From NCBI GenBank assembly GCA_013215945.1, contig JABSOM010000007.1, forward strand, positions 62,001 to 126,000: 64,000 nucleotides of DNA, written 5' to 3'. The number at the start of each line of letters is the position of its first letter. Position 1 is the stretch's first letter. This stretch comes from Campylobacteraceae bacterium. GTDB taxonomy: Bacteria; Campylobacterota; Campylobacteria; Campylobacterales; Arcobacteraceae. The position numbers and the translations under genes are program-made. Below, piece by piece: positions 1 to 64,000 of the stretch. The notes under the pieces are model-generated. The model saw only the letters and a list, made by a program, of their open reading frames with translations, had not been told where the DNA came from and did not search any database.

Positions 1-398
1 AAATGAAAACAACAGCTTCACAAAATGGAGTTGAATTAGAGTTCTTTCAATCAAACTTAGAAGGTGAAATTGTTGATAAAGTTCAAGAATGTTTAGGAGA
101 AATTGATGGTATTATTATTAATCCAGCAGCATACTCACATACATCAATAGCAATTGCAGATGCACTAGCAGCTGTGGCACTACCAACTGTAGAAGTACAT
201 ATCTCAAATATTTATAAAAGAGAAGAATTTAGAAAAACATCAATAACAGCAGCTTCTTCAACGGGTGTTATTACTGGTTTTGGTCCTTTTGGATACCATT
301 TAGCATTATTATCATTAACGCAAATTATTAGTGAATTTAAAGCAATGCAAGAACAACAAAATGCAGCAGTTGCACAAGAAGAAACACAAGCTAATTAA
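1..398 (+). CDS. aroQ: 3-dehydroquinate dehydratase type II, 3' part (cut by window start)
   Basis: This is the C-terminal ~130 residues of the type II (dodecameric) 3-dehydroquinase, which dehydrates 3-dehydroquinate to 3-dehydroshikimate in the shikimate pathway. Visible family motifs are [16 protein letters not shown] (substrate-binding loop) and [14 protein letters not shown], where the family's catalytic His lies. The family is usually ~150-160 residues and begins with a conserved GPNLN segment that is missing here, so the true start lies upstream of base 1 and the ATG at base 3 is internal. The stop codon overlaps the ATG of the next gene (TAATG), so the two are probably translationally coupled. 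The product is cytoplasmic. Confidence 0.93.
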
Positions 399-1618
399 TG
401 AAGATTTTAAAAGCTTCATGGCTGATATCTTGTGATAGCAAAGTAGGCATTATTAAAAATGCTGCTTTGGTATACAATGATAAAATTATTGATGTGGGTG
501 ATGCAGATTTTATTCTTAATAAATATCCTAACTGTGAAATTAAAGATTTAGGTGAAAACTCTGTTTTAATGCCTGGACTTATTAATTCTCATATACATCT
601 CGAATTTTCTGCCAATACTACCAGTTTAGATTATGGTAATTTTATGTCATGGTTAAATTCTGTTATTGTAAACCGAGAAACACTTATAGAAAAAGCAAAT
701 TCAGAATTTATTTCAAAAAAACTCGACACGATGTTAAAAACAGGAACAACAACAATTGGTGCAATATCTTCTTATTCTTATGATTTAGATGCTTGTGCAA
801 AAAGTGCTATGAATACTGTATTTTTTGCAGAAGCCATTGGGTCAAAAATGGATATGGTTGATACTTTATTTAGTGATTTTAAAGCAAGATTATCTGAAAT
901 AAAAAGCCATGCTTCAGGAAACTTTTTTCCAGGTGTTGCTATTCATTCTCCTTATTCGGTTCATCCTTTTTTAGTAAGAGAAGCTTTAAATTTAGCAAGG
1001 GCTGATAACTTAGCAGTAAGTACACATTTTATGGAATCCCCAGAAGAAAAATTATGGTTAAATAAAGATGAAGGTGGTTTTTTAGAGTTTTTTAAAAACT
1101 TTTTACAGCAAGAAAAAGCAGTAACGAAACCCCTAGAGTTTTTAAATAATTTTAAAAATATCAAAAAACTTTCTTTTACGCATTGTGTTGAAGCCAATGA
1201 AGAAGAACTTCTGCTAATAAAAGAATTAGGTGGGGTGATTAATCACTGTATTACTTCAAACAGATTATTAAACAATACGAAACTAGATATTTCGGCACTT
1301 AAAACAGCTTATAGTATTGGAACAGATGGTTTAAGTTCTAATAATTCTTTATCTATGTTTGATGAATTACGAAATGTTCTTATGATGCATGAGAATAAAG
1401 AAATAAATGCTTTTGCAGCTGCTTTATTAGTAAGTGCCACTAAACATGGTTCTGATGCTTTGGGTTTAAATAAAGGTATCTTAGCTAAAAACTTTGATGC
1501 AGATATTATTTCTTTGCTTTTACCAGATAGTGTGGAAGACGAAAAGAGTTTATGTACTCACGTTATATTACATACAAAAAGAGTTAAAAACGTTATTATT
1601 GGAGGCTTAAATGTTTAA
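398..1618 (+). CDS. Aminofutalosine deaminase-like amidohydrolase
   Basis: This 406-residue metal-dependent hydrolase belongs to the amidohydrolase (cytosine deaminase/TRZ-like) superfamily. Metal-site motifs seen in order are NSHIHLEF (HxH), STHFMES, FTHCVEA and GTDGLSSNN. In Campylobacterota the aroQ-amidohydrolase-sppA gene order is familiar, and the hydrolase is assigned to deamination of 6-amino-6-deoxyfutalosine in the futalosine route to menaquinone. That exact substrate is inferred from family and context. The ATG overlaps the aroQ stop and the 3' end overlaps sppA by 8 bases, indicating one operon. An alternative is a related nucleoside or chlorohydrolase-like deaminase. Confidence 0.8.
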   Translation: MKILKASWLISCDSKVGIIKNAALVYNDKIIDVGDADFILNKYPNCEIKDLGENSVLMPGLINSHIHLEFSANTTSLDYGNFMSWLNSVIVNRETLIEKANSEFISKKLDTMLKTGTTTIGAISSYSYDLDACAKSAMNTVFFAEAIGSKMDMVDTLFSDFKARLSEIKSHASGNFFPGVAIHSPYSVHPFLVREALNLARADNLAVSTHFMESPEEKLWLNKDEGGFLEFFKNFLQQEKAVTKPLEFLNNFKNIKKLSFTHCVEANEEELLLIKELGGVINHCITSNRLLNNTKLDISALKTAYSIGTDGLSSNNSLSMFDELRNVLMMHENKEINAFAAALLVSATKHGSDALGLNKGILAKNFDADIISLLLPDSVEDEKSLCTHVILHTKRVKNVIIGGLNV

Positions 1619-2501
1619 ATTTATTGCTTGGTTATTTTCACCCATTGTTGCTGTATTGGATTTTATTACAAAATATTTTAAAACCATTGTTTTTTTGAGT
1701 ATTGTATATTATTTTTCTTATGGTTCAAATCAAGATGTTTTGAGTGATTCAAATGCATCCTATGCAAATTTACAAAAGATAGAACTTTTTGGTCCTATTT
1801 TATCTGCAGATAAGGTATTGGAAGATATTGAAAAAGCAAAAATGAATGACAATATAAAAGGGGTTTTATTTATAGTTAATTCTCCTGGTGGTGCTGTTTC
1901 TCCTTCTGTTGAACTTATGTATGCTATTAAAGAATTAAGAGCGATTAAACCCGTCGTTGCATATGCTTCTGGAACAATGGCAAGTGGTTCTTATTATGCT
2001 TCTATTTATGCAAATAAAATTTATGCAAATCCCGGTTCTATGATTGGTTCTATTGGTGTTATTTTTCAAGGCGCTAATATGGAAGAATTAATGCAAAAAA
2101 TAGGTATTAAAATGCAAACGGTAAAAGTAGGGTCATATAAAGAAGCTGGAACACCAACGCGTGAATGGAATACCTACGAAAGAGCTGAGTTAGAAAAAGT
2201 AATTAATGATACCTATGATATTTTTATTGAAGATGTATCAAAAGCACGAGGTCTTAAAAAATCAGATCATAAATTATATGCAGATGCACATATTTTTACT
2301 TCAAGACAAGCTAAAAAAGTAGGGCTTATTGATGAAGTAGGAAATATTACTGCTGCTAAAAAATACTTAATTCTTTTGTCAAAAGTAAAAGATCCTGTAT
2401 GGCACAAACAAGATAAGTTTGATGCGTTTATGGAAAAAATTATAAGTGAAGTAGTAAGTAATTTTGCAATAAGCATGCAAGGTGGACTAAAAGCTTATTA
2501 G
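1611..2501 (+). CDS. sppA: Signal peptide peptidase SppA
   Basis: This is a 296-residue inner-membrane serine protease of the short SppA (S49) type, which clears signal-peptide remnants. One hydrophobic N-terminal segment (about residues 20-40) anchors it. The active-site region SGTMASGSYYAS carries the nucleophilic Ser, and KVGSYKEAG carries the general-base Lys typical of the Ser/Lys dyad. The length matches the half-size bacterial SppA rather than the ~600-residue double-domain E. coli form. It is the third gene of the aroQ operon and is followed by a hairpin terminator. Confidence 0.92.
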   Translation: MFKFIAWLFSPIVAVLDFITKYFKTIVFLSIVYYFSYGSNQDVLSDSNASYANLQKIELFGPILSADKVLEDIEKAKMNDNIKGVLFIVNSPGGAVSPSVELMYAIKELRAIKPVVAYASGTMASGSYYASIYANKIYANPGSMIGSIGVIFQGANMEELMQKIGIKMQTVKVGSYKEAGTPTREWNTYERAELEKVINDTYDIFIEDVSKARGLKKSDHKLYADAHIFTSRQAKKVGLIDEVGNITAAKKYLILLSKVKDPVWHKQDKFDAFMEKIISEVVSNFAISMQGGLKAY

Positions 2502-2513
2502 TCTTTACTCAAA

Positions 2514-2552
2514 TAAAAAAGGGGAAAAGATATTATCTTTTTCCCTTTTTTT
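2514..2552. terminator. Terminator hairpin after sppA
   Basis: A GGGGAAAAGAT stem pairs with ATCTTTTTCCC over a short loop, with A-tracts on the left and T-tracts on the right. It can end sppA transcription and, read backwards, could also serve the convergent ackA. Confidence 0.75.
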
Positions 2553-2564
2553 ATGCCAAGCATA

Positions 2565-2686
2565 AAATAACTAGTTGTATTTAGGTTCAAGGCGGATATA
2601 ACTTTTAACGATTGAGCACACAGATGTGTGTGATTGAGTTAAAAGTTATGTCCAACGAAGAAGATGAATATAAATAGTTGTTTTAC
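2565..2686. repeat. Large imperfect inverted repeat between sppA and ackA
   Basis: Perfect 12-base arms at 2598-2609 (ATAACTTTTAAC) and 2638-2649 (GTTAAAAGTTAT) enclose a central CACACA/TGTGTG hairpin and a duplicated GATTGAG. Looser pairing (AACTA..TTTA) extends outward towards both ends of the stretch. It is not a simple terminator because no T-run follows the stem. Confidence 0.6.
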
Positions 2687-3886
2687 TTATTTTAAAGCGG
2701 ATACTATTTTGTATGTATCATTTGCTATGACATATTCTTCATTTGTAGGTATTACAAAAATTCTACCTTTTGAACCATTTGTAGAAATATCTCTTGCATG
2801 ACTTGCTCTTTTATTATTTTTAGTAGGGTCAATATTTAATCCCATATAATCTAATCCTGCACACACTTTTTCTCTGATTAATGCAGCATTTTCACCAATT
2901 CCACCTGTGAAACATAAAGCATCAACACCATCTAAAGCAGCAGCATATGATCCAACATATTTTTTGATAATATAAGCAATCATATCAACAGCTAATCTAC
3001 ATTTATCATCCCCAGCTTCCATAGCTTCTAATACTTCTCTTAAATCAGATGATTTTTCAGAAATACCAATGATTCCAGATTTTTTGTTTAAAACATCTAA
3101 CATTTCTTTAATATCTAAACCATCTTTATCCATCATATAAGATAAAGCACCCGCCCCAATATCACCAGAACGTGTTCCCATCATTAAACCTTGAACAGGA
3201 GTTAATCCCATAGAAGTATCAATACATTTACCATTGTAAACAGCAGAAACAGAAGAACCATTTCCTAAGTGACAAACAATTACTCTTGTATTGTGTTTTT
3301 TATCTAACATGTTTAACGCTTCATTGGATACAAAATAGTGACTGGTTCCGTGGAAACCGTATTTTCTTACACCATTTCTTGCATATTGATCATAAGGAAG
3401 AGGGTACATATATGCATAATCAGGCATTGTTTGATGAAATGCTGTATCAAATACTGCTACATTTGGAACACCTGGCATTAATTCCATACAAATTTCCATT
3501 CCCATAACATTTGCAGGATTATGTAAAGGTGCTAATGGAATTAAATTTTTCAATGTTTGAATGACTTTATCATCAATAATAACTGATTGTGTAAAATTCT
3601 CCCCACCATGAACAGCTCTATGTCCAATTGCTTGGATTTCATCAATTGAATTTATAACAGCACCTTCACCATCTGTTAATGTTTTTAACACAAGTTCAAT
3701 TGCTTCTTTATGAGTAGGCAAAGATATATTAACTTTTAATTTTCCTTCTTCTCCAAATTCGTGTTTTAATACCCCATCAATTCCAATTCTTTCACAAAGT
3801 CCAACAGCTAAAACTTTTTTATTAATTGGGTTCATTAATTGGTACTTTAACGACGAACTTCCTGCATTTAAAATGAATACTAACAT
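2687..3886 (-). CDS. ackA: Acetate kinase
   Basis: This 399-residue acetate kinase interconverts acetyl phosphate plus ADP with acetate plus ATP. Signatures of the acetokinase family are the N-terminal LVFILNAGSSSLKYQL, AVFDTAFHQTMP, YGFHGTSH and the phosphate-2 loop GNGSSVSA. The length is standard. It lies 30 bases downstream of pta in the same direction, so the pair forms the usual reversible acetate/acetyl-CoA route. Translation ends just before a large inverted repeat shared with convergent sppA. Confidence 0.97.
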   Translation of the reverse strand: MLVFILNAGSSSLKYQLMNPINKKVLAVGLCERIGIDGVLKHEFGEEGKLKVNISLPTHKEAIELVLKTLTDGEGAVINSIDEIQAIGHRAVHGGENFTQSVIIDDKVIQTLKNLIPLAPLHNPANVMGMEICMELMPGVPNVAVFDTAFHQTMPDYAYMYPLPYDQYARNGVRKYGFHGTSHYFVSNEALNMLDKKHNTRVIVCHLGNGSSVSAVYNGKCIDTSMGLTPVQGLMMGTRSGDIGAGALSYMMDKDGLDIKEMLDVLNKKSGIIGISEKSSDLREVLEAMEAGDDKCRLAVDMIAYIIKKYVGSYAAALDGVDALCFTGGIGENAALIREKVCAGLDYMGLNIDPTKNNKRASHARDISTNGSKGRIFVIPTNEEYVIANDTYKIVSALK

Positions 3887-3916
3887 ATACTTTCCTTTAA
3901 TTATAAAATATGGTGT

Positions 3917-4915
3917 TTAATCAACAACTTGTGTTGCAGTAATTGCAACAAGGTTTGAAATGTCTTCTACTGAACATCCTCTTGATAAATCATTTACGGG
4001 TTTATTAAGACCTTGAATAATAGGTCCATGCGCTTGTGCATTAGCAAAACGTTGCACTAATTTGTATCCAATATTTCCAGACTGTAAATCAGGGAAAATT
4101 AAAACATTTGCAGATCCTGCCACTTTTGAATCAGGGGCTTTCTTTTTTCCAATAGCTTCAACAATAGCAGCATCTGCTTGCATTTCTCCACCATAAGCAA
4201 AATCGACATTTCTATTGTTTAAAATGCTAACAGCGTCTTTTACTTTGTCCACCAAAGGGTGCGACGCACTTCCCATAGTAGAAAAAGATAACATTGCAAC
4301 TCTAGGTACTAAACCAACTACATTCTTAGCAGTTTCTGCTGTTGAAGCAGCAATATCAGCTAATTGCTCAGATGTTGGATTAGGTAAAACAGCACAATCT
4401 CCAAATAAGATTAACCCATTATCTCCAAATTTTCCATCAGCTGTTTCCATAACAAAAGAAGAAGAAACCGTTTTAATTCCAGGAGCTGTTTTAATTACTT
4501 GCATAGCCGCTCTTAATACATCAGAAGTAGGTGAATCAGAACCAGCAACTACACCCTGTGCATCACCAAGTCTTACCATCATACAAGCAAAAAATCGTGG
4601 CTCAGTTTTCATAATTTGCGTAGCATCTTTTTTACTTAAAGATTTTTTAGCTCTTAATTCAACCAATTCATCTATATAAGCATCAATACCATCAAACTCT
4701 AAGGGATTAATAATTGAAGCACCTTCAATATTAGCGCCAGCTTTTAAAGCATCTTCTTTTATTTTCTTTTCATCACCAATTAATATTATATTGGCAGTTT
4801 TCTCTTTTAATACGATTTGTGCCGCTAATAATACTCTTTCGTCTTGTGATTCAGGTAATACAATTGTTCGTAACTTCTTTTTAGCATTTTTTTTAATACT
4901 ATCAATTAAACCCAT
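3917..4915 (-). CDS. pta: Phosphate acetyltransferase (short form)
   Basis: This 332-residue phosphotransacetylase converts acetyl-CoA and phosphate to acetyl phosphate. It is the short catalytic-domain form without the N-terminal DRTGG/BioD-like regions of enteric Pta. Family motifs include VLPESQDERVL near the N-terminus and GDCAVLPNP and ANVLIFPDLQSGNIGYK towards the C-terminus. An AAGGAATCT ribosome-binding site precedes the ATG. It is the first gene of the pta-ackA operon, and the ~170 bases upstream presumably hold its promoter. Confidence 0.96.
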   Translation of the reverse strand: MGLIDSIKKNAKKKLRTIVLPESQDERVLLAAQIVLKEKTANIILIGDEKKIKEDALKAGANIEGASIINPLEFDGIDAYIDELVELRAKKSLSKKDATQIMKTEPRFFACMMVRLGDAQGVVAGSDSPTSDVLRAAMQVIKTAPGIKTVSSSFVMETADGKFGDNGLILFGDCAVLPNPTSEQLADIAASTAETAKNVVGLVPRVAMLSFSTMGSASHPLVDKVKDAVSILNNRNVDFAYGGEMQADAAIVEAIGKKKAPDSKVAGSANVLIFPDLQSGNIGYKLVQRFANAQAHGPIIQGLNKPVNDLSRGCSVEDISNLVAITATQVVD

Positions 4916-5067
4916 TTTAGATTCCTTTGTTTGTTATGATATATGGATATATATCTAAGTAATATTTTAGTTAATAAAAGCAAAAAAACATAGCTATTCG
5001 CTCTATAAAATAAGAAAAAAATTAAGTGTGAAGAATAGTAATAAATTATGACTTTTATTTCAGATTT

Positions 5068-5127
5068 GAAACAATAAAAAAAGAAACATGTACAATACTT
5101 GTACCTATGGTACAGTATTTACACATG
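5068..5127 (-). terminator. Terminator of the exonuclease/DUF294 operon
   Basis: A 41-base near-perfect palindrome (5087-5127) has outer CATGT/ACATG arms and an inner AATACTTGTACC/GGTACAGTATT stem over a TAT loop. Read on the minus strand, it is followed by TTTCTTTTTTT. It sits just after the stop of the minus-strand exonuclease gene and upstream of pta, which fits an intrinsic terminator insulating the two operons. Confidence 0.65.
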
Positions 5128-5164
5128 GCTTAAAACTAGGTTTTTTGTAAAAAAATAAAGGAAA

Positions 5165-5773
5165 TCATTCCTGGTATTTTTGAAGTTTAAGAAAAATCAT
5201 TGCAGTCATAATTGCATCATTAAGTGCATCATGTTTTCCTAGCTCTGGAATCTGAAGCTCCTTCATTATCGTATCAAACTTCAAATCTATAAAATCATAA
5301 GGGGAGGTTTTTTTTCTGCTTTTGTAATATAAAGAGGATACTTCTATGCTTTTATTTGGTAATTTCACTCCAATATATTTTTTAGTATATTTTGATATTA
5401 TTGTCATATCAAATTTAATATAATAACCAATTATTGTCCTAGACCCAATGAAATCCAAAAGCTGTGTTATTGCTACTTTTGAATCCACTGCATTGACTAA
5501 ATCAATAGGTCTTATTTGGTGTATTTTAATAGATTCTTCTGCAATTTTGGATGAAGGTTTTACAAAAATATTAAAGGTATCTCTCATTAAAATCTTATTG
5601 CCTTTTACAATAACTGCTCCAATAGATAGTATCTCATCTTTATTGGGATTTAAACCTGTTGTTTCACAATCTAAACTAACATATTCGTTTTCTAAACAAG
5701 GATCAAATAAATATGAATACTTTAAATTAGTAAGTTTTTTTTTATTCCAAGTATTAATTATATTTCTAAACAT
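5165..5773 (-). CDS. DEDDh 3'-5' exonuclease (DnaQ-like)
   Basis: This 202-residue protein of the DNA polymerase III epsilon-like RNase T fold has all acidic motifs: SLDCETTG (Exo I), GYYIKFDM (Exo II) and HDALNDA (Exo III with the DEDDh His). It is translationally coupled to the upstream cNMP/CBS/DUF294 protein, sharing one base. In many proteobacteria this same pair sits beside acetate symporter genes, as here. It lacks the extra C-terminal region that tethers replicative epsilon to the polymerase, so a role in general nucleic-acid trimming or in a signalling pathway with its partner is more likely than replication proofreading. The substrate is unknown. Confidence 0.85.
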   Translation of the reverse strand: MFRNIINTWNKKKLTNLKYSYLFDPCLENEYVSLDCETTGLNPNKDEILSIGAVIVKGNKILMRDTFNIFVKPSSKIAEESIKIHQIRPIDLVNAVDSKVAITQLLDFIGSRTIIGYYIKFDMTIISKYTKKYIGVKLPNKSIEVSSLYYKSRKKTSPYDFIDLKFDTIMKELQIPELGKHDALNDAIMTAMIFLKLQKYQE

Positions 5774-7587
5774 TAAGAAATCTTATCAATTTGAAAACTA
5801 TGAGAGATGAATTTTTTAAAATCAATTACAATACTTAATGAATCTTTTAATAAATCTCTTTGTATTTTCCCCAAACTAAGGGTATCAATTTCATTATTAA
5901 TATTCTTTTTACATTGATAACTTTTTAACTGGGCTTTTAAACGTAAAGTCCCTAAAACATCAAAAGCTTCTAAGAGTTCATTCCCCATATTTTCATCCAA
6001 AATATTTCTCTCAACTAAAATTTTGATTCGTTTAACTGTAGTTGTTTCTCTTATTTTTTCTCTTAAACATAACGATCTAATACCCTGAACTATAGGAAAA
6101 ACACCTGCTTTTTTAATATCAATATAATTAACCTTAGTCATAAAACTATTAACCGTTCGAGGCGTTTCAAAAGTTAAGGTTGATTTTGCAAAGTAGGCCA
6201 TAAAAACATCTTTATCATGTAATTTGTGAAATAAATCATCTTTTAAATCAATTAATAAGTTTTTATCTCCAGCAACTGCAAAAGAATCAAAGAAAATAGC
6301 TAAGTCCATATAATTTTGTAAATCAGGAGTTTGAATCCATCTGGCTGTTTCGTCTTTATAATCTTGAACTCTTTTACACCAAAATGGATTGGATACCATA
6401 ATATTACCTTCACAAGGTGGGTATCCAAAATCAATAAGTGAAGCAGTGATTTTTTCCATATATTCTTTATATTCACTGGCATTTGAAGAATCATTAATAA
6501 CCAAAGCATTGTCTTGATCGGTTTTGATTATTTGTTCGTTTCTTCCTTCACTTCCCATAACAATAAAACATGCATTTTGTCTTAATTCTTTTGGTAGGAT
6601 TAATTCATAGAGTTTTTTATATACTTTGGTATTAAGCTGACCAATTAAATTTGCAATATGAACTACTTTTACACCTTTTGCTTGCATGGTTGTAATAATA
6701 TTCATTAAAGATTGGCTAGCTAGTTTTAATTCTTCTAAGTTATTTGCTTTTTTAATTTTTGTATCTACTACATTGGTGTGATTTGCAAAATGTGACAAAA
6801 CATCAATTTGTTCTAAAATTCCTACTAATTCTTTTTTTGAATTAAGCACTCCTACTCTTTTAATATTCTTTTTAATTAATAAAGAAAGTGCATCAAAAAG
6901 GTAGTCTTCTGCATTTACCGTTAATAAAGGGAAAATTGCAATTTCTTGTACTTCAATATTTAAATCTCTTTTTTGTAATAAAACTTTCATTTTTAGTAAA
7001 GAATCTGTAATAATTCCGTATTCTTCACCTTTTTTTACAACAATAGTAGATGTTTTATATTCTAAGGATTTTTCAATTGCATTCAATAATTTTTCATCTT
7101 GTTTAACAATGCAAGGCTCATGAACAATTGTATCTTCGACTTTATCCAAAATAAAAGTAGATAATTCAGATGAAAACTCTTTTTCTTTTAACATTTGTAA
7201 TTTACTCACAAGGTTATTTAAAAAATAATTCTTAAATTGTTCATTTTTTTCAAGAAGATTTAAAAAAGTTTTTTTTTCCAGCTCATAACAAATTAAATCT
7301 TCTTCTACTTTAAAAGTACTTTTTGTTTTTGAATAAATCAAAGAATTTGAATCAAAAGAATCTTCATTAGAATAATCCATAATAAGTTCATCTTCTTTAA
7401 ACTCGTGAACATTTCCTTTTATAATAATAAAAAAATGATCAGGAATTTTAAGAGGAGATATTAAAACAGTTCCTTTTGGATAATAAGCAATATCCATGTG
7501 TTTAATGCACATATGCATTTGATCTTCTTTTAAAACTTCAAAAGGGTGAATATTTGATAAGAAGGATTTTTGGTCTCTAAGGCTCAT
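5773..7587 (-). CDS. Cyclic-nucleotide-binding/CBS/DUF294 nucleotidyltransferase
   Basis: This 604-residue cytoplasmic multidomain protein has a cNMP-binding-like beta-barrel at about 15-115 and a CBS pair at about 150-270. A GlnD-type nucleotidyltransferase core (DUF294) follows, with MGSEGRNEQ at 344-352 and the metal-binding DQD at 357-359, and then a helical DUF294 C-terminal domain. The family joins ligand sensing (cyclic nucleotide, adenylates) to transfer of a nucleotide onto an unknown target. It heads a two-gene operon with the exonuclease and lies downstream of the symporter genes, separated by nested hairpins. A regulatory link to acetate metabolism is inferred from context only. 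Confidence 0.85.
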   Translation of the reverse strand: MSLRDQKSFLSNIHPFEVLKEDQMHMCIKHMDIAYYPKGTVLISPLKIPDHFFIIIKGNVHEFKEDELIMDYSNEDSFDSNSLIYSKTKSTFKVEEDLICYELEKKTFLNLLEKNEQFKNYFLNNLVSKLQMLKEKEFSSELSTFILDKVEDTIVHEPCIVKQDEKLLNAIEKSLEYKTSTIVVKKGEEYGIITDSLLKMKVLLQKRDLNIEVQEIAIFPLLTVNAEDYLFDALSLLIKKNIKRVGVLNSKKELVGILEQIDVLSHFANHTNVVDTKIKKANNLEELKLASQSLMNIITTMQAKGVKVVHIANLIGQLNTKVYKKLYELILPKELRQNACFIVMGSEGRNEQIIKTDQDNALVINDSSNASEYKEYMEKITASLIDFGYPPCEGNIMVSNPFWCKRVQDYKDETARWIQTPDLQNYMDLAIFFDSFAVAGDKNLLIDLKDDLFHKLHDKDVFMAYFAKSTLTFETPRTVNSFMTKVNYIDIKKAGVFPIVQGIRSLCLREKIRETTTVKRIKILVERNILDENMGNELLEAFDVLGTLRLKAQLKSYQCKKNINNEIDTLSLGKIQRDLLKDSLSIVIDFKKFISHSFQIDKIS

Positions 7588-7618
7588 AACGATCCTTTAT
7601 TATTAGTGTAAGTATAGC

Positions 7619-7711
7619 TAGTATTCTTTTAAACTAAATCTTTTTATATCAGTTCGGCTTTGATATAAAAAGATTAGATTACACTAAAATATTTAGCATA
7701 AAAGAATACTA
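7619..7711. repeat. Nested double palindrome upstream of the DUF294 gene
   Basis: Outer 13-base arms TAGTATTCTTTTA (7619-7631) and TAAAAGAATACTA (7699-7711) enclose inner 15-base perfect arms AATCTTTTTATATCA (7637-7651) and its complement (7661-7675) around a 9-base loop. It lies between the symporter stop and the DUF294 start on the minus strand, so it may be a leader structure or attenuator. Confidence 0.7.
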
Positions 7712-7736
7712 AAAAGCCTAGTTAAAACTAGGCTTT
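7708..7736 (-). terminator. Terminator after the symporter operon
   Basis: The perfect 11-base stem AAAGCCTAGTT/AACTAGGCTTT with a two-base loop is followed on the minus strand by a T-rich tract. It lies 36-70 bases past the symporter stop codon. Confidence 0.75.
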
Positions 7737-7775
7737 AAAGATTTAAACGTAACTCTAAAAGAATTAGTTTAGGTT

Positions 7776-9653
7776 CTAGTGATCGTGTGCTTCACCTACA
7801 CCTGAAGGAATTCTAATACTCTCAACTAAGTCTTGAATATGTTGAGGAGGAGGAGGAGTAGATCTTGAAACAACAAATGCTACAACAAGGTGTAAAATTG
7901 TTCCAATTGTTCCAATTCCTGAAGGAGCAATACCAAATAAGTAATCTGCTTTGTCTCCACCTAAGAATACGAAATAAACAATATATCCAAAAGTAAAAAT
8001 TAAACCAGTTAAAATACCAGCAATCGCACCTTCTTTATTCATTCGTTTATCAAATACACCAAGGATAATTGTTGGGAAGAATGCTGCTGCTGCTAAACCA
8101 AACGCAAACGCAACAACTTGTGCAACAAAACCTGGAGGATTTATTCCTAGATAACCTGCAACACCAATAGCAGCTACTGCTGATAATCTAGCCCACATTA
8201 ACTCTGATTTTTCACTCATTGTAGTTTTACCAGTTTTTTTATCTTTAAAGATAACTTGACCAAGTAAATCATGAGAGATAGCAGATGCAATAACAAGTAA
8301 TAAACCTGCTGCTGTAGATAAAGCTGCTGCTAATCCACCAGCTGCAATAAACGCAATAACCCAGTTAGGTAAGTTGGCAATTTCAGGATTCGCTAATACC
8401 ATGATATCTCTATCAACGTATAACTCATTTTGAATTTTTCCACTATTGTTAGCAGCTGCACCATTAGTAGTTAATCTATGCCCATCTTCAGCAACTTTTG
8501 TACCGTCGTATTGTGGTTTACCTTTAGCGCCTTCAAATGCAGCACCCTTAGAGTATTGAATTTTACCATCGCCATTAATATCAGTCCAAGCAATTAAACC
8601 AGCAGTTTCCCACGTTTTAAACCAAGCACCATTATTAGTAGTTCCATCAGTACGTTTTACTTCACCAGCAACAAAAGCTTTGTATTCAACATTTTGAACA
8701 TTTTTAATTAAGTTAATTCTTGAGAATGCAGCAACTGAAGAAATAGTTGTATACATAATTGCAATAAATACTAATGCCCAACCAGCAGATATTCTAGCAT
8801 CTTGAACAGTAGGTACTGTAAAGAATCTAACAATAACGTGAGGTAAACCAGCAGTTCCTAACATAAGAGCTGTAGTTAATAAGAACATATTTTTAATACT
8901 TCCTGGCTCAGTATAAGCTTGGAATCCTAAATCCGTAACAGCAGCATCAAGTGCGTGCAGTAAGAATGTACCTTCTGGAATCATTTTAACACCATCTGAG
9001 AATTCAAAAGTTGTTTGAGCAAAAAGACCCATTTGAGGAATAAATGTATCAGTAACTTGTAATGAGATGAAAATTGCAGGAATCATGTATGCAAAAATCA
9101 TTACAACATATTGAGCAACTTGTGTATATGTAATACCCTTCATTCCACCTAAAACAGAATAAAAGAATACAATACCCATACCAATGAATACACCAGTATT
9201 TACATCAACTTGTAAGAATCTTGAGAAAACTATCCCAACCCCTCTCATTTGACCTGCAACATAAGTAAACGAAATAAAGATAACTGCAACAACTGCAACA
9301 GTTCTAGCAACATCTGAATAATATCTATCACCAACAAAGTCAGGAACAGTAAATTTACCAAATTTTCTTAAATAAGGAGCTAAAAGCATAGCTAGTAGAA
9401 CGTATCCACCAGTCCAACCCATTAAATAAGCTCCACCAAAACTTCCTTTAAAAGAAATAATACCAGCTAATGAGATAAATGACGCAGCACTCATCCAATC
9501 CGCAGCAGTAGCCATACCATTAGCTACAGGATGAACTCCACCACCAGCTACATAAAACTCTTTAGTTGAGCCAGCTCTTGCCCATAAAGCAATTCCAATA
9601 TAAATTGCAAAAGACACACCTACAAATAGGTAGATTAAAGATTGTAATTCCAT
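7776..9653 (-). CDS. Sodium:solute symporter, large subunit (acetate permease type)
   Basis: This 625-residue integral membrane protein of the SSS family (VC_2705 / ActP-like subgroup) has about 13 hydrophobic segments and the typical core ADWMSAASFISLAG. It is encoded directly after a DUF4212 small subunit, the hallmark pairing of this subgroup. Likely cargo is acetate or a similar short carboxylate driven by sodium; this is inferred from family and from the nearby ackA-pta. A ~110-residue hydrophilic insert (about 312-425) holds DINGDGKIQYSK (358-369), resembling an EF-hand/dockerin calcium loop but with Lys at position 12. Confidence 0.88.
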   Translation of the reverse strand: MELQSLIYLFVGVSFAIYIGIALWARAGSTKEFYVAGGGVHPVANGMATAADWMSAASFISLAGIISFKGSFGGAYLMGWTGGYVLLAMLLAPYLRKFGKFTVPDFVGDRYYSDVARTVAVVAVIFISFTYVAGQMRGVGIVFSRFLQVDVNTGVFIGMGIVFFYSVLGGMKGITYTQVAQYVVMIFAYMIPAIFISLQVTDTFIPQMGLFAQTTFEFSDGVKMIPEGTFLLHALDAAVTDLGFQAYTEPGSIKNMFLLTTALMLGTAGLPHVIVRFFTVPTVQDARISAGWALVFIAIMYTTISSVAAFSRINLIKNVQNVEYKAFVAGEVKRTDGTTNNGAWFKTWETAGLIAWTDINGDGKIQYSKGAAFEGAKGKPQYDGTKVAEDGHRLTTNGAAANNSGKIQNELYVDRDIMVLANPEIANLPNWVIAFIAAGGLAAALSTAAGLLLVIASAISHDLLGQVIFKDKKTGKTTMSEKSELMWARLSAVAAIGVAGYLGINPPGFVAQVVAFAFGLAAAAFFPTIILGVFDKRMNKEGAIAGILTGLIFTFGYIVYFVFLGGDKADYLFGIAPSGIGTIGTILHLVVAFVVSRSTPPPPQHIQDLVESIRIPSGVGEAHDH

Positions 9654-9662
9654 TCGTTTCTC

Positions 9663-9917
9663 CTATTCACTAACGCCATATTTTTCATCAATTGCTTTCA
9701 TTTTGCTTACATAAACAAAAATTAACACTACGAAAAAGTAAATTGCACCTTGTTGTGCAAACCAAAATCCTAACTTAACACCAGATATTTCTATCGTGTT
9801 TAGTTCATTAATAAATAAGATACCACAACCAAATGATACAATAAACCATACCACTAATAATTTTAAGATCATTGAAATGTTTTCTTTCCAATAAGCTTGA
9901 GCTTTTTCTGGACTCAT
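9663..9917 (-). CDS. DUF4212 symporter small subunit
   Basis: This 84-residue protein has two membrane-spanning segments (about 16-36 and 52-72) and the family-typical start AQAYWKENISMILKLL. DUF4212 proteins accompany VC_2705-type sodium:solute symporters, and here the gene ends 9 bases before the symporter ATG. It is probably an accessory subunit. It is the first gene of the transport operon, and its upstream region contains a 9-base inverted repeat that could be an operator. It is also known as a homologue of YjcH-like partners of ActP, although it is not the same family. Confidence 0.85.
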   Translation of the reverse strand: MSPEKAQAYWKENISMILKLLVVWFIVSFGCGILFINELNTIEISGVKLGFWFAQQGAIYFFVVLIFVYVSKMKAIDEKYGVSE

Positions 9918-9936
9918 AGATTCTCCTTAATGATTT

Positions 9937-9972
9937 TTACTTAAACTCATTCCTAAGACAGGATTTAAGTAA
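9937..9972. promoter_or_regulatory. Candidate operator upstream of the symporter operon
   Basis: TTACTTAAA (9937-9945) and TTTAAGTAA (9964-9972) form perfect 9-base inverted arms with an 18-base spacer that itself contains CCT..AGG. The site lies 20-55 bases upstream of the DUF4212 start and faces the response-regulator gene. Binding by that regulator is a guess. Confidence 0.35.
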
Positions 9973-10086
9973 TTAACAGTGTTAGTATAATAGGTAAAAA
10001 TAGCAAAAGGATAGCAATGGTAAAACATTTGAAAAGAATTCTAAAATTTAGATTGAATTAAGATTTAATGTCGATATTATGGGATG

Positions 10087-10749
10087 TCATGCAGAGTAAA
10101 ATCTATTTATTTTATAACCAAGTCCTCTTATATTTGTAATAAAGTCTTCTTTTAATGCTTTTTTCAAACGAGATATTTCAGCTCTAATTGTGGGATTATC
10201 TATGTCTTCTGCATTCCATACATCTAATCGAAAACGTTCAAAGTCCACAATCATATTGATATTAAGAGCTAATATATGAATAATATCCAGCTGTTTTCTC
10301 GTTAATCCTTGGGGCTCTTTGTTAAAAAATAACGTTTTTTTGTCTTTTGAATAAGAATAGTTTTCAGAAAATTTAATGTGAGTAGTAACACTTTGATCTT
10401 TTTTAAGTATTTGATTTATTTTAATTCCAAGCTCTTCTAGGTGAAAGGGTTTTTTTAAATATTCTCTGCAGCCTAAATCATAAGCACGTGTAATGTCTTC
10501 TATATCAATAAGCGCAGATATATAAATAGTAGGTATAAAAAGTTTTCTTGCATTTAATTCATTAAGAATTTCGAAACCATCTTTTTTTGGGATATTTATA
10601 TCTAATATTAGTAAATCAAAAGAATTGTCAACTTCATCAAGTACACTTTGTCCATCCACGTAAGTTTCAACCAAATGTCCAATTTTTTTTAAGTATTCAT
10701 TTATCGCATTATTGAGCATTAACTCATCTTCAAGTAGCAGTATTTTCAT
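10087..10749 (-). CDS. OmpR-family response regulator
   Basis: This 220-residue DNA-binding response regulator has a receiver domain at about 1-118, with the phospho-acceptor Asp in LLILDINIPKKDG and the conserved Lys in YLKKPFHLEEL. A winged-helix domain with the family-typical ending ITNIRGLGYKIN follows. It overlaps the 3' end of the partner histidine kinase by 20 bases, counting from its chosen ATG. Position next to the symporter operon suggests that it controls uptake of the sensed substrate. Confidence 0.92.
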   Translation of the reverse strand: MKILLLEDELMLNNAINEYLKKIGHLVETYVDGQSVLDEVDNSFDLLILDINIPKKDGFEILNELNARKLFIPTIYISALIDIEDITRAYDLGCREYLKKPFHLEELGIKINQILKKDQSVTTHIKFSENYSYSKDKKTLFFNKEPQGLTRKQLDIIHILALNINMIVDFERFRLDVWNAEDIDNPTIRAEISRLKKALKEDFITNIRGLGYKINRFYSA

Positions 10750-12313
10750 CTATTTTAAACCTATATGAGAATTTTGTTTCAGTTGTATTAGAATTTAGTT
10801 TTATAATAACATTATTTTTATCACAGATTTCTTTTACAATCTTTAATCCCAGTCCAAATCCGCCTCTATTCGAATTTTCTCTATAAAAATCATCAAATAT
10901 TTTATTTTCTTCTTCGATTTTTTGTGAATTGGTAATGACTTCAAAAATAATATAGTCTTCTTGATCGTAGTGCAGATTAATTTTAATTTTAGAGTTTGCA
11001 TGAGAATATTTAATAGCATTTGAAATATTATTATCTATGACTCTCTCTAAAGAGGTTTTATTAAAGCGTATATGAATATCTTCTTCTTTCTTTAAGAGAT
11101 AAGATAAGGAGTTTGATTTGGCAATTTCATCAAAAAAATTAAGTCTTGCATCAAGTATCTCTGAAAAATTTAGAATACTTTTTTTGTATTCAACTCTGTC
11201 TTTTTTAATCATATAAGACAAATCATCATATATATTTTGTATTATTTTAATTCCATTTTGTATATTTGTTAAATACTTATTGTCTATTTCATGAATCTTG
11301 CACAGATCTATATTTGTTTGTATGATTGAAAGAGGGGTATTGATTTCATGAACGGAATGTTTTAAAAATTGTTTTTGTGATTCTATAAGATTGGTTAATT
11401 CATGGGTTTGTTTATCCACTTTTATTTGAAGATGTTTGTTTAAATCTTCAAGAACATGGGTTTTAACTTTGATATTATTCATTGCATTATTGGCGTAGTT
11501 TGCAATAATTTTGAATTCTCCAAGAATTAATCTGTTTTGATTTATTGGATTATCCGATTTTTCTGCTTCTTCAAAATAAACACCAATTTCTTTTACATCA
11601 TTTACAATTAATAAAGTAGCATTTTTATATAAAAATATGGAATATAAAACTATCATTATGGTTAGAGATAAAATTTGAAAAATATAATTGGAAATTCTCT
11701 TATCATATTCATATTGTTTTATTTTGATTTGTTTTTTTACGTCATCCAGATATAAACCACTTCCTATAGTCCAATTCCAATCATTGTAGGCCAGCGCATA
11801 AGAAACAATAGGGGCATTTTCATTGATCTCTTTTTTGTACCAGGTATATCTTATATAACCGCCGTCTTCTTCTTGTGAAATATCAATTAAGTCTTTTACT
11901 ACATTTTTACCATAAATATCAATCTGATCATAAAAATTCTTATTTTGATTCTCTTTTGAGGATGGATAATAAATAGCTTTTCCTACAAAGTTGTAAATAA
12001 ATATATTGTCATTAATATCTTTGTTTTTTCTCATTTTATCAATAGCTTTTAATATATCTTCTTGAATTTCTTTTTCAGGTTTTATAATTTTAAAACGTTT
12101 ATGATAATAAGAAATAAAAGAGATAATTTTATCCAGATCACTTTTGATAAGTTCTTTTTGTTTATTGGTGTAATCAACTTCTAATGTATCAATCTTGTGT
12201 TGAAATTCATCAAAGGTATTGTCAATAATAATATAAGTAAAAGAAGAGATAAGTATTATAATAAATACTATACTTGATAAAATAAGATGGTAGATGGATT
12301 TTACTTGTATCAT
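10730..12313 (-). CDS. Cache-domain sensor histidine kinase
   Basis: This 527-residue membrane kinase has a transmembrane segment at about 9-30 and a periplasmic single Cache (sCache_2-like) domain to about 205, ending with the typical W-T-I-G-S-G-L-Y-L-D-D stretch at 181-191. A second membrane segment lies at about 210-228. The dimerisation H-box HEINTPLS follows (His322), then a HATPase domain with NRGGFGLGLKIVKEIC. sCache_2 domains commonly bind small carboxylates such as acetate, propionate or pyruvate. Together with the adjacent symporter this suggests a short-chain acid sensor, although the ligand is not readable from the sequence. It is cotranscribed with the response regulator. Confidence 0.9.
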   Translation of the reverse strand: MIQVKSIYHLILSSIVFIIILISSFTYIIIDNTFDEFQHKIDTLEVDYTNKQKELIKSDLDKIISFISYYHKRFKIIKPEKEIQEDILKAIDKMRKNKDINDNIFIYNFVGKAIYYPSSKENQNKNFYDQIDIYGKNVVKDLIDISQEEDGGYIRYTWYKKEINENAPIVSYALAYNDWNWTIGSGLYLDDVKKQIKIKQYEYDKRISNYIFQILSLTIMIVLYSIFLYKNATLLIVNDVKEIGVYFEEAEKSDNPINQNRLILGEFKIIANYANNAMNNIKVKTHVLEDLNKHLQIKVDKQTHELTNLIESQKQFLKHSVHEINTPLSIIQTNIDLCKIHEIDNKYLTNIQNGIKIIQNIYDDLSYMIKKDRVEYKKSILNFSEILDARLNFFDEIAKSNSLSYLLKKEEDIHIRFNKTSLERVIDNNISNAIKYSHANSKIKINLHYDQEDYIIFEVITNSQKIEEENKIFDDFYRENSNRGGFGLGLKIVKEICDKNNVIIKLNSNTTETKFSYRFKIDENTAT

Positions 12314-12452
12314 ATAAGACCTTTTTATTATGCAAAAGAATAACTGTTTTTTAGTTAAAGCAAAATTGTGAAAAGTATTAAAAAGTTTAATCTGTTATGA
12401 ATGTGTAAAAATAGGAGTTCAGTAATTATAAGGAGATCAATAATAATAAAAG

Positions 12453-12529
12453 TGGCGCGGTTGAAGGGACTCGAACCCTCGACCTCCTGCGTGACAGGCA
12501 GGCGTTCTAACCAACTAAACTACAACCGC
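12453..12529 (-). tRNA. tRNA-Asp (GTC)
   Basis: The cloverleaf folds on the minus strand: acceptor GCGGTTG/CAACCGC, anticodon arm CCTGC-CTGTCAC-GCAGG giving GTC, T-loop TTCGAGT, and an encoded CCA. Confidence 0.95.
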
Positions 12530-12530
12530 A

Positions 12531-12735
12531 CTTTATAAATAATGAATCTAAGATTCATAAGTCACTGTAAACTATTTACATTTAAAACTTAATCTATGCT
12601 ACTGCATAATATGATTAAATCATATAGATAATTTGAATTAAAATAGTATCTAAAAAACCTTATGAAAACATAAAATATTTATTAATACTGTGAATAATAT
12701 AAAAATTAAACAAACTCTTGTTAAATTTTTAATAA
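12531..12735. other. AT-rich spacer between tRNA-Asp and tRNA-Val
   Basis: About 205 bases with no supported coding sequence. It separates tRNA-Asp from the tight Val-Glu-Lys group. I see no clear terminator or promoter in it. Confidence 0.5.
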
Positions 12736-12811
12736 TGGTAGTCGATAGAAGACTCGAACTTCTGACGTCTACCTTGTAAGGGTAGCGCTCTACCAACTGA
12801 GCTAATCGACC
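12736..12811 (-). tRNA. tRNA-Val (TAC)
   Basis: Minus-strand cloverleaf with acceptor GGTCGAT/ATCGACT (one G-U pair), anticodon arm CTACC-CTTACAA-GGTAG giving TAC, T-loop TTCGAGT, and an encoded CCA. Confidence 0.95.
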
Positions 12812-12853
12812 ACTGTGGATATTTTATATCATCCCTGATAATAAGTTTGTAAA

Positions 12854-12928
12854 TGGTGATCCCTAGGAGATTCGAACTCCTATGGTTGGAATGAAAATCC
12901 AAAATCCTAACCATTAGATGAAGGGACC
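12854..12928 (-). tRNA. tRNA-Glu (TTC)
   Basis: Minus-strand cloverleaf with acceptor GGTCCCT/AGGGATC, an anticodon loop containing TTTTCAT that gives TTC, T-loop TTCGAAT, and an encoded CCA. Confidence 0.95.
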
Positions 12929-12940
12929 TAAAACTTATAT

Positions 12941-13016
12941 TGGTGACCCGTGATGGATTCGAACCATCGGCCACTTCCTTAAAAGGGAAATGCTCTACCA
13001 GCTGAGCTAACGGGTC
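12941..13016 (-). tRNA. tRNA-Lys (TTT)
   Basis: Minus-strand cloverleaf with acceptor GACCCGT/ACGGGTC, anticodon arm TTTCC-CTTTTAA-GGAAG giving TTT, T-loop TTCGAAT, and an encoded CCA. It is the first gene of the Lys-Glu-Val-Asp series. Confidence 0.95.
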
Positions 13017-13066
13017 CTATTTAAGAAGGTGTCTTAAATTGGAGTGGAATTATATGCAAAAAATAA

Positions 13067-13573
13067 TCATTTGTCAACGGTTTTTTGAAGAAAATTCAAA
13101 ATTTCTTTTAGTGCTGTTTTTGCGGCTTGTATTTGCACCTCATTTCTTTGGCCAGAAAAGTGATATTTTTTTACATTTTTATGCTCATCAGGCCCTATGA
13201 AACCAATGATTACTGTACCTACTGGTTTGAGTTCTGAACCACCATTTGGACCTGCAATTCCTGAAGTGGCAAGTGCATAATTTGCGTCAAATTTTTCTTT
13301 AACGTTGCTTAACATCTCATTCACAACTTCAATACTAACTGCTCCATGCTTTTGAAGTGTTTTTTTTGATACATTTAATTCTTTGTGTTTAATGTCATTT
13401 GAGTAAGTTACAATGCCTCCATTGAAGATTTCTGATGAACCAGAGACTTGTGTTATTAAATAAGAAATTAGCCCTCCTGTGCATGATTCTGCACAAGTAA
13501 TACTTGCTTTTTTTTTCTTGAGTAGGGTTTGAAGCTTTTTCATATCAGTGTCATTAAATATTGAATCATACAT
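13067..13573 (-). CDS. pncC: CinA C-terminal domain / nicotinamide-nucleotide amidase
   Basis: This 168-residue stand-alone CinA-C (PncC) protein deamidates nicotinamide mononucleotide in NAD salvage. Family motifs are CAESCTGGLISYLIT near the N-terminus, GGIVTYSN and ATSGIAGPNGG (glycine-rich active-site loop). The N-terminal molybdopterin-like CinA domain is absent, as in many proteobacteria. An AAAGG ribosome-binding site sits 8 bases before the ATG at 13573, although a start at 13543 (MKKLQ) is possible. It is transcribed towards the tRNA cluster. Confidence 0.88.
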   Translation of the reverse strand: MYDSIFNDTDMKKLQTLLKKKKASITCAESCTGGLISYLITQVSGSSEIFNGGIVTYSNDIKHKELNVSKKTLQKHGAVSIEVVNEMLSNVKEKFDANYALATSGIAGPNGGSELKPVGTVIIGFIGPDEHKNVKKYHFSGQRNEVQIQAAKTALKEILNFLQKTVDK

Positions 13574-13647
13574 AAGGGTACCTTTATTGTTTTGTGATGT
13601 TTATACTAGAGTAAATGAACTTAAGAGTGGAATAGCTTGTTGCAGTA

Positions 13648-13683
13648 GAAAAAACTATAATAAGATTTTACTCTTATTATAGT
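13648..13683 (-). terminator. Intrinsic terminator of mqo
   Basis: The 12-base stem ACTATAATAAGA/TCTTATTATAGT over a 6-base loop is followed by TTTTTT on the minus strand, starting ~10 bases past the mqo stop codon. Confidence 0.88.
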
Positions 13684-13692
13684 GCTTATGTT

Positions 13693-15051
13693 TTAATCAG
13701 TTAAATCAGCTAAGAATGCATCTTCATTATAGTTGAGATTTAAATGCTCAACAATTACTTTTAAATCTCGCTCAGCATTTCCTAAACAAGATGTTGCACC
13801 AGGACTTGGCGTCATATTGAAAATTAATCCATTACCAGGGTTAATGGATGCTTCTCCTAACATAAGTTTTTGTTTTTCTTTATCAAGAACTTGTGGTCGT
13901 ACGCCTCCAAAACCTTTTGCATATTCAATATCATCAGTAGTTAAAGAAGGAACAATCTTTCTTGCATCTTGTACAAATAATCTTTTATTAATAAAAGGCA
14001 CTTCAAATAAGAAGTTTTTAAATACATAGTTTCTTATATCTGAGTCTTTTAATAAGTCCCAGAAAATTTTTACAATGTTTCCATCAAAATTTAACGTTTT
14101 CCAGAAATCCATATACGTACCTGGTTTAAATCGTTCTAGTTTTGGCATCATTAAAGCAGTAGGTCCAAAACGCGTTTTCCCATTAGCTAAAATATCAGGA
14201 TCACCATGTAATGCAGCAAACGGCAATTTGTCATTTTGTACCATATATACTTTACCATTTAAAAACTCACCAGAAGTCATATAAAAACTTCCAGCCATAG
14301 GTAAACAACCCATATGTTTTCCATAACCCATTTTGTGAGCTATAAACAATGAGTGTGCTCCTGCATTTACAATCACAAAATTAGCAGAATATTCTTCACC
14401 ATTTTCTGTTGTAACATCAAATGTTTTATCATCGTTTTCAATTATGTCTTTAATTTGTGAATTAAAATAAACATCACTAGGAATATCAGATGCTTTAGTA
14501 CCTTGTTTAACCAAAGCTTTTGTCATTTCTCCAAAATCAACTGTTGTATACTGATCTTTTGCACCCATTGCAACAATATTTTCAGGTCGTTCAATTGTTT
14601 GTTCTTTATCTGCCCAAACAAGTTTTGGTTCTAATTCTTTTAGTTTCTCTTTATCCCATAGTTCTAGGTATGGAAATAATTCTTTAAATTCATGATATCT
14701 TTTTGTAATAAAAGCAACTTCTTCATCTCCAACACCTAAAGCCATTTTTTGATGAGAAAACATAATTTTATTTTCAAGTTCATATTGAAGACAAAATTTT
14801 TCAATCATTTTTGCTGATCTTTTAGTTGCATGTGCTTTATCTAGAGTATAGTTTGTTTCTATATCACCCACATGTATAGTTTGTGAATTACTAGTACCTT
14901 TTGTATTTAAAGTAGCTAAATCTTCGTATTTTTCCAGTATACATATACTTTTTACATCAGTATATTTAGCTAATTCATAAAAAATTGCAGCTCCTGAGAT
15001 ACCGCCTCCGACAATTATTACATCATAATGTTTTTTATTCATCTGTTCCAT
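13693..15051 (-). CDS. mqo: Malate:quinone oxidoreductase
   Basis: This 452-residue FAD enzyme has the N-terminal dinucleotide fold YDVIIVGGGISGAAIFYEL and the Mqo-type segment NSQTIHVGDIETNYT. It oxidises malate to oxaloacetate at the membrane and passes electrons to menaquinone. The divergent, shorter Campylobacterota form (as in Helicobacter) fits better than the E. coli enzyme. A second in-frame ATG at 15042 has better ribosome-binding-site spacing than the one at 15051. A strong terminator follows. It lies divergent to ileS across a 272-base promoter region. Other FAD-dependent dehydrogenases cannot be fully excluded. Confidence 0.85.
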   Translation of the reverse strand: MEQMNKKHYDVIIVGGGISGAAIFYELAKYTDVKSICILEKYEDLATLNTKGTSNSQTIHVGDIETNYTLDKAHATKRSAKMIEKFCLQYELENKIMFSHQKMALGVGDEEVAFITKRYHEFKELFPYLELWDKEKLKELEPKLVWADKEQTIERPENIVAMGAKDQYTTVDFGEMTKALVKQGTKASDIPSDVYFNSQIKDIIENDDKTFDVTTENGEEYSANFVIVNAGAHSLFIAHKMGYGKHMGCLPMAGSFYMTSGEFLNGKVYMVQNDKLPFAALHGDPDILANGKTRFGPTALMMPKLERFKPGTYMDFWKTLNFDGNIVKIFWDLLKDSDIRNYVFKNFLFEVPFINKRLFVQDARKIVPSLTTDDIEYAKGFGGVRPQVLDKEKQKLMLGEASINPGNGLIFNMTPSPGATSCLGNAERDLKVIVEHLNLNYNEDAFLADLTD

Positions 15052-15222
15052 TCCCTATTATAAATATTAAACTTATAATATCAGAATATTTTAACTTATG
15101 AAGTAAAATAATAAAAATATATGTACATCATATGTTCCAAATGTCTCTTTTTCACACACTAATTTTACAAATAGGGCATATATGTATAGAAAAGAAACAA
15201 AAAAGTCATTTATGATTCATTG

Positions 15223-15259
15223 TCTTTCATAATGTACACTTCTTGTACATTATGAAAGA
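15223..15259. promoter_or_regulatory. Perfect 16-base palindrome between mqo and ileS
   Basis: TCTTTCATAATGTACA (15223-15238) and its exact complement (15244-15259) flank CTTCT. No T-run follows on either side and the neighbouring genes diverge, so it is unlikely to be a terminator. It ends ~22 bases upstream of the ileS promoter element and may be an operator serving either gene. Confidence 0.5.
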
Positions 15260-15280
15260 TAATCAGAAATTAACAATAAT

Positions 15281-15295
15281 TTAGATAAAATCACG
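15281..15295 (+). promoter_or_regulatory. ileS promoter (-10 region)
   Basis: TTAGATAAAATCACG ends 28 bases before the ileS ATG and is identical to the element upstream of rpsB. It matches a sigma-70 -10 region. No clear -35 is visible, as is common in Campylobacterota. Confidence 0.55.
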
Positions 15296-15323
15296 CATTT
15301 AAACCAGATACAAGGTCTTACAC

Positions 15324-18047
15324 ATGGATTACAAAGATAGTTTATTACTTCCAAATACAAAGTTTCCAATGAGAGGAAATCTTCCGCAGAACGAGCCTAT
15401 AAAATATAAGTTATGGGATGAGTCAAATGTTTATGAAAAAATGAAAAAGAACCGAGAAGGTTCACCTTCTTTCACCCTGCATGATGGTCCTCCTTATGCT
15501 AATGGACATATTCATATTGGACATGCTTTAAACAAAATATTGAAAGATATTATTAATAAATATCATTATTTTGATGGAAAATCTATTCGTTATGTTCCAG
15601 GTTGGGATTGTCATGGTTTACCAATTGAACAAAAAGTTGAAGAAAAAATTGGATCTACAAAAAAGAAAGCACTTCCTAAATCAAAACTTAGAGAATTATG
15701 CAGAATACATGCAGCGAGATTTGTTGATATCCAAAAAGAAGAATTTAAAAAACTGGGAATTATTGCGGATTGGGAAAATCCTTATTTAACTATGGATTTC
15801 AAATTTGAAGCTAATATTTTTAGAGAACTGTGTGCAATTGCAAAACAAGGTCTATTAATTCAACGTTCAAAACCTATTTATTGGTCATGGGCTGCACAAA
15901 CTGCATTAGCAGAAGCTGAAATAGAATATGAAGATAAAGTATCACCATCTATATATGTAGCATTCAAACATGAAAAACTGGATGCTTCTTTAATTATTTG
16001 GACTACAACTCCTTGGACATTACCAGCTAATACAGGAATTTCTCTAAATCCTGAAGAAATTTATGTTTTAACTACTGATAAGTTTATTGTTGCTAAAAAA
16101 CTGCATGCAACATTAATAGCTGATGGTATTATTAAAGGTGAAATTGTTGAAGAAATTAAAGCAAGTGCTTTAGAAAATACTTATACAATTAATCCTTTAA
16201 ATGATAGAAAATCTAAAATAATTTTAGGTGAGCATGTTCTGATGGATTCTGGTTCTGGTGCAGTTCATACAGCTCCTGGCCATGGTGAAGAAGATTATAA
16301 AGTAGGTTTACTTTATGATTTAGACATTATAATGCCTGTTGATGCTTATGGTAAATATGATAATACAATTGTACGAGAAAAATTATTTAGAGACACAGAA
16401 AAGTATTTAGGTTTACATGTATTTAAAGCAAATGAATTAATTTTAGAAGAATTAGGAGATGCTTTAATACAAAGAGTAGATATTACTCACTCTTATCCTC
16501 ATTGTTGGAGAACACATACCCCTGTAATTTATAGAGCTACTAAACAATGGTTTATTTCTATTGATGATGCGTATGGGAAAGAAAATAAAACCTTACGAGA
16601 AAATGCCTTAGATGTAGTAAAAGATCTAACTTTTTATCCTGAGTGGGGAAGAAACAGATTAAGATCTATGTTAGACGGACGTCCAGATTGGTGTATCTCA
16701 CGTCAAAGAGACTGGGGAGTTCCCATTGCATTCTTTAGAAATAAATTAACAGATGAAATTATTTATGATGAAGAAGTACTTACTCATGTAGCTTCAATCT
16801 TTGATGAAAAAGGTTGTGATGCTTGGTATGATTTATCAATTGAAGAATTATTGCCAGCTGGATCTTCACATAATGCGGCAGATTTAGAGAAAACTCAAGA
16901 TATTTTAGATGTATGGTTTGATTCTGGTTCTACTCAAAATGCAGTATTAAGAAGTGGAAATTATGATGCGGGTACTTTCCCTGCTGATTTATACTTAGAA
17001 GGAAGTGATCAACACAGAGGTTGGTTCCAATCTTCACTTTTAACTACGCTTGCATCAAGTGAAATTGCACCTTATAAAGCAATTTTAACTCATGGTTTCA
17101 CAGTAGATGAAAAGGGTGAAAAAATGTCTAAATCAAAAGGAAATGTTGTTGCACCTGATAAAGTGATGAAACAATATGGTTCTGAGATTTTAAGACTATG
17201 GGTTGCTATGAGTGATTATCAAAGTGATTTAAAAATTTCTGATAATATTTTAAAACAAAATGCAGAACTTTATAGAAAGATTAGAAATACTGCGAGATTT
17301 TTACTTGCAAATGTAAGTGACTTAGAATCTTTGGTTCCTGTTGAAGAATTAGGAGCACTAGATAAATGGGTACTTTCAAGAGCTAAAGATGTTTTCACTG
17401 AAATTAACAATGCTTTTAAAGTGTATGAATTTTCAAAAGGTTTAAACAAACTGAATAATTTTCTAGTTGTTGATTTATCCGGAATTTATTTAGATGTATG
17501 TAAAGACAGATTGTATTGTGATAATAAAAATGATCTTCACAGACGTGGAGCTCAAACTGCAATGGCTATTATTGCTAAAAAACTGTTTTCTACTATTGCT
17601 TGTATTTTAACGTATACAGTAGATGAATTATTAACACATTCTCCCAAAGTAATTAAAGGAAATGCACAAGATGTATTTGATTTAAATACCTATGAGATTC
17701 CAAATGTTACAAATTCATTAAATAATGAAGTTTTAATGGGTGCTAAAGAAAAGTTTCAAGAAGCAATTGATAAACTTAAAAAAGAAAAGATTATTAAGTC
17801 TACGCTTGAATTAGATATTTATACTGATTCAAAAGATTTATTAATCTTACCGAAAACAGAAATTGCTGATTGGTTTATTGTTTCAAATTGTATTGAAAAA
17901 TCGCAAAATCCGTTATTACGTTTTGAACTTGATGGAGCTGTTTTTGAAGCCTATAAATCTTCAAAACAAAAATGTCCAAGATGTTGGAAGTTTACAAGCG
18001 TAAGCAGTGAGTGTTTATGTACTAGATGTGAAGTTGCAGTAAAATAA
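15324..18047 (+). CDS. ileS: Isoleucyl-tRNA synthetase
   Basis: This 907-residue class I synthetase charges tRNA-Ile. The HIGH motif appears as HIHIGHAL, the KMSKS motif as EKMSKSKGN, and the editing-domain signature as IIWTTTPWTLPAN. A C-terminal zinc site has two CxxC pairs, CPRCW and CLCTRC. The length is typical for bacterial type I IleRS. The gene is preceded by the shared TTAGATAAAATCACG promoter and its stop overlaps a tiny membrane-peptide gene (TAATG). Confidence 0.98.
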   Translation: MDYKDSLLLPNTKFPMRGNLPQNEPIKYKLWDESNVYEKMKKNREGSPSFTLHDGPPYANGHIHIGHALNKILKDIINKYHYFDGKSIRYVPGWDCHGLPIEQKVEEKIGSTKKKALPKSKLRELCRIHAARFVDIQKEEFKKLGIIADWENPYLTMDFKFEANIFRELCAIAKQGLLIQRSKPIYWSWAAQTALAEAEIEYEDKVSPSIYVAFKHEKLDASLIIWTTTPWTLPANTGISLNPEEIYVLTTDKFIVAKKLHATLIADGIIKGEIVEEIKASALENTYTINPLNDRKSKIILGEHVLMDSGSGAVHTAPGHGEEDYKVGLLYDLDIIMPVDAYGKYDNTIVREKLFRDTEKYLGLHVFKANELILEELGDALIQRVDITHSYPHCWRTHTPVIYRATKQWFISIDDAYGKENKTLRENALDVVKDLTFYPEWGRNRLRSMLDGRPDWCISRQRDWGVPIAFFRNKLTDEIIYDEEVLTHVASIFDEKGCDAWYDLSIEELLPAGSSHNAADLEKTQDILDVWFDSGSTQNAVLRSGNYDAGTFPADLYLEGSDQHRGWFQSSLLTTLASSEIAPYKAILTHGFTVDEKGEKMSKSKGNVVAPDKVMKQYGSEILRLWVAMSDYQSDLKISDNILKQNAELYRKIRNTARFLLANVSDLESLVPVEELGALDKWVLSRAKDVFTEINNAFKVYEFSKGLNKLNNFLVVDLSGIYLDVCKDRLYCDNKNDLHRRGAQTAMAIIAKKLFSTIACILTYTVDELLTHSPKVIKGNAQDVFDLNTYEIPNVTNSLNNEVLMGAKEKFQEAIDKLKKEKIIKSTLELDIYTDSKDLLILPKTEIADWFIVSNCIEKSQNPLLRFELDGAVFEAYKSSKQKCPRCWKFTSVSSECLCTRCEVAVK

Positions 18048-18157
18048 TGTTTGAAGAAGCCGTAAGTTTAAGCTTTATTTTTCAAAGCATTGCAGCTATT
18101 TTAATATGTACGGCCATTGGTATTTATTTTATAAATACCAATAAAAGAAGTAAATAA
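18047..18157 (+). CDS. 36-residue single-pass membrane peptide
   Basis: A short frame starts in the TAATG overlap with the ileS stop. It encodes 36 residues: an acidic MFEEA start, a hydrophobic stretch of ~20 residues ending in IGIYF, and a basic tail NKRSK. That layout predicts one membrane helix with the C-terminus in the cytoplasm. The coupling to ileS and the ribosome-binding site for the next gene just downstream make it a plausible real gene. I do not recognise a family and its function is unknown. Confidence 0.55.
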   Translation: MFEEAVSLSFIFQSIAAILICTAIGIYFINTNKRSK

Positions 18158-18167
18158 AGGCTAAAAA

Positions 18168-18446
18168 ATGATGCCATTTTCAGATGAAGATTTAAAACCA
18201 GTAGTTGCTAATTTAATTAAACAAAAAGTAGCCCCTATGTTAGCAAGAGATGGTGGTGCAATTGAACTACTTGATATTATTGATGCAAAAATATTTATTC
18301 AATTACAAGGTGCCTGTGTTGGTTGTGGTTCAAGTGGAAGCACTTTGAAATTTGTTGTTGAAAAAGAGCTTAAAACGGCCATTCATCCAGAACTTGTTAT
18401 AATAAATGTACCCCATGGAATGGAAAATAAGCTTAAGGAACTTTAA
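18168..18446 (+). CDS. NifU C-terminal (Nfu) Fe-S scaffold protein
   Basis: This 92-residue protein consists of a single Nfu domain. The CxxC motif GACVGCGSSGSTLK binds a bridging Fe-S cluster between two monomers for delivery to apo-proteins. The N-terminal part (VAPMLARDGGAIELLD) is the conserved Nfu start. It lies in the ileS-murE operon and shares a TAATG overlap with the next gene. Cytoplasmic Fe-S cluster assembly or transfer is the likely role. Confidence 0.9.
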   Translation: MMPFSDEDLKPVVANLIKQKVAPMLARDGGAIELLDIIDAKIFIQLQGACVGCGSSGSTLKFVVEKELKTAIHPELVIINVPHGMENKLKEL

Positions 18447-19039
18447 TGGTAAATGAAAAACGCCTACTTAATGATGCAAACACATTATTTTTAAATAAAG
18501 AATTTAAAAAAGCTCTGTTTTTATATTCTGAATTATTATATCTTTCTCCTTTGAATGAAGAGTATAAAATATATGCAATTTTTTGTGATATTGCTATAGA
18601 AGATGTTGAAAAAGCCCTATCTTTGTATGATTATTACAGTGTATCAAAAGCAGAAGATGAAAAAGGTGCCATTCCTTATATTAAAAAAGTGATCAGCGCT
18701 TATGACGGAGATGTAGAAAGTTTAATGCTGATGTTAGATGAGTTTTCACAAAATACAGTTGAATCTTTGGATGCTATTAAATATGATGATTTTAAAGCTT
18801 TGGTTATTTCAAGAGGTTCTTTTCGTGTGGCTTTTGAAGATATTATGTTTTCAACAAAAGTTGCGATTGAATCAAAAGATGATTTTTTTGATTTTGTTTC
18901 TAAATTGATTGAAAATGATTTTAATACTACAGCATATTCCTATTTAGAAGGCTTTAATGAATATTTTTCCTACGATGATAATATTCAAAAACTATATAAA
19001 TTATTAGAAGAGAAAAACATTGCACTTAATCACAAATGA
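18446..19039 (+). CDS. TPR-like hypothetical protein
   Basis: This 197-residue soluble protein has no signal peptide. The N-terminal ~40 residues (ANTLFLNKEFKKALFLYSELLYLSP) read as a tetratricopeptide-type helix pair, and the rest is helical and acidic. It is translationally coupled to the Nfu gene upstream and overlaps murE by 20 bases, so it is cotranscribed with both. Such proteins are found at this position in related genomes, but I cannot assign a function. A scaffold or adaptor role is only a guess. Confidence 0.7.
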   Translation: MVNEKRLLNDANTLFLNKEFKKALFLYSELLYLSPLNEEYKIYAIFCDIAIEDVEKALSLYDYYSVSKAEDEKGAIPYIKKVISAYDGDVESLMLMLDEFSQNTVESLDAIKYDDFKALVISRGSFRVAFEDIMFSTKVAIESKDDFFDFVSKLIENDFNTTAYSYLEGFNEYFSYDDNIQKLYKLLEEKNIALNHK

Positions 19040-20315
19040 ATACCATTTCACAGATAATTCACAAGAAATCAACAAAGACATAATTTTTGTAAGCAATAAT
19101 TACAATAAAAAATATATTGAGCAAGTAAAACAAGCAGGCTGCAAAAGAATTATAGCCTCCTCACAATTAAAAGATTTTTTTGATTTTTCGCCTATTAAAA
19201 TTATTGGAATCACAGGAACTAATGGTAAAACAACAACAGCTGCTGCTATTTACTCTTTTTTACTTGATTTAGGCTACAAAGTAGCGCTTCAAGGTACACG
19301 TGGGTTTTTTATCAACGATGAACGTATAGAAGAATACTCTCTAACTACACCTATGCAAGTAACAAATTTTTCTCATATTCAAAAAGCCATTAAAAATGAA
19401 TGTGATTTTTTTATTATGGAAGTTAGTTCACATGCTATTGCGCAAAACAGAATTGAGGGTCTTACTTTTGAGCTTAAAATTCATACGAATATTACACGTG
19501 ACCATTTAGATTATCACAATACAATAGAAGAATATATCAATATTAAAAATTCTTTTTTTAGTGATGATGGAAAAAAACTTATTAATAAAGATGACCCCAA
19601 AGTTAATGTCAATAGAAAAAATGCTTATGCGTATTCTTTAGATAAACCTTCTACTTATAAAGTTCAAGCTTATTCTTTTAAAGAAGGAATGCAAGTTGCT
19701 ATTTCACATATAGGAGAAATGGTTAATTTTTCTTCTTCAATGATGGGAATATTTAATATTTATAATCTTACAGCTGCTATAGCAGCTGTTGATATTGTTA
19801 CTAATAAAAATCTTGAAGAAATTTGTCTTGTTGTAGAAAACTTTGCAGGAGTTGAAGGTAGAATGGAGATTATTTCTAAAGAACCTTTGATTATTGTTGA
19901 TTTTGCCCACACTCCTGATGGAATGAAAGAAGTATTTGAAAGCTTTAATCATAAAGATATTATTGTCGTTTTTGGAGCAGGAGGAGATCGAGATCAAAGT
20001 AAAAGAGCAATAATGGGGAAAATGGCTGCTACTTATGCTAAACACATTATTATTACTTCAGATAACCCACGTTTCGAAGATCCTGATTTAATTGTTTCAG
20101 ATATTTTAAGTGGTATTAAAAACAAACAAAATGTTAAAATTGATATTAATAGAAAAGCTGCTATTGCAAAAGCTATAGCATTAGCTTCTAAAGATTCTGT
20201 AGTGCTTGTACTTGGAAAAGGGGATGAAAGTACTCAAACCATTTATGATAAAAAATTTCCTTTATTGGATAAAAAAATTATTTTAGATTGTTTGGCGAAT
20301 CAAAATATAAAATAA
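19020..20315 (+). CDS. murE: UDP-MurNAc-tripeptide synthetase (meso-DAP adding)
   Basis: This 431-residue Mur ligase adds meso-diaminopimelate to UDP-MurNAc-L-Ala-D-Glu in peptidoglycan synthesis. The ATP loop is GITGTNGKTTTAAA, and DNPRFEDP carries the DNPR motif that selects meso-DAP. It is shorter at the N-terminus than the ~490-residue E. coli enzyme. The chosen start is TTG at 19020, because no ATG lies in frame before the catalytic core. It overlaps the upstream gene and ends in a hairpin shared with the convergent gene. Confidence 0.95.
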   Translation: MHLITNEYHFTDNSQEINKDIIFVSNNYNKKYIEQVKQAGCKRIIASSQLKDFFDFSPIKIIGITGTNGKTTTAAAIYSFLLDLGYKVALQGTRGFFINDERIEEYSLTTPMQVTNFSHIQKAIKNECDFFIMEVSSHAIAQNRIEGLTFELKIHTNITRDHLDYHNTIEEYINIKNSFFSDDGKKLINKDDPKVNVNRKNAYAYSLDKPSTYKVQAYSFKEGMQVAISHIGEMVNFSSSMMGIFNIYNLTAAIAAVDIVTNKNLEEICLVVENFAGVEGRMEIISKEPLIIVDFAHTPDGMKEVFESFNHKDIIVVFGAGGDRDQSKRAIMGKMAATYAKHIIITSDNPRFEDPDLIVSDILSGIKNKQNVKIDINRKAAIAKAIALASKDSVVLVLGKGDESTQTIYDKKFPLLDKKIILDCLANQNIK

Positions 20316-20318
20316 AGT

Positions 20319-20342
20319 CTATAAATAATCTTCTATTTATAG
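20319..20342. terminator. Bidirectional terminator murE / convergent gene
   Basis: CTATAAATA and TATTTATAG form a 9-base stem with a 6-base loop directly after the murE stop and overlapping the last codons of the convergent gene. Confidence 0.5.
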
Positions 20343-21145
20343 GCTCTAATGATAATTCCTCTTCCGTGTTTGGACTGTGCAATATAATTTACATAAGATA
20401 TTAAGGTATCTTTTCCCAAATAATCTTTTACTAACCATGCTGCTTCTAATACTCTAGCTCGAGATAAACCTAAGTGTAATAGTTCTCTTCTACTTTTACT
20501 TTTGATAGACGAAAAAGCTTGTTCATCTTTTTTATCCAACAATGGGATGATTTGGTAACGAATACTTGTTTCTTTATTGTTCTTAAAAAAAACTTTTAAT
20601 TTTTTCTTACATGCAGCACTTATATTCTTAGATGCCACACCTGTATCATAACAAGAAACAGAGTTGTATTTTTGTTTTTTAATTAACTGTCTGGTTTTTT
20701 CCAAATTAGCTTGAAGATAAGAAATTTTTTTATTTAAAACAATGCTATTACGAGATTCTTTTGGATTAATACTTTTTAATGCTTTTAGGCGTTTTTCTAA
20801 GCTCGTAAAGTTGCTTTTTAAAACATATGTTGCTTGTAAATCTTTATTTAAATCATCAAAAACCAAAGTGCTTTTATCAAATTCTTCTTTTACAATTTTT
20901 TCTACTAGAACTTCTTTTATTGTTACAATTTCTTGTGGAATTATATTTTGCTGTATTTGATAGGTAAGTGCAATTATTATTGCCAAAAAGATTGGAATTA
21001 CAATTTTATTTAATTTAATAGATAAAAAATCTCTAAGATCTTTTCTGTAGATTTTAAATTTTTTTTTGTTGGTATATTCTTTTGAACGTTCCTCGAGGGC
21101 TTGTTTAAGTAAATCTTTGACTTCTAATTTATCTTGTTCATTCAT
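20333..21145 (-). CDS. Membrane-anchored coiled-coil protein, possible OmpA-like C-terminus
   Basis: This 270-residue protein has a charged cytoplasmic N-terminus of ~48 residues, one membrane helix (about 49-66) and a Lys/Glu-rich region likely to form coiled coil (about 75-150). The C-terminal part (GLSRARVLEAAWLV...GRGIIIRAYK) has the spacing of an OmpA/MotB peptidoglycan-binding domain in degenerate form. It follows the MoxR/DUF58/VWA genes in the same direction. I do not recognise a named family, and linking the envelope to that operon is inference. Confidence 0.6.
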   Translation of the reverse strand: MNEQDKLEVKDLLKQALEERSKEYTNKKKFKIYRKDLRDFLSIKLNKIVIPIFLAIIIALTYQIQQNIIPQEIVTIKEVLVEKIVKEEFDKSTLVFDDLNKDLQATYVLKSNFTSLEKRLKALKSINPKESRNSIVLNKKISYLQANLEKTRQLIKKQKYNSVSCYDTGVASKNISAACKKKLKVFFKNNKETSIRYQIIPLLDKKDEQAFSSIKSKSRRELLHLGLSRARVLEAAWLVKDYLGKDTLISYVNYIAQSKHGRGIIIRAYK

Positions 21146-21192
21146 AATGTTATTATAACTAAAAATTAATTATTTATGTTCTCTTTGTATGA

Positions 21193-22089
21193 TTAGAAAC
21201 GATTTTTGATAATAAGAAAGAAAAATAACATTAATATAGAAAAAAACAAAGGATAAAAATAATAGTATTCTTTTAAAACTATTTTGTTCTTATTTAAGGA
21301 GCTTTTTTCTAAATAATTAATGTCTTCATAAATTTTCTCTAAGATTAAAGAGTTTGTTGCTAAATAACTCTTGCCCATACTTTGTTTGGATATATGTTCT
21401 AAAGCAGGTATTTTGTAATTTGAAATTAATATTGTATAGATTTTAATCTTGTATTTTTTTGCTAATTTAATAATTATACTTATAGGAATTTTACTTGCAG
21501 TATCTTCCCCATCACTTAAAAGTACAATGATTTTACTTTTTGATTTTGAACTTTTCAAAATATTAATGGCGCTTGCTAAAGAATCAAACATAGCTGTTTT
21601 ATTGCCAACAATGCCAATATCTAAATAGGATAATATATCCATTTGTGCATTTTTATCAAAAGAAAGAGGGGATGCTGTCATAACAGAAGATCCAAATACT
21701 ACTAAAGCAATATTATCATTTAGTCTTTTTTGAATAAAGTCTTTTACAATGGATGATATAACATTCCATCTGTTTTCATTTGGATTGTTTAGGTTAAAGC
21801 CTCTTTGTTTCATTGAATAAGAGGTGTCCAAACTTAAAACAATGTCTATTCCATCATTTTTTATAAAAACAGTATTGAGTTTTTTTATAGGCGAAGCTAA
21901 AGCTAAAAGTGCAAGTACTAAAATCAGATATTTAAGTATTTTTAAATTAAAAAAAGATGAAGATTTTTCAAGCATATTGCTTTGTGGAAAATAAAAAGTT
22001 GCGCTTTTTTCTTTACAGTAGTATTCACAAAAAATAAAAATAAAAATAAGGGAAAAAACATAGGGGTATTCAAACTCAAACATGTACAC
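21193..22089 (-). CDS. VWA-domain membrane protein (BatA-like)
   Basis: This 298-residue protein has N-terminal membrane segments, a von Willebrand A domain and a C-terminal membrane helix (about 276-294). The MIDAS motif is LDTSYSM (DxSxS), with the later LLSDGEDTAS element. It resembles BatA/BatB proteins, which hold a metal-dependent adhesion domain at the periplasmic face and work with MoxR ATPases. It is the last clear member of the moxR-DUF58-DUF4381-like-VWA operon and overlaps the upstream gene by 14 bases. Confidence 0.85.
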   Translation of the reverse strand: MYMFEFEYPYVFSLIFIFIFCEYYCKEKSATFYFPQSNMLEKSSSFFNLKILKYLILVLALLALASPIKKLNTVFIKNDGIDIVLSLDTSYSMKQRGFNLNNPNENRWNVISSIVKDFIQKRLNDNIALVVFGSSVMTASPLSFDKNAQMDILSYLDIGIVGNKTAMFDSLASAINILKSSKSKSKIIVLLSDGEDTASKIPISIIIKLAKKYKIKIYTILISNYKIPALEHISKQSMGKSYLATNSLILEKIYEDINYLEKSSLNKNKIVLKEYYYFYPLFFSILMLFFFLIIKNRF

Positions 22090-22456
22090 TCTTTAGGTAT
22101 TTATTATATTCACTTAAAAAATCTTTTGAAAAATCAGGAACATCTTTTTTATATTTATATTCTTCTAATAAAAATAAAATATGTTTAGATACTTGTGTAT
22201 TATTTTTATGAAAACTCATTAAATGAGCGTATTTAGCAATACTATAAGAGGCTTCTTTTGTATTCTTTAAATCAACATTTTTTAGTTCCTTTAGATATTT
22301 TTTTAAAGGATTATTTTTTTTTCTCAAATAAAGTTTGTATAAAAATAAGAATACAAATACTAAAAAAACAAGAAAGAATAAAAGTAAAAAAAGAAAGAAA
22401 TAAAAAGAATAGTCATTTATTTCTACAATGTTTTTAATATCATGGATTTTTATCAT
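22076..22456 (-). CDS. Small membrane protein of the MoxR operon (DUF4381-like)
   Basis: This 126-residue protein has one strongly hydrophobic helix (about 18-42) followed by a cytoplasmic helical region. Size, topology and position between DUF58 and VWA genes match the DUF4381-type component found in aerotolerance-like operons. The sequence itself is too divergent for a firm family call. Its ATG overlaps the stop of the DUF58 gene (4 bases), indicating coupling. Confidence 0.65.
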   Translation of the reverse strand: MIKIHDIKNIVEINDYSFYFFLFLLLFFLVFLVFVFLFLYKLYLRKKNNPLKKYLKELKNVDLKNTKEASYSIAKYAHLMSFHKNNTQVSKHILFLLEEYKYKKDVPDFSKDFLSEYNKYLKSVHV

Positions 22457-23286
22457 TTCAAAAACCCCATTAATTTTGCCAATGCATCATCGTTGGTGTA
22501 TATCTTAATAATTTTAATTCCACAACTTTCTGTGTGTTCATATAAAAGTTGATCATTTTGTTTTATTTTTTCTTGGTAGTTATTTAGTGCTTTTTTAGAC
22601 AAGAGTCCTGAAAAGTTTTTTCCATTACTTGGATCAATGAAATTTACATTACTTAAAGCAAAAGGTTTTTCTTCGAATTTTTCACGAATAACAATGACAT
22701 ATACTTCATGTTTTTTTGACAGAAGTCTTAAATCCAATGTTTCGCTTTCTAAAAAATCACTTAATAAAAAAAGCAGAGATTTTTTTCTAATATTTTTAAA
22801 AAGTATATTACCTAAATTTCTATAATCTATACTTTTATTAAGGCACTTGTATTGTGAGATTTTTTGATTCATTTCACTAACTGCAAAGATTTTTTTTGAA
22901 GCTTTCGTGAGCAATTCTAAATTTTCATTTAGAATATAAGAAGCAAAAGGATCTCCTTGTTTGATGGCTATAAATCCTAATAAACAAGCAATCTCATTAC
23001 ATAAGTCACTTTTTAATTTATGCAAACCAAAATGCATAGAACCGCCCATAATATTTACAATTGTTATATTAAGTTCTTTTTGTGCATGAAAAACTTTTAC
23101 GTAAAGTTTTTGTAGTTTGGCTGAGATTACCCAGTCAATATTTTTTACATCATTTCCATATTCATACTCTTTTAATTCAAGGAAATCGTAACCATCCGCT
23201 TTTAACAAAGAAGAATTGTTTCCATGTATTTCTGAGAAAACACGTTTTTTACTTTTTATAAGCAGTTTTTTAGCAGCTAAATTCAT
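22453..23286 (-). CDS. DUF58 domain protein
   Basis: This 277-residue soluble protein of the DUF58 family contains the family signature NDVKNIDWVISAKLQKLYVK and a VWA-like fold after it (FLLSDFLE). DUF58 proteins are encoded next to MoxR ATPases and VWA proteins, and the set is thought to act as a metal-ion or protein maturation chaperone. Here it sits 3 bases downstream of moxR and overlaps the following gene. The target of the complex is unknown. Confidence 0.88.
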   Translation of the reverse strand: MNLAAKKLLIKSKKRVFSEIHGNNSSLLKADGYDFLELKEYEYGNDVKNIDWVISAKLQKLYVKVFHAQKELNITIVNIMGGSMHFGLHKLKSDLCNEIACLLGFIAIKQGDPFASYILNENLELLTKASKKIFAVSEMNQKISQYKCLNKSIDYRNLGNILFKNIRKKSLLFLLSDFLESETLDLRLLSKKHEVYVIVIREKFEEKPFALSNVNFIDPSNGKNFSGLLSKKALNNYQEKIKQNDQLLYEHTESCGIKIIKIYTNDDALAKLMGFLK

Positions 23287-23289
23287 AAA

Positions 23290-24243
23290 CTAAGGAATAC
23301 TTACTTTTTCTAAGATTGTTTGTAAAATATCATCAATATTAATTTCTTTTGCTTGCGCTTCATAAGATAAAATGACACGATGCCGTAATACTTCTTTAAA
23401 AATCAAAGCAATGTCTAAAGGAGAAACATAATCATTCCCTCTAATATAGGCTTTTGCTTTTACTGCTTTAAACATATCAATAGTAGCTCTAGGGCTTGCT
23501 CCAAATTGTATATAAGGGGCTATGTGTTCTAATCCATACAAAGCAGGCTCTCTACTTGCAAAAATTAGATTAACAATATATTCTTCTAGTTCTTTATCAA
23601 TATGAACTTTTAGGATTTCTTTTTTTAATAAAAACAAATCTTCTTTTGTAAATACTTTATTTATAGTTTCAAAACTAGAGTTTGTTACTTTTGAAGCAAT
23701 TTCATACTCTTCTTCTTTTGTATTATAATCCACAATTATTTTAAACATAAACCTGTCCAGTTGCGCTTCTGGTAATTCATAAGCACCTGCTGATTCAATT
23801 GGATTTTGAGTAGCCAAAACTAAAAATGGTTCTTCCAGCATATAGGTATCTTCTGCGATGGTTATTTGACGTTCTTGCATAACTTCAAGAAGGGCAGCTT
23901 GAACTTTAGCAGGTGCTCTGTTTATTTCATCTGCTAAAAGTAAGTTTGTAAAAATGGGACCTTTTTTAATTTTAAACTCACCTTCTTTCATATCATATAT
24001 TTGAGCTCCTATAATATCACTTGGTAATAAGTCAGGTGTGAATTGCACTCTTTTAAAATCTATGTCTAAACTTTGGGCAAAGGCTTTAACCGTAGTTGTT
24101 TTAGCAAGTCCTGGAACACCTTCTAATAAAATATGGCCATTACATAAAATACCTATTAATAAAGCATCAATCATATGATCTTGTCCAATGACACCTTTTT
24201 TTATTTCTTTTTTTAATTCTTCTATTTTATGATGTAAACTCAA
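23290..24243 (-). CDS. MoxR-family AAA+ ATPase
   Basis: This 317-residue AAA+ ATPase carries Walker A GVPGLAKTTT, Walker B LLADEINRA and the sensor-1 region ATQNPIE of the MoxR group. It is the first gene of a four- or five-gene operon (MoxR, DUF58, DUF4381-like, VWA and possibly the coiled-coil membrane protein). MoxR ATPases remodel or insert cofactors into partner proteins through VWA subunits. The client here cannot be told from sequence. Confidence 0.93.
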   Translation of the reverse strand: MSLHHKIEELKKEIKKGVIGQDHMIDALLIGILCNGHILLEGVPGLAKTTTVKAFAQSLDIDFKRVQFTPDLLPSDIIGAQIYDMKEGEFKIKKGPIFTNLLLADEINRAPAKVQAALLEVMQERQITIAEDTYMLEEPFLVLATQNPIESAGAYELPEAQLDRFMFKIIVDYNTKEEEYEIASKVTNSSFETINKVFTKEDLFLLKKEILKVHIDKELEEYIVNLIFASREPALYGLEHIAPYIQFGASPRATIDMFKAVKAKAYIRGNDYVSPLDIALIFKEVLRHRVILSYEAQAKEINIDDILQTILEKVSIP

Positions 24244-24387
24244 GTTTTGTCCTTAAATAATCAGTGCTTATTATTATTTATGCAATTTTAGCACAAGTGG
24301 AATAAAGGTTATTTGAATTGAGATATTTTGTAGTAGTATAGAAGATTAGATACTAATATAAGCACTTAAAGTAAATTTAAACTTAAC

Positions 24388-24402
24388 TTAGATAAAATCA
24401 CG
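24388..24402 (+). promoter_or_regulatory. rpsB operon promoter (-10 region)
   Basis: TTAGATAAAATCACG is identical over 15 bases to the element before ileS and lies ~118 bases upstream of the rpsB ATG, which leaves a long leader. Confidence 0.55.
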
Positions 24403-24417
24403 GTTCTAAATTAATTT

Positions 24418-24500
24418 AGAAACCTCACATGTGTTAATCCTGGTATGGGTTGTGCAAAGCTTGTCTTTGTATTAAGGAACACAGAGGCTAAACCCTAAAA
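24418..24500 (+). ncRNA. Structured leader of rpsB (candidate r-protein autoregulatory RNA)
   Basis: The transcript before rpsB can form an outer TGTGTT/AACACA stem that encloses a CAAAG-CTTGT-CTTTG hairpin. S2 leaders that bind S2 are known in several phyla. The fold seen here is not matched to a specific published motif. Confidence 0.4.
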
Positions 24501-24519
24501 CAAACACAAGGAAAACAAC

Positions 24520-25311
24520 ATGGTTACAATGAAAGACTTATTAGAATGTGGAGTTCACTTCGGACACCAAACAAGAAGATGGAATCCAAAAATGAAAAAA
24601 TTCATTTTCGGTGTAAGAAAAAATATTTATATTATTGATTTACAAAAAACATTAAGATACTTTAGATACACATATAATGTAGTTAAAGAAGCAGCTGCTG
24701 AAGGTCAAACAATGATTTTCGTAGGTACTAAAAAACAAGCAAGAGATGCCGTTAAAAAAGCAGCAATTGATTGTGGTATGCCTTACGTTAACCATAGATG
24801 GTTAGGTGGGATGTTAACAAACTACGGAACAATTAAAAAATCAATTAGAAAATTAGAAATTATTAAAAGAATGAGAGAAGAAGGTCAATTAGATCTTTTA
24901 ACTAAAAAAGAAGCATTAATGCTTTCTAGAAAAGAAGTTAAGTTAGAATTATACTTAGGTGGAATTAAAGAAATGCATAAATTACCAGACTTAATGTTTG
25001 TTGTTGATGCTGTTAAAGAAAAAATTGCAATCTTAGAAGCAAGAAGATTAGGAATCAAAGTTGTAGCTCCTTTAGATACTAACTGTGATCCTGATTTAGT
25101 TGATTTTCCAATTCCAGGAAATGATGATGCTATTAGATCAGTACAATTATTTTGTAATGAAATGGCTGCTGCAATTAATGAAGGTAAAGCTATTTTAGCT
25201 GAAGAAACTGGAACTGATGAAGAAGTTATTAGTGAAACTGAAACTGCTGAAGTAGTTGCAGAAGCAGTAGCTGAAGCTGAGAAAACTGAAACTGCAACTG
25301 AGGCTAAGTAA
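24520..25311 (+). CDS. rpsB: 30S ribosomal protein S2
   Basis: This 263-residue ribosomal protein S2 is recognised from the conserved start [22 protein letters not shown] and from [16 protein letters not shown] and the [12 protein letters not shown] loop. The last ~35 residues are an acidic Glu/Ala/Thr-rich tail not seen in E. coli S2. The rpsB-tsf order with a 2-base gap is the universal bacterial arrangement, and a structured leader precedes it. Confidence 0.98.
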
Positions 25312-25313
25312 TT

Positions 25314-26360
25314 ATGGCTGGTTCAACTCCTAAATTAATCAAAGAATTAAGAGCTATGACAGGGGCAGGAATGCTTGATTGTCGAAATGCGCTTAATGAA
25401 ACTGAAGGTGATTTAGATAAAGCTGTTCAAGCTTTAAGAGAAGCTGGACTTGGTAAAGCTGCTAAAAAAGCTGGAAACGTTGCTGCTGAAGGATTAATTT
25501 CTGTTACAGTTAACGCTTCTGGATCTAAAGCTACAATGTTAGAGCTTAATGCTCAAACTGACTTTGTTGCAAAAAATGATAACTTTATTGCTATTACTAA
25601 AGAAATCGTTGAGCATGCTGCTTCTAATGATATTACAGATGCTGCTGCTTTAGCTGCATCATCTGTAAATGGACTTATTTTTCCAGAATATTTAGCAGGT
25701 AAAATTGCTACTGTTGGTGAAAACTTAGTTGCTAGAAAAGTAGCTGCTGTTTCTTCTGACGTTGTAAATGCTTATGTACATACAAATGGTAGAGTTGGAG
25801 TTTTATTAGCTGCAACTTGTGATGATGCTGCTGTTGAAAAAACAGCTACATTATTAAAATCACTTGCTATGCATGCATCTGCTATGAAACCTACAGTAAT
25901 TGCTTATACTGATTTAGATGCTTCTTTTGTTGAATCTGAAAACAGAGCAATTGTTGCAGAAATTGAAGCTGGGAATGATGAATTAAAAAGATTGAAAAAA
26001 CCTTTAAAAAACATCCCTCAGTTTGTTTCTAAGTCACAATTAACAGAAACTGCAATTAATACTGCAAAAGAAGAAATGAAAGCTGAACTTTTAGCATCTG
26101 GTAAACCAGAAAACATTATTGAAAATATTGTTAAAGGTAAAATAGCACGTTGGATTGAAGATAACTGTCAATTAGATGGAAGACTTGCTTTATTATCACA
26201 AGCATACGTAATGGATGACAAAAAAACAGTTGAGCAAGCAATTGCTGCTGTTGATGCATCTATTAAAATTACTGCTTACATCCGTTTTGAACTGGGTGAA
26301 GGTATTGAGAAAAAAGAAGAAGATTTTGCTGCAGAAGTTGCTGCACAAATGGCAAAATAA
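25314..26360 (+). CDS. tsf: Elongation factor Ts
   Basis: This 348-residue EF-Ts is the nucleotide exchange factor for EF-Tu. It has the UBA-like N-terminus LIKELRAMTGAGMLDCRNAL with the TDFVAKN motif of the core that contacts EF-Tu. It is longer than E. coli EF-Ts (283), the extra length lying in the core and coiled-coil region. It follows rpsB by 2 bases. Very high Ala/Thr codon regularity (GCT/GCA) suggests strong expression. Confidence 0.97.
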   Translation: MAGSTPKLIKELRAMTGAGMLDCRNALNETEGDLDKAVQALREAGLGKAAKKAGNVAAEGLISVTVNASGSKATMLELNAQTDFVAKNDNFIAITKEIVEHAASNDITDAAALAASSVNGLIFPEYLAGKIATVGENLVARKVAAVSSDVVNAYVHTNGRVGVLLAATCDDAAVEKTATLLKSLAMHASAMKPTVIAYTDLDASFVESENRAIVAEIEAGNDELKRLKKPLKNIPQFVSKSQLTETAINTAKEEMKAELLASGKPENIIENIVKGKIARWIEDNCQLDGRLALLSQAYVMDDKKTVEQAIAAVDASIKITAYIRFELGEGIEKKEEDFAAEVAAQMAK

Positions 26361-26395
26361 GTAAATACTATACATTATAAATAAGAAAGGCTTGA

Positions 26396-27094
26396 ATGAT
26401 TAATTCTGAGACAAACAGCGAAGATTTTCATTCAAGTCCTCTTCCTTCCAAGCTCCTACTTGAAGCAAAAAACATATCACATTCTTTTGATTACCCTTTA
26501 TTTAATAAAATTAATTTAAGTCTTTATGAGCAAGAAAGTATTGCTATTATTGGTGTTAGTGGAACAGGTAAATCTACTTTATTAAATATTTTAAGCTCAC
26601 TTCTAAAACCAAATTTAGGTGAACTTTTTTACAATAATACAAATATTTATGAGTTAAAAGACAAAAAACTTTTAAATATAAGAAGAAAAGATTTTGGTAT
26701 AATATTTCAAGCGCACTATTTATTTAGAGGTTTCAATGCGCAAGAAAATCTTGAAATAGCTTCTTTGTTAAGTGGTCACGCTTTAGATAAGAATTTATTA
26801 GAGGATTTAGATATCACGCATGTTATGAAACAAGGTGTAGGTGAGTTAAGTGGTGGGCAACAACAGCGTTTATCTATTGCACGAATTATTTCTAAAAAAC
26901 CAAGTATCATTTTTGCAGATGAACCAACAGGTAATTTAGATAAAGAAACAGCAAAAGAAGTTATGAATACTGTTTTTTCTTATATAAAAAAGAATAATGC
27001 AGGTTTGATCTTAGTTACACATGAAGAAGATTTAGCGTATGAGTGTGATAAAGTATTTAAATTAATTAATAATGAACTTAAGGAGTTAAAATGA
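26396..27094 (+). CDS. LolD-like ABC transporter ATPase
   Basis: This 232-residue ABC ATPase has Walker A GVSGTGKST, signature LSGGQQQRLSIARI, Walker B IIFADEPTGNLD and the switch His in LVTHEE. It groups with the LolD/MacB/FtsE class that powers lipoprotein release or mechanotransmission. No permease (LolC/E) is adjacent, so its partner is encoded elsewhere. An AAGG ribosome-binding site precedes the ATG. Its 3' end overlaps the next gene by 4 bases, linking it to gmk. Confidence 0.85.
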   Translation: MINSETNSEDFHSSPLPSKLLLEAKNISHSFDYPLFNKINLSLYEQESIAIIGVSGTGKSTLLNILSSLLKPNLGELFYNNTNIYELKDKKLLNIRRKDFGIIFQAHYLFRGFNAQENLEIASLLSGHALDKNLLEDLDITHVMKQGVGELSGGQQQRLSIARIISKKPSIIFADEPTGNLDKETAKEVMNTVFSYIKKNNAGLILVTHEEDLAYECDKVFKLINNELKELK

Positions 27095-27864
27095 AACTTT
27101 TATTGTTAAGCAAAACTCCTATTATTATTCAAATATTTAAATTAATTTGTGTAAAACTTGAGCTTGAATACAAAAATGATATTAGTAAAAAAATCCAAGA
27201 AAAATATGATTTAATTGTTTTAGATGAAGAATATATTGTTAAAGATTTTTCACATATAAAACAATATGCCAGAAGAATAGGAATAATTTCAAAAGATAAA
27301 CTTAGCACTGATACTGCCAGTGATTTTGAGATTACGCGACCTTTTTTACCCAAACAATTAAACGATATTTTAGAAGAGCAAATAGTTTTTTTAAAAAATG
27401 AAGTTCTTGAAGAGATAAAACAAGAAGAAGAAAATATGAAAGATGAGTCTTTAGTTAATATTGATGAACTAAATTCTTATGTTGATTCGATTGCTGATTA
27501 TATTGTTGATGATATAGACAATGACAATGACGAAAGTATTGTGTCTTTTTCCTCTTTAAATGAGGGAGGTGTTCTTGATTCGAGTGAATTATCTAAAATC
27601 AATCAAATTCTTTTAGACTCTAGTGTAGAAGATGCTTATGAATTAGATCAACGTGAGTGGAAAGACTTATCTGATGTTATTGATGAAGCGCTTAATGAAG
27701 TAAAAGAATATGAGTTTAGTGATTCTAATAAAAGTATTGATTTAATACTTAATCAATACAATCTTGATGAATTAAGCCCCTTGTTCTCAAAAGTAGATCA
27801 AAGCATAATTGACAGACTTACACGTGGTGAATCAATTGATATTAGATTATCGTTAAAGGCATAA
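27091..27864 (+). CDS. Acidic hypothetical protein with receiver-like N-terminus
   Basis: This 257-residue soluble protein is unusually acidic. Residues 1-110 alternate strands and helices like a CheY receiver, with LIVLDEEY in the phospho-Asp position, but the canonical acidic pocket and the Lys loop are not clearly conserved. The middle is rich in Asp/Glu/Ser and probably disordered. The C-terminus (SKVDQSIIDRLTRGESIDI) is helical. It is coupled to the LolD-like gene and ends 1 base before gmk. I do not recognise a family; this may be a Campylobacterota-specific protein. Confidence 0.65.
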   Translation: MKLLLLSKTPIIIQIFKLICVKLELEYKNDISKKIQEKYDLIVLDEEYIVKDFSHIKQYARRIGIISKDKLSTDTASDFEITRPFLPKQLNDILEEQIVFLKNEVLEEIKQEEENMKDESLVNIDELNSYVDSIADYIVDDIDNDNDESIVSFSSLNEGGVLDSSELSKINQILLDSSVEDAYELDQREWKDLSDVIDEALNEVKEYEFSDSNKSIDLILNQYNLDELSPLFSKVDQSIIDRLTRGESIDIRLSLKA

Positions 27865-27865
27865 T

Positions 27866-28486
27866 ATGATAAATGAAAAAAAAGGCGCTATTTTAATTCT
27901 CTCAGGTCCTAGTGGTTGTGGAAAATCGACTTTATTAAAAGAAGTGTATAAAGATATAAAAGATTACTATTTCTCTATTTCAACTACCACACGAGCTCCT
28001 AGAACAGGTGAAATTGATGGAATAGATTATTCTTTTGTTTCCAAAGAAGATTTTAAAGAAGATATAAAAGAAGGACATTTTTTAGAATGGGCAGAAGTTC
28101 ATGGAAATTTTTATGGTACGTCTTTAAAACCAATTAAAAGAGCTCTCAGTGCTGGTAAATTAGTTATTTTTGATATTGATGTACAAGGACATGAAATTGT
28201 ACGAAAAAAGATGCCTACTAATGTTACTTCAGTTTTTATAAGTACTCCCTCTTTAGAAGTATTAGAGAAAAGATTACGTGCAAGAGGAACAGATAAAAAA
28301 GATGTCATTAATAAAAGATTAGACAATGCAAAAACGGAGATTAAGTATTTTAAAAAATATGATTATTTTATTGTAAACGATGATTTACATACAGCCTCTA
28401 AACAATTAGTTAGCATTGCTAATATTACAAGAATAAAAGCAAGCTTATTTGATGATGACAAACTGTTAAGCGCTTGGTATAAATAA
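27866..28486 (+). CDS. gmk: Guanylate kinase
   Basis: This 206-residue guanylate kinase phosphorylates GMP/dGMP to GDP/dGDP. The P-loop is GPSGCGKSTLL, and STTTRAPRTGEIDGIDY is the GMP-binding region. The length is standard. It is the last gene of the ABC ATPase-hypothetical-gmk operon and ends inside a terminator hairpin shared with the convergent GGDEF/EAL gene. Confidence 0.97.
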   Translation: MINEKKGAILILSGPSGCGKSTLLKEVYKDIKDYYFSISTTTRAPRTGEIDGIDYSFVSKEDFKEDIKEGHFLEWAEVHGNFYGTSLKPIKRALSAGKLVIFDIDVQGHEIVRKKMPTNVTSVFISTPSLEVLEKRLRARGTDKKDVINKRLDNAKTEIKYFKKYDYFIVNDDLHTASKQLVSIANITRIKASLFDDDKLLSAWYK

Positions 28487-28500
28487 AACTTTATTTATAC
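28477..28500. terminator. Bidirectional terminator overlapping both stop codons
   Basis: The perfect 11-base stem GTATAAATAAA/TTTATTTATAC with a 2-base loop covers the stop codons of gmk and of the convergent gene. Confidence 0.55.
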
Positions 28501-30114
28501 TTCATCAAAAGCAAGGGGTTCTGAGAAATAATAGCCCTGTGAATAATCCAAATCTAGAAGTTTTACTTTTTCGTATACTGCTTCATTACAAACATATTCA
28601 GCAACCGTTTTTAAGCCCAACTTTTTAGAAAAGTTTGAAATGGTTTCTACAATTATTTCTTGATTAAGAGATTGATCTATTTCTTTGATTAAAGAACCAT
28701 CAATTTTTACAAAATCAATATCCAAATGCGTTAACATATTAAAATTTGAATATCCTGCACCAAAATCATCTACTCCCACCGTACAACCATAGGTTCTCAC
28801 TTGGGCGATAAAACGCTGTACGGAAGCGAAATCAGATATTTCTTCACTTTCTAAAATTTCAAACTCTAACATTGAAGTAAGATTTTTATGCTCTTCTAAT
28901 TTTGTAAAAATGCATTCTTGGGTTTTAACAGAAGATATATCGGCAAATGAAATATTAATGGATACTCTTTTTTTCTTTACTTTAATAAAAATCAATGCTT
29001 TTTCTAACATTATTTCGATAATTTTGGGGTAAAGTTTTACTTTTTTTGCAATGTCCAAAAATTTATGAGGTGCAATTGCTTTTCCATCTTCTTCAATATA
29101 ACGAATCAGTGCTTCATATTTATAGATTTCTTTGGTTTTTGTATCAATGATAGGCTGGTAATATGCCGTAAAAAGATTGTTTTGTATTCCATTTTTTACT
29201 TTTTTAACCCAACGCATATTTTCTTCAAAATCTTCTTGAAAGTTATATGAATCTTCATAAATTAAAATTTGTTCAAACTTTTTTCTTGCATAATTAATTA
29301 CTCTTTGTGTATACCTAAAAACATCTTCTGCTTTGGCTTTTGCAATTCCTATTGTGATATGTAAATCAATAGAATGCTCACCTATTAAGATTGCACTTCG
29401 TTCTATTTTTTCTGCAAAAATGGTACAGCGTTCTTTAAATTCATTTATACTTAAGTTTGTTCCTAAGGTAACAATTGCAAATTTATCTGCTTCAATACGA
29501 TAAATTGTAAATGTTTCTTCTTTGAAATCTTCTTGTATTTTTTTTGCAAATTGGCAAAGGATTTCATCCCCATTTACTTCTCCATAAAGATCATTTATGG
29601 TTGAGAACTTATCAATATTAATTAAAGCCATTAAATCTACTTCGTTTACCGATAAGTCTTTTTTGAGTTTATTTCTATTGGGAAGGTGGGTTAATTTGTC
29701 TATATATAAATCTTTTAATTCATGATAAAGTAAAGATTGACTCATTAATTGAAGGAGTTTTTTCATATCAATTGGTTTTAAAACATATTTGTCTACACCC
29801 ATATCAATTGCATCAAGTAAGTATTCTGTATTTGAAAAGGCAGTTGCTACAATAATAGGAATTCTGGGATTAATAGCTTTGATTTTTTTAATCATAGTTA
29901 AACCATTCATTAATGGCATATTTATATCTGTAATAATTAAATCTATGTCTTTTTCATGCTCTTTAAATAAAGCCAAACCTTCTTTTCCATCTTTTGCTAC
30001 GAATTGTTTTTTGGTAAAACCTTTTAATATATTTAGTGTGATTTCTCGTAAATTATCTTCATCTTCTGCATATAATATTGTAATATTTTTTAATATAGAA
30101 ATGTTTTCAATCAT
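28495..30114 (-). CDS. Receiver-GGDEF(degenerate)-EAL protein
   Basis: This 539-residue cyclic-di-GMP signalling protein has three domains. The receiver (about 1-125) has its phospho-Asp in DLIITDINMPLMNG. The GGDEF-like domain has a signature reading VNGDEIL, which lacks the GG(D/E)EF active site. The EAL domain has YEALIR, DDFGAGYSNF and VKIDGSLI intact. The likely activity is c-di-GMP phosphodiesterase, with the GGDEF part reduced to a regulatory role. No cognate kinase is adjacent. Confidence 0.88.
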   Translation of the reverse strand: MIENISILKNITILYAEDEDNLREITLNILKGFTKKQFVAKDGKEGLALFKEHEKDIDLIITDINMPLMNGLTMIKKIKAINPRIPIIVATAFSNTEYLLDAIDMGVDKYVLKPIDMKKLLQLMSQSLLYHELKDLYIDKLTHLPNRNKLKKDLSVNEVDLMALINIDKFSTINDLYGEVNGDEILCQFAKKIQEDFKEETFTIYRIEADKFAIVTLGTNLSINEFKERCTIFAEKIERSAILIGEHSIDLHITIGIAKAKAEDVFRYTQRVINYARKKFEQILIYEDSYNFQEDFEENMRWVKKVKNGIQNNLFTAYYQPIIDTKTKEIYKYEALIRYIEEDGKAIAPHKFLDIAKKVKLYPKIIEIMLEKALIFIKVKKKRVSINISFADISSVKTQECIFTKLEEHKNLTSMLEFEILESEEISDFASVQRFIAQVRTYGCTVGVDDFGAGYSNFNMLTHLDIDFVKIDGSLIKEIDQSLNQEIIVETISNFSKKLGLKTVAEYVCNEAVYEKVKLLDLDYSQGYYFSEPLAFDEV

Positions 30115-30256
30115 AAAACTTCTTCTCCAACTTTATACGATATAATCTGATAATTTTAAAAAATATTATTATCCTTAGATAAATAATAATATCATAATAT
30201 CTATATAATTTAGATTGTAAAAGTTAAAAAATAATAAAAGTTATTAAATAATAAAA

Positions 30257-32725
30257 ATGAATGAATTTACTAGGAAAAATGCCTTGAGTGTAAAATGTAA
30301 TCACTGTCAAATTGCTTTTAAAAATGAAATAATGATTGAAGAAAATAACTTATTCTTTTGCTGTAAAGGCTGTCAAAGCGTTTATTATCTCTTACAAGAT
30401 GAGGATTTAGGTTCTTTTTATAATAAGCTTGGAAGTAAAACTTTAGCTTCTGTTAAAAAATACGAAAAAAATGATTTAAATAATTTTGATGAAGACAGTT
30501 TTTTTTCAAATTATGTAAAAGAAACCCAAGAAGGTTTCTCTCATATTGATTTAATCATTGAGGGAATTCATTGTGCAGCGTGTATTTGGTTAAACGAAAA
30601 AATTCTTTTTGAAACAGATGGAATCATTGAAGCTAAGATAAATTTTACGAATAATAAAGCCAGAATTATTTTTGATAAAAATGAAATTAAATTATCAAGT
30701 ATTATTTCAAAAATTAGATCTATTGGTTACGATGCTTATGCTTACGAAGTTTCTTTAGCAGATGAAAATGCAAGTGAAGCAAAAAAAGATTATTTTATTA
30801 GAATGATGGTAGCGGTTTTCTCCTCTGTGAATATTATGATGTTGGGTGTGGCTAAATATACTGGCTTTTTTACAGGTATTGATGATGATATAAAACATAT
30901 GATCCATATGGCTGAGTTTATACTTTGTACTCCTGTATTGTTTTATTCTGGGAGTGTTTTTTTTAAGGGTGCTTATTATGCTTTGAAAAACAAAATCATT
31001 AATATGGATTTTTTAGTTTGTTCAGGGGCTGGTTTATCTTATGTATATTCTTTATATATTCTATTAGGGGGTGCGGGGGAAAGTTATTTTGATTCTGTAA
31101 GCATGATTATTACTTTTGTTTTAGTAGGTAAATACTTAGAAGTCATTGGAAAAAAATCCGCCCTTGATACCTTGGATACTATTAAATCAAAAGTACCTTT
31201 ATTTGCAACCTTAGTTAAAAAAGACGGAAAAAAGGTTGTAGCTATTGCTGAAATTAAAGTAGGCGATGTTTTGGAGCTTAAAACAGGTGAACAAGCTTGT
31301 GTTGATGGTGAATTATTGGCCTATGAAAGTTCTTTTGATGAAGCCGCTTTAAGTGGTGAATCTTTAAGTGTTGACAAAAAAGAAAAAGACCCAATTTACA
31401 GCTCTAGTATTAATTTAGGTTCTTTGATTCAATATAAAGCCTTAAAAACCTATGAAAAATCTACGTTAAATTCTATTGTTGTTTTGTTAGAAGATTCCTT
31501 AAATCATAAACCTAAAATTGAAGAAAAAGCCAATGAATTCTCAAAAGTATTTTCCCTTCTTGTTTTAGGTATATCTTTAGGAACTTTTTTCACTTGGTAC
31601 TTTTTGGGTTTATCTATGGGTTTTTCTTATGGAAATATTTCTGTATTTGAGAAATCTTTTATTGTTGCTATTTCTGTAATAGTAATTGCTTGTCCTTGCG
31701 CTTTAGCGTTAGCAACACCAATGGCTTCTTTAATTGGAATATCAAGTTTGGCAAAAAAAGGTTTGTTATTTAAAGAAGCCAAATACATTGAAGAAATGGC
31801 AAAAGCAGATGTAATGGTTCTTGATAAAACGGGTACCTTAACAAATGGACTTTTGAGTGTCAAAGACTTTAAGTTAAGTAATAATAATATTTTCCATCTT
31901 AATTTAATGTATTCTTTAGTGGATTCTTCTACTCATCCTATTTCAAAAGCACTTAAAAAGTATTTAGAAGAAAAATACAGTGATCTGGAATATTTAAAGA
32001 TAGATAAAATTAAAAATATTAATGGAAAGGGCTTAAGTGCTTTTTATGAAAATATCAAAAAAGAGAGTTTTGAGCTTTTAGGTGGAAGTAGCTCCTTATT
32101 AAAAGAGCATAATATATCTACTTCTTTTAAAAGTTCTTCTTCTGAGTATATATTTTGTATTAATAAAGAAGTATTTGCCTGTGTTACTTTAGAAGATGAA
32201 TTAAAAGATGATGCAAAAGATTTTATTGCTTATACAAAGAAAAACAATATAAAAACAGTTATCTTGAGTGGTGATAATATTAATGTTGTAGAAAAGATTG
32301 CAAAAGAATTAGATATTAAAGAATTTTATGGAAATATAAATCCCATAGAAAAAGCAAATTATATCAAAGGTTTGAAAGAACAGAACAAAAGAGTTATTAT
32401 GGTGGGAGATGGAGTAAATGATGCTTTGGCATTATCTTATGCTAATGTTTCCATTGTTATGAAAAGTGGTACAGATATTGCAATTTCAGTTTCAGATATT
32501 GTTATTTTAAATAACTCTCTTAAATCATTAAAAGATGCACTTATTTTGTCAAAAAGAACGTATTTTTTTATTAAACAAAATCTTTTAATTTCTTTAGTTT
32601 ATAATATGATTACTATTCCTTTAGCTGTTTTTGGATTAGTGATTCCCTTAGTGGCAGCATTATCTATGAGTCTAAGTTCATTAATAGTAGTATTGAATTC
32701 ACTTAGAATTAAAAACAAAGGTTAA
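30257..32725 (+). CDS. ccoI: Copper P1B-type ATPase CcoI (FixI)
   Basis: This 822-residue heavy-metal ATPase supplies copper for cbb3 oxidase assembly. An N-terminal Cys cluster (C14, C17, C35, C36, C39) is the PF12156-type metal-binding extension typical of CcoI/FixI. An HMA domain with GIHCAACIW follows (C106, C109). The transmembrane CPC motif is CPCALALATP, the phosphorylation site DKTGTLT and the hinge GDGVNDALAL. CcoS directly follows (2-base gap), supporting CcoI over a generic CopA. The oxidase genes themselves are outside the window. Confidence 0.93.
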   Translation: MNEFTRKNALSVKCNHCQIAFKNEIMIEENNLFFCCKGCQSVYYLLQDEDLGSFYNKLGSKTLASVKKYEKNDLNNFDEDSFFSNYVKETQEGFSHIDLIIEGIHCAACIWLNEKILFETDGIIEAKINFTNNKARIIFDKNEIKLSSIISKIRSIGYDAYAYEVSLADENASEAKKDYFIRMMVAVFSSVNIMMLGVAKYTGFFTGIDDDIKHMIHMAEFILCTPVLFYSGSVFFKGAYYALKNKIINMDFLVCSGAGLSYVYSLYILLGGAGESYFDSVSMIITFVLVGKYLEVIGKKSALDTLDTIKSKVPLFATLVKKDGKKVVAIAEIKVGDVLELKTGEQACVDGELLAYESSFDEAALSGESLSVDKKEKDPIYSSSINLGSLIQYKALKTYEKSTLNSIVVLLEDSLNHKPKIEEKANEFSKVFSLLVLGISLGTFFTWYFLGLSMGFSYGNISVFEKSFIVAISVIVIACPCALALATPMASLIGISSLAKKGLLFKEAKYIEEMAKADVMVLDKTGTLTNGLLSVKDFKLSNNNIFHLNLMYSLVDSSTHPISKALKKYLEEKYSDLEYLKIDKIKNINGKGLSAFYENIKKESFELLGGSSSLLKEHNISTSFKSSSSEYIFCINKEVFACVTLEDELKDDAKDFIAYTKKNNIKTVILSGDNINVVEKIAKELDIKEFYGNINPIEKANYIKGLKEQNKRVIMVGDGVNDALALSYANVSIVMKSGTDIAISVSDIVILNNSLKSLKDALILSKRTYFFIKQNLLISLVYNMITIPLAVFGLVIPLVAALSMSLSSLIVVLNSLRIKNKG

Positions 32726-32727
32726 TT

Positions 32728-32946
32728 ATGATTTCAGATACGCTCTTTATGATGTTATTTGTTGGTTTATTTCTTTCTTTTATTATTTTGGGATTTTTTA
32801 TCTGGGGTGCAAAAACAGGGCAGTTTGATGATACTTCTAAAATGATGGATGGTTTATTATTTGACAGTGAAGATGACTTAAACGATGCGGTAAAAAAAGA
32901 AAAAAAGATTAGTGAAGCAAAAAATAAATTTAAAAACTCGAAATAA
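32728..32946 (+). CDS. ccoS: cbb3 oxidase assembly protein CcoS
   Basis: This 72-residue protein has one membrane helix (about 6-27), followed by the CcoS-type segment FFIWGAKTGQFDD and a charged cytoplasmic tail. CcoS is needed for cofactor insertion into cbb3-type cytochrome oxidase. It is adjacent to ccoI in one operon. The last 17 bases overlap the end of a convergent cytochrome gene. Confidence 0.9.
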   Translation: MISDTLFMMLFVGLFLSFIILGFFIWGAKTGQFDDTSKMMDGLLFDSEDDLNDAVKKEKKISEAKNKFKNSK

Positions 32947-33232
32947 GAAGTGCCAGTTCTTTAATATCTTTTTGACTAAGTCTCATAACTTGCCCTTTCA
33001 TTATACCTTTCATTTCTCCTCCATAACTGCCATTCTTATAACCTTGTAGTGCAAAAGTAATTCTTTCTTTGCTCCAACCTTTTATTATTTGGGATTTACT
33101 TAAGGCTTTTTCATTGCCATTAAAGCCATGGCAAGATGCGCATACAGAAAAAATATTAGCAAAAAGAGTAGATGTTAATAAAAAAAAGATAAAAAAAGTT
33201 TTCTTCACGCTGAGCCTTCTGTTTGGTAACAA
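32930..33232 (-). CDS. Small periplasmic cytochrome c
   Basis: This 100-residue protein has an N-terminal signal sequence (about 1-24) and a single heme c site, CASCH. Downstream Met residues in EMKGIMKGQVM offer the axial ligand. It is a class I monoheme c-type cytochrome that probably shuttles electrons to the terminal oxidase. The convergent 3' overlap with ccoS is unusual and means the two transcripts share an antisense end. Confidence 0.88.
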   Translation of the reverse strand: MLPNRRLSVKKTFFIFFLLTSTLFANIFSVCASCHGFNGNEKALSKSQIIKGWSKERITFALQGYKNGSYGGEMKGIMKGQVMRLSQKDIKELALLISSF

Positions 33233-33363
33233 TTATTTTACCCTTTTTGTATTATTATTAACTTAGATAATTTTCTTAGTTTTTAAGTAAATTTAATTAT
33301 AAAGTTATATTTATAGCTCTGCTTAATATTTTATTGGGAATATATTAATTTTTATATATAAAA

Positions 33364-33375
33364 TATGATAAAATA
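33364..33375 (+). promoter_or_regulatory. hemH promoter (-10 region)
   Basis: TATGATAAAATA lies 42-53 bases before the hemH ATG in an AT-rich stretch. It resembles the -10 element before ileS and rpsB. Confidence 0.4.
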
Positions 33376-33416
33376 CAAAAAATGAATCAAGTGTTGGGTT
33401 TAAGAATAGGAAAAAA

Positions 33417-34349
33417 ATGAAGCAAAAAAATAAAGCATTGGTTTTAATGAATATGGGTGGCGCTAGAAATAAAGATGAATTAAAACTATTTTTAAATAAC
33501 ATGTTTAATGATAAAAATATCATAACTTTTAAAAGTACTTTTTTACGATATTGTCTGGCAAAAATAATTGTATTATCGCGTTTAAATAAAGCCTGGGAAA
33601 ACTATGTAAAAATTGGTGGTTCTTCTCCTCTTCATTCTATTACTATAAAATTAGTTAATAAATTAAACAATAAACTAGAAAACTATGAAGTAAAACAAGT
33701 TATGCGTTATACCCCTCCTTTTGCCCAAGAAGCATGCGATTCTTTGCAAGAGCTAAATATTAAAGAACTAGTATTACTGCCTTTATATCCCCAATACTCT
33801 ACAACAACAACTAAATCTTCCTTAGAAGATTTCATGAATGTCAAAAACTTTAATTTTAAAACACGAATTATTGAGCCTTTTTATAAAAATGATCTTTTTA
33901 ATACTATTATAATTAATGATATTAAAAAATCTGTATTAAGTACGAAAGGTTACAATTTAATTTTTTCGGCCCATGGTTTACCTCAAAAAATTGTTGATGC
34001 AGGGGATCCTTATCAAGAACAAGTAAGGGAACATGTAGCTATTTTAATTGAAAAATTAAAAAAAGAGGACCTTGAATTTACATCTGTTAATTTAGCGTAT
34101 CAATCAAAAGTAGGGCCTATGAAATGGATTACACCTTCCTTGGATGATAAATTAAAAGAATTTAAAAATGAACGTGTTTTAATTTATCCTATTTCTTTTA
34201 TAATTGATAACTCAGAAACTATATTTGAGTTAGATATAGAATACAGAGAAATTGCAAAATCACACGGTATTAGTGACTATAAAGTTTGTCCTTGTGTCAA
34301 TGACTCAGATGCTTTTGTTTCTTTTATTGAAGAGTTAATAAAAGAATAA
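33417..34349 (+). CDS. hemH: Ferrochelatase
   Basis: This 310-residue ferrochelatase inserts iron into protoporphyrin IX (or coproporphyrin in some lineages). Family features are the start ALVLMNMGGARN, LLPLYPQYSTTTT, the catalytic His region FSAHGLPQKIV and the C-terminal DNSETIFELDIEY. It starts with an ATG after AATAGGAAAAAA. It is the first gene of a run that continues into the AmmeMemoRadiSam genes (2-base gap). Confidence 0.95.
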   Translation: MKQKNKALVLMNMGGARNKDELKLFLNNMFNDKNIITFKSTFLRYCLAKIIVLSRLNKAWENYVKIGGSSPLHSITIKLVNKLNNKLENYEVKQVMRYTPPFAQEACDSLQELNIKELVLLPLYPQYSTTTTKSSLEDFMNVKNFNFKTRIIEPFYKNDLFNTIIINDIKKSVLSTKGYNLIFSAHGLPQKIVDAGDPYQEQVREHVAILIEKLKKEDLEFTSVNLAYQSKVGPMKWITPSLDDKLKEFKNERVLIYPISFIIDNSETIFELDIEYREIAKSHGISDYKVCPCVNDSDAFVSFIEELIKE

Positions 34350-34351
34350 AC

Positions 34352-34897
34352 ATGGAAAATAATCTTTTATTAGAAATTGTATATGCGGCAATAAAAGAAG
34401 AATTTGATCCTAAGATTTATATAAAAAAAGATTTTCTATTAAAAGAACACAAGCTTTTAAATAAAGTAGAAGCTAGTTTTGTTACTTTAAAACTTAACAA
34501 TCGATTAAGAGGCTGTATAGGCTCCTTACAAGCCCACAAAATACTTTTAGAAGATCTTATCCATAATGCAAAAGCGGCTGCTTTTAGAGACCCCCGGTTT
34601 GCTCCTTTAACAAAAGAAGAATTTGAAAATATTCACATAGAGATTTCTCTTTTATCCTCTTCTTTAGAAGTGAAATATTCAAATGTAGATGATTTAAAAT
34701 CTAAAATCAAAATAAATACACATGGTGTAATACTAAAGCATGGAAATAATAGCGCAACCTTTTTACCTCAAGTTTGGGAACAATTAAACAGTTTTGAGCT
34801 TTTTTTTGATGCTTTATGTAAAAAAGCAGGTCTTCCTTATTCTTGTTTAGAAGAAAATCCTAGAATTTTCACCTATGAAGTAAAAAAAATACAATAA
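34352..34897 (+). CDS. AmmeMemoRadiSam system protein A (AMMECR1 domain)
   Basis: This 181-residue AMMECR1-domain protein contains the conserved RLRGCIGSLQ signature near residue 50 and FRDPRFAPLTKEE. It is component A of the widely distributed but functionally undefined AmmeMemoRadiSam system. It shares one base with the following radical SAM-Memo fusion gene, so all three parts of the system are present in two adjacent genes. A role in a modification reaction directed by the radical SAM partner is inferred. Confidence 0.9.
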   Translation: MENNLLLEIVYAAIKEEFDPKIYIKKDFLLKEHKLLNKVEASFVTLKLNNRLRGCIGSLQAHKILLEDLIHNAKAAAFRDPRFAPLTKEEFENIHIEISLLSSSLEVKYSNVDDLKSKIKINTHGVILKHGNNSATFLPQVWEQLNSFELFFDALCKKAGLPYSCLEENPRIFTYEVKKIQ

Positions 34898-36663
34898 TGA
34901 AATATTTTAAAAAAGACAGTAACAAAGGAAAACTAATATGTCTTTTATGCTCACACTATTGTTCTATAAAAAAAGATCAAGTGGGAATATGTGGTATTAA
35001 TAAAAACACAGGTGATGAAATAGATTGTTTAGTGTACGGACATATTGCTGCTATGAATATAGATCCTATTGAGAAAAAACCCTTGTATCATTTTTATCCC
35101 CAGAGTCAATCTTTATCTTTAGGAACAGTTGGCTGTAATTTTAAATGTACTTTTTGTCAAAATTGGGGTATCTCACAAGAAAAAAAAATAAATAAAGAAA
35201 AATTCTTTGCCCCCATTGACATCGTAAACTTAGCCTTAAAACATAAGTGTAAATCTATTTCTTATACCTACAATGAACCCACTATTTTTTACCCTTATGC
35301 AAAAGATATAGCCTTAGAAGCTAAAAAATACGATATTAAATCGGTATATGTTTCTAATGGTTTTGAAAGTTCTGAAGTAGCTAGTGATATGATAGGAATT
35401 ATTGATGCCATAAATGTAGATTTGAAATGTTTTACCAATGAGTATTATAAAAAACTAGGAGGTTCTTTAGATATATTATTAAAAAATCTTAAATTTTTTG
35501 CTAAAGCAGATATTCACCTAGAAATCACAACTTTATTGGTACCTAGTAAAAACGACTCGAAAGAAGAAATATACAAAATTGCTAAGTTTATAAAAGATGA
35601 ATTAGGAGATGAAATTCCTTGGCACTTATCTGCTTTTCATCCTGATTATAAAGAACTCGATCTTCCTAGAACGTCAAAAGAATCTTTATTAAGTGCCAAA
35701 AAAATAGGAGAAGATTTAGGCTTAAAGCATGTGTATATTGGAAATGCAGGCTTAGATAATCATACAAGATGTACAAAGTGTAATAAGGTTTTAATCCACA
35801 GAGTATATTTTAATACTTTGGAAAATACTTTAGACAATGATAGCTGTTCTTGTTCCAAAAAACTAGAAGGAGTTTTTATGACAAAACGAAAAATGACTGT
35901 AGCTGGCACTTTTTATCCAGAAGAAAAAAGTGAAATTTTGCGATATATTGAACATTTTAATCAAGGTTTTACTTATAAAAAACTTCTAAATAATATAAAA
36001 GCTTTAATTGTTCCTCATGCAGGTTATATATATTCTGGTTTTACAGCCAATATTGCGTATTATTTAAGTTCGTATCAAAAGTATAAAACCCTAATAATTA
36101 TTGGACCCAGCCACAAAATATCTTTTGAAGGTGCCAGTGTTTGTAGTTATGATACGTATGAAACACCTTTAGGAAATATTGAAATAAACAAAACATTTAT
36201 AAAAGAATTGCAAAATGAATTTTCATATTTGTACTTTAACAAAAATGCACATGCAGAACATTCAACAGAAACACAAGCCCCTTTTATAAAACACTATTTT
36301 CCAAATGCATCTCTTATTGAAATTGTATATGGTAAACTAAGCGCTAAAGAATTAAGTATATTGTTTGAAAAACTTTTAAATAAAGATGATGTTCTTTTAG
36401 TTATTTCAACAGATTTAAGTCATTTTCACAGTCAAGAAGAATCAAATATTATTGATAAACACTGTGTACAAGCTCTTATTTCACAGAACTTAGAAGCATT
36501 AGAAAAAAGTGAAGCCTGTGGAATGACAGGACTAAAAGCTCTTTTATTGGCAGAAAAAAATAAAAACCTTAAAAATATAGAATTACATTCTTGTACCAGT
36601 GCAAAAGTTACTAAAGATGAAACAAGAGTAGTTGCTTATACTTCATTTATTGTAGGAGATTAA
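34897..36663 (+). CDS. Fused radical SAM enzyme and Memo protein (AmmeMemoRadiSam RS-B)
   Basis: This 588-residue protein joins a radical SAM enzyme (about 1-327) to a Memo-like domain (about 328-588). The 4Fe-4S site is CNFKCTFC (C80, C84, C87). Extra Cys pairs lie near residues 15-32 and in the linker (CTKCNK, CSCSK). The Memo part begins MTVAGTFYPEEK and holds VPHAGYIYSGFT and STDLSHFH, which carry the metal-site His residues. The internal ATG at 35878 (residue 328) has its own ribosome-binding site AGAAGGAG five bases upstream. Separate Memo could therefore also be made, and the two genes may be an ancestral pair that lost a stop codon. Confidence 0.9.
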   Translation: MKYFKKDSNKGKLICLLCSHYCSIKKDQVGICGINKNTGDEIDCLVYGHIAAMNIDPIEKKPLYHFYPQSQSLSLGTVGCNFKCTFCQNWGISQEKKINKEKFFAPIDIVNLALKHKCKSISYTYNEPTIFYPYAKDIALEAKKYDIKSVYVSNGFESSEVASDMIGIIDAINVDLKCFTNEYYKKLGGSLDILLKNLKFFAKADIHLEITTLLVPSKNDSKEEIYKIAKFIKDELGDEIPWHLSAFHPDYKELDLPRTSKESLLSAKKIGEDLGLKHVYIGNAGLDNHTRCTKCNKVLIHRVYFNTLENTLDNDSCSCSKKLEGVFMTKRKMTVAGTFYPEEKSEILRYIEHFNQGFTYKKLLNNIKALIVPHAGYIYSGFTANIAYYLSSYQKYKTLIIIGPSHKISFEGASVCSYDTYETPLGNIEINKTFIKELQNEFSYLYFNKNAHAEHSTETQAPFIKHYFPNASLIEIVYGKLSAKELSILFEKLLNKDDVLLVISTDLSHFHSQEESNIIDKHCVQALISQNLEALEKSEACGMTGLKALLLAEKNKNLKNIELHSCTSAKVTKDETRVVAYTSFIVGD

Positions 36664-36665
36664 AA

Positions 36666-37370
36666 ATGGAATACACTTTTATACTTAAAAAAATCATATC
36701 CGCTTTTTTAATGCCTTTATCTTTGGGACTTATTTTAGCTTTTATTGCTTTGATTTTTTTATATTTGAATTCCTATAAAAGGGCAAAAGTTTTTTTAAGT
36801 CTTTCTTTTTTATGGATATTTTTCATTTCTTATGGCCCTTTAGCAAATAAAGTACTTGCACCTTTAGAAAATACTTATGAAAAAGTACCTTTGAATCAAA
36901 AAGCGTCGTATATCTTGCTTTTAGGAGGCGATTATGAAAGTAGAGCTTATGAAGCTTTGCGTTTATATTATTTAAATAAAGGCTCCAAGATTATTACTTC
37001 TGGGTATAAAGGTAGGGGTGAAATTTCAGAAGCCCTTATAAATGCCAAGAAATTAATCTCCCTAGGAATTCCTCAAAGTGATATTCTAATTCAAGAATCA
37101 CCTAAAGATACAAAAGAAGAAGCTCTAAGCGTGAAAGAGATTGTAAAAAACGAGAAGTTTTTTTTAGTGACTTCTGCTTACCATATGAAAAGAGCTATGA
37201 GGATTTTTGAAAAAGAAGGATTAAATGTCATAGCTGCACCGACACGTTTTTTAGTAAAAGACAATTATTACCTCTCTCTTCCTATGGCTTCTTCTTTGCA
37301 AAAAACAGAGGTCTCATTTCATGAATACTTGGGTCTTTTATGGTTAGATATAAAAGAACTGTTTAATTGA
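36666..37370 (+). CDS. DUF218/YdcF-like envelope protein
   Basis: This 234-residue protein has two N-terminal membrane helices (about 11-31 and 38-57) and a periplasmic DUF218 domain with YILLLGGDYESR and the later SAYHMKRAMRIFEKEG. The family includes ElyC and SanA, which affect envelope or peptidoglycan-precursor handling. It starts 2 bases after the Memo fusion stop, so it is probably in the same operon. The molecular activity is not established. Confidence 0.85.
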   Translation: MEYTFILKKIISAFLMPLSLGLILAFIALIFLYLNSYKRAKVFLSLSFLWIFFISYGPLANKVLAPLENTYEKVPLNQKASYILLLGGDYESRAYEALRLYYLNKGSKIITSGYKGRGEISEALINAKKLISLGIPQSDILIQESPKDTKEEALSVKEIVKNEKFFLVTSAYHMKRAMRIFEKEGLNVIAAPTRFLVKDNYYLSLPMASSLQKTEVSFHEYLGLLWLDIKELFN

Positions 37371-37389
37371 CAAAATACATAGCTTTTAG

Positions 37390-37395
37390 TATAAT
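37390..37395 (+). promoter_or_regulatory. -10 element before the metal ABC transporter
   Basis: TATAAT sits 20-25 bases upstream of the TTG start of the ATPase gene, right after the DUF218 stop. Confidence 0.5.
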
Positions 37396-37414
37396 TCCCA
37401 AAAAAGTTTAAAAT

Positions 37415-38161
37415 TTGAAAACTCTAATTAAAATTAATAATTTATCTTTTGCTTATGACAAAACACCTGTATTGGAAAACATTTCTTTAGAGATAAAAGA
37501 AAATGATTTTTTAGCCATAATTGGACCCAATGGGGGTGGTAAAACTACCTTAGTAAAACTCATACTTAAAATACTTAAAAGTAAAAAGAATATGATTTCT
37601 TATCACATTGAGGATTCTGTTATTGGTTATGTGCCTCAAAATACCAACTTAAATCTAGATTTTCCTATTACTGCTTTAGAAGTGGTTTTAATGGGCCATC
37701 AAGTTAAGAAAAGAAGACTTTTTGGTTATTCAAAAGAAGATATTGAGTGTGGAATGCATTCTTTGCGTCAAGTAGAAATGGCTGATTTTAAAGATTCTAA
37801 AATAGGTTCTTTAAGTGGAGGGCAGAGACAAAGAGTATTTATAGCTCGTGCTTTATGCTCACACCCTGAAATACTCTTCTTAGATGAACCAACAGCAAGT
37901 ATAGATGTAAAAGGTCAACAAGATGTTTATGACTTATTATCCGATTTAAACAAGAACATGAGTATTATTGTTATCTCTCATGATATTTCTGTTTTATTAA
38001 ACTATGCAAAAAATGTGGCCCATGTTAATAAAAATTTGGTTTTTCATACTCTTGATAAAATATCAAAATCTTTAAGCAACACCTCTGGGCATTTATGTGA
38101 GGTTGAATTATTAAGCGCTTTGGGTAAAAATATAATACATGAGTGTAATCATGAACATTAA
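37415..38161 (+). CDS. Zinc/manganese-type ABC transporter ATPase
   Basis: This 248-residue ABC ATPase of the ZnuC/MntB/TroB group has Walker A GPNGGGKTTLV, signature LSGGQRQRVFIARA, Walker B EILFLDEPTASID and H-loop VISHD. The C-terminus ends in a His/Cys-rich HECNHEH, which may bind metal. The start is TTG at 37415, preceded by a TATAAT box. A permease gene follows after 26 bases. No solute-binding protein (ZnuA) gene is adjacent, so the exact metal is uncertain. Confidence 0.87.
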   Translation: MKTLIKINNLSFAYDKTPVLENISLEIKENDFLAIIGPNGGGKTTLVKLILKILKSKKNMISYHIEDSVIGYVPQNTNLNLDFPITALEVVLMGHQVKKRRLFGYSKEDIECGMHSLRQVEMADFKDSKIGSLSGGQRQRVFIARALCSHPEILFLDEPTASIDVKGQQDVYDLLSDLNKNMSIIVISHDISVLLNYAKNVAHVNKNLVFHTLDKISKSLSNTSGHLCEVELLSALGKNIIHECNHEH

Positions 38162-38187
38162 TATAGTTTTTTTAAAAGGAGAGTTAA

Positions 38188-38991
38188 ATGCTTGAAGCCT
38201 TAAGTTATGAATTTTTTCAAAATGCCTTACTTGCAGGTTTATTGCTTTCAATTATTTCTGGTGTTATTGGCTCCTTAATTGTTGTTAATCGTATTACTTT
38301 TTTAGCAGGAGGAATTGCTCATAGTTCGTATGGAGGTATTGGTATTGCCATATACTTAGGTCTTCCTGTGTTATTTGGTGCAACTGTTTTTGCGGTAATA
38401 TCTGCTATTATTGTGGCTATTATTACTTTGAACAATAGAAACAAAGCAGACAGTATTATTGGAATTATGTGGGCTGCAGGAATGGCAATTGGTATTATTT
38501 TTGTTGATTTGACACCTGGTTATAACGTGGATCTTATGTCTTATTTATTTGGTTCAATTTTGGCTGTTTCTTATAATGATATTCTTTATATGTTTGTTTT
38601 GGATGTTCTTCTTATTTCTTTAGTGCTTTATTTTTACAAAGAAATTCTAGCAGTTTCATACGATGCACAGTTTTCAAGTTTAAGAGGAATTAGTGTTAAA
38701 TTCTTTTATACACTCATACTTGTAATGGCAGCTTTATGTATAGTTGCAGCTATTAGAGTAGTGGGTTTGATTTTGGTAATTGCTTTATTAACCATACCTA
38801 CTTATATCTCATTAATGTATGTAAATAATCTTTCAAAAATGATGTTTTTATCTTCTTTTTTTGCGGCATTATTTACAATTATTGGTTTGTTACTCTCATA
38901 TTATTATGATATTAGTTCAGGTGCAAGTATTATACTTGTTTCTGTATTTTGTCTGTTTTTTGCAAAAAGTATTGAAAAAATAAAACAATAA
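38188..38991 (+). CDS. Metal ABC transporter permease (ZnuB/TroC family)
   Basis: This 267-residue integral membrane protein of the ABC-3 permease family has about eight hydrophobic segments. The family-typical GGIAHSSYGGIGIA loop follows the second segment, and RVVGLILVIALLTIP lies near the C-terminal third. An AAAAGGAG ribosome-binding site precedes the ATG. It pairs with the upstream ATPase for uptake of zinc, manganese or iron. Confidence 0.88.
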   Translation: MLEALSYEFFQNALLAGLLLSIISGVIGSLIVVNRITFLAGGIAHSSYGGIGIAIYLGLPVLFGATVFAVISAIIVAIITLNNRNKADSIIGIMWAAGMAIGIIFVDLTPGYNVDLMSYLFGSILAVSYNDILYMFVLDVLLISLVLYFYKEILAVSYDAQFSSLRGISVKFFYTLILVMAALCIVAAIRVVGLILVIALLTIPTYISLMYVNNLSKMMFLSSFFAALFTIIGLLLSYYYDISSGASIILVSVFCLFFAKSIEKIKQ

Positions 38992-39006
38992 GAAAAAAAT
39001 ATTAGC

Positions 39007-39012
39007 TATAAT
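39007..39012 (+). promoter_or_regulatory. -10 element before the S1-domain gene
   Basis: TATAAT lies 39-44 bases upstream of the ATG, in a short AT-rich gap after the permease gene. Confidence 0.45.
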
Positions 39013-39050
39013 AAAGAAAAACAAATTTACATTTGTAAAAACGGAAAAAC

Positions 39051-39884
39051 ATGGACCAAAGAATAGAATTAGGATTAATCAATACACTTCGTATTGATAG
39101 AGTCACAGAACCAGGCTTGTATTTAATAGCAGAAGATGAAGAAGTAGTTTTACTTCCAAATGCATATATAACAAATGATATGCATGTAGGAAATGACATA
39201 AAAGTATTTATTTACACAGATTCAGAAGACAGACTTATTTCAACTACACTAACACCTAAAGGAATTTTGGGTGATATTGTTTCTGTTGAAGTAGTTGATT
39301 TACTTCCTTTTGGTGCTTTTGTTGATATTGATCTACCAAAAGATTTATTAGTACCTAAAAACAAACAAAAATCAAGTTTTAGCGTAGGACAAACAAGAGT
39401 TGTTCGTATAATAGAAGATGAACATACAGGAAGATTAATTGGAACAGAAAAGTTTTCTTTAGAAGATGCTCCCAAAACCTTCACAAAAAATGATGAAGTT
39501 GAAGTTGTTGTTTATGCAAAAAGTCCTTTAGGATATAAACTTGTTGTAAATGGAAAATACGAAGGTATGATTTTTCACAATGAGGTTTTTGAGAACATCG
39601 AAATTGGAAGCAGCAAAAGAGCCTATGTTAAGTATGTAAGAGATGATGGAAAGATGGATATTTCTTTGCAAAAAATTGGTGAAAAAAATATTAATGATCT
39701 TGAAGAAAAAGTCTTAGATATTTTAAAACAAAATGGCGGTGAGCTTGGATTTACGTATAAAAGTGATGCTGAAGATATCAAGGATGTTTTTGGAATTAGC
39801 AAAAAATCCTTTAAAGCAACACTTACAAAACTAATCGAAAATAAAAAAATTATATTAACTTCAAATACTATTAGTGTTTGTTAA
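39051..39884 (+). CDS. CvfB-like S1 RNA-binding protein
   Basis: This 277-residue cytoplasmic protein resembles CvfB/YitL. It has an N-terminal OB-type region, an S1 domain with LGDIVSVEVVDLLPFGAFVD, a second S1-like repeat (about 150-210) and a C-terminal winged helix (FGISKKSFKATLTKLIENKK). The family binds RNA and influences expression of many genes in Gram-positives. A role in Campylobacterota is not established. It overlaps no gene but is followed 14 bases later by tpx. Confidence 0.85.
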   Translation: MDQRIELGLINTLRIDRVTEPGLYLIAEDEEVVLLPNAYITNDMHVGNDIKVFIYTDSEDRLISTTLTPKGILGDIVSVEVVDLLPFGAFVDIDLPKDLLVPKNKQKSSFSVGQTRVVRIIEDEHTGRLIGTEKFSLEDAPKTFTKNDEVEVVVYAKSPLGYKLVVNGKYEGMIFHNEVFENIEIGSSKRAYVKYVRDDGKMDISLQKIGEKNINDLEEKVLDILKQNGGELGFTYKSDAEDIKDVFGISKKSFKATLTKLIENKKIILTSNTISVC

Positions 39885-39898
39885 ACAAAAGGGAAACA

Positions 39899-40405
39899 AT
39901 GATTACAACAAAACTTAAAGGACAACTTGTTAACATAAGTGGTAACTTATTAAATGTAGGCGATCTTGCTCCTTGTATCACCTTATGTTCACAAGATTTA
40001 AAAGATATAGACGTAGGTGGTAAAAAAGACTTTATTCAAATTATTGCAACAGTGCCTTCTTTAGATACAGATGTATGTGCAGAAGAAACACGAAAGTTTA
40101 ATGAAAAAGCATCTTCTTTAAAAGGGGTAGAAATAAGTGTTGTTTCACAAGATTTGCCTTTTGCAGTGGGAAGGTTTTGTACAACAGAAGGCATTGAAAA
40201 TATAAAAATTGCTTCAGATTTCAGAGACAAGTCTTTTTCAAAAGCTTATGGTGTTTTAATTGATGATTCTGTTTTAGAAGGTTTATGTGCAAGAGCTATT
40301 TTTGTTATAGATACAAAGGGTGTGATTGTATATAAAGAGCTTTGTGATGATATCACTCATGAACCCAATTACAAAAGAATATACGAAGCAGTAAAAAACG
40401 CTTAA
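39899..40405 (+). CDS. tpx: Thiol peroxidase Tpx
   Basis: This 168-residue atypical 2-Cys peroxiredoxin reduces hydrogen peroxide and lipid peroxides. The peroxidatic Cys is in PSLDTDVCAEETRKFN and the resolving Cys in GRFCTTEG. The start is the ATG at 39899, which has AAGGGA upstream. A TTG at 39878 would add seven residues but overlaps the previous gene and lacks a ribosome-binding site. It is located in the cytoplasm or periplasm depending on lineage, and no signal peptide is seen here. Confidence 0.95.
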   Translation: MITTKLKGQLVNISGNLLNVGDLAPCITLCSQDLKDIDVGGKKDFIQIIATVPSLDTDVCAEETRKFNEKASSLKGVEISVVSQDLPFAVGRFCTTEGIENIKIASDFRDKSFSKAYGVLIDDSVLEGLCARAIFVIDTKGVIVYKELCDDITHEPNYKRIYEAVKNA

Positions 40406-40446
40406 ATTTATTGTTTTTAGTCAAGGATATTAAACTAAGAGCCTGA

Positions 40447-40452
40447 TATACT
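40447..40452 (+). promoter_or_regulatory. -10 element before the NnrS-like gene
   Basis: TATACT within GATATACTCC sits 36-41 bases upstream of the ATG. Confidence 0.4.
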
Positions 40453-40487
40453 CCTTTAAATGTTTTCGAACATATTTAGGATGTTTT

Positions 40488-41669
40488 ATGTTTTTATCTT
40501 GGTTTTCTTCTTTTTCTTCTCAAGCGCACAAAGTCTTTTTCTCAACTGCGCTTATTTTTTTATTACTTTTCCTTTTTTTGTTGCTGTTAAATTATTCTTC
40601 ACTTATTTATCTTGAAGCATCTTTACATGACTATCATTCTTATGCTTTGATATTTGTAGTTTTCCCACAGTTTTTTATTGGTTTTTTATATACGGTTTTT
40701 CCTCGTTTTTTAAATACTACATCGATTACAAGAAAAATTTATATCAAACATTTTTATATTTACTTTTTTGCAACAGCTTCCTTTTTCTTAGCACTTCTTT
40801 TTTCTTTTACTTATTATATGTTTTTTGCTTTTTTTATTTTTCTAGCCCAGGTTTTTAGTTTTTCTTTATTATTTAAACTCTATAAAGAATCAAAAGTTGA
40901 AGACAAATACGATGCAAAATGGATATTAATCTCTTTTTTTACGGGACTTACAGCTCATTTTTTATACTTTCTTTCTTTTTTTGAATTTCAATATTCTTAT
41001 TTGTTACATTCTCTTGCTTTAAATGCAGGTTTTTATCTTTATTTATTTTCTTTGATTTTTGCCGTATCACAGCGTATGGTGCCCTTTTTTACACGTGGAA
41101 AAACACCTGGTTATGTGATAAACAAATCAAAGTATTTAATGGAAATTATATATGTTTTATTGTTTTTAAAAGTAATAATCATGAGCTTTGATTCTTTACT
41201 TTTAAATCTTCTAGCAGATATTCCTTTATTTGTATTTTTTACAAAAGAGTTGTTACGTTGGAAACTTCCTATTAAAAACAGTGAAGCTATTTTATGGATT
41301 TTGCATCTTTCTTTATTATGGATCCCTATTGGTTTTTTTGTTTCTATTTGCGAATCTCTTTTTTATTTTTATGGAATATATTTTGAAAAAGCAGTTATTC
41401 ATATTTTTGCTTTAGGGTTTTTTCTTAGTATTCTTTTGGGTTTTGCAACAAGAGTAGTTTTAGGACATTCAGGACAAACACCACATGCTAATAAAATCAC
41501 TGTTTATTGTTTTATTTTTCTTCAGTTTTTAGTAATTTTAAGATTTATTTCTGCTTTATTTATTAATACAAATTTTTTATATCTTCTATTTATTAAAATA
41601 ACACTTTTATTGTTATTACTAACCTTGTGTCTTTGGTCTTTTAAATATCTAAAGATTTTATTAAAATAA
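40488..41669 (+). CDS. NnrS-family heme/copper membrane protein
   Basis: This 393-residue very hydrophobic protein has about 12 membrane helices. Conserved features fit NnrS, including FIGFLYTVFPRF near residue 65, VSQRMVPFFTRG in the middle and the C-terminal GFATRVVLGHSGQTP. NnrS proteins respond to nitric oxide stress and protect iron pools. Its own -10 box and the spacing to msrP indicate a monocistronic gene. Identity rests on motif recall and not on alignment. Confidence 0.72.
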   Translation: MFLSWFSSFSSQAHKVFFSTALIFLLLFLFLLLLNYSSLIYLEASLHDYHSYALIFVVFPQFFIGFLYTVFPRFLNTTSITRKIYIKHFYIYFFATASFFLALLFSFTYYMFFAFFIFLAQVFSFSLLFKLYKESKVEDKYDAKWILISFFTGLTAHFLYFLSFFEFQYSYLLHSLALNAGFYLYLFSLIFAVSQRMVPFFTRGKTPGYVINKSKYLMEIIYVLLFLKVIIMSFDSLLLNLLADIPLFVFFTKELLRWKLPIKNSEAILWILHLSLLWIPIGFFVSICESLFYFYGIYFEKAVIHIFALGFFLSILLGFATRVVLGHSGQTPHANKITVYCFIFLQFLVILRFISALFINTNFLYLLFIKITLLLLLLTLCLWSFKYLKILLK

Positions 41670-41711
41670 CGCTTTTTATTTTTAATAAACAAAGGCTTTA
41701 TATTCTTTGTA

Positions 41712-41717
41712 TATACT
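41712..41717 (+). promoter_or_regulatory. -10 element of msrPQ
   Basis: TATACT in TTTGTATATACTAGGG is 23-28 bases before the msrP ATG; a ribosome-binding site AAGGATTC follows. Confidence 0.55.
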
Positions 41718-41739
41718 AGGGTATATATAAAGGATTCAC

Positions 41740-42678
41740 ATGAAGAAGTTAAGCGCAAAAGATGTTACCTCAGAAGTTTTATTTAATAAAAGAAGAAATT
41801 TTTTAAAATTAGGAGCTGCTAGTATTGTTGCTTCTTCTGCTTTGGTTGACCTTATGGCAAAAGAGAATTTGCCTCTTTCTAACCTAAAATACTTAAAAGA
41901 TGCAAATGCAAATGATTTAAAATTAAATACTTTTAAAGAAATCACTTCTTATAACAATTTTTATGAGTTTACTACTTCTAAAGAAAAAGTAAAAGATTTA
42001 GCAAAAGATATGGATACAAGTTCTTGGAAAATTACTATTGATGGTTTGGTTAAAAACCCTATTACCATTGATGTAAAAGATTTGATTAAAAAGTACGCGC
42101 TTGAAGAGAGAATCTATAGATTCAGATGTGTTGAGGGTTGGGCTATGGTAGTTCCTTGGATTGGTTTTGAACTAAAAAAATTAATAGAAGATGTAGAGCC
42201 TTTATCAAAAGCCAAATATGTAAAATTTACAACCAAATATGATCCTGAAATCTTTCCCGATCAAAGCAGGGGAGTATTTTCTTCTATTACGTATCCTTAT
42301 GTAGAAGGTTTACGTATGGATGAAGCGATGAATCCTTTGACACTCTTGGCTGTTGGCTTGTATGGTAAAACCCTAGAAGGACAAAATGGAGCACCTATTC
42401 GTTTAGTAGTGCCTTGGAAATATGGTTTTAAATCAATTAAATCTATTGATAAAATTACCTTTTTAGACGAAGAGCCTTTAAATACTTGGCAAGCACAAAA
42501 TAAAAATGAATATGGTTTTTATGCCAATGTGAATCCAAAAGTGGATCATCCAAGATGGACACAAAAAAGAGAAAGAGTTTTAGGCTCATTTTTTAAGAAA
42601 AAAACTTTACTCTTTAATGGTTATGAAAAAGAAGTAGGACATATGTACACTGATATGGATTTAAGAAAGCATTTTTAA
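41740..42678 (+). CDS. msrP: Periplasmic methionine sulfoxide reductase, molybdopterin subunit
   Basis: This 312-residue MsrP (YedY) protein repairs oxidised methionines in periplasmic proteins using electrons from the quinone pool through MsrQ. A twin-arginine export signal, KRRNFLKLGAASIVASSAL, starts at about residue 18. The Mo-ligating Cys lies in RFRCVEGWAMVVPW. It overlaps the msrQ ATG by one base, the usual arrangement. Confidence 0.96.
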   Translation: MKKLSAKDVTSEVLFNKRRNFLKLGAASIVASSALVDLMAKENLPLSNLKYLKDANANDLKLNTFKEITSYNNFYEFTTSKEKVKDLAKDMDTSSWKITIDGLVKNPITIDVKDLIKKYALEERIYRFRCVEGWAMVVPWIGFELKKLIEDVEPLSKAKYVKFTTKYDPEIFPDQSRGVFSSITYPYVEGLRMDEAMNPLTLLAVGLYGKTLEGQNGAPIRLVVPWKYGFKSIKSIDKITFLDEEPLNTWQAQNKNEYGFYANVNPKVDHPRWTQKRERVLGSFFKKKTLLFNGYEKEVGHMYTDMDLRKHF

Positions 42679-43238
42679 TGAAAAAGATTATCTGGATTGT
42701 GGCTTTTTTACCCTTAGTTTATATGTTGCTTGAGTTGTTTGTTTTTCAAAATGCAAGTGACCCTATTAAATATATTTACTCTATTACAGGAAGTTCTGCT
42801 ATTGCGATTTTGTTTTTTACTACAACACTTTCTTTGTGGTTTAAAAAACTTGTAAAACATCGACGATTAATTGGTTTATTTGGCTTTTTTTATGCTTCTT
42901 TACATATGGCAAATTTTTTAATTTTAGATATGGAATTGGATGTATTGTTTGCACTGGAAGAAACCTTGGATAAACCTTTTATTTATTTAGGCATGATTTC
43001 ATTTACTGCTTTAGTATTTATGAGTGTAACCTCTACTAAAAAACTTTTTAAAAAGTACAATAAATATCATAAAGTCTTGTATTTAGTTTTAATTCTAACA
43101 ACGATTCATTTTGTAATGGCACAAAAATCTTTGTCTATTTTACAGTTTACGTATTTAGGAGTATTTGCAATCATTTTATTAGCAAAAATAAATAAAAAAA
43201 CAAAATTCTTTACGTTTAAAGAAAAGATAAAAGCGTAA
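42678..43238 (+). CDS. msrQ: Heme-binding membrane subunit MsrQ
   Basis: This 186-residue membrane protein has six predicted helices and matches MsrQ (YedZ), the b-heme protein that reduces MsrP. Conserved His residues in LVKHRRLIGLFGFFYASLHM and TTIHFVMAQK can hold heme. It is translationally coupled to msrP. The 3' end lies within a hairpin shared with the convergent drug-efflux gene. Confidence 0.95.
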   Translation: MKKIIWIVAFLPLVYMLLELFVFQNASDPIKYIYSITGSSAIAILFFTTTLSLWFKKLVKHRRLIGLFGFFYASLHMANFLILDMELDVLFALEETLDKPFIYLGMISFTALVFMSVTSTKKLFKKYNKYHKVLYLVLILTTIHFVMAQKSLSILQFTYLGVFAIILLAKINKKTKFFTFKEKIKA

Positions 43239-43252
43239 AGCTTTTATCTTTT
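43222..43252. terminator. Bidirectional terminator msrQ / Bcr-type gene
   Basis: The 13-base stem AAAAGATAAAAGC/GCTTTTATCTTTT over a 5-base loop covers both stop codons. A/T tracts lie on either side. Confidence 0.7.
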
Positions 43253-44389
43253 TAAAGCAAATAAAGCTAAAAGTGCTGTAATACTCATCATAATAAAAAT
43301 AGGAGTCAGGTTTGTTGTTTCAATCAAAGAAGCTAAAAAACCAATTAAACCTCCAATTGAAAACTCACTAATACCAATAACCGCATTTGCGACTCCTGCA
43401 TCTTTTTTAAAAAAATCCAAAGCACAAGCCATTGCATTTCCAAAAATAAAACCAAGCGAACCTATGTATAACATCAAAAAAATAAGTACAGCATATAAAT
43501 TGGGATTAAAAGAAATGACTATTAAAACAAGCCCTGCAAATATTTGTAAATATATTCCATATTTTAATATTTGTGCAGGGGGAATATCTTTAATAAGTTT
43601 GATATTAATACGTGTAAAAACAATCATAGTAAGTACATTTGCAGCAAAAAATAAAGGAAAAACATCTTGCGAAATAGAAAAATATTCCATATAAATAAAA
43701 GGGCTTTTTTGAATAAAAATAAACATTCCAGCAAAAGCAAAAGATACCGCCAAAATATAGGCTATTGCTTGTTTGTGTTTTAAAACATTAAGATAGGCTT
43801 GAACTATTTTAGTATTACTTCTCACGCCTGTTACGGGAAGTTTAAAATAGATTAGTATAAGAACAAAAAGAGAATAAATTCCTAAAAATAAGAAAATATA
43901 ATTCCATACAAAAAATGAGATAACAAGAGAACCTAAAGTAGGTGCAATCATTGGCGCTATCATCATTATAGAAGCAATGGTTGAAAAAACTTTTGCAGCT
44001 TCTTTACCTTTAAATAAATCACGAACAATAGCCCCTGTATTTACAACCGCCATTGCTCCGAAAAAGGCTTGAATACCTCTAAAAATATAAAGCAGTTCAA
44101 GGGTATTTGCCAAAAATAAAATAAAAGAAGAAATACAAAAGCCAAAGAGCCCTAACATTGCTGTATTTTTTCTTCCCATTCTATCGGATAATATTCCTCC
44201 CACAAATTGTCCAAAAGCAAAAAAGAATAAATAAATACTAATAGTAATTTCAATATTGGAAATTGCCACGCCAAAATCGTTTGCCATAGCAGGAATGGCC
44301 GGTAAATAGGCATCAATAGCTAAAGGAGTTACCGAAGACAAAAGCGCTAATAATAAAATAAGTTGTAAGTGATTGTGTGCTGTTTTCAT
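43244..44389 (-). CDS. Bcr/CflA-family MFS drug efflux transporter
   Basis: This ~381-residue major facilitator has 12 membrane segments. The TM1 region TPLAIDAYLPAIPAMANDF is the DHA1 Bcr/CflA signature, and the loop 2-3 motif is GGILSDRMGRKNT. The start chosen is the ATG at 44389 (MKTAHN). The frame remains open to 44476, but those 29 codons would overlap the divergent transporter's ribosome-binding site and are not family-like. It probably exports small drugs or metabolites such as sulfonamide or bicyclomycin-type compounds. The substrate is unknown. Confidence 0.87.
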   Translation of the reverse strand: MKTAHNHLQLILLLALLSSVTPLAIDAYLPAIPAMANDFGVAISNIEITISIYLFFFAFGQFVGGILSDRMGRKNTAMLGLFGFCISSFILFLANTLELLYIFRGIQAFFGAMAVVNTGAIVRDLFKGKEAAKVFSTIASIMMIAPMIAPTLGSLVISFFVWNYIFLFLGIYSLFVLILIYFKLPVTGVRSNTKIVQAYLNVLKHKQAIAYILAVSFAFAGMFIFIQKSPFIYMEYFSISQDVFPLFFAANVLTMIVFTRINIKLIKDIPPAQILKYGIYLQIFAGLVLIVISFNPNLYAVLIFLMLYIGSLGFIFGNAMACALDFFKKDAGVANAVIGISEFSIGGLIGFLASLIETTNLTPIFIMMSITALLALFALKR

Positions 44390-44431
44390 GAATGATATCA
44401 TACAAAAAACTGACTTTGAGTTTGCATTTGT

Positions 44432-44437
44432 TATACT
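44432..44437 (+). promoter_or_regulatory. -10 element of the plus-strand MFS gene
   Basis: TATACT in TTGTTATACTCC lies 31-36 bases before the TTG start. The same TTGTTATACT string recurs before the LysE gene. Confidence 0.5.
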
Positions 44438-44467
44438 CCTTTTAATATAGAAACACAGGATAAAAAA

Positions 44468-45667
44468 TTGAGCCAAAAATATTTGATGTATAAAATTATT
44501 GCTTTAGGAATATTTACTTTAATAATTGCCATGGGAGTAAGACAAAGTTTTGGAATGTTCTTGCCTAGTTTTGAAGAAAGCCTAGATATCTCAAGAGCCT
44601 CTTTTGGTTTAACCCTTGCAATTCAGCATCTTTTATTTGGTTTAGCCCAGCCTTTTGTGGGCTATTTAGCAGATAAATACGGCGGTTATAAACTACTAGT
44701 TGTAGGCTCTTTTTTATACACCCTTGGTTTATATGCCGTTACGCTTATAAGTGATGCTTATGGTTTATATCTCAGTTTAGGTTTTTTAATTGGGCTTGCT
44801 TTAAGTGCATCTACTTATGTAGTAGTTTTGGGAATTATTGCCAAAGTAGTGCCCTCAAATATAAGAAGTACTGTCTTTGGTTTAGCAACTGCTGCTGGTT
44901 CTTTTGGTATGTTTATTTTTATTCCTCTTACTCAAAAATTATTAGAAACTCTCCAAAGCAATCAAGTTTTTTATATCTTTTGTTGTTTTACGCTTTTAAT
45001 GCTAATTGCAGGTGCTTTAATGAAAGTAGATGCAAAACATGACATAAGTACAAGTACTGAAGAAATAAGTCTAAAACATGCCTTAAAAGTCTGCCGAACA
45101 CATAGTGGATATATACGTTTAAATATAGGTTTTTTTGTTTGTGGTTTTCATGTTGCTTTTGTAGCCACGCATTTTCCCACGTATTTAAGCGATGAAGGAA
45201 TATCTCCTTCTATTGCTATGTTGGCTTTTTCTTTTATTGGTTTGTTTAATATTATTGGCTCATTTACTTTTGGATATTTAGGGGACAGATATTCTAAGAG
45301 AAAACTTTTAGTAATACTGTATTTTTTAAGATCTATTGTATTTGCGTTAATGTTAATATTGCCATTTAATGACAATACAGCTTTATTATTTGGTGCGTGT
45401 ATTGGACTTCTTTGGTTAGCTACTGTTCCTTTAACCTCTGGTATGGTTGTTCAAATCTTTGGTATTAAAGCTTTAGGTACTTTATATGGAATCGTATTTT
45501 TATTCCACCAGTTAGGAAGTTTTACAGGAGCTTGGTTGGGTGGAATTGTTTATGATGAAACAGGGTCTTATAATAGTATTTGGTGGGCATCTGTCTTTTT
45601 AGCTATTTTAGCAGCCCTTGTACATATTAATATGGATGATAAAAAAATAAAAGCGCAAAAGTCTTAG
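44468..45667 (+). CDS. MFS transporter (oxalate/formate antiporter-like group)
   Basis: This 399-residue major facilitator has 12 membrane segments. It starts at a TTG with AGGA 8 bases upstream, and the next in-frame ATG at 44486 is the alternative. Early residues GVRQSFGMFLPSFEESL and the loop FVGYLADKYGGYK resemble the monocarboxylate/oxalate-formate antiporter branch. The gene diverges from the Bcr-type transporter, and the two could share regulation. The substrate is not readable. Confidence 0.83.
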   Translation: MSQKYLMYKIIALGIFTLIIAMGVRQSFGMFLPSFEESLDISRASFGLTLAIQHLLFGLAQPFVGYLADKYGGYKLLVVGSFLYTLGLYAVTLISDAYGLYLSLGFLIGLALSASTYVVVLGIIAKVVPSNIRSTVFGLATAAGSFGMFIFIPLTQKLLETLQSNQVFYIFCCFTLLMLIAGALMKVDAKHDISTSTEEISLKHALKVCRTHSGYIRLNIGFFVCGFHVAFVATHFPTYLSDEGISPSIAMLAFSFIGLFNIIGSFTFGYLGDRYSKRKLLVILYFLRSIVFALMLILPFNDNTALLFGACIGLLWLATVPLTSGMVVQIFGIKALGTLYGIVFLFHQLGSFTGAWLGGIVYDETGSYNSIWWASVFLAILAALVHINMDDKKIKAQKS

Positions 45668-45675
45668 ATTTTTGT

Positions 45676-45681
45676 TATACT
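45676..45681 (+). promoter_or_regulatory. -10 element of the LysE-family gene
   Basis: TATACT in TTTGTTATACTTTTT, 20-25 bases before the ATG, with an AAAAAGGAAA ribosome-binding site following. Confidence 0.5.
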
Positions 45682-45700
45682 TTTTCAAAAAGGAAAAACC

Positions 45701-46315
45701 ATGTCATATGAAAGCATGATTACATTTGCACTGGCTATATTTATTTTTGGAATTACTCCTGGACCTGGTGTTTTTGCACTTATCTCCAATTCTTTAAATA
45801 ATGGCATGAGAACCTCTATTTATTTAGGTGTTGGAATGGCAGTTTCAGATGTAGTATATTTAATTCTTGCTTTTTATGGTTTGGTTTCTTTGGCTAAAAA
45901 CTATGCTGGTGTTTTTGATTTTATTAGTATTGTTGGAGGTTTATATTTAATTTATTTGGGATATAAAATTTTTACAGCACCTATTGATAAAAATGTAGAA
46001 AATGTGAAAAAATCTTACCGTTCTTATTTTGGAAATTTTTCAAAAGGTTTTTTAATATCTGCTTCTAATCCCAAAGTGATTATTTTTTATATTGCATTTT
46101 TACCAACGTTTGTAGATTTAACTGCATTGAGTTCAAACGATATGATAATTATCTCCGTCATCACCTTTTGTGCATTAATGTGCGGTTTAATTCTTATTTC
46201 TTACTCAGCACACAGAGCAAGACAGTTATTAACAAAAGAGTCTTCTGTTAAAAAATTAAATGCAACAGCAGGTTCTATTATGGGATTAGCTGGGTTTTAT
46301 TTATTGGCTAAATAA
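45701..46315 (+). CDS. LysE/RhtB-family amino-acid exporter
   Basis: This 204-residue membrane protein has about six helices and the family signature GITPGPGVFALISNSLNNGMR at the first loop, shown here in part as GITPGPGVFAL. KGFLISASNPKVIIFYIAFLP is the conserved central segment (first residues KGFLISASNPKV). The family exports amino acids or homoserine lactone-like compounds; the exact cargo is unknown. It is monocistronic with its own promoter. It is the last ordinary gene before the repeat-rich accessory region. Confidence 0.88.
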   Translation: MSYESMITFALAIFIFGITPGPGVFALISNSLNNGMRTSIYLGVGMAVSDVVYLILAFYGLVSLAKNYAGVFDFISIVGGLYLIYLGYKIFTAPIDKNVENVKKSYRSYFGNFSKGFLISASNPKVIIFYIAFLPTFVDLTALSSNDMIIISVITFCALMCGLILISYSAHRARQLLTKESSVKKLNATAGSIMGLAGFYLLAK

Positions 46316-46428
46316 AGAGGTGACGATTCAACCTCTAGTGGGATAAGTTGCAAAGATTAGTAAGTATACTGTCACCGAAATTTGAAAGTGTATCTAGTGT
46401 AAATAGTATTTATAAGAGGGGGAAATAG

Positions 46429-46719
46429 ATGGGACTGATCTTGTATATAGTATTTTCGTTATTATTTCTTATCTTAATGTATAAGCTAGCAAATAAATAC
46501 AAACATATCAATATTCTAAGTACTCTATTAATGGTTTTGTGTAGTGTTTCTCTTATTTATTATAAAGAAACCTTACTTCATTCTGAACTTTATAATATAT
46601 TTCAATTGTATAGATATGGATATACTATGAAAAGTGCAACAATTATTGATACTTTTACTTTTTTTACAATGTTATCAGTAATATTTATTATGGGATATAA
46701 ATTAGTTTTAAAAAAATAA
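46429..46719 (+). CDS. Small three-helix membrane protein, unknown
   Basis: This 96-residue protein has hydrophobic stretches at about 2-18, 28-46 and 72-92. An AGGGGG ribosome-binding site six bases before the ATG supports translation. No recognisable domain. It lies between the LysE gene and the RAYT-derived repeats, so it may be a lineage-specific or transferred gene. Confidence 0.55.
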   Translation: MGLILYIVFSLLFLILMYKLANKYKHINILSTLLMVLCSVSLIYYKETLLHSELYNIFQLYRYGYTMKSATIIDTFTFFTMLSVIFIMGYKLVLKK

Positions 46720-46739
46720 AAGGCAGACCTCAAATTAAA

Positions 46740-46755
46740 GGGGACAGTTACCACC
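46740..46755. repeat. RAYT/REP end-like motif GGGGACAGTTACCACC
   Basis: The motif resembles, in reverse complement, the terminus GGTGACTGTCCAC found at the end of the second RAYT element (60827-60839). It marks the left edge of the repeat region. Confidence 0.45.
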
Positions 46756-46805
46756 TTAAAAAAACTTGAAATTTTAAAATTCATACTAGTCCTTTTCTTT
46801 CAATT

Positions 46806-46825
46806 AAGAGTAGATTTCTACTCTT
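46806..46825. repeat. Short palindrome AAGAGTAGA/TCTACTCTT
   Basis: Perfect 9-base arms with a TT loop. With one mismatch the pairing extends further out. It lies between the small membrane gene and the ATTACACCCC repeats and could be a terminator or an element end. Confidence 0.4.
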
Positions 46826-46847
46826 GATTTCCACAAGCTTTTAAAAT

Positions 46848-46925
46848 TAAAAATTACACCAAAATTACACCCCAGAGAAAATTACACCCCAAAATTACAC
46901 CCCAGAGAATGAATCTCCATTTTTC
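46848..46925. repeat. Left ATTACACCCC repeat array and RAYT-1 left-end copy
   Basis: Four AATTACACC(CC) units are followed by CAGAGAATGAATCTCCA, the same left end that flanks the intact RAYT at 57839-57870. It lies in direct orientation about 10.9 kb from that copy. Confidence 0.75.
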
Positions 46926-46994
46926 AATTAAATCAATTTTCATTAGATAATAAAATATATTATTTAAACTTTAAACTTTAAACTTGGGAATAAA

Positions 46995-47126
46995 ATTCTA
47001 ACAAGAATAAGAATAGATTTAGCGGGATATCAACATATAATTAATAGAGGTGTAAGCCGCTGTAATGTTTTTAATAATGATAAAGATATGTTTTTTGTTA
47101 TCAGTATTAGTACCACTAACTCGTAA
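46995..47126 (+). pseudogene. 5' remnant of a RAYT transposase
   Basis: The frame from 46995 to 47126 matches the first ~40 codons of the intact RAYT at 57935 (TRIRIDLAGY.HIINRG, CNVFNN, DKDMF). The upstream sequence also matches, back through the repeat. The start codon has changed (ATT in place of ATG), two codons are missing after CNVFNN, and similarity stops near 47098, leaving no catalytic HxH. It is therefore a dead fragment that carries the element's left end and sits just before the T2SS operon. Confidence 0.8.
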
Positions 47127-47266
47127 CAATAATTTAAATCTTAAATAAAGAAAATTTCTATTAAAATATAATACTAGACTTAGTTACCATTTTTATGCTA
47201 TTTTGTAAATAAAATTTGACATCATATTTATCTCTTTACGTATATTTAGATGCATTAGGAAAAAAT

Positions 47267-47641
47267 TTGAAAAACGCTTTCTCATTAATGGAATTAATTG
47301 TAGTTATCCTTATTTTGGGATTATTAGCCACTTTGGTACTGCCTAACTTAATTGGCAAAGGTGAAGAATCAAAAGCAAAAATTGTGTGTATTCAAATGAA
47401 GAGTATTTCTCAAACCTTAAAATTATACAAAATTGATTATAGTAGCTATCCAAGTACCCAAGAGGGGCTTAACATATTATCTTCAAAAAAGTATTTTGAT
47501 GAAGGTAAATTACCAAAAGATCCTTGGAAAAATGAATATATTTATACCCATAACGATGAAAAATTTGATTTGATTTCTTTTGGGCCAGATAAAAAAGAAA
47601 GTGTGAGCGATGACATTTATTACAGTAAATGCAGTAAATAA
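47267..47641 (+). CDS. gspG: T2SS major pseudopilin GspG
   Basis: This 124-residue protein is the major pseudopilin of type II secretion. A short leader KNA precedes FSLMELIVVILILGLLATLVLP, the pseudopilin helix with Glu5. The C-terminal part (YPSTQEGLNIL, LPKDPWKNEYIY, FDLISFGPDKKE) is the GspG-specific calcium-binding fold. The start is a TTG at 47267 with AGGA six bases upstream; an upstream TTG at 47216 lacks a ribosome-binding site. The residue before the cleavage site is Ala instead of Gly. It is the first gene of the operon. Confidence 0.92.
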   Translation: MKNAFSLMELIVVILILGLLATLVLPNLIGKGEESKAKIVCIQMKSISQTLKLYKIDYSSYPSTQEGLNILSSKKYFDEGKLPKDPWKNEYIYTHNDEKFDLISFGPDKKESVSDDIYYSKCSK

Positions 47642-48146
47642 AAAATCATCTTTTTCTTTAGTAGAATTAATACTTGTTATTGTTTTAATTTCACTTACTT
47701 ATACTTTATTTTTACCAAAAATGACTTTGTATTCGAATAAAAAAGAAAAACCAAGCTTGGTAAATATAAAAAGTTATCTTAAAAAACATTTTAAGTTTGA
47801 GGAAAATCTTACTTTTTCTTGTACGGATACTACTTGTTATATTTTTGTAGATAATAAGCGTATAGAGAATTTTGAAGTAAAAAATCTTTTCTCTTCAACT
47901 CCTGTTGTATATCAAAACAATGAAATCCTAGAGTTTTTAGATATTACAATAGATAATATTTCCTATTCTGTTGTTTTTGAATTGGCATTTGATAAGGACT
48001 ACAAAAGTAAAGACATTCTTCTTGAGGCCAATACCTTATTTTATTTTTATAATTCAATCCAAGACGAAGTACGTATATTTGAAACCTTAGGTTCATATGA
48101 AGATTATTACGAAAATTTAAAAATTGAGGTAAGTGATGCTTTTTAA
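47610..48146 (+). CDS. T2SS minor pseudopilin (GspH-like)
   Basis: This 178-residue protein has a pseudopilin N-terminus: NKKSSFSLVELILVIVLI after a ~13-residue leader, with Ser at the -1 position and Glu5 present. The rest is a beta-rich domain of unknown detail. It overlaps gspG by 32 bases and gspF by several bases. Position between G and F suggests GspH, but the globular domain is too divergent to confirm. Confidence 0.72.
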   Translation: MTFITVNAVNKKSSFSLVELILVIVLISLTYTLFLPKMTLYSNKKEKPSLVNIKSYLKKHFKFEENLTFSCTDTTCYIFVDNKRIENFEVKNLFSSTPVVYQNNEILEFLDITIDNISYSVVFELAFDKDYKSKDILLEANTLFYFYNSIQDEVRIFETLGSYEDYYENLKIEVSDAF

Positions 48147-49353
48147 ATATACTGGTATTGATTATGAAGGCAATAAAGTAAAAGCCAAAATTGAAGCTAT
48201 CTCCTTACATGGTGCCAAAGCTAAAATAAAAAATAAAAAGATTTTCATAAAAAGTATAGAAAAAGATGAGGCGATATTTAATACAAAACATTTTACCTTT
48301 AAAAAAAGAAAAATCAACAATACCTTACTTGCCACATTCAGTAGAGATTTAAGTATTTATTTAACAGCAGGAATTTCTTTGATAAATGCCCTTAAACTTC
48401 TTTCCCAATCTCATAAAAAAAATAAAAAACTCAATGCCTTTTTCACTTCTTTACATACATTTTTAGATGAAGGAAAAAATTTCTATACGGCATTAGAAGA
48501 ACAAAATATTTTTGAAGTCCCAGAATTTTATAAACAAAGTATTAAAATCTCCGAGAATGGGGGTTTGCTTCAAAGTGTTTTACTTGAATTAGCCACATTT
48601 CTAAAAGAACAAGATAGAATCAAAAAACAAATTTCACAAGCTATGATATATCCTATGTTTATATTAGGGATTTCTTTTTTAATGGTGGGATTCATGCTCT
48701 CTTTCATTGTTCCTAAACTTACAGCAGTTTTTGATCAGCTTGATCAAGAATTACCCGCTATTACTGTTTTCGTTATTAACTTAGGTGACTTTTTTGAAAA
48801 GAATTTTTTTTACTTAAGTTTTTTTCTTCTTATTTGCATTTTTACTTTTGTTGTTTGCCTTCATAAATATGAAGCTTTTAAATATGTTATAGATAAATAT
48901 CTTTTAAAAATACCTTTTTTCTCTGGTTTGTTAGAATTAGGCGAACTTAGCCGTTTTTCTTATATGAATTCTATTTTAATGCGCTCTGGTATCCCTTTTG
49001 TCCAAGCCGTACAATTAAGTTCAAATATTATAAAAAACTTACTTATTAAAAAGATATTTGAAGAAGGTGCCAGTAAAATAGTTGAGGGAGAAAAACTTTC
49101 AAAGGTTTTGGACAATAATAAACATTATAAGTTAGATGAAGCTTTTGTTCATGCTATTGCTATAGGAGAGGAAACAAGCACTTTAAGTGAAATACTAAAC
49201 AACCTAGCAACACTCTACAATGAATCCAATAAAGATAAAATCAATATCTTTTTATCTTTATTAGAGCCTATCTTCATGCTTCTTGTTGGTCTTATCATTG
49301 GTTTTATTGTAATTGCTATGCTTTTACCTATTTTTTCTATGAATATATCTTAA
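48136..49353 (+). CDS. gspF: T2SS inner-membrane platform protein GspF
   Basis: This ~405-residue polytopic platform protein has an N-terminal region (FKYTGIDYEGNKVKAKIEA) and two GspF domains. Three membrane segments lie near residues 170-195, 220-242 and 375-400. Signatures include TAGISLINALKLL and GEETSTLSEILNNLA. The ATG at 48136 is used, because AGGT lies just upstream. An in-frame GTG at 48133 is also possible. It holds the assembly ATPase GspE and the pseudopilus base. Confidence 0.93.
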   Translation: MLFKYTGIDYEGNKVKAKIEAISLHGAKAKIKNKKIFIKSIEKDEAIFNTKHFTFKKRKINNTLLATFSRDLSIYLTAGISLINALKLLSQSHKKNKKLNAFFTSLHTFLDEGKNFYTALEEQNIFEVPEFYKQSIKISENGGLLQSVLLELATFLKEQDRIKKQISQAMIYPMFILGISFLMVGFMLSFIVPKLTAVFDQLDQELPAITVFVINLGDFFEKNFFYLSFFLLICIFTFVVCLHKYEAFKYVIDKYLLKIPFFSGLLELGELSRFSYMNSILMRSGIPFVQAVQLSSNIIKNLLIKKIFEEGASKIVEGEKLSKVLDNNKHYKLDEAFVHAIAIGEETSTLSEILNNLATLYNESNKDKINIFLSLLEPIFMLLVGLIIGFIVIAMLLPIFSMNIS

Positions 49354-49354
49354 G

Positions 49355-50071
49355 ATGAAAAAATCTATCGTTTTACTGATTACTCTTCTTTTTATCTCTG
49401 CTATTTCACTTTTGGTTTTTAAGAACTTATCTTCAGGTGAAATATATTTAAGCAGTGTAAATAAAGAACATAACAATACACAAGTCATACTATTAATCAA
49501 AAATGCGCAAGAAGAATTGCTGTCTTATTTCTCAAAAGATGAGAGATATGATAGCTTTATATCAAAAAAAGAAGAACTAAGCCTTCCTTTTCATATTAAA
49601 GGCATTGATTTTAGTCTTACACTTTCAAAATATAATAAAGAGATTAATATTAATGACTTTAGTCTGAGTGACAAAAAAAAGAAAAAACTTTTTTTACAAA
49701 AAATAGAAATAATATTTAATGAAAATAATGGGGAGATAAATATTTTTAAAGACGTGGTAAATAGTTACTTCCTTCGCTATAAAATTACAAAAGAAAATCC
49801 AATTATTAACTCTAAGCAAGTTAATAATATAATGAGTGATTATCTTCAAAAAACTTATCGTAAAGAAGCAAATGAACTTATAGAGAAAATTGGATTTTTA
49901 CCCATCACTTTTAGAGAAAGTGAAAAGAAACAAAACAATAATATTCAATATATATTATGTACTTTAGACTTTAAAATAAATAAACAAGAATATCGTTCTC
50001 ATTTTATTTTGGATATTGAGAAAAAGACAAATAACACAGGAGTAATTGATTTTGCATTTACTTTCAAATAA
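49355..50071 (+). CDS. T2SS GspK-like minor component
   Basis: This 238-residue protein has an N-terminal helix MKKSIVLLITLLFISAISLL without the FTLIE motif, as is usual for GspK, which caps the pseudopilus. A large helical domain follows (INDFSLSD, INSKQVNNIM). It starts 2 bases after gspF and overlaps the next gene by 26 bases. The family call is based on position and the atypical N-terminus; sequence similarity is weak. Confidence 0.55.
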   Translation: MKKSIVLLITLLFISAISLLVFKNLSSGEIYLSSVNKEHNNTQVILLIKNAQEELLSYFSKDERYDSFISKKEELSLPFHIKGIDFSLTLSKYNKEININDFSLSDKKKKKLFLQKIEIIFNENNGEINIFKDVVNSYFLRYKITKENPIINSKQVNNIMSDYLQKTYRKEANELIEKIGFLPITFRESEKKQNNNIQYILCTLDFKINKQEYRSHFILDIEKKTNNTGVIDFAFTFK

Positions 50072-50981
50072 ACCAGTAAAGATATTTTTCTTAGAAAAAA
50101 ATACTACAAAAATTATTCCAAATGAAAAAATGTCTTTGATTTTATCTCCTGAGTTTTATTGGACCAGATTTTTTGAACTTCCTGTTAAATCAGTAGCTGC
50201 TGCTATAGAAATACTTCCTGATTTATTTGAAGAGTTTCTTCCCTTCAATAATTATTCTTATCAAGCTATAAAATTAGCAGATAGAAAATTTTTATGTTTT
50301 GCATATAATAATGATGAAATTTACAATATGATTAAAAAGTTAAAGTTTCCTATTTCACTGATAAAAAATATTTATTTTGCCCAGAATGAGTTTAAAGATT
50401 ATGAATCTTTTTCTTTAAATGAGACTAGTTATATGTACATAAATACGATTCTAGTAAAAGTACCTAAAAATGTAAACGTAAAAGAAATACCAGTACTAGA
50501 TAATAACTTACAAGGGTTAAAGCTATCAAAAACAAAAGTAGCATTAAAACTTTATAAAAGCCTTATAGATAAAAAATATCTTTATTTACTACTTACTTTT
50601 TTATTCTTCCTTTCCTCCCTTAATGTTTTAAAAATACTGATATATAAAACAGAAATTAACAAAAATAAAAATGAAATGCAAAATATAAAAAAACGTTATC
50701 ATTTACCTTCTACCATGCTTCAAACTAAGTCCATTATCAAGAATTATGATAAAAAGATAGAAGAAAATATCAAAATTCGGGCACAAATCAAGCATCTTGT
50801 TTTTTATAAAAAGATAGAAAAAAATATTATTTTCAAAAAAATAAAAATAGAAGACGATTCCCTAATTGTGTATGTTAATACTACAAATTCAAATAAATTT
50901 AAAAAATATATTGAAAAAAAATACTCTATTAAAAAAGCCTATTTTTTTAAAAATACCTTAAGAATTGAGTTGTTTATATGA
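50046..50981 (+). CDS. T2SS GspL-like inner-membrane protein
   Basis: This 311-residue protein has a cytoplasmic actin-like N-terminal half (about 1-170), a single membrane helix (about 180-198) and a short periplasmic region, the GspL layout. GspL anchors the GspE ATPase at the membrane. Starts are TTG: 50046 lies only 3 bases from AGGAG, while TTG at 50052 has a better 9-base spacing. It overlaps gspK-like and gspM-like genes on each side. Confidence 0.65.
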   Translation: MILHLLSNKPVKIFFLEKNTTKIIPNEKMSLILSPEFYWTRFFELPVKSVAAAIEILPDLFEEFLPFNNYSYQAIKLADRKFLCFAYNNDEIYNMIKKLKFPISLIKNIYFAQNEFKDYESFSLNETSYMYINTILVKVPKNVNVKEIPVLDNNLQGLKLSKTKVALKLYKSLIDKKYLYLLLTFLFFLSSLNVLKILIYKTEINKNKNEMQNIKKRYHLPSTMLQTKSIIKNYDKKIEENIKIRAQIKHLVFYKKIEKNIIFKKIKIEDDSLIVYVNTTNSNKFKKYIEKKYSIKKAYFFKNTLRIELFI

Positions 50982-51367
50982 ATAAGATAAATCCTTTGTA
51001 TATTTTACTTTTATTTGTTCTTCTTGCTTTTGTGAGTTTTTTCATTCTCGATCTTAAAAAAGAAGAAAATAAAAAATCGTTTGAATCTTTAAATATTTTT
51101 TTAAATACAGCTACACAATATGCCCATATTAAAAAGGATTGGTTAAACAAAAATAAAATAAAAAGAGATATTAATATAATACTTCGAAATTTTAGATCAG
51201 AACAGCTTGTAAAAGTAGAGTTACCAGCTTCCATTAAAATAAAAATGGAAACTAAGAATGAGAAAAAACTTGCTGCTTTTTTAAATAAACTACTTAATTC
51301 AAACTTTATATTTATAAAGCTTGAAATCACACAAAATTTAGTCTTAGCAGAGATAAGGTTGAAATAA
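50978..51367 (+). CDS. T2SS GspM-like protein
   Basis: This 129-residue protein has a short cytoplasmic start, one membrane helix (about 6-26) and a periplasmic alpha/beta domain, fitting GspM, the GspL partner. The ATG overlaps the gspL-like stop by 4 bases and its stop overlaps the next ATG (ATAATG). Identification rests on topology and gene order. Confidence 0.6.
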   Translation: MNKINPLYILLLFVLLAFVSFFILDLKKEENKKSFESLNIFLNTATQYAHIKKDWLNKNKIKRDINIILRNFRSEQLVKVELPASIKIKMETKNEKKLAAFLNKLLNSNFIFIKLEITQNLVLAEIRLK

Positions 51368-51894
51368 TGAAAAAACTTTTTAAACTCTTTTCTTATATCT
51401 TCTTTTTTCTTTTAATAATTCTTCTTACTTTACCTAAAGAAAACGTATATTATTTTTTTGAAAAAGAGTTAAAAAAATACAATATTGTATTCTCCAATGA
51501 AAAAATAAAAGAATCCTTTTTCAGCTTGGAACTCTCTTCTATAGATATAAATTTTAATAAATCATCTTTTTCATCTGTAGATGAAATTGATTTTACTTTT
51601 TATGTTTTCTATAATACACTTGAAATTAATACTATTAATATAAAGAAAGGTTTTATTGATTCCTATCCTTCTAAAATTGAGAAAGTGTATCTTTCTTATT
51701 CTATTTTTTCGCCTTCTTTCCTCAGCTTAAAAGCCCATGGGAACTTTGGTAAAGTAGAAGGCACTTTTTCTTTTCTTTCTAAGCGTTTGAAATTAAAACT
51801 TGATCAAAGCACTTTGATGGATATAAAATATAAGAATATTTTACAAGAAATGAAAAAAGAAAAAAAAGGTTATTCGTATGAATATCAATTATAA
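51367..51894 (+). CDS. T2SS GspN-like protein
   Basis: This 175-residue protein has an N-terminal membrane anchor (about 8-25) and a beta-rich periplasmic part (for example SPSFLSLKAHGNFGKVEGTF). GspN has this general layout and usually lies near gspC/gspM, as here. The similarity is weak, so the name is tentative. It overlaps gspM-like by one base and gspC by 17 bases. Confidence 0.5.
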   Translation: MKKLFKLFSYIFFFLLIILLTLPKENVYYFFEKELKKYNIVFSNEKIKESFFSLELSSIDINFNKSSFSSVDEIDFTFYVFYNTLEINTINIKKGFIDSYPSKIEKVYLSYSIFSPSFLSLKAHGNFGKVEGTFSFLSKRLKLKLDQSTLMDIKYKNILQEMKKEKKGYSYEYQL

Positions 51895-52675
51895 ACTTAA
51901 ACTTCTTTTGCCTTATTTATATATTTTTTTATTCGCTTATGGAGTTAATGCTGTTTTGTTTGTGTATCTTCCTAAAAATCCAATACAAAATAAAATAGAA
52001 TCAAAGAATCGAATAAACTACAGCACATATAATACTTTTTTTAATAAAGCCCCTCTGCTAAAAGAAGAAGAGAGTATAAAAAAAGAGTATTTTACAGTGG
52101 ATAAAATACGTGTAAAAGCAATTTATGCTCAAAAAAATAATGAAGGGTTAGCAATCCTTGAAGATAAGAATACAAAGAAGTCCTCTATAATAACTGTAGG
52201 ACAGGATTTTAAGACCTATACTCTAAAAAAACTCTTTAATACATATATTGTTCTAGAAAAAGATGAAAAAGAATATAAAGTTGTTTTGATAAAGTTATCT
52301 TCTAATGTAGAATATTCAATTAACAAAGAAAAAAAAGAAGAACTTAAAGTAAGTCAAACAGGGATTACCATATCACGGGTATATTTAAATACGTATATGA
52401 ATAATCTTTCAAAAATATGGAACAATATAAGCCTTAAAGAAATAAAAATAAAAAACAAAACAAAAGGTTTCCAAATTATAAATATCACACAAAACTCTGT
52501 GTTTGATAAATTGGGTTTAAAAAAAGGGGACGTGATTAAAAGAGTTAATAAAAAAAATATAGACTCTTCTGCATATGCGTTCGAATTGTATAAAAATATC
52601 AATGAAATGGAACATTTTTCAGTAGAAGTATTACGAAACAATAAAATGGTGGAGTTAAATTATGAAATTAATTAA
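51878..52675 (+). CDS. gspC: T2SS clamp protein GspC with PDZ domain
   Basis: This 265-residue bitopic protein has a membrane helix at about 9-29. A periplasmic homology region with Val-Ile strands follows (ILEDKNTKKSSIITVGQDF). The C-terminal PDZ domain (about 195-265) has GLKKGDVIKRVNKK as the carboxylate-binding loop. GspC links the inner-membrane platform to the secretin. It overlaps gspN-like and gspD genes. Confidence 0.82.
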   Translation: MNINYKLKLLLPYLYIFLFAYGVNAVLFVYLPKNPIQNKIESKNRINYSTYNTFFNKAPLLKEEESIKKEYFTVDKIRVKAIYAQKNNEGLAILEDKNTKKSSIITVGQDFKTYTLKKLFNTYIVLEKDEKEYKVVLIKLSSNVEYSINKEKKEELKVSQTGITISRVYLNTYMNNLSKIWNNISLKEIKIKNKTKGFQIINITQNSVFDKLGLKKGDVIKRVNKKNIDSSAYAFELYKNINEMEHFSVEVLRNNKMVELNYEIN

Positions 52676-54614
52676 AGTTTTTATAGCAATAGTATTATTG
52701 AACATATGTGTTTTAGCTAAAGGTGATAACATTAATGTTAATTTTAAAGATTTAGAGATAAAAGACCTAATTAAAATCACCTCTAAAATAATAAACAAGA
52801 ACATTCTTCTTACCTCCCCAATAAAAGGAAAAGTAGACTTTATTTCTAATACTTCGGTGAAAAAAGATGAAATTATTAATATATTGATTTATGTTTTGCA
52901 AGCAAAAGGTTTTACTATTGTAGAAAATGGTGATATTTTAAGAATTGTTAGAATTAATGATACGGCTAAATACAACACTCCTATTATTAATTCAACATCT
53001 AAAGAGTATTTTCAAATGGTAACTAAGGTTTTTAGGGTTTCATATTCTAATGTTGATTATGTGGCTTCAAAAGTACGCCATCTTATTTCAAAATCTGCAA
53101 AATTAGTAACAGATAAAGAATCTAATTCTATTGTAATCACTGATTTTTCTTCTAATATTAAAACCATACAAAAGGTAGTTAATTTAATAACCTTGGGAAA
53201 TGCAAAAGTTATTGAAATAGTGAAGCTTAAAAACATAGATGCAAAACTTGCCTCAACTAATTTAAAGCATGTAGCCAAATCAATATATAATGAAAAAATA
53301 CTTAAAGAGAAAGTATCCATTATTGTGAATAAAAACAATAATTCAATTACTTTAGTTGGAAAAAAACAAAATGTATTTTTTTTAAAAAAACAGCTTTTAT
53401 CCAATGACAGTAGCGGATCACTTATAAAAAGAGTAGTAGAAGTAATTTCTTTAAAAAATGTAGAAGCTAAAAATGTTATCAAGATAATTGATGCCATTAT
53501 AGGAAAGAAAAAATACCTAGACCCTAATATGAAACCTCTAAGCTCGATTGACGAAGAATCAAATTCTATTATTTTAGCTGGGCCTTTAGACGAAATAGAG
53601 TTTATTAAAGAATTGATTTCTAAACTTGACAAAGATAAATTGCAAGTATATGTACAAGCTAGAATTATTGAAGTGAACGAAAGTCTTGTTTCTGAAGTAG
53701 GGGCAAAATATGGAATTGCGGGAGGACGTGGAAATTCAAATGGAATTTTTACTTTTTCATCAGCACTTAATGGAGGGAAAGCTTTGGCTTTTGATACTTC
53801 AAGTATCGGACTTGTTTTGCCTAATATAAGCTCTGGACTTGCACTAGGGGCCAGTATTAATTTACTAAAAGAAAACTATGCGCTGGATATTGTTTCAGAA
53901 CCCTCTATTTTATGTATAAATAATAAAGAATGTTCTATTTATGTAGGGGAAACTATTTCTATTAAAACAGGCTCTAGTACAACGGATGGAGGTGTTACCA
54001 ATGATTCTTTTAAAAGAGAAGATATAGGACTTACCTTAAAAGTAAAACCTCGTATTTCGAATGATAATAAAGTGACGCTCTCAATAGAAACAATTTTAGA
54101 AGGGGTAAAACAAACGGTTTCTGTTAGTGGAAACCCTGATACCTCTAAAAAAGAAGTCAAAACAACAGCTATTGTAAACAATGGAGAATCCGTTATTATT
54201 GGGGGGCTTATTGAGAATAAAATGGAAGAAACCAATACTAAAGTACCTTTTTTAGGGGATCTTCCTCTTATTGGAGCTTTATTTAGGAATAAAAGTGAAA
54301 GTAATGTTCAAAAGAACCTTGTAATTGTCATTACTCCTTATATTATTCCTAAATCTAGGGATTTATCTTATGTAAGAAATCAGCTTGCACAATTAAAAGC
54401 ATTGGAATCAAAATATACCAAAGATATGGAACTAAGGCTCTTAGAAAACAAATTAAAAAATGATAAAAATGATAAAAAACGAGAAAAAAAACTTAAAAAA
54501 GTTAAAATTGCCTTAGCTAATCAAGTAGTATCTCAAAATAAAAAGAAGAAAATATCGAATACCTTTATGAAAGAAAGACAAGAAAAGATTAACAGGTTAA
54601 TGGGTCATGATTAA
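52662..54614 (+). CDS. gspD: T2SS secretin GspD
   Basis: This 650-residue outer-membrane secretin has a signal peptide (about 1-19), N0-N3 domains and a secretin core with VQARIIEVNE, the TTAIVNNGESVIIGGLIE gate region and TKVPFLGDLPLIGALF near the C-terminus. After the core there is a ~90-residue Lys-rich tail, which resembles an S-domain in position only and is not a typical pilotin-binding segment. It overlaps gspC and gspE. Confidence 0.95.
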   Translation: MKLIKVFIAIVLLNICVLAKGDNINVNFKDLEIKDLIKITSKIINKNILLTSPIKGKVDFISNTSVKKDEIINILIYVLQAKGFTIVENGDILRIVRINDTAKYNTPIINSTSKEYFQMVTKVFRVSYSNVDYVASKVRHLISKSAKLVTDKESNSIVITDFSSNIKTIQKVVNLITLGNAKVIEIVKLKNIDAKLASTNLKHVAKSIYNEKILKEKVSIIVNKNNNSITLVGKKQNVFFLKKQLLSNDSSGSLIKRVVEVISLKNVEAKNVIKIIDAIIGKKKYLDPNMKPLSSIDEESNSIILAGPLDEIEFIKELISKLDKDKLQVYVQARIIEVNESLVSEVGAKYGIAGGRGNSNGIFTFSSALNGGKALAFDTSSIGLVLPNISSGLALGASINLLKENYALDIVSEPSILCINNKECSIYVGETISIKTGSSTTDGGVTNDSFKREDIGLTLKVKPRISNDNKVTLSIETILEGVKQTVSVSGNPDTSKKEVKTTAIVNNGESVIIGGLIENKMEETNTKVPFLGDLPLIGALFRNKSESNVQKNLVIVITPYIIPKSRDLSYVRNQLAQLKALESKYTKDMELRLLENKLKNDKNDKKREKKLKKVKIALANQVVSQNKKKKISNTFMKERQEKINRLMGHD

Positions 54615-56106
54615 AGAAGAACTGCATGATTTAAACCTCACGCCTCATATCCTTGAAGGGTACGAATTGGCCTTAAAAAACTTTGTATTGTTTAGTGAAT
54701 ATGAAAATAATACTATTATTGCTGTAAGCTCTTTACATTTAGAAATTGCTTTTGATTATCTTTCAAAATATGAATATTCTTACGAAGTGAAATTTTTAGA
54801 TGAAATATCTTATGAAAAACTTTTTTCAAAATTTGTTGATTTTCGAGCGGATAAACAAATGTCCAAGATTCAAGAAGAACAAGAAAACGCTCAAATGCAA
54901 GAGGATGATTTTACATTAGATGAATTTTTAAAAGTGGGCTCTGATATTTTAAGCTCAGAAGAATCAGCTCCCATAATCAAGTTCGTTAATGCACTGTTTT
55001 ATCAAGCCATTAAAAAAAATGCTTCAGATATTCATATTGAAATGCATGAATATAAAGGTGAAGTAAGGTATCGAATGGATGGGGTTCTCTCAAAACATAT
55101 TGAGTTGGATAAAAATATCATGGCTTTAGTAATATCAAGAATAAAAGTAATTTCAAACCTTGATATTTCTGAAAAAAGAATTCCACAAGATGGACGTACA
55201 CAAATTAAAATATCTAAGAAAACCTTGGATATTAGGGTTTCCATTTTACCTACTTTTTATGGGGAAAGAGTGGTTATGAGAATACTTATGCAAAGTGAAG
55301 ATATTTTATCTTTAGAAGGTTTGGGCTTTTCTTCACAAGTAAGAGAAGGTCTGGATAAAGTTTTATATAATTCTTATGGCATGATATTAGTAACTGGTCC
55401 AACAGGAAGTGGAAAATCAACCACTTTGCATTCTTTATTGCATAAAATTAAAAGTGAAGAACAAAATATTATAACCATAGAAGATCCAGTAGAATACAAA
55501 TCCAATAATATATCTCAAATTCAAGTCAATGCAAAAGTTGGGCTTACTTTTGCAAGTGGCTTACGCTCCATTCTAAGACAAGATCCTGATATTATTATGT
55601 TAGGGGAGATTAGAGATGAAGAAACGGCTTCTATATCTATTCAAGCAGCATTAACGGGTCATTTATTGTTTTCAACCTTACATACGAATAGAGCACCTGC
55701 TGCAATAACAAGATTAATTGATATGGGGGTTGAAAAATATCTTCTTTCTTCTTCTTTATTAGCTGTTCTTGCACAAAGGTTGGTACGAATATTGTGTGAA
55801 CAATGTAAAGAAGTAGATATTTTAAGTTCCCATCATGATACCTTCACCCTAGAAATAAATTCAAAAATTTATAAAGCAAAGGGATGTAAAATATGTAATT
55901 ACACTGGATATAAAGGAAGAGTTGCTATTGGGGAATTGTTTATTATTACTGAAGAAATAAAAGAGTGCTTAAAACAGGATGTAGATGATTCTACTTTAAT
56001 GAAAATTGCTATTGATAATGGAATGATAAGTTTAAGTATTCAAATGATACATCTATTAGAAGAAGGTAAAACCTCTTTTAATGAAGCAATACGAATTGGT
56101 CTGTAA
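54607..56106 (+). CDS. gspE: T2SS assembly ATPase GspE
   Basis: This 499-residue secretion ATPase has an N1E-like start (about 1-90), Walker A GPTGSGKST (264-272), an Asp box (TIEDPVEY), Walker B (IIMLGEIRD) and a His box (GHLLFSTLHTN). The C-terminal zinc motif has two CxxC pairs (CEQC, CKIC), which is usual for GspE but absent from many pilus PilT proteins. It drives pseudopilus assembly with GspF and GspL. It overlaps gspD by 8 bases and is contiguous with gspI. Confidence 0.96.
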   Translation: MIKEELHDLNLTPHILEGYELALKNFVLFSEYENNTIIAVSSLHLEIAFDYLSKYEYSYEVKFLDEISYEKLFSKFVDFRADKQMSKIQEEQENAQMQEDDFTLDEFLKVGSDILSSEESAPIIKFVNALFYQAIKKNASDIHIEMHEYKGEVRYRMDGVLSKHIELDKNIMALVISRIKVISNLDISEKRIPQDGRTQIKISKKTLDIRVSILPTFYGERVVMRILMQSEDILSLEGLGFSSQVREGLDKVLYNSYGMILVTGPTGSGKSTTLHSLLHKIKSEEQNIITIEDPVEYKSNNISQIQVNAKVGLTFASGLRSILRQDPDIIMLGEIRDEETASISIQAALTGHLLFSTLHTNRAPAAITRLIDMGVEKYLLSSSLLAVLAQRLVRILCEQCKEVDILSSHHDTFTLEINSKIYKAKGCKICNYTGYKGRVAIGELFIITEEIKECLKQDVDDSTLMKIAIDNGMISLSIQMIHLLEEGKTSFNEAIRIGL

Positions 56107-56502
56107 ATGAAAAAAGCCTTTACTTTAATAGAAGTTATTATTTCAATTACTTTAATGTCTTTTGTAATTGTACTTTTATTAAATCTAAAAGAACAAAATC
56201 TCTATCTCGTAGATAAAGCACAAGACTCACAAGAAAAGAATGCTTATTTTTCATCCTTTGTTTTATCTTCATCTTTTCAGAATATAAATAATGAAAATAT
56301 ATATCTTTCTGATGTTTTAAGTTTTCAAAAATATGAACATAATAAAAACGTTAAAGACTTTAAAATAACAGTAAAAAACACAGCATTAAAAAGTAAAGTA
56401 TATGAAGTTTCTAGCTTGAATAATATTGAGTTTAAAGCATATGAAGGCCTATTCTCAAATAAAGACACACAAAAAAAATACTATTTTTTTAAGATAAACT
56501 AA
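56107..56502 (+). CDS. T2SS minor pseudopilin (GspI-like)
   Basis: This 131-residue protein has leader MKKA, then FTLIEVIISITLMSFVIVLL, a textbook pseudopilin helix with Glu5 and Ala at -1. The following ~100 residues are variable. Its position after gspE and before a similar gene fits GspI. It starts one base after the gspE stop. Confidence 0.72.
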   Translation: MKKAFTLIEVIISITLMSFVIVLLLNLKEQNLYLVDKAQDSQEKNAYFSSFVLSSSFQNINNENIYLSDVLSFQKYEHNKNVKDFKITVKNTALKSKVYEVSSLNNIEFKAYEGLFSNKDTQKKYYFFKIN

Positions 56503-57035
56503 TGAAATTAAAAGCTTTTACTTTAATAGAAGTGATTATTTCTATTACACTATTTTCTATTATCTTGCTTTTTATGTATAAAACTTTAGACATGACAAAC
56601 TTTTCTAATAAAATTTTTGAAGATAAAATAGAAAAAAATATGCTTCAAAACAGTGTAAAACAAATTATTGTAGAAGATATTTTAGAAGCATCAAGTGTTC
56701 TTAATATAGATAACACAGCTGAGTTTTCACTCTTAGAAATACAAAGTAATAATATGTACCATGATGTTTTTTACAAATATATATATTATCTTGTCTCAAG
56801 AGAAAAAAATTTACTCAGAATTGAAAGTTTAAATAAAATAAATTTTAAAAATTTTACACATGAAAGTTTAGAAAATGCTTATGTTGACCTTCTATTAAAA
56901 AACATCGAAATATTTTCTTTAGCAACATTTAGCAAAAACTACAGCAAAAATAATGCTGTCACTATCTTATTAAAACAAAAGAATACTAAAGAAATACTAA
57001 TCACTTCTCTTGTAATGGCTAAAAAAATTAAATAA
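56502..57035 (+). CDS. T2SS minor pseudopilin (GspJ-like)
   Basis: This 177-residue protein has leader MKLKA followed by FTLIEVIISITLFSIILLF. The N-terminal segment is almost identical to that of the upstream gene, pointing to duplication. Size and position suggest GspJ, which joins GspI and GspK at the pseudopilus tip. It is the last gene of the operon, and no prepilin peptidase (gspO) follows. Confidence 0.7.
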   Translation: MKLKAFTLIEVIISITLFSIILLFMYKTLDMTNFSNKIFEDKIEKNMLQNSVKQIIVEDILEASSVLNIDNTAEFSLLEIQSNNMYHDVFYKYIYYLVSREKNLLRIESLNKINFKNFTHESLENAYVDLLLKNIEIFSLATFSKNYSKNNAVTILLKQKNTKEILITSLVMAKKIK

Positions 57036-57340
57036 ATCTTTTGAAAAAAAAGGATATTAAAGCTATTTAATTTATAGTTTAAAGAAGTATAAATTTATAA
57101 TTATTGTGTTTAAATATCTTACCTTTATTCATCCCTCTGTTTATAATAGAATGATATCTAGAGAAATCAATTTTAGGTTTAGTTGTCATTAAATTTTTTT
57201 ATAAAATAGTTAGTTAAATTATATATTTAATCTAATTAATCTGTATTAGAGATAAAAAGAGGTGGAGATTCAGTCCCTGGGGTGTAAAATTAGGGGTGTA
57301 AAATTTGGAGAATGGAGACTACTAAGATGAAAAAAGAACA
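57036..57340. other. AT-rich gap after the T2SS operon with a degenerate RAYT-end copy
   Basis: About 300 bases with no supported gene. Bases 57262-57310 hold GTGGAGATTCAGTCCCTGGG and two GGGGTGTAAAATT units. This is an imperfect inverted copy of the RAYT-1 right end at 58690-58752. Confidence 0.6.
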
Positions 57341-57502
57341 ATGAGTAATATATATTTACAATACTTTAGAAATATAATTGGTATTATCCTTGCCCTTATT
57401 GGTTTATATTTAGTTTTAATTGCAGAATTAGGAACATATGGAAGCTTATTCTTTCTTATTGGTATTTTTATGGTTAAAGGAATTAAAAAAGATGAAAAAT
57501 AA
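57341..57502 (+). CDS. Small two-helix membrane protein
   Basis: This 53-residue protein starts MSNIYLQYFRN, has two hydrophobic stretches (about 11-28 and 33-46) and ends with the basic KGIKKDEK. Its stop overlaps the start of the next small membrane gene (ATGAAAAATAA), implying coupling. No family recognised. It lies between RAYT-end copies, so it may be accessory cargo. Confidence 0.5.
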   Translation: MSNIYLQYFRNIIGIILALIGLYLVLIAELGTYGSLFFLIGIFMVKGIKKDEK

Positions 57503-57716
57503 AAAAGATAATGTAAAAGCAAAAGGAATTATTGGATTAATAGTTATGTCATGTACGATAATTTTTCCATCTAATTTTTATCCAGAATATCTAAATAACA
57601 ACTATTTACTTTTTTTAGTTCTGGCAATATTCTTAATTTCTGCTTACTACTCAGGTATGTGGATGTTTAAACTATCACAACCAAAAAATTATGATTTGTA
57701 TATGAAGCACAAATAA
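57492..57716 (+). CDS. Small membrane protein, unknown
   Basis: This 74-residue protein begins at ATG 57492 (MKNKKDNVKAKG), within the end of the previous gene, with AAAGGAA upstream. The open frame continues back to 57438, but that part is out of phase with the likely translation start. It has two hydrophobic segments (about 12-27 and 37-55) and a GMWMFKL tail. Unknown function; it probably forms a pair with the previous gene. Confidence 0.5.
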   Translation: MKNKKDNVKAKGIIGLIVMSCTIIFPSNFYPEYLNNNYLLFLVLAIFLISAYYSGMWMFKLSQPKNYDLYMKHK

Positions 57717-57737
57717 AGAAATGGGGAGATAAATTAA

Positions 57738-57870
57738 AAATTACACCCAAATTACACAAATTACACCCAAAATTACAAAAATTACACCCCAAAATTACAC
57801 CCCAAAAATTACACCCCAAAAATTACAATTACACCCCCAATTACACCCCAGAGAATGAATCTCCACTTTT
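57738..57870. repeat. ATTACACCCC tandem array plus RAYT-1 left end
   Basis: About ten irregular units of (A)AATTACACCC(CA), 8-13 bases each, run to 57850, then CAGAGAATGAATCTCCACTTTT. The last part is the exact complement of the right end after the RAYT (58690-58720). Confidence 0.85.
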
Positions 57871-57934
57871 CCATTAAATCAATTTTCATGATATAATAAA
57901 ATATATTATTTAAACTTTGAACTTGGGAATAAAA

Positions 57935-58717
57935 ATGCCAACAAGAATAAGAATAGATTTAGCAGGATATCATCATATAATTAATAGAGGGGTAAACCGC
58001 TGTAATGTTTTTAATAATGATAATGATAAAGATATGTTTTTACTGATTATAAATAAAACTTCAAAGACGCATGATATTGTACTACATGATTATGTTTTGA
58101 TGGATAATCACTATCACTTGTTAGTAGAAACAAAAAAAGAAAATCTTCCAATGTTTATGAGAATAGTAAATGCAAACTACGCAAAATATTACAATAAGAA
58201 ATATAATAGAAGTGGCCATTTATGGCAAGATAGATATAAATCAAGATATATAATACATGATGAATATTTCTATATAGTAATAAAATACATTGAAAATAAC
58301 CCCGTAGAAGCAAAAATGACATCAGAAATAGGCAAATATAAATTTACCTTGGCTTATAATATATTACATTCAAAAAAATATAAGGAGTGTTGTAAAGAAT
58401 CTATATTAATTAAAGGCTTTAATCTAAAGGAATTAATTGAATTTTTAGATATTTCCATTACAGAAGATGAATTAAAGATATTAAATGAGAAAGCAAAAGT
58501 AGATGTAAAAAGAATCGAAGAAAAAATTGTTATAAAAGAAATAAAAGAGTTATATATATATTTTGTAAATATTAATACAAAAGAAAAAAGAAATAAAGCT
58601 ATACTAGAAGCATATTATGATGGACATACACAAGTTAAAATATCAGAATATTTAGATGTATCTAAATCTCTTATTTCGAAGATACTAAAAAGTGGAGATT
58701 CATTCTCTGGGGTGTAA
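57935..58717 (+). CDS. REP-associated tyrosine transposase (RAYT-1)
   Basis: This 260-residue transposase of the IS200-like Y1 (TnpA_REP) class has start MPTRIRIDLAGYHHIINRG, metal-binding HUH-type motif MDNHYHLLVE and the C-terminal GHLWQDRYKS region after candidate Tyr residues (NANYAKYYNKKYN). A ~100-residue extension ends in a helix-turn-helix (KISEYLDVSKSLISKILK) that may read the repeats. The last residues (SGDSFSGV) and the stop codon are encoded by the right-end repeat. The start is the ATG at 57935; a TTG at 57917 is less family-like. Confidence 0.9.
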   Translation: MPTRIRIDLAGYHHIINRGVNRCNVFNNDNDKDMFLLIINKTSKTHDIVLHDYVLMDNHYHLLVETKKENLPMFMRIVNANYAKYYNKKYNRSGHLWQDRYKSRYIIHDEYFYIVIKYIENNPVEAKMTSEIGKYKFTLAYNILHSKKYKECCKESILIKGFNLKELIEFLDISITEDELKILNEKAKVDVKRIEEKIVIKEIKELYIYFVNINTKEKRNKAILEAYYDGHTQVKISEYLDVSKSLISKILKSGDSFSGV

Positions 58718-58752
58718 ATTTCATTCTCTGGGGTGTAAATTTGGTGTAAATT
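58690..58752. repeat. RAYT-1 right-end repeats
   Basis: One full copy AGTGGAGATTCATTCTCTGG plus GGTGTAAATTT is followed by a partial copy (CATTCTCTGGGGTGTAAATTT) and a third fragment GGTGTAAATTTT. The series abuts the Rhs fragment's first codon at 58753. Confidence 0.85.
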
Positions 58753-59460
58753 TTGAATGGTAGAGTATATGACGTAGATACCGCTAGATTTTTATCTGCT
58801 GATCCGAATATTTTTCATCCGTTTGTTACGCAGAATTTTAATCGTTATTCTTATGTTATGAATAATCCTTTGATGTATACGGATCCTAGTGGGTTTGATG
58901 CTCTTACTGAATCTGAGCACAATGATACATGGGGAGATTCTTCTAGTGATGGTGGAGGTTATGATCCTAGTGCTGGTGAGAAAGAAGCTAGGGATTATAA
59001 TAATAGTAGTGCTAGTAAAAAAGAAGAATATAAACGAAACAGAGCTAAAAATAAAAAAGATATTGAAATAGAATATGAACGTAGAGTAAGTCAAATGAAA
59101 GCTGAGGCTTCTATGCGAGAAGCTAGGGCTAGAGCTAGAGCTAATGAAGCTTCGAATAAAAATGTTGGACAGTTGAAGACTGGGAAAAGTTGGACAGATA
59201 AAAAAACAAAAAGAGCTAATGCAAATGCAAAAGCTATGGAAAATGTACCGGGGTGGAGTCATCCAAATGATATAGCAAAACAAAGAGCACGGAGTATGTT
59301 GGATACACCAGCAGCGAGATTTGGGCTAAATGCAATTGATAGAGGAATAGCAGGAGCAGGGCTTGGATCATTTCTTGGCCCTGGAGGGTCGTTTATTGGT
59401 GCAACAATAGGAATCTCAATTGGTTTACTTGAACAGGGAGTTTATGAATCAATTAAATGA
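58753..59460 (+). CDS. Orphan Rhs C-terminal tip (core end plus variable toxin-like domain)
   Basis: This 235-residue fragment opens abruptly with the last ~48 residues of an Rhs core ([38 protein letters not shown]). A hypervariable region follows: Ser/Gly-rich, then highly charged (about 85-150), then a glycine-zipper hydrophobic segment [18 protein letters not shown] near residue 210. There is no upstream Rhs repeat region, an in-frame stop lies in the adjoining repeat, and TTG without a ribosome-binding site is the only start. It is probably a displaced tip cassette; membrane-acting toxicity of the C-terminus is a guess. Confidence 0.75.
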
Positions 59461-59568
59461 ATAAAAGTTAAAATATAGATTATTTTTAGAAGAGATATAA
59501 AATATAAAGAAATTAAGTACATAAGGATTTAGAATATATAATAATGATTTTAATAAAAAGGACTTTGT

Positions 59569-60096
59569 GTGAATATGAAAGAACGAGAAAATAAATATAA
59601 ATTTTTTGCAATATTATTTTTATTATCAGCATTTATTAGTTTAATTAAATTTATAATAACAACAGATATTCCATTGTATAATTTTATTGAAATTATTATT
59701 CTAATAGTTATTTCAATCTACTTGTTTACTAAATCTAAAAAAATTGAAAAAAATAATCCAAAAGATAATGAAAAAAGAAATCTTATAGTATATAAATCGG
59801 ATAATATTATAATATGGGAAGAATTAAAATTTAATATAGAAGAATTTTATAAAAAGAATTACTTTTCTCGTATTGTAATTAACAAAGAAAATACTTGGAT
59901 GATTAAAAAAAATGAAAATGAAGAAAATAATACTTATATCGCTATGTTTCTTAGTAGTAATTGTATAAAAATAGAAGTTTTTAATGCAATTCCTATTGAT
60001 ATTAAAATAATAGATAACTTTAACTTAAGAGTTGAAAGAAATAAAGGAAATGAAGGAAATGAAGGAAATGAAGGAAATGGGGAGAGGCACCATTAA
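59569..60096 (+). CDS. Two-helix membrane protein, candidate immunity protein
   Basis: This 175-residue protein has two membrane helices (about 10-28 and 36-52) and a charged C-terminal domain (about 60-160). The start is GTG at 59569 with AAGGA six bases upstream; ATG at 59575 is possible. Position directly after an Rhs tip is where immunity genes sit, so that role is inferred. The C-terminus is odd: 9-base tandem repeats give GNEGNEGNEGN, and the last codons GERHH and the stop come from the end of the second RAYT element. Confidence 0.6.
   Translation: MNMKERENKYKFFAILFLLSAFISLIKFIITTDIPLYNFIEIIILIVISIYLFTKSKKIEKNNPKDNEKRNLIVYKSDNIIIWEELKFNIEEFYKKNYFSRIVINKENTWMIKKNENEENNTYIAMFLSSNCIKIEVFNAIPIDIKIIDNFNLRVERNKGNEGNEGNEGNGERHH
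60046..60081 (+). repeat. 9-base tandem repeat GGAAATGAA inside the immunity-like gene
   Basis: Three perfect units (60046-60072) and a partial fourth encode repeated GNE. The array runs straight into the GGGGAGAGGCACC end of RAYT-2. Confidence 0.85.
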
Positions 60097-60839
60097 ATCA
60101 ATAATCCCTATTTTTAGGTCTTCCAATAGGATTTAAAGTTGATTCTAAACCATATTTGTTACTTGTAAAAGATTGCCAAGTAGGATCACCTAAAGGTGAT
60201 TGTCTACTAATTGAATTCCTTATTGAATCTAGGTTTGTTTTGCTAGATTTCTCATTTATATAACTATGCCAATTTTTTGGGAGTACAATAGGTAAATTAT
60301 TTATGATTAAACTACTAAGCTCATTAACTCTATTATAAGCAGAACTATATTTATATAAAACACAATCTTTTACTATCTTAGCTCTTAAAGGATTAGCTTC
60401 AACATACTTAATTAAAGTAAGTAAATATACTTCTTCTTGAACAATAAAACTCTTATACCTTCCTTGCCATAAATGGCCAGATAATTTATATCTTCTGTTG
60501 TAATATCTTACATAAGATGAATTAATATGATGCATAGCAAATGATAAATTCTCGCCTACATTTGTGTATAAAACTAAATGATAATGATTCGACATTAAAC
60601 AATAAGCATAACACGATATATCATATTTTTCTTTTGCATCAAAAAGAAGATTCAAAAACTTATCATAATCATAAGAATCATGAAAGATTGCACTTCTTCT
60701 ATTTCCTCGATTGATAATATGATATATTTGTTCATCTGCTAAATTTCTTGCTATTCTAGGCATGGTTAATCCTTTAATAAAAGGTTACATATAATAACAC
60801 TAAATAATTAATATTTTTATTAAAAAGGTGACTGTCCAC
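60079..60839 (-). mobile_element. RAYT-2 element
   Basis: A transposase gene lies between GGGGAGAGGCACC (60079-60091) and GGTGACTGTCCAC (60827-60839). The two ends are imperfect inverted copies. The ends differ from those of RAYT-1, so this is a separate RAYT/REP family. Confidence 0.65.
60098..60763 (-). CDS. REP-associated tyrosine transposase (RAYT-2)
   Basis: This 221-residue Y1 transposase starts MPRIARNLADEQIYHIINRG, has HUH motif MSNHYHLVLY and the conserved YYNRRYKLSGHLWQGRYKS. VEANPLRAKIVKD follows. It lacks the helix-turn-helix extension of RAYT-1 and shares only family-level identity with it, so the two are not recent duplicates. The frame is intact. It closes the right side of the Rhs-tip cassette. 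Confidence 0.9.
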   Translation of the reverse strand: MPRIARNLADEQIYHIINRGNRRSAIFHDSYDYDKFLNLLFDAKEKYDISCYAYCLMSNHYHLVLYTNVGENLSFAMHHINSSYVRYYNRRYKLSGHLWQGRYKSFIVQEEVYLLTLIKYVEANPLRAKIVKDCVLYKYSSAYNRVNELSSLIINNLPIVLPKNWHSYINEKSSKTNLDSIRNSISRQSPLGDPTWQSFTSNKYGLESTLNPIGRPKNRDY

Positions 60840-60868
60840 ATTTTTTTGGTAGTAAAGAGCTCATACAA

Positions 60869-60930
60869 AGTTGCCTTTGCGCTTTTTTCTTTTTCTTAAT
60901 TGTAAGAAAAAGAAACAAAAAGAAGCAACT
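60869..60930. repeat. 62-base imperfect hairpin with A/T-rich arms
   Basis: Outer AGTTGC/GCAACT and inner TTTCTTTTTCTTA/TAAGAAAAAGAAA arms surround an ATTG loop. Almost the whole segment pairs. It sits between RAYT-2 and the ankyrin gene. Confidence 0.75.
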
Positions 60931-60938
60931 GACGAAAT

Positions 60939-61079
60939 GATAAAGCCCTTCGGGTTCCTAAATATTTTTATTGTTTAACTAGGTTCAAAAACTCCCTAAA
61001 ATGTGCTAATGAGCACATTTCTAACGCTCACACAGTTTTCACCTTTTTCCGTTAAAAAATAAAAATATTTAGCTTTATC
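60939..61079. repeat. 141-base large inverted repeat with central perfect hairpin
   Basis: GATAAAGC...AAATATTTTTATT...TTTAAC on the left pairs with GTTAAA..ATAAAAATATTT.GCTTTATC on the right. The centre has AAATGTGCT/AGCACATTT (60999-61020). It has a similar layout to the repeat at 2565-2686: long loose arms and a short perfect core. Confidence 0.7.
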
Positions 61080-61169
61080 AAAGTCAGGGAAAGAGCCGTG
61101 AGAATGTCATTTTTATTTGATTATTTTTTGTATTTTACTTTGTATAAAAAGAGGCGTAAGCTTCAAGGT

Positions 61170-61835
61170 TTATTCAAGTAATTTAACAATAGCACTAAAA
61201 GATTCTTTTTTTGCATGATCTAAGGCATTGAAACCATTTTTATCTTTTATTTCTTTATTGGCTCCATATTCTAATAAAAGTGCTACAATTTTTTGATGAT
61301 TTTTTCCACCATTTGATAAAATAACTGTTTCTAATAAAGCAGTCCAGCCTAAATAATTGATATGGTTTATATCTATTTTAGTTTTTTCTAATAAAAGTAT
61401 TACTGTACTTACATAGCCTTTTTCACATGCTGGAATAAGTGCTGTTCCTCCATAATAATTTAAAATATCTGTTTTTGCATTTTCTTTTATTAAAACATTT
61501 AAAAATTCATTCATTCCTTTTGCACCTGCATATAAAAAAGCCGTCTGATCGATTACATTTTTTGAAAGATTTTTATCATAATAATCAATCTTTGCACCTA
61601 GTTTTATTAATAGTTTCAAAGCTTGAAGATTCTTTTTCATTGTAACTCTCAATACAAGTGAACGCCCAAGATTATCAACAATATCAATGTTGTGCCCTTG
61701 TGAAATTTTATTTTCTAGGCTTTGTTTATCTCCTTTTAGCGCAAGAGATAACAATGTATCAAAACTGTCATTTGCAAAAATATTTAAAGATAAAAGAAAA
61801 AAAAGAAAGAAATAGATTTTTTTTATTTTATACAT
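61170..61835 (-). CDS. Exported ankyrin-repeat protein
   Basis: This ~221-residue protein has a signal peptide (KKIYFFLFFLLSLNIFAND) and about five ankyrin repeats (for example NLGRSLVLRVTMKKNLQALK and GWTALLETVILSNGG). It is likely periplasmic and may bind another protein; small ankyrin proteins in this group are often linked to oxidative stress or catalase. The ATG at 61835 has AAGGA eight bases upstream; the TTG at 61850 would put residues before the signal sequence. Gene neighbours give no clear partner. Confidence 0.82.
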   Translation of the reverse strand: MYKIKKIYFFLFFLLSLNIFANDSFDTLLSLALKGDKQSLENKISQGHNIDIVDNLGRSLVLRVTMKKNLQALKLLIKLGAKIDYYDKNLSKNVIDQTAFLYAGAKGMNEFLNVLIKENAKTDILNYYGGTALIPACEKGYVSTVILLLEKTKIDINHINYLGWTALLETVILSNGGKNHQKIVALLLEYGANKEIKDKNGFNALDHAKKESFSAIVKLLE

Positions 61836-62021
61836 AATAAAATCCTTCAAAAGTATTGTTTATATATTAACATATAAATAATATCTATCTAAACGTTAGT
61901 AGAAAGTATATTTGGATTTAAATAATCTATTATCATCAAATAAACATTTTTTAAAAAATTATAGCCCTTATAAAATAAAAGAGAGTAAATTTTATTATCT
62001 TTGTCCAGCCCTAGGAATTTT

Positions 62022-62474
62022 TTATAAATAAAGAGAAAACCTTTTTTTATCTTTGTTTTTTGCACCCATTTTTTCATAAAATTTTATTGCTTTATAATTA
62101 TTACTTGGTGTTTGCCATTCTATATGATTACATCCCAAATTTTTTGCATGTTCTTTAATTTTTGACATGAAATTTTCTCCCAGACCCTTTCCTCTATGAG
62201 ACTCTTTTATATACAAACAGTCCATGTGTAAATAATAATCAGCATCCCAGGTTGAGAATTCTTTTATCACTGTTGCATAGGCAAGGATTTCTTTATTTTG
62301 TATGGCTACAAAACAAGTAATGTTTGAATCTTCTTTAAACAAAACAAGGTGTAGTTTTTCCTCCTTGCCTGTTTTATCATAAGATGTATTTTCGTATTTT
62401 GCATGTAGAGCACATAAGTTTATGAGCTCTTTTATTTCTTGTTTTTGTATTTTTCTTATTAAAATATCACTCAT
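62022..62474 (-). CDS. GNAT-family N-acetyltransferase
   Basis: This 150-residue GNAT enzyme starts at ATG 62474 (MSDILIRK), two bases past the rhodanese stop. The acetyl-CoA loop is ESHRGKGLGENFMSKI (R/Q-x-x-G-x-G), and the later QTPSNNYKAIKFYEKMGA is the typical motif B region. The acceptor is unknown. It is cotranscribed with the rhodanese gene. The frame continues upstream but would run through the rhodanese gene. Confidence 0.87.
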   Translation of the reverse strand: MSDILIRKIQKQEIKELINLCALHAKYENTSYDKTGKEEKLHLVLFKEDSNITCFVAIQNKEILAYATVIKEFSTWDADYYLHMDCLYIKESHRGKGLGENFMSKIKEHAKNLGCNHIEWQTPSNNYKAIKFYEKMGAKNKDKKRFSLYL

Positions 62475-62475
62475 T

Positions 62476-62868
62476 TTAACAAGCACAAGAGATGGAACTT
62501 GCTTTTTGTCCTTCTTTTCCTTTGGTTTCATAACCATCTCGTAACCACCAATCATGTCCACCCATTAATTCTTTTACTTTAAAGCCTAATTTACTCATAT
62601 TTAAAGCGCCTTTAGTAGAACCATTACATCCAATACCATCACAATAAGTAATATAAAGAGTGTTTTTATTAAAATCTTTTGTAGAGTTTTCATTCATATC
62701 TTGGTGATAAAGATTAATACTCGAAGGAATATGTGAACGATCATACGCTTCTTTATTTCGTACATCAATTATTACAATATCTTCTTTATTTGTAATAGCA
62801 GCAAATAAATCTGAAGAATCTATTTCGTATTTTAATTTGTTTTCGTAGTGAGAAATTTGTGTTTTCAT
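62476..62868 (-). CDS. Rhodanese-like domain protein
   Basis: This 130-residue single-domain rhodanese has IIDVRNKEAYDRSHIPSSIN as the CH2A-like region. The active-site loop YCDGIGCNGSTKGA carries the candidate catalytic Cys. The C-terminus ends SCAC, adding two extra thiols. The ATG at 62868 is preceded by AAAGGATTAAT. It is divergent from the AraC-type regulator (118-base gap) and followed by a GNAT gene, which suggests a regulated two-gene operon. The substrate is unknown. Confidence 0.85.
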   Translation of the reverse strand: MKTQISHYENKLKYEIDSSDLFAAITNKEDIVIIDVRNKEAYDRSHIPSSINLYHQDMNENSTKDFNKNTLYITYCDGIGCNGSTKGALNMSKLGFKVKELMGGHDWWLRDGYETKGKEGQKASSISCAC

Positions 62869-62986
62869 ATTAATCCTTTTTCTTGAGTGCATTATATCAC
62901 TAGAGAAAAATTAATTCTACACAATTCTTACGTACTTTATTATCTATTCTTATTCATTTTGTTCTCTTTTTATATTATAATAAACA

Positions 62987-63871
62987 ATGCATAAAAAATT
63001 AACCCATTTAAAACACAGTATCTTAGCCAATGATTTGATGTCATATATTTACGATAATATTCAAAGTGATATTAATATGGATGAAATGGCAAACAATTTT
63101 TCAATAAGTAAATGCCATTTCCATAAAATATTTAAAGAACAAACCGGCATGGCAATATATGAAACAATTAAATCCATTCGTTTACAAAAAGCCAGCAATA
63201 TTTTAATTACTAATAAATATTCTAATATTAGTGAAATAGCTAATATGTGTGGGTATAGCTCACAAACATCTTTTATTAGAGCTTTTAAACAAAGATTTTC
63301 TCAAACGCCTACGTATTGGAGAAAGGGTGGTTATAAAGAGTATTCAAATAAGATAATAAATGCGGCTACAAAGAATAAAAAACCTTCTATTGATTTCTAC
63401 AATTTAGAACAAAACCTAATTAAAGTGAAACCACGAATGGCTTATTATATAAGACAAAAAGGCTACAGTGCAAATTACAAACAAACCTGGGAAAAATTAA
63501 AAGCTTGGGTATACAGCAATGATATAAAAGAATACGAGCAGATTGGAATCTATCATGACAATCCAACACTAACACCTTTAGAGGAGTGTAATTATGTGGC
63601 TTGTATTGTTCCTAAAGATGAGAACTTACGTTTAAGCCAAACGAATCTGCCTCAATTAGAAATTCAAGAGTGTTTGTGTATTACTTTTAAAATAGAATGT
63701 TTGCATGAAGATATTCTTTTATTAATACAATGGGTTTATCATGAGTGGCTTCCAACTAGTGGTTATGAAACAATAACAATACCTTCTTATATAATAAAAG
63801 AAAATGAGGACTTTTCCTCTTCAAACAATATAATTAAAGGCATATACCATGTACCTGTTAGGTATGTATAA
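62987..63871 (+). CDS. AraC-family regulator with GyrI-like effector domain
   Basis: This 294-residue protein has an N-terminal AraC-type double helix-turn-helix (about 10-115: INMDEMANNFSISKCHFHKIF and SEIANMCGYSSQTSFIRAFKQRF) and a C-terminal GyrI/BacR-like effector domain (about 140-290, LIKVKPRMAYYIRQKGYS). This domain order is the Rob/SoxS-with-GyrI type. It faces away from the rhodanese-GNAT pair, which it may regulate. The ligand is unknown. Confidence 0.9.
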   Translation: MHKKLTHLKHSILANDLMSYIYDNIQSDINMDEMANNFSISKCHFHKIFKEQTGMAIYETIKSIRLQKASNILITNKYSNISEIANMCGYSSQTSFIRAFKQRFSQTPTYWRKGGYKEYSNKIINAATKNKKPSIDFYNLEQNLIKVKPRMAYYIRQKGYSANYKQTWEKLKAWVYSNDIKEYEQIGIYHDNPTLTPLEECNYVACIVPKDENLRLSQTNLPQLEIQECLCITFKIECLHEDILLLIQWVYHEWLPTSGYETITIPSYIIKENEDFSSSNNIIKGIYHVPVRYV

Positions 63872-63958
63872 AATTAGTAAATACATAAGAATTTAAGTTG
63901 GCTTCAAAGTGCAAATATGCTAATATTCCACAATGAATAAAACAAAGATTAATACTAC

Positions 63959-64000
63959 ATGCCTTTAAAAAACTTAAACTCCGAACAGCTTGAAGCAGCT
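63959..64000 (+). CDS. UvrD/Rep-type helicase, first 14 codons (cut by window end)
   Basis: The last 42 bases encode MPLKNLNSEQLEAA, matching the N-terminal Q-motif of UvrD/PcrA/Rep helicases (LNxxQxxAA/V). A TATGCTAATATT stretch about 35 bases upstream could be its promoter. The rest of the gene is outside the window. Confidence 0.7.
   Translation, partial: MPLKNLNSEQLEAA

Follow-up and report, generated by a model that had tools for sequence, protein, structure and literature searches.

Repeated fusion of the radical SAM and memo genes in Arcobacteraceae, with a presumed memo start retained inside the fused gene

In the Arcobacteraceae, the genes of the radical SAM enzyme and of the Memo protein of the AmmeMemoRadiSam system appear to have been joined into one open reading frame several times, and the balance tilts slightly towards the view that selection has kept the memo start in four of the fused lineages, which would then make a bifunctional enzyme together with free Memo. 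On the same view, the need for a memo start before the fusion would have set the last codons of the upstream enzyme and with them the preference for Val over Ile.

Results

The window, which is the whole stretch of 64,000 nucleotides that was analysed, spans positions 62001-126000 of contig C7, which belongs to an assembly of 3.24 Mb, and the genes of the locus described here are all on the forward (+) strand of the window. A ferrochelatase gene (33417-34349) is followed by the gene of an AMMECR1-domain protein of 181 amino acids (AmmeMemoRadiSam protein A, 34352..34897; TIGR04335 with E 1.4e-54, PF01871 with E 1.8e-43), the stop codon of which shares one base with the start codon of the radical SAM–Memo fusion gene in the sequence TAATG (34895..34899). 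The fusion gene (34897..36663) encodes 588 amino acids (66.7 kDa) without an internal stop, and an ElyC-like gene (36666-37370) is its downstream neighbour. When the whole proteins are compared with NCBIfam, all curated cut-offs are exceeded: the AMMECR1 protein scores 184.1 bits with TIGR04335 (cut-off 99), and the fusion scores 326.2 with the radical SAM enzyme family TIGR04337 (cut-off 220) and 224.4 with the Memo, or protein B, family TIGR04336 (cut-off 26). All three components are encoded together, linked by adjacency, by the one-base overlap and by fusion. A preliminary description of this DNA had placed the AMMECR1, radical SAM and Memo parts in two coupled genes, and their coordinates, frames and domains are confirmed, with the families above the NCBI cut-offs. 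The Rfam matches in the window are four tRNAs and nothing else.

Close split relatives differ from the fused gene by about one base of spacing, and there is a run of five T at the joint, which could point to two separate genes whose stop codon or frameshift has been concealed by an assembly or sequencing error. The probability of such an error, a concern already raised in the preliminary description, is nevertheless negligible and this candidate was rejected, because the same frame is open in 4/4 genomes of the genus (about 81-98% DNA identity) and further fused lineages with other linkers are present in genomes of one or two contigs (G004, G039, G084, G091).

The radical SAM half carries four N-terminal cysteines (C15, C18, C22 and C32; 34939..34992), which are likely to form a metal site, and the CxxxCxxC motif of the radical SAM [4Fe-4S] cluster (C80/C84/C87; 35134..35157; PF04055); each of these cysteines is present in 98% of the 122 aligned rows. 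It also has a C-terminal cysteine ribbon (C292, C295, C317 and C319; 35770..35853), the second half of which (C317-C319, 35845-35853) is CxC in 4/4 genomes of the genus and CxxC in other genera. The Memo half (protein B), which coincides with the presumed internal open reading frame (35878..36663, 261 amino acids, 29.6 kDa), matches TIGR04336 on its own with E 1.6e-67 and keeps the nearly invariant residues, with the exception of a Cys that is common to 93% of the rows and is Ser 538 here.

AlphaFold2 predicted the full 588-residue chain with a mean pLDDT of 93.8 and a pTM of 0.82, the joint included (blocks 88-90), and the model is compatible with domains that are packed rather than floating. 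Among the Foldseek matches, the fold nearest to the Memo half is that of human MEMO1 (3BCZ, 7KQ8; TM-score by target length 0.78-0.80), and the one nearest to the radical SAM half is that of pyruvate formate-lyase activating enzyme (3CB8; 0.79 by target length). According to the excerpt of PMC11081632, human MEMO1 has iron or copper ligands at H49, H81 and C244, dioxygenase activity was not found, and its primary molecular function is still called unknown. H49 and H81 align with H374 and H406 of the fusion in a phmmer alignment with positions counted by hand, and C541, which lies outside that alignment, is the likely third ligand of the MEMO1 type; each of the three residues is present in at least 99% of the 122 rows. 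LigB-type extradiol dioxygenases gave weak fold matches (3VSG, 7TXY), and the candidate third ligand is Cys here, as opposed to glutamate in the LigB type.

The Memo half begins at ATG 35878-35880, which is in frame as codon 328 (M328) of the fusion and is preceded by the internal Shine-Dalgarno sequence AGAAGGAG (35865..35872, duplex energy -8.8 kcal/mol) and the spacer TTTTT. This Shine-Dalgarno sequence is located exactly at the boundary between the radical SAM and Memo domains. A background set was compiled from the window and 20 stretches of 20 kb from the same genome (464 kb with 282 ORFs of at least 200 amino acids), and it contains 1958 internal in-frame ATGs, ATG 35878 included. A six-base match to the anti-Shine-Dalgarno sequence at proper spacing precedes 13 of the 1958, and AAGGAG is found at ATG 35878 alone; a duplex energy as low as this one is likewise found for 13/1958 internal ATGs when every position within 20 nt is allowed, and for 3.5% of the 282 gene starts that were called mechanically. 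None of the other starts examined at this locus has so strong a Shine-Dalgarno sequence, the values being -2.2 kcal/mol for AMMECR1, -0.7 for the radical SAM part and -7.3 for elyC. AMMECR1 and the radical SAM part have hardly any Shine-Dalgarno sequence, which is in keeping with their translation being coupled to that of the preceding gene. The ribosome-binding site that the preliminary description had noticed five bases upstream of this in-frame ATG is therefore real. Its argument that such a site has no purpose unless Memo is made alone does not stand, because the same bases (35866..35877) are both the codons of EGVF, the conserved terminus of the radical SAM part, and the memo ribosome-binding site that the fusion has inherited; the mere presence of the site proves nothing. 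The dual use of bases recurs at the end of the fusion gene, where the Shine-Dalgarno sequence AGGAG of the ElyC-like gene (36654-36658, 7 nt from ATG 36666) lies within the last codons (V-G-D-stop).

RNA folding at ATG 35878 showed no unusual openness (z 0.82), and the Shine-Dalgarno sequence and the spacer pair partly in a weak hairpin of the window sequence. RNA structure was rejected as an explanation of the start, as nothing in the folding is unusual.

The origin of the internal site can be seen in the split relatives. Merging identical copies of a junction from two collections and setting aside L022, L024, L033, L093 and L183 left 122 distinct junctions between radical SAM and memo, almost all of them from the order; one alignment took in 78 out of 106 sequences. 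A conserved motif, xG(V/I)(F/W/Y), closes the radical SAM protein right after its last pair of cysteines. The memo ATG follows the GGNR bases of this motif by 6 or 7 nt in 68 split junctions, where memo begins before the radical SAM gene has ended and is out of frame with it in 68/68. The core GG(A/G)G is present in 75/79 junctions with the memo ATG close and in 11/43 without (Fisher 8e-16), according to a near/far rule that was chosen after inspecting the first 73 junctions and scores L073 as far despite an additional ATG at 6 nt; among the split junctions the corresponding counts are 64/68 near and 10/37 with the ATG elsewhere. Many split junctions with a distant ATG have a separate purine-rich signal ahead of memo.

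The association was also followed on a tree of 121 rows (L037 left out). The tree yields 11 independent pairs that differ in the nearness of the ATG; on average the core changes with the ATG in 6.6 of them and against it in 0.0 (median p 0.0156). The Gly codon alone, the choice of which is purely synonymous, received no support on the tree (2.2 pairs with the ATG, 1.0 against it, median p 1), and the tree-based signal comes from the complete core and from the choice between Val and Ile. In a position control that used the same 122 rows, GG(A/G) occupies the motif Gly in 99% of near rows, compared to 29-81% at 11 other conserved Gly columns. The residue after the motif Gly is Val, in place of Ile, in 95% of near and 35% of far rows (p 9e-13), whereas at 11 other V/I columns the smallest p is 1.6e-4, with a direction opposite to that of the motif Val. 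In the split relatives, the codons of the motif double as the Shine-Dalgarno sequence of memo, and the internal site of the fusion is inherited from this arrangement.

Several split junctions are worth describing individually. The radical SAM proteins of L024 and L022 are without the C-terminal cysteine ribbon; the former still ends in EGVFK with GAAGGGGTTTTTAAATG (about 5940-5963), and in the latter TAGGAGG stands ahead of the ATG (about 5850-5864), as if the memo signal had outlived the lost domain. In L045 and L047 (about 2490-2502) memo continues in the same frame directly past a TAG (GAAGGAGAATAGATG), one stop codon short of a fusion.

The survey of relatives that the preliminary description had proposed found both split and fused forms. 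A hand count of 104 genomes of the family gave 18 with the fused gene (one of which, G048, has an internal run of N, and another, G052, is split over two contigs), 27 with two adjacent genes and 4 with radical SAM and Memo apart; of the remainder, Memo occurs without the radical SAM protein in 22, a radical SAM fragment alone in 1 and nothing beyond weak matches to other radical SAM proteins in 3, and 29 are without any match. In one of the surveyed genomes (G075, contig C168, 10155-10980), radical SAM-like matches full of stop codons lie about 7.5 kb from an intact memo, and they are perhaps the remnant of a decayed radical SAM gene. No fused form outside the family is among the matches listed in an order-level search of 398 genomes, where eight frames of 628-664 amino acids (L085-L092) each consist of two ORFs and are not fused.

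The fused forms fall into six clades with different linkers. The ATG is kept in GVF-M (this genus; L010), GV(F/Y)-(N/E)-M (g16) and GV(Y/F)-PKM (g2, g5, g19), and it is lost in G(V/I)F-EEN (g7) and G(V/I)F-(Y/H)T (g8). One ancient fusion common to all fused forms was rejected by the AU test (p 1.7e-8) on 58 hand-chosen rows, 17 of them fused. The fused and split states change 5 times on a tree of 71 rows (71/73, L037 and L093 left out) and 6 times on the tree of 58 rows, numbers which alone cannot separate gains from losses. The distance between the motif and the ATG is 5, 8 or 11 nt, in frame, in the fused forms and 6 or 7 nt in the split forms, and these spacings suggest that very small indels at the gene overlap produced the fusions. 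The earlier argument that a fusion speaks for two proteins acting together gains support from this recurrence.

Four of the fused clades have kept the internal ATG, and two (g7 and g8) have lost both the ATG and the Shine-Dalgarno sequence. The core GG(A/G)G is present in 11/11 fused rows with the ATG versus 1/6 without (p 0.001), and the longer form [AG]GG[AG]G in 11/11 versus 0/6; by clade the contrast is 4/4 versus 0/2 (p about 0.07, by our own arithmetic). A core that is kept where the ATG is kept and decayed where it is lost is expected if the start still works in the ATG-keeping group. The clades g7 and g8 imply that free Memo is not needed there and that the internal start is no general need of the fusion.

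Conservation within the genus is less informative. The sequence AAGGAGTTTTTATGA is a fully conserved run of 15 bases in three genomes of the genus, the two sub-groups of which are about 81% identical, and among the runs listed, nine of the ten that were counted as having at least 16 bases exceed it. Both fourfold sites of GGA-GTT are invariant in these three genomes, and so are 55/136 such sites. Synonymous conservation in three genomes is thus too weak to decide whether the start is used.

AMMECR1 is located directly upstream of memo in 12/12 examined genomes, out of the 22 in which Memo occurs but the radical SAM protein does not, and in 3/3 examined genomes with the radical SAM gene elsewhere. 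Since AMMECR1 adjoins memo even where the radical SAM protein is missing, AMMECR1 and Memo would form the core of the system, to which the radical SAM enzyme adds a step.

Discussion

We consider it likely, on the whole, that two overlapping genes were joined with the memo start left intact and that both the fusion and free Memo are now made. On this explanation, a small indel at the overlap would have joined the radical SAM and memo genes into one frame, leaving the Shine-Dalgarno sequence and the ATG of memo inside the fusion. Ribosomes arriving from AMMECR1 would run through and produce the 588-residue fusion, in which the radical SAM and Memo active sites would be held together, and other ribosomes would bind AAGGAG (35867-35872), start at ATG 35878 and produce free Memo of 29.6 kDa. 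Free Memo would pair with AMMECR1, a pair that many relatives keep without a radical SAM gene, and the AMMECR1–Memo core gives a reason for keeping free Memo beside the fusion. As there is no upstream termination in the fusion, any initiation at this ATG would need to occur de novo while ribosomes elongate across the site.

Whether the start is still used in this genus depends on how its retention is read. Initiation at ATG 35878, with free Memo still being made, is probable. It is possible, though a good deal less so, that only the fusion is made and that the Shine-Dalgarno sequence and the ATG persist merely as codons of EGVF and as a linker Met that has not drifted; the EGVF motif is a conserved protein sequence in split and fused forms alike, two fused clades have lost the ATG yet kept the fusion, and synonymous conservation within the genus is weak. 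However, the motif by itself does not dictate GG(A/G)G, given that the far and ATG-less rows mostly have GGN-ATN or GGT; both signal and ATG are kept in four fused clades with diverged members, and Met 328 is kept while the linker residues that follow it vary. Retention in step with the ATG also bears on another reading, according to which the internal Shine-Dalgarno sequence initiates nothing and slows elongating ribosomes so that the cysteine ribbon folds before Memo emerges. The position of the sequence at the domain joint would suit such a pause, but ATG-less fused forms lose the sequence despite having the same joint, and Shine-Dalgarno-dependent pausing as such is disputed, which makes this reading very improbable. 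Continued initiation at the internal ATG is the reading that we prefer.

The repeated fusion of radical SAM and Memo is good evidence for one shared substrate or for something passed between them, and physical channelling between the two sites may be involved. A radical modification of a protein, a peptide or a small molecule could be expected, in which Memo may perform a metal or redox step and AMMECR1 may have a binding role. The fusion offers a single protein with both sites that can be assayed with AMMECR1, and human relatives exist for MEMO1 and AMMECR1. The junctions are in addition a natural experiment on overlapping genes, in which the ribosome-binding site that a downstream gene requires dictates codons, and one residue, of the protein encoded upstream, and in which the overlap signal decays once the start is gone.

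Comparison with known systems

The three-part system already has a name, and both stop-start overlaps and in-frame starts inside genes are familiar phenomena, as far as the excerpts of the cited sources extend. Within the limited coverage of the literature, titles and the beginnings of abstracts mention no radical SAM–Memo fusion, although the 2019 JBC paper on Memo-AMMECR1 may describe one, and the same limited coverage holds no report of repeated fusion with an inherited start or of the imprint of a start on the upstream protein. The repeated fusion with an inherited start, and its imprint, therefore appear to be new.

The short form of CheA and the forms of IF2 are isoforms that arise from in-frame internal starts. 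In the excerpt of PMC7159879, Burroughs 2019 is cited for 'recently-described Memo-Ammecr1 systems' and their radical SAM enzymes. The AmmeMemoRadiSam system (TIGR04335, TIGR04336, TIGR04337; PMC7159879, in excerpt) has the same three proteins encoded by one operon, A first, then radical SAM and B, but here a single polypeptide combines the radical SAM enzyme with protein B, and the start of B is preserved within the fused frame. Contigs of Planctomycetota and Lentisphaerae (L033, L037) likewise show a pairwise fusion within the three-component system, but it is Memo and AMMECR1 that are joined there, and the radical SAM gene is separate. MEMO1 (3BCZ, 7KQ8) and pyruvate formate-lyase activating enzyme (3CB8) have the same folds as the two halves but are separate proteins, and the MEMO1 structures listed are without a radical SAM partner, unlike the fusion.

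Overlapping stop-start pairs coupled by termination-reinitiation (PMC6728339 and PMC10666635, in excerpt) have the arrangement of the split relatives; the fusion differs in having lost the upstream stop, which leaves no room for reinitiation and would require the start to act by itself. The excerpt of PMC11955535, a source that also covers retapamulin profiling of start sites in Campylobacter jejuni, speaks of 'an accepted phenomenon' with regard to internal in-frame starts that give isoforms. Long and short forms of one gene, made from an internal Shine-Dalgarno sequence and ATG, are likewise presumed here, where the start would derive from a former gene start by way of fusion.

What the first reader, a model, noticed from the sequence alone, without database searches (positions are those of the whole stretch)
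57735..60841. Orphan Rhs tip and membrane immunity-like gene bracketed by two different RAYT transposases
The Rhs core fragment begins at the very base after the RAYT-1 right-end repeats, and the downstream two-helix protein ends inside the RAYT-2 terminus. So a toxin-tip plus immunity-like cassette is held exactly between two HUH-type transposases of separate families, with no Rhs body. Rhs-CT displacement is known. A RAYT-bounded tip cassette is not something I recognise and could be a route for shuffling Rhs tips.
Basis: partly seen in the sequence, partly recalled or inferred. Interest (0 to 1): 0.78.

Follow-up and report, generated by a model that had tools for sequence, protein, structure and literature searches.

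The report
Toxin-tip relic bordered by RAYT transposases
A broken-off tail end of a bacterial toxin gene, with its probable protective partner gene, sits exactly against a REP-associated transposase element; the same kind of element borders toxin tips in another genus, so these elements may mark, or even make, the breaks by which such toxin cassettes get rearranged.

Summary
The anatomy is real. A full-length RAYT (RAYT-1, 57935-58717 +, REP1 repeats at both ends) abuts, at 58754, the 3' stub of an Rhs gene. A 175-aa two-TM protein follows, and a second RAYT (60098-60763 -) sits in its tail. No other part of an Rhs protein was found in the 98.7%-complete genome. DNA similarity to relatives' Rhs genes begins at or within 10 bp of this junction in six of seven genes.

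RAYT-2 looks like a separate, later insertion in the tail of the immunity-like gene, which has a solitary 94%-identical paralog elsewhere (dN/dS 0.21, so selectively maintained). The RAYT-1 side is more interesting. In another genus (G042), internally deleted RAYT-1-family elements sit directly upstream of an Rhs-type Ntox33 tip plus DUF4279 gene. About two dozen copies punctuate islands of toxin, antitoxin and other accessory genes there, and duplicated segments mostly end at their borders.

Best reading: a displaced Rhs tip/immunity relic at a REP/RAYT-marked rearrangement hotspot. Active RAYT mobilisation of tips is possible but unproven. New variant of the known orphan Rhs-CT/immunity module.

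The parts
46319..46346 (+). decayed REP1-like sequence at the left border of a ~14.8-kb block absent from sister genome G087
   Evidence: block absent in sister; alignment; REP1 score reached by 0.36% of background windows; sister junction 1.0%
46850..47095 (+). second, truncated copy of RAYT-1: left REP array plus about the first 35 codons
57262..57310 (+). REP1 copy plus partial repeats upstream of two small membrane ORFs
57341..57716 (+). two overlapping small ORFs with hydrophobic segments (53 and 92 aa), immunity-like by size only
   Evidence: (no family)
57735..57866 (-). RAYT-1 left end: inverted REP1 and tandem ACACCCC repeats
57935..58717 (+). RAYT-1 transposase, 260 aa, HYH and Y---NP motifs; last codons and stop lie inside the right REP
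58692..58753 (+). RAYT-1 right end: REP1 and tandem copies; abuts the Rhs stub
58754..58896 (+). 3' end of the Rhs-associated core (NGRVYD...DPSGFD)
58753..59460 (+). Rhs 3' stub, 235 aa: core fragment, charged helical linker, glycine-rich C-terminus; unknown toxin tip
59569..60096 (+). 175-aa protein with two N-terminal hydrophobic segments, candidate immunity; solitary 94% DNA paralog at G000:C8:115908-116415
60098..60763 (-). RAYT-2 transposase, 221 aa, HYH and Y---NP motifs, different subfamily
60826..60840 (-). REP2-like end of RAYT-2 (GTGGACAGTCACC); related motif GGTGCCTCTCCCC at 60080-60092
   Evidence: read by eye
60853..61097 (+). 245-bp dispersed repeat, 94% identical copy downstream of the solitary paralog

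Best explanation
A relic of a displaced Rhs C-terminal module. An ancestor carried an Rhs protein of about 2,100-2,300 aa like those of related genera; here only the last 235 codons survive, together with the adjacent membrane protein that probably neutralised the tip. The break lies exactly at the outer end of a RAYT-1 element, in an accessory island rich in REP1 repeats, either because the Rhs body was deleted up to the element or because the 3' end was carried there by recombination between REP/RAYT copies. RAYT-2 later landed in the tail of the immunity-like gene. Shown: anatomy, junction, loss of the Rhs body, absence of the block from the sister, paralog under purifying selection, recurrence of the RAYT-1-type border in G042. 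Inferred: immunity function, toxicity, order of events, mechanism of the break.
For: Rhs core above cut-off only once in the genome, no body; homology to relatives starts at the REP end; relatives have full-length Rhs followed by small hydrophobic genes (94 aa in G035, 95 aa in G059); the ~14.8-kb block is missing from sister G087 and a decayed REP1 lies at that site in both; solitary immunity paralog with dN/dS 0.21, Fisher p=2e-4; RAYT-1-family element directly upstream of an Ntox33 tip in another genus, with tip and element duplicated together.
Against: The tip has no recognisable toxin domain and no homologue was found, and its single-sequence structure model is poor (mean pLDDT 58.8), so 'toxin tip' rests on its position after the Rhs core. 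No sister with the intact ancestral Rhs at this site was found, so the sequence of events is not observed.
Confidence: 0.68

Rival explanations
1. RAYT-1/REP1 elements actively mobilise tip-immunity modules: a stretch starting at a RAYT/REP end is copied or moved, by single-strand transposition or by recombination between elements, so that toxin tips and other small defence cassettes are shuffled in integron-like arrays.
For: In G042 about two dozen RAYT-derived MITEs punctuate islands of toxins, antitoxins, Ntox33 tip + DUF4279 and other genes, mostly in one orientation within a cluster. Of five duplicated non-IS segments, 8 of 10 ends fall within 6 bp of a MITE border in at least one copy (counted by hand). 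REP1 and Y1 transposases are over-represented near Rhs cores. A RAYT with matching REPs and full-length frame is present in both genomes.
Against: Homologous recombination between repeated MITEs gives the same end points without transposase. Islands tolerate both MITEs and orphan toxins, so association need not be cause. No circle, no excision footprint and no conserved target next to the tips was seen. The solitary immunity paralog in G000 has no RAYT beside it.
Confidence: 0.2
2. Chance neighbourhood: RAYT-1 and RAYT-2 inserted independently into a dying Rhs locus, and the body was lost for unrelated reasons.
For: RAYT-2 is a separate subfamily in the tail of a gene whose paralog has none. 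Orphan CdiA-CT genes, the parallel system, are in several instances disrupted by IS elements (PMC3150448).
Against: The sharp junction at the RAYT-1 right end, its recurrence in another genus, and the REP1 enrichment.
Confidence: 0.25
3. A working orphan toxin-immunity module, expressed by read-through from RAYT-1 and the TTG start at 58753, acting like a toxin-antitoxin pair.
For: The stub is open over 235 codons; GGTG lies 6 bases before TTG (read by eye); an orphan rhs gene next to a full-length one is reported in a toxin-antitoxin-like role in Salmonella (PMC7043789, title and start of abstract only).
Against: No ATG, weak ribosome-binding site, no evidence of selection on the tip (no second copy to compare); REP and terminator effects unknown.
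Confidence: 0.08

Closest known systems
Orphan cdiA-CT/cdiI and rhs-CT/rhsI modules (PMC3150448)
   Same: 3' fragment of a large toxin gene with a short piece of conserved core, followed by a probable immunity gene; tip unrelated to relatives' tips
   Different: No full-length parent gene anywhere in this genome; the left border is a RAYT/REP end rather than an upstream immunity gene; RAYT is not among the associations in the passages read
RAYT/REP systems, REPtrons and REPINs (PMC2817692, PMC3116915, PMC3733652, PMC6006769)
   Same: Single-tyrosine HUH transposase with HYH and Y---NP motifs, flanked by inverted repeats with a 5' GTGG foot that recur singly through the genome
   Different: Repeat hairpins are weak; in G042 the internally deleted RAYT is itself amplified and sits at borders of accessory genes, including toxin tips
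H-repeat insertion sequences linked to E. coli rhs (own knowledge; one search found only passing mentions)
   Same: Transposase genes linked to rhs loci
   Different: H-rpt encodes a transposase of another type, not a Y1 HUH enzyme (own knowledge)

Membership tests
RAYT (class 2 Y1 HUH) | Y1_Tnp domain over Pfam cut-off | tested here: met
   51.4 and 59.3 bits, cut-off 23
RAYT (class 2 Y1 HUH) | HUH and Y---NP signature (PMC6006769) | tested here: met
   RAYT-1 DNHYHLL and YIENNP; RAYT-2 SNHYHLV and YVEANP
RAYT (class 2 Y1 HUH) | NCBIfam REP_Tyr_transpos score over its cut-off | tested here: not met
   65.1 and 65.7 bits against cut-off 80; best family hit all the same. This is a scoring threshold, not a defining trait, so the RAYT label is kept with this reservation
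RAYT (class 2 Y1 HUH) | gene flanked by inverted REPs that also occur singly elsewhere | tested here: met
   REP1 at both ends of RAYT-1, 19 pattern matches in G000, 58 in G042
RAYT (class 2 Y1 HUH) | REP folds into a stable hairpin behind a GTAG/GTGG foot | tested here: inconclusive
   GTGG foot present; hairpin only 4 bp, -1.7 kcal/mol, not kept in the G042 version
Orphan Rhs-CT/immunity module | Rhs core end fused to a variable tip | tested here: met
   TIGR03696 positions 34-75, E=3.4e-11; tip differs from relatives' tips
Orphan Rhs-CT/immunity module | followed by a gene that neutralises the tip | not testable with these tools
   two-TM 175-aa gene downstream under purifying selection; neutralisation needs an experiment
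Orphan Rhs-CT/immunity module | tip is a toxin | tested here: inconclusive
   no Pfam/NCBIfam domain in the tip, no plasmid or phage relative; low-confidence model
T6SS Rhs effector | PAAR or other T6SS-type N-terminus, vgrG neighbour | not tested
   N-terminus lost here; two relatives scanned show FG-GAP and RHS repeats and no PAAR hit; vgrG not searched

The most novel reading that the evidence does not exclude
In this bacterial family, RAYT/REP elements act as the borders and the mobilising signals of a cassette system: stretches starting at a RAYT-1-type right end, carrying toxin tips with immunity genes, toxin-antitoxin pairs and other small accessory genes, are copied between chromosomal islands, a HUH-transposase counterpart of integron arrays and a route for exchanging Rhs tips.
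Probability: 0.17. Interest if true: 0.85.

Novelty: new variant of a known kind. Interest (0 to 1): 0.5.

Why it matters
How Rhs and CDI toxin tips move between loci is open; recombination through conserved core sequence is the model discussed in the paper read here (PMC3150448). A recurrent border made by a single-strand transposase element, in two genera, offers a concrete, testable second route. The G042 arrays suggest that RAYT-derived MITEs can structure whole islands of accessory genes, a role I did not find described in the papers searched.

Tried and rejected
(1) Single two-RAYT cassette: rejected, because RAYT-2 is of another subfamily, on the opposite strand, in the tail of a gene whose paralog lacks it. 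(2) RAYT-1 simply inserted into an Rhs gene still present on its left side: rejected, no Rhs sequence left of 57735 or elsewhere. (3) Integron: integrase-like fragments in G042 islands were read by eye only; I take them to belong to an IS91-like element next to a Y2 transposase; integron status not tested. (4) Tip homologues on plasmids or phages: none. (5) Immunity homologues outside the genome: only weak hits, best E 6e-6 and 22-43% identity, not used. (6) AlphaFold model of the tip: too poor for a fold search. (8) Literature: no paper found that deals with RAYT together with Rhs.

Full report
Check of the observation. The window is G000:C7:62001-126000 of a 3.24-Mb genome in 28 contigs, 98.67% complete. 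Two Y1 transposase genes bracket the region. They are class 2 RAYTs by motif (HYH, Y---NP; criteria from PMC6006769), 43% identical to each other over 145 aa. RAYT-1 carries inverted copies of a 26-bp repeat, REP1, at its ends; its stop codon is part of the right REP. Four bases (ATTT) separate the last GTGTAA of the tandem repeats from TGAATGG at 58754, where alignments to the Rhs genes of G067, G059 (two genes), G033 and G035 begin; for G069 the alignment starts at 58745, and for G040, whose gene is cut by a contig end, only at 58846. The encoded stub begins in the Rhs-associated core (TIGR03696 positions 34-75). It continues into a charged helical linker and a glycine-rich end without recognised domain.

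No Rhs body. A search of the genome with the 2,154-aa Rhs of G067 finds only this stub, and the core family gives only this match above its cut-off. Two relatives' proteins carry FG-GAP and RHS repeats with no PAAR hit; the G035 protein has a hydrophobic, signal-peptide-like N terminus, read by eye. I did not search for vgrG.

The island. In sister genome G087 the sequence is collinear at about 94% up to window 46319 and again from 61150. The ~14.8 kb between, with a type II secretion-like operon, small membrane genes, both RAYTs, the Rhs stub and the 175-aa gene, is absent. At the junction both genomes have a decayed REP1-like sequence (scores reached by 0.4% and 1.0% of background windows; five windows tested, no correction). 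A truncated second copy of RAYT-1 lies at 46850-47095, at the other end of the block. The region is therefore a REP-marked spot of gene gain or loss; whether G087 lost or G000 gained the block is not settled.

The immunity-like gene. A 94%-identical DNA copy (508 bp) lies alone at G000:C8:115908-116415, downstream of a ribonucleotide-reductase-like gene (product read by eye), without Rhs or RAYT. Over 155 codons dN/dS is 0.21 (Fisher p=2e-4): both copies, or at least one, were kept under purifying selection. The two copies share their downstream 245-bp repeat (94%). The tail of the window copy differs, with a 9-bp tandem repeat and the RAYT-2 end, so RAYT-2 is best read as a later insertion.

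Recurrence. In G042, another genus of the family, two copies of an internally deleted RAYT-1 element lie at L090 6697-6892 and 10986-11181. Each is followed within a few bases by a toxin-tip reading frame; for the second the frame matches Ntox33 (E=2.8e-22) and is followed by a DUF4279 gene. The first copy's tip is interrupted by an IS. An orphan 468-aa Rhs/YD fragment lies between them. Element and tip are duplicated together (92.6% over 500 bp). The intact G042 RAYT is 58% identical to RAYT-1 over its whole length. In the seven other G042 regions fetched for their REP clusters, such MITEs separate ParE-type toxins, DUF4238 genes, transporter fragments and IS remnants. Of five duplicated non-IS segments, 8 of 10 ends fall within 6 bp of a MITE border in at least one copy (counted by hand). 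These regions were chosen because they hold REP1, so they do not represent the genome.

Statistics. Within 3.5 kb of an Rhs core, REP1 clusters number 4 against 0.10 expected and Y1 transposase clusters 3 against 0.065. The discovery locus is included; without it the REP1 figure is 3 against about 0.07 (my arithmetic). The null places elements uniformly; restricting it to intergenic or island DNA would raise the expectation several-fold, so these figures overstate the surprise. REP1 positions for G042 were listed only in part. One of the three Y1 loci (G042) is an IS200-type element, not a RAYT, by length.

Mechanism. Two processes fit: deletion or recombination between repeated REP/RAYT copies, with the element as passive homology, or single-strand transposition of a stretch starting at the element. 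Nothing here separates them. The passive version is simpler and I prefer it.

Comparison. The closest known kind is the orphan CT/immunity module of CDI and Rhs systems (PMC3150448). This case meets the core-plus-tip test, lacks a parent gene, and has an unusual RAYT border. I found no paper joining RAYT and Rhs; the library holds open-licence papers only.

Noticed in passing
window 47216-57035: Type II secretion/pseudopilin-like operon that is absent from sister G087 along with the rest of the block; its last pseudopilin has no match in two of three congeners and a 48% partial match in the third.
   Followed up: partly
L129 (G042:C5:1-18000), also L130-L135: Arrays of ~196-bp RAYT-derived MITEs separating small accessory genes in one orientation; a 1.3-kb MITE-gene-MITE unit is duplicated at 98%.
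   Followed up: partly
L059 1588-3805 (G035): Downstream of a full-length Rhs and a 94-aa hydrophobic gene lie repeated GGGGTCAGACCCC motifs, a twofold-repeated ORF that looks RelE/ParE-like by eye, and a RAYT.
   Followed up: partly
window 60853-61097; L044 14417-14685; L088 10519-10763: Dispersed ~245-bp non-coding repeat, present in own and sister genome; a 70% inverted match follows the copy in L088.
   Followed up: no
L093 1960-3809 (G075): Two tandem short ORFs with Rhs-core-like starts and different tips, each followed by a small hydrophobic ORF.
   Followed up: no
window 46430-46720: Another small hydrophobic ORF between REP-like repeats at the left end of the block, reminiscent of an orphan immunity gene.
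   Followed up: no
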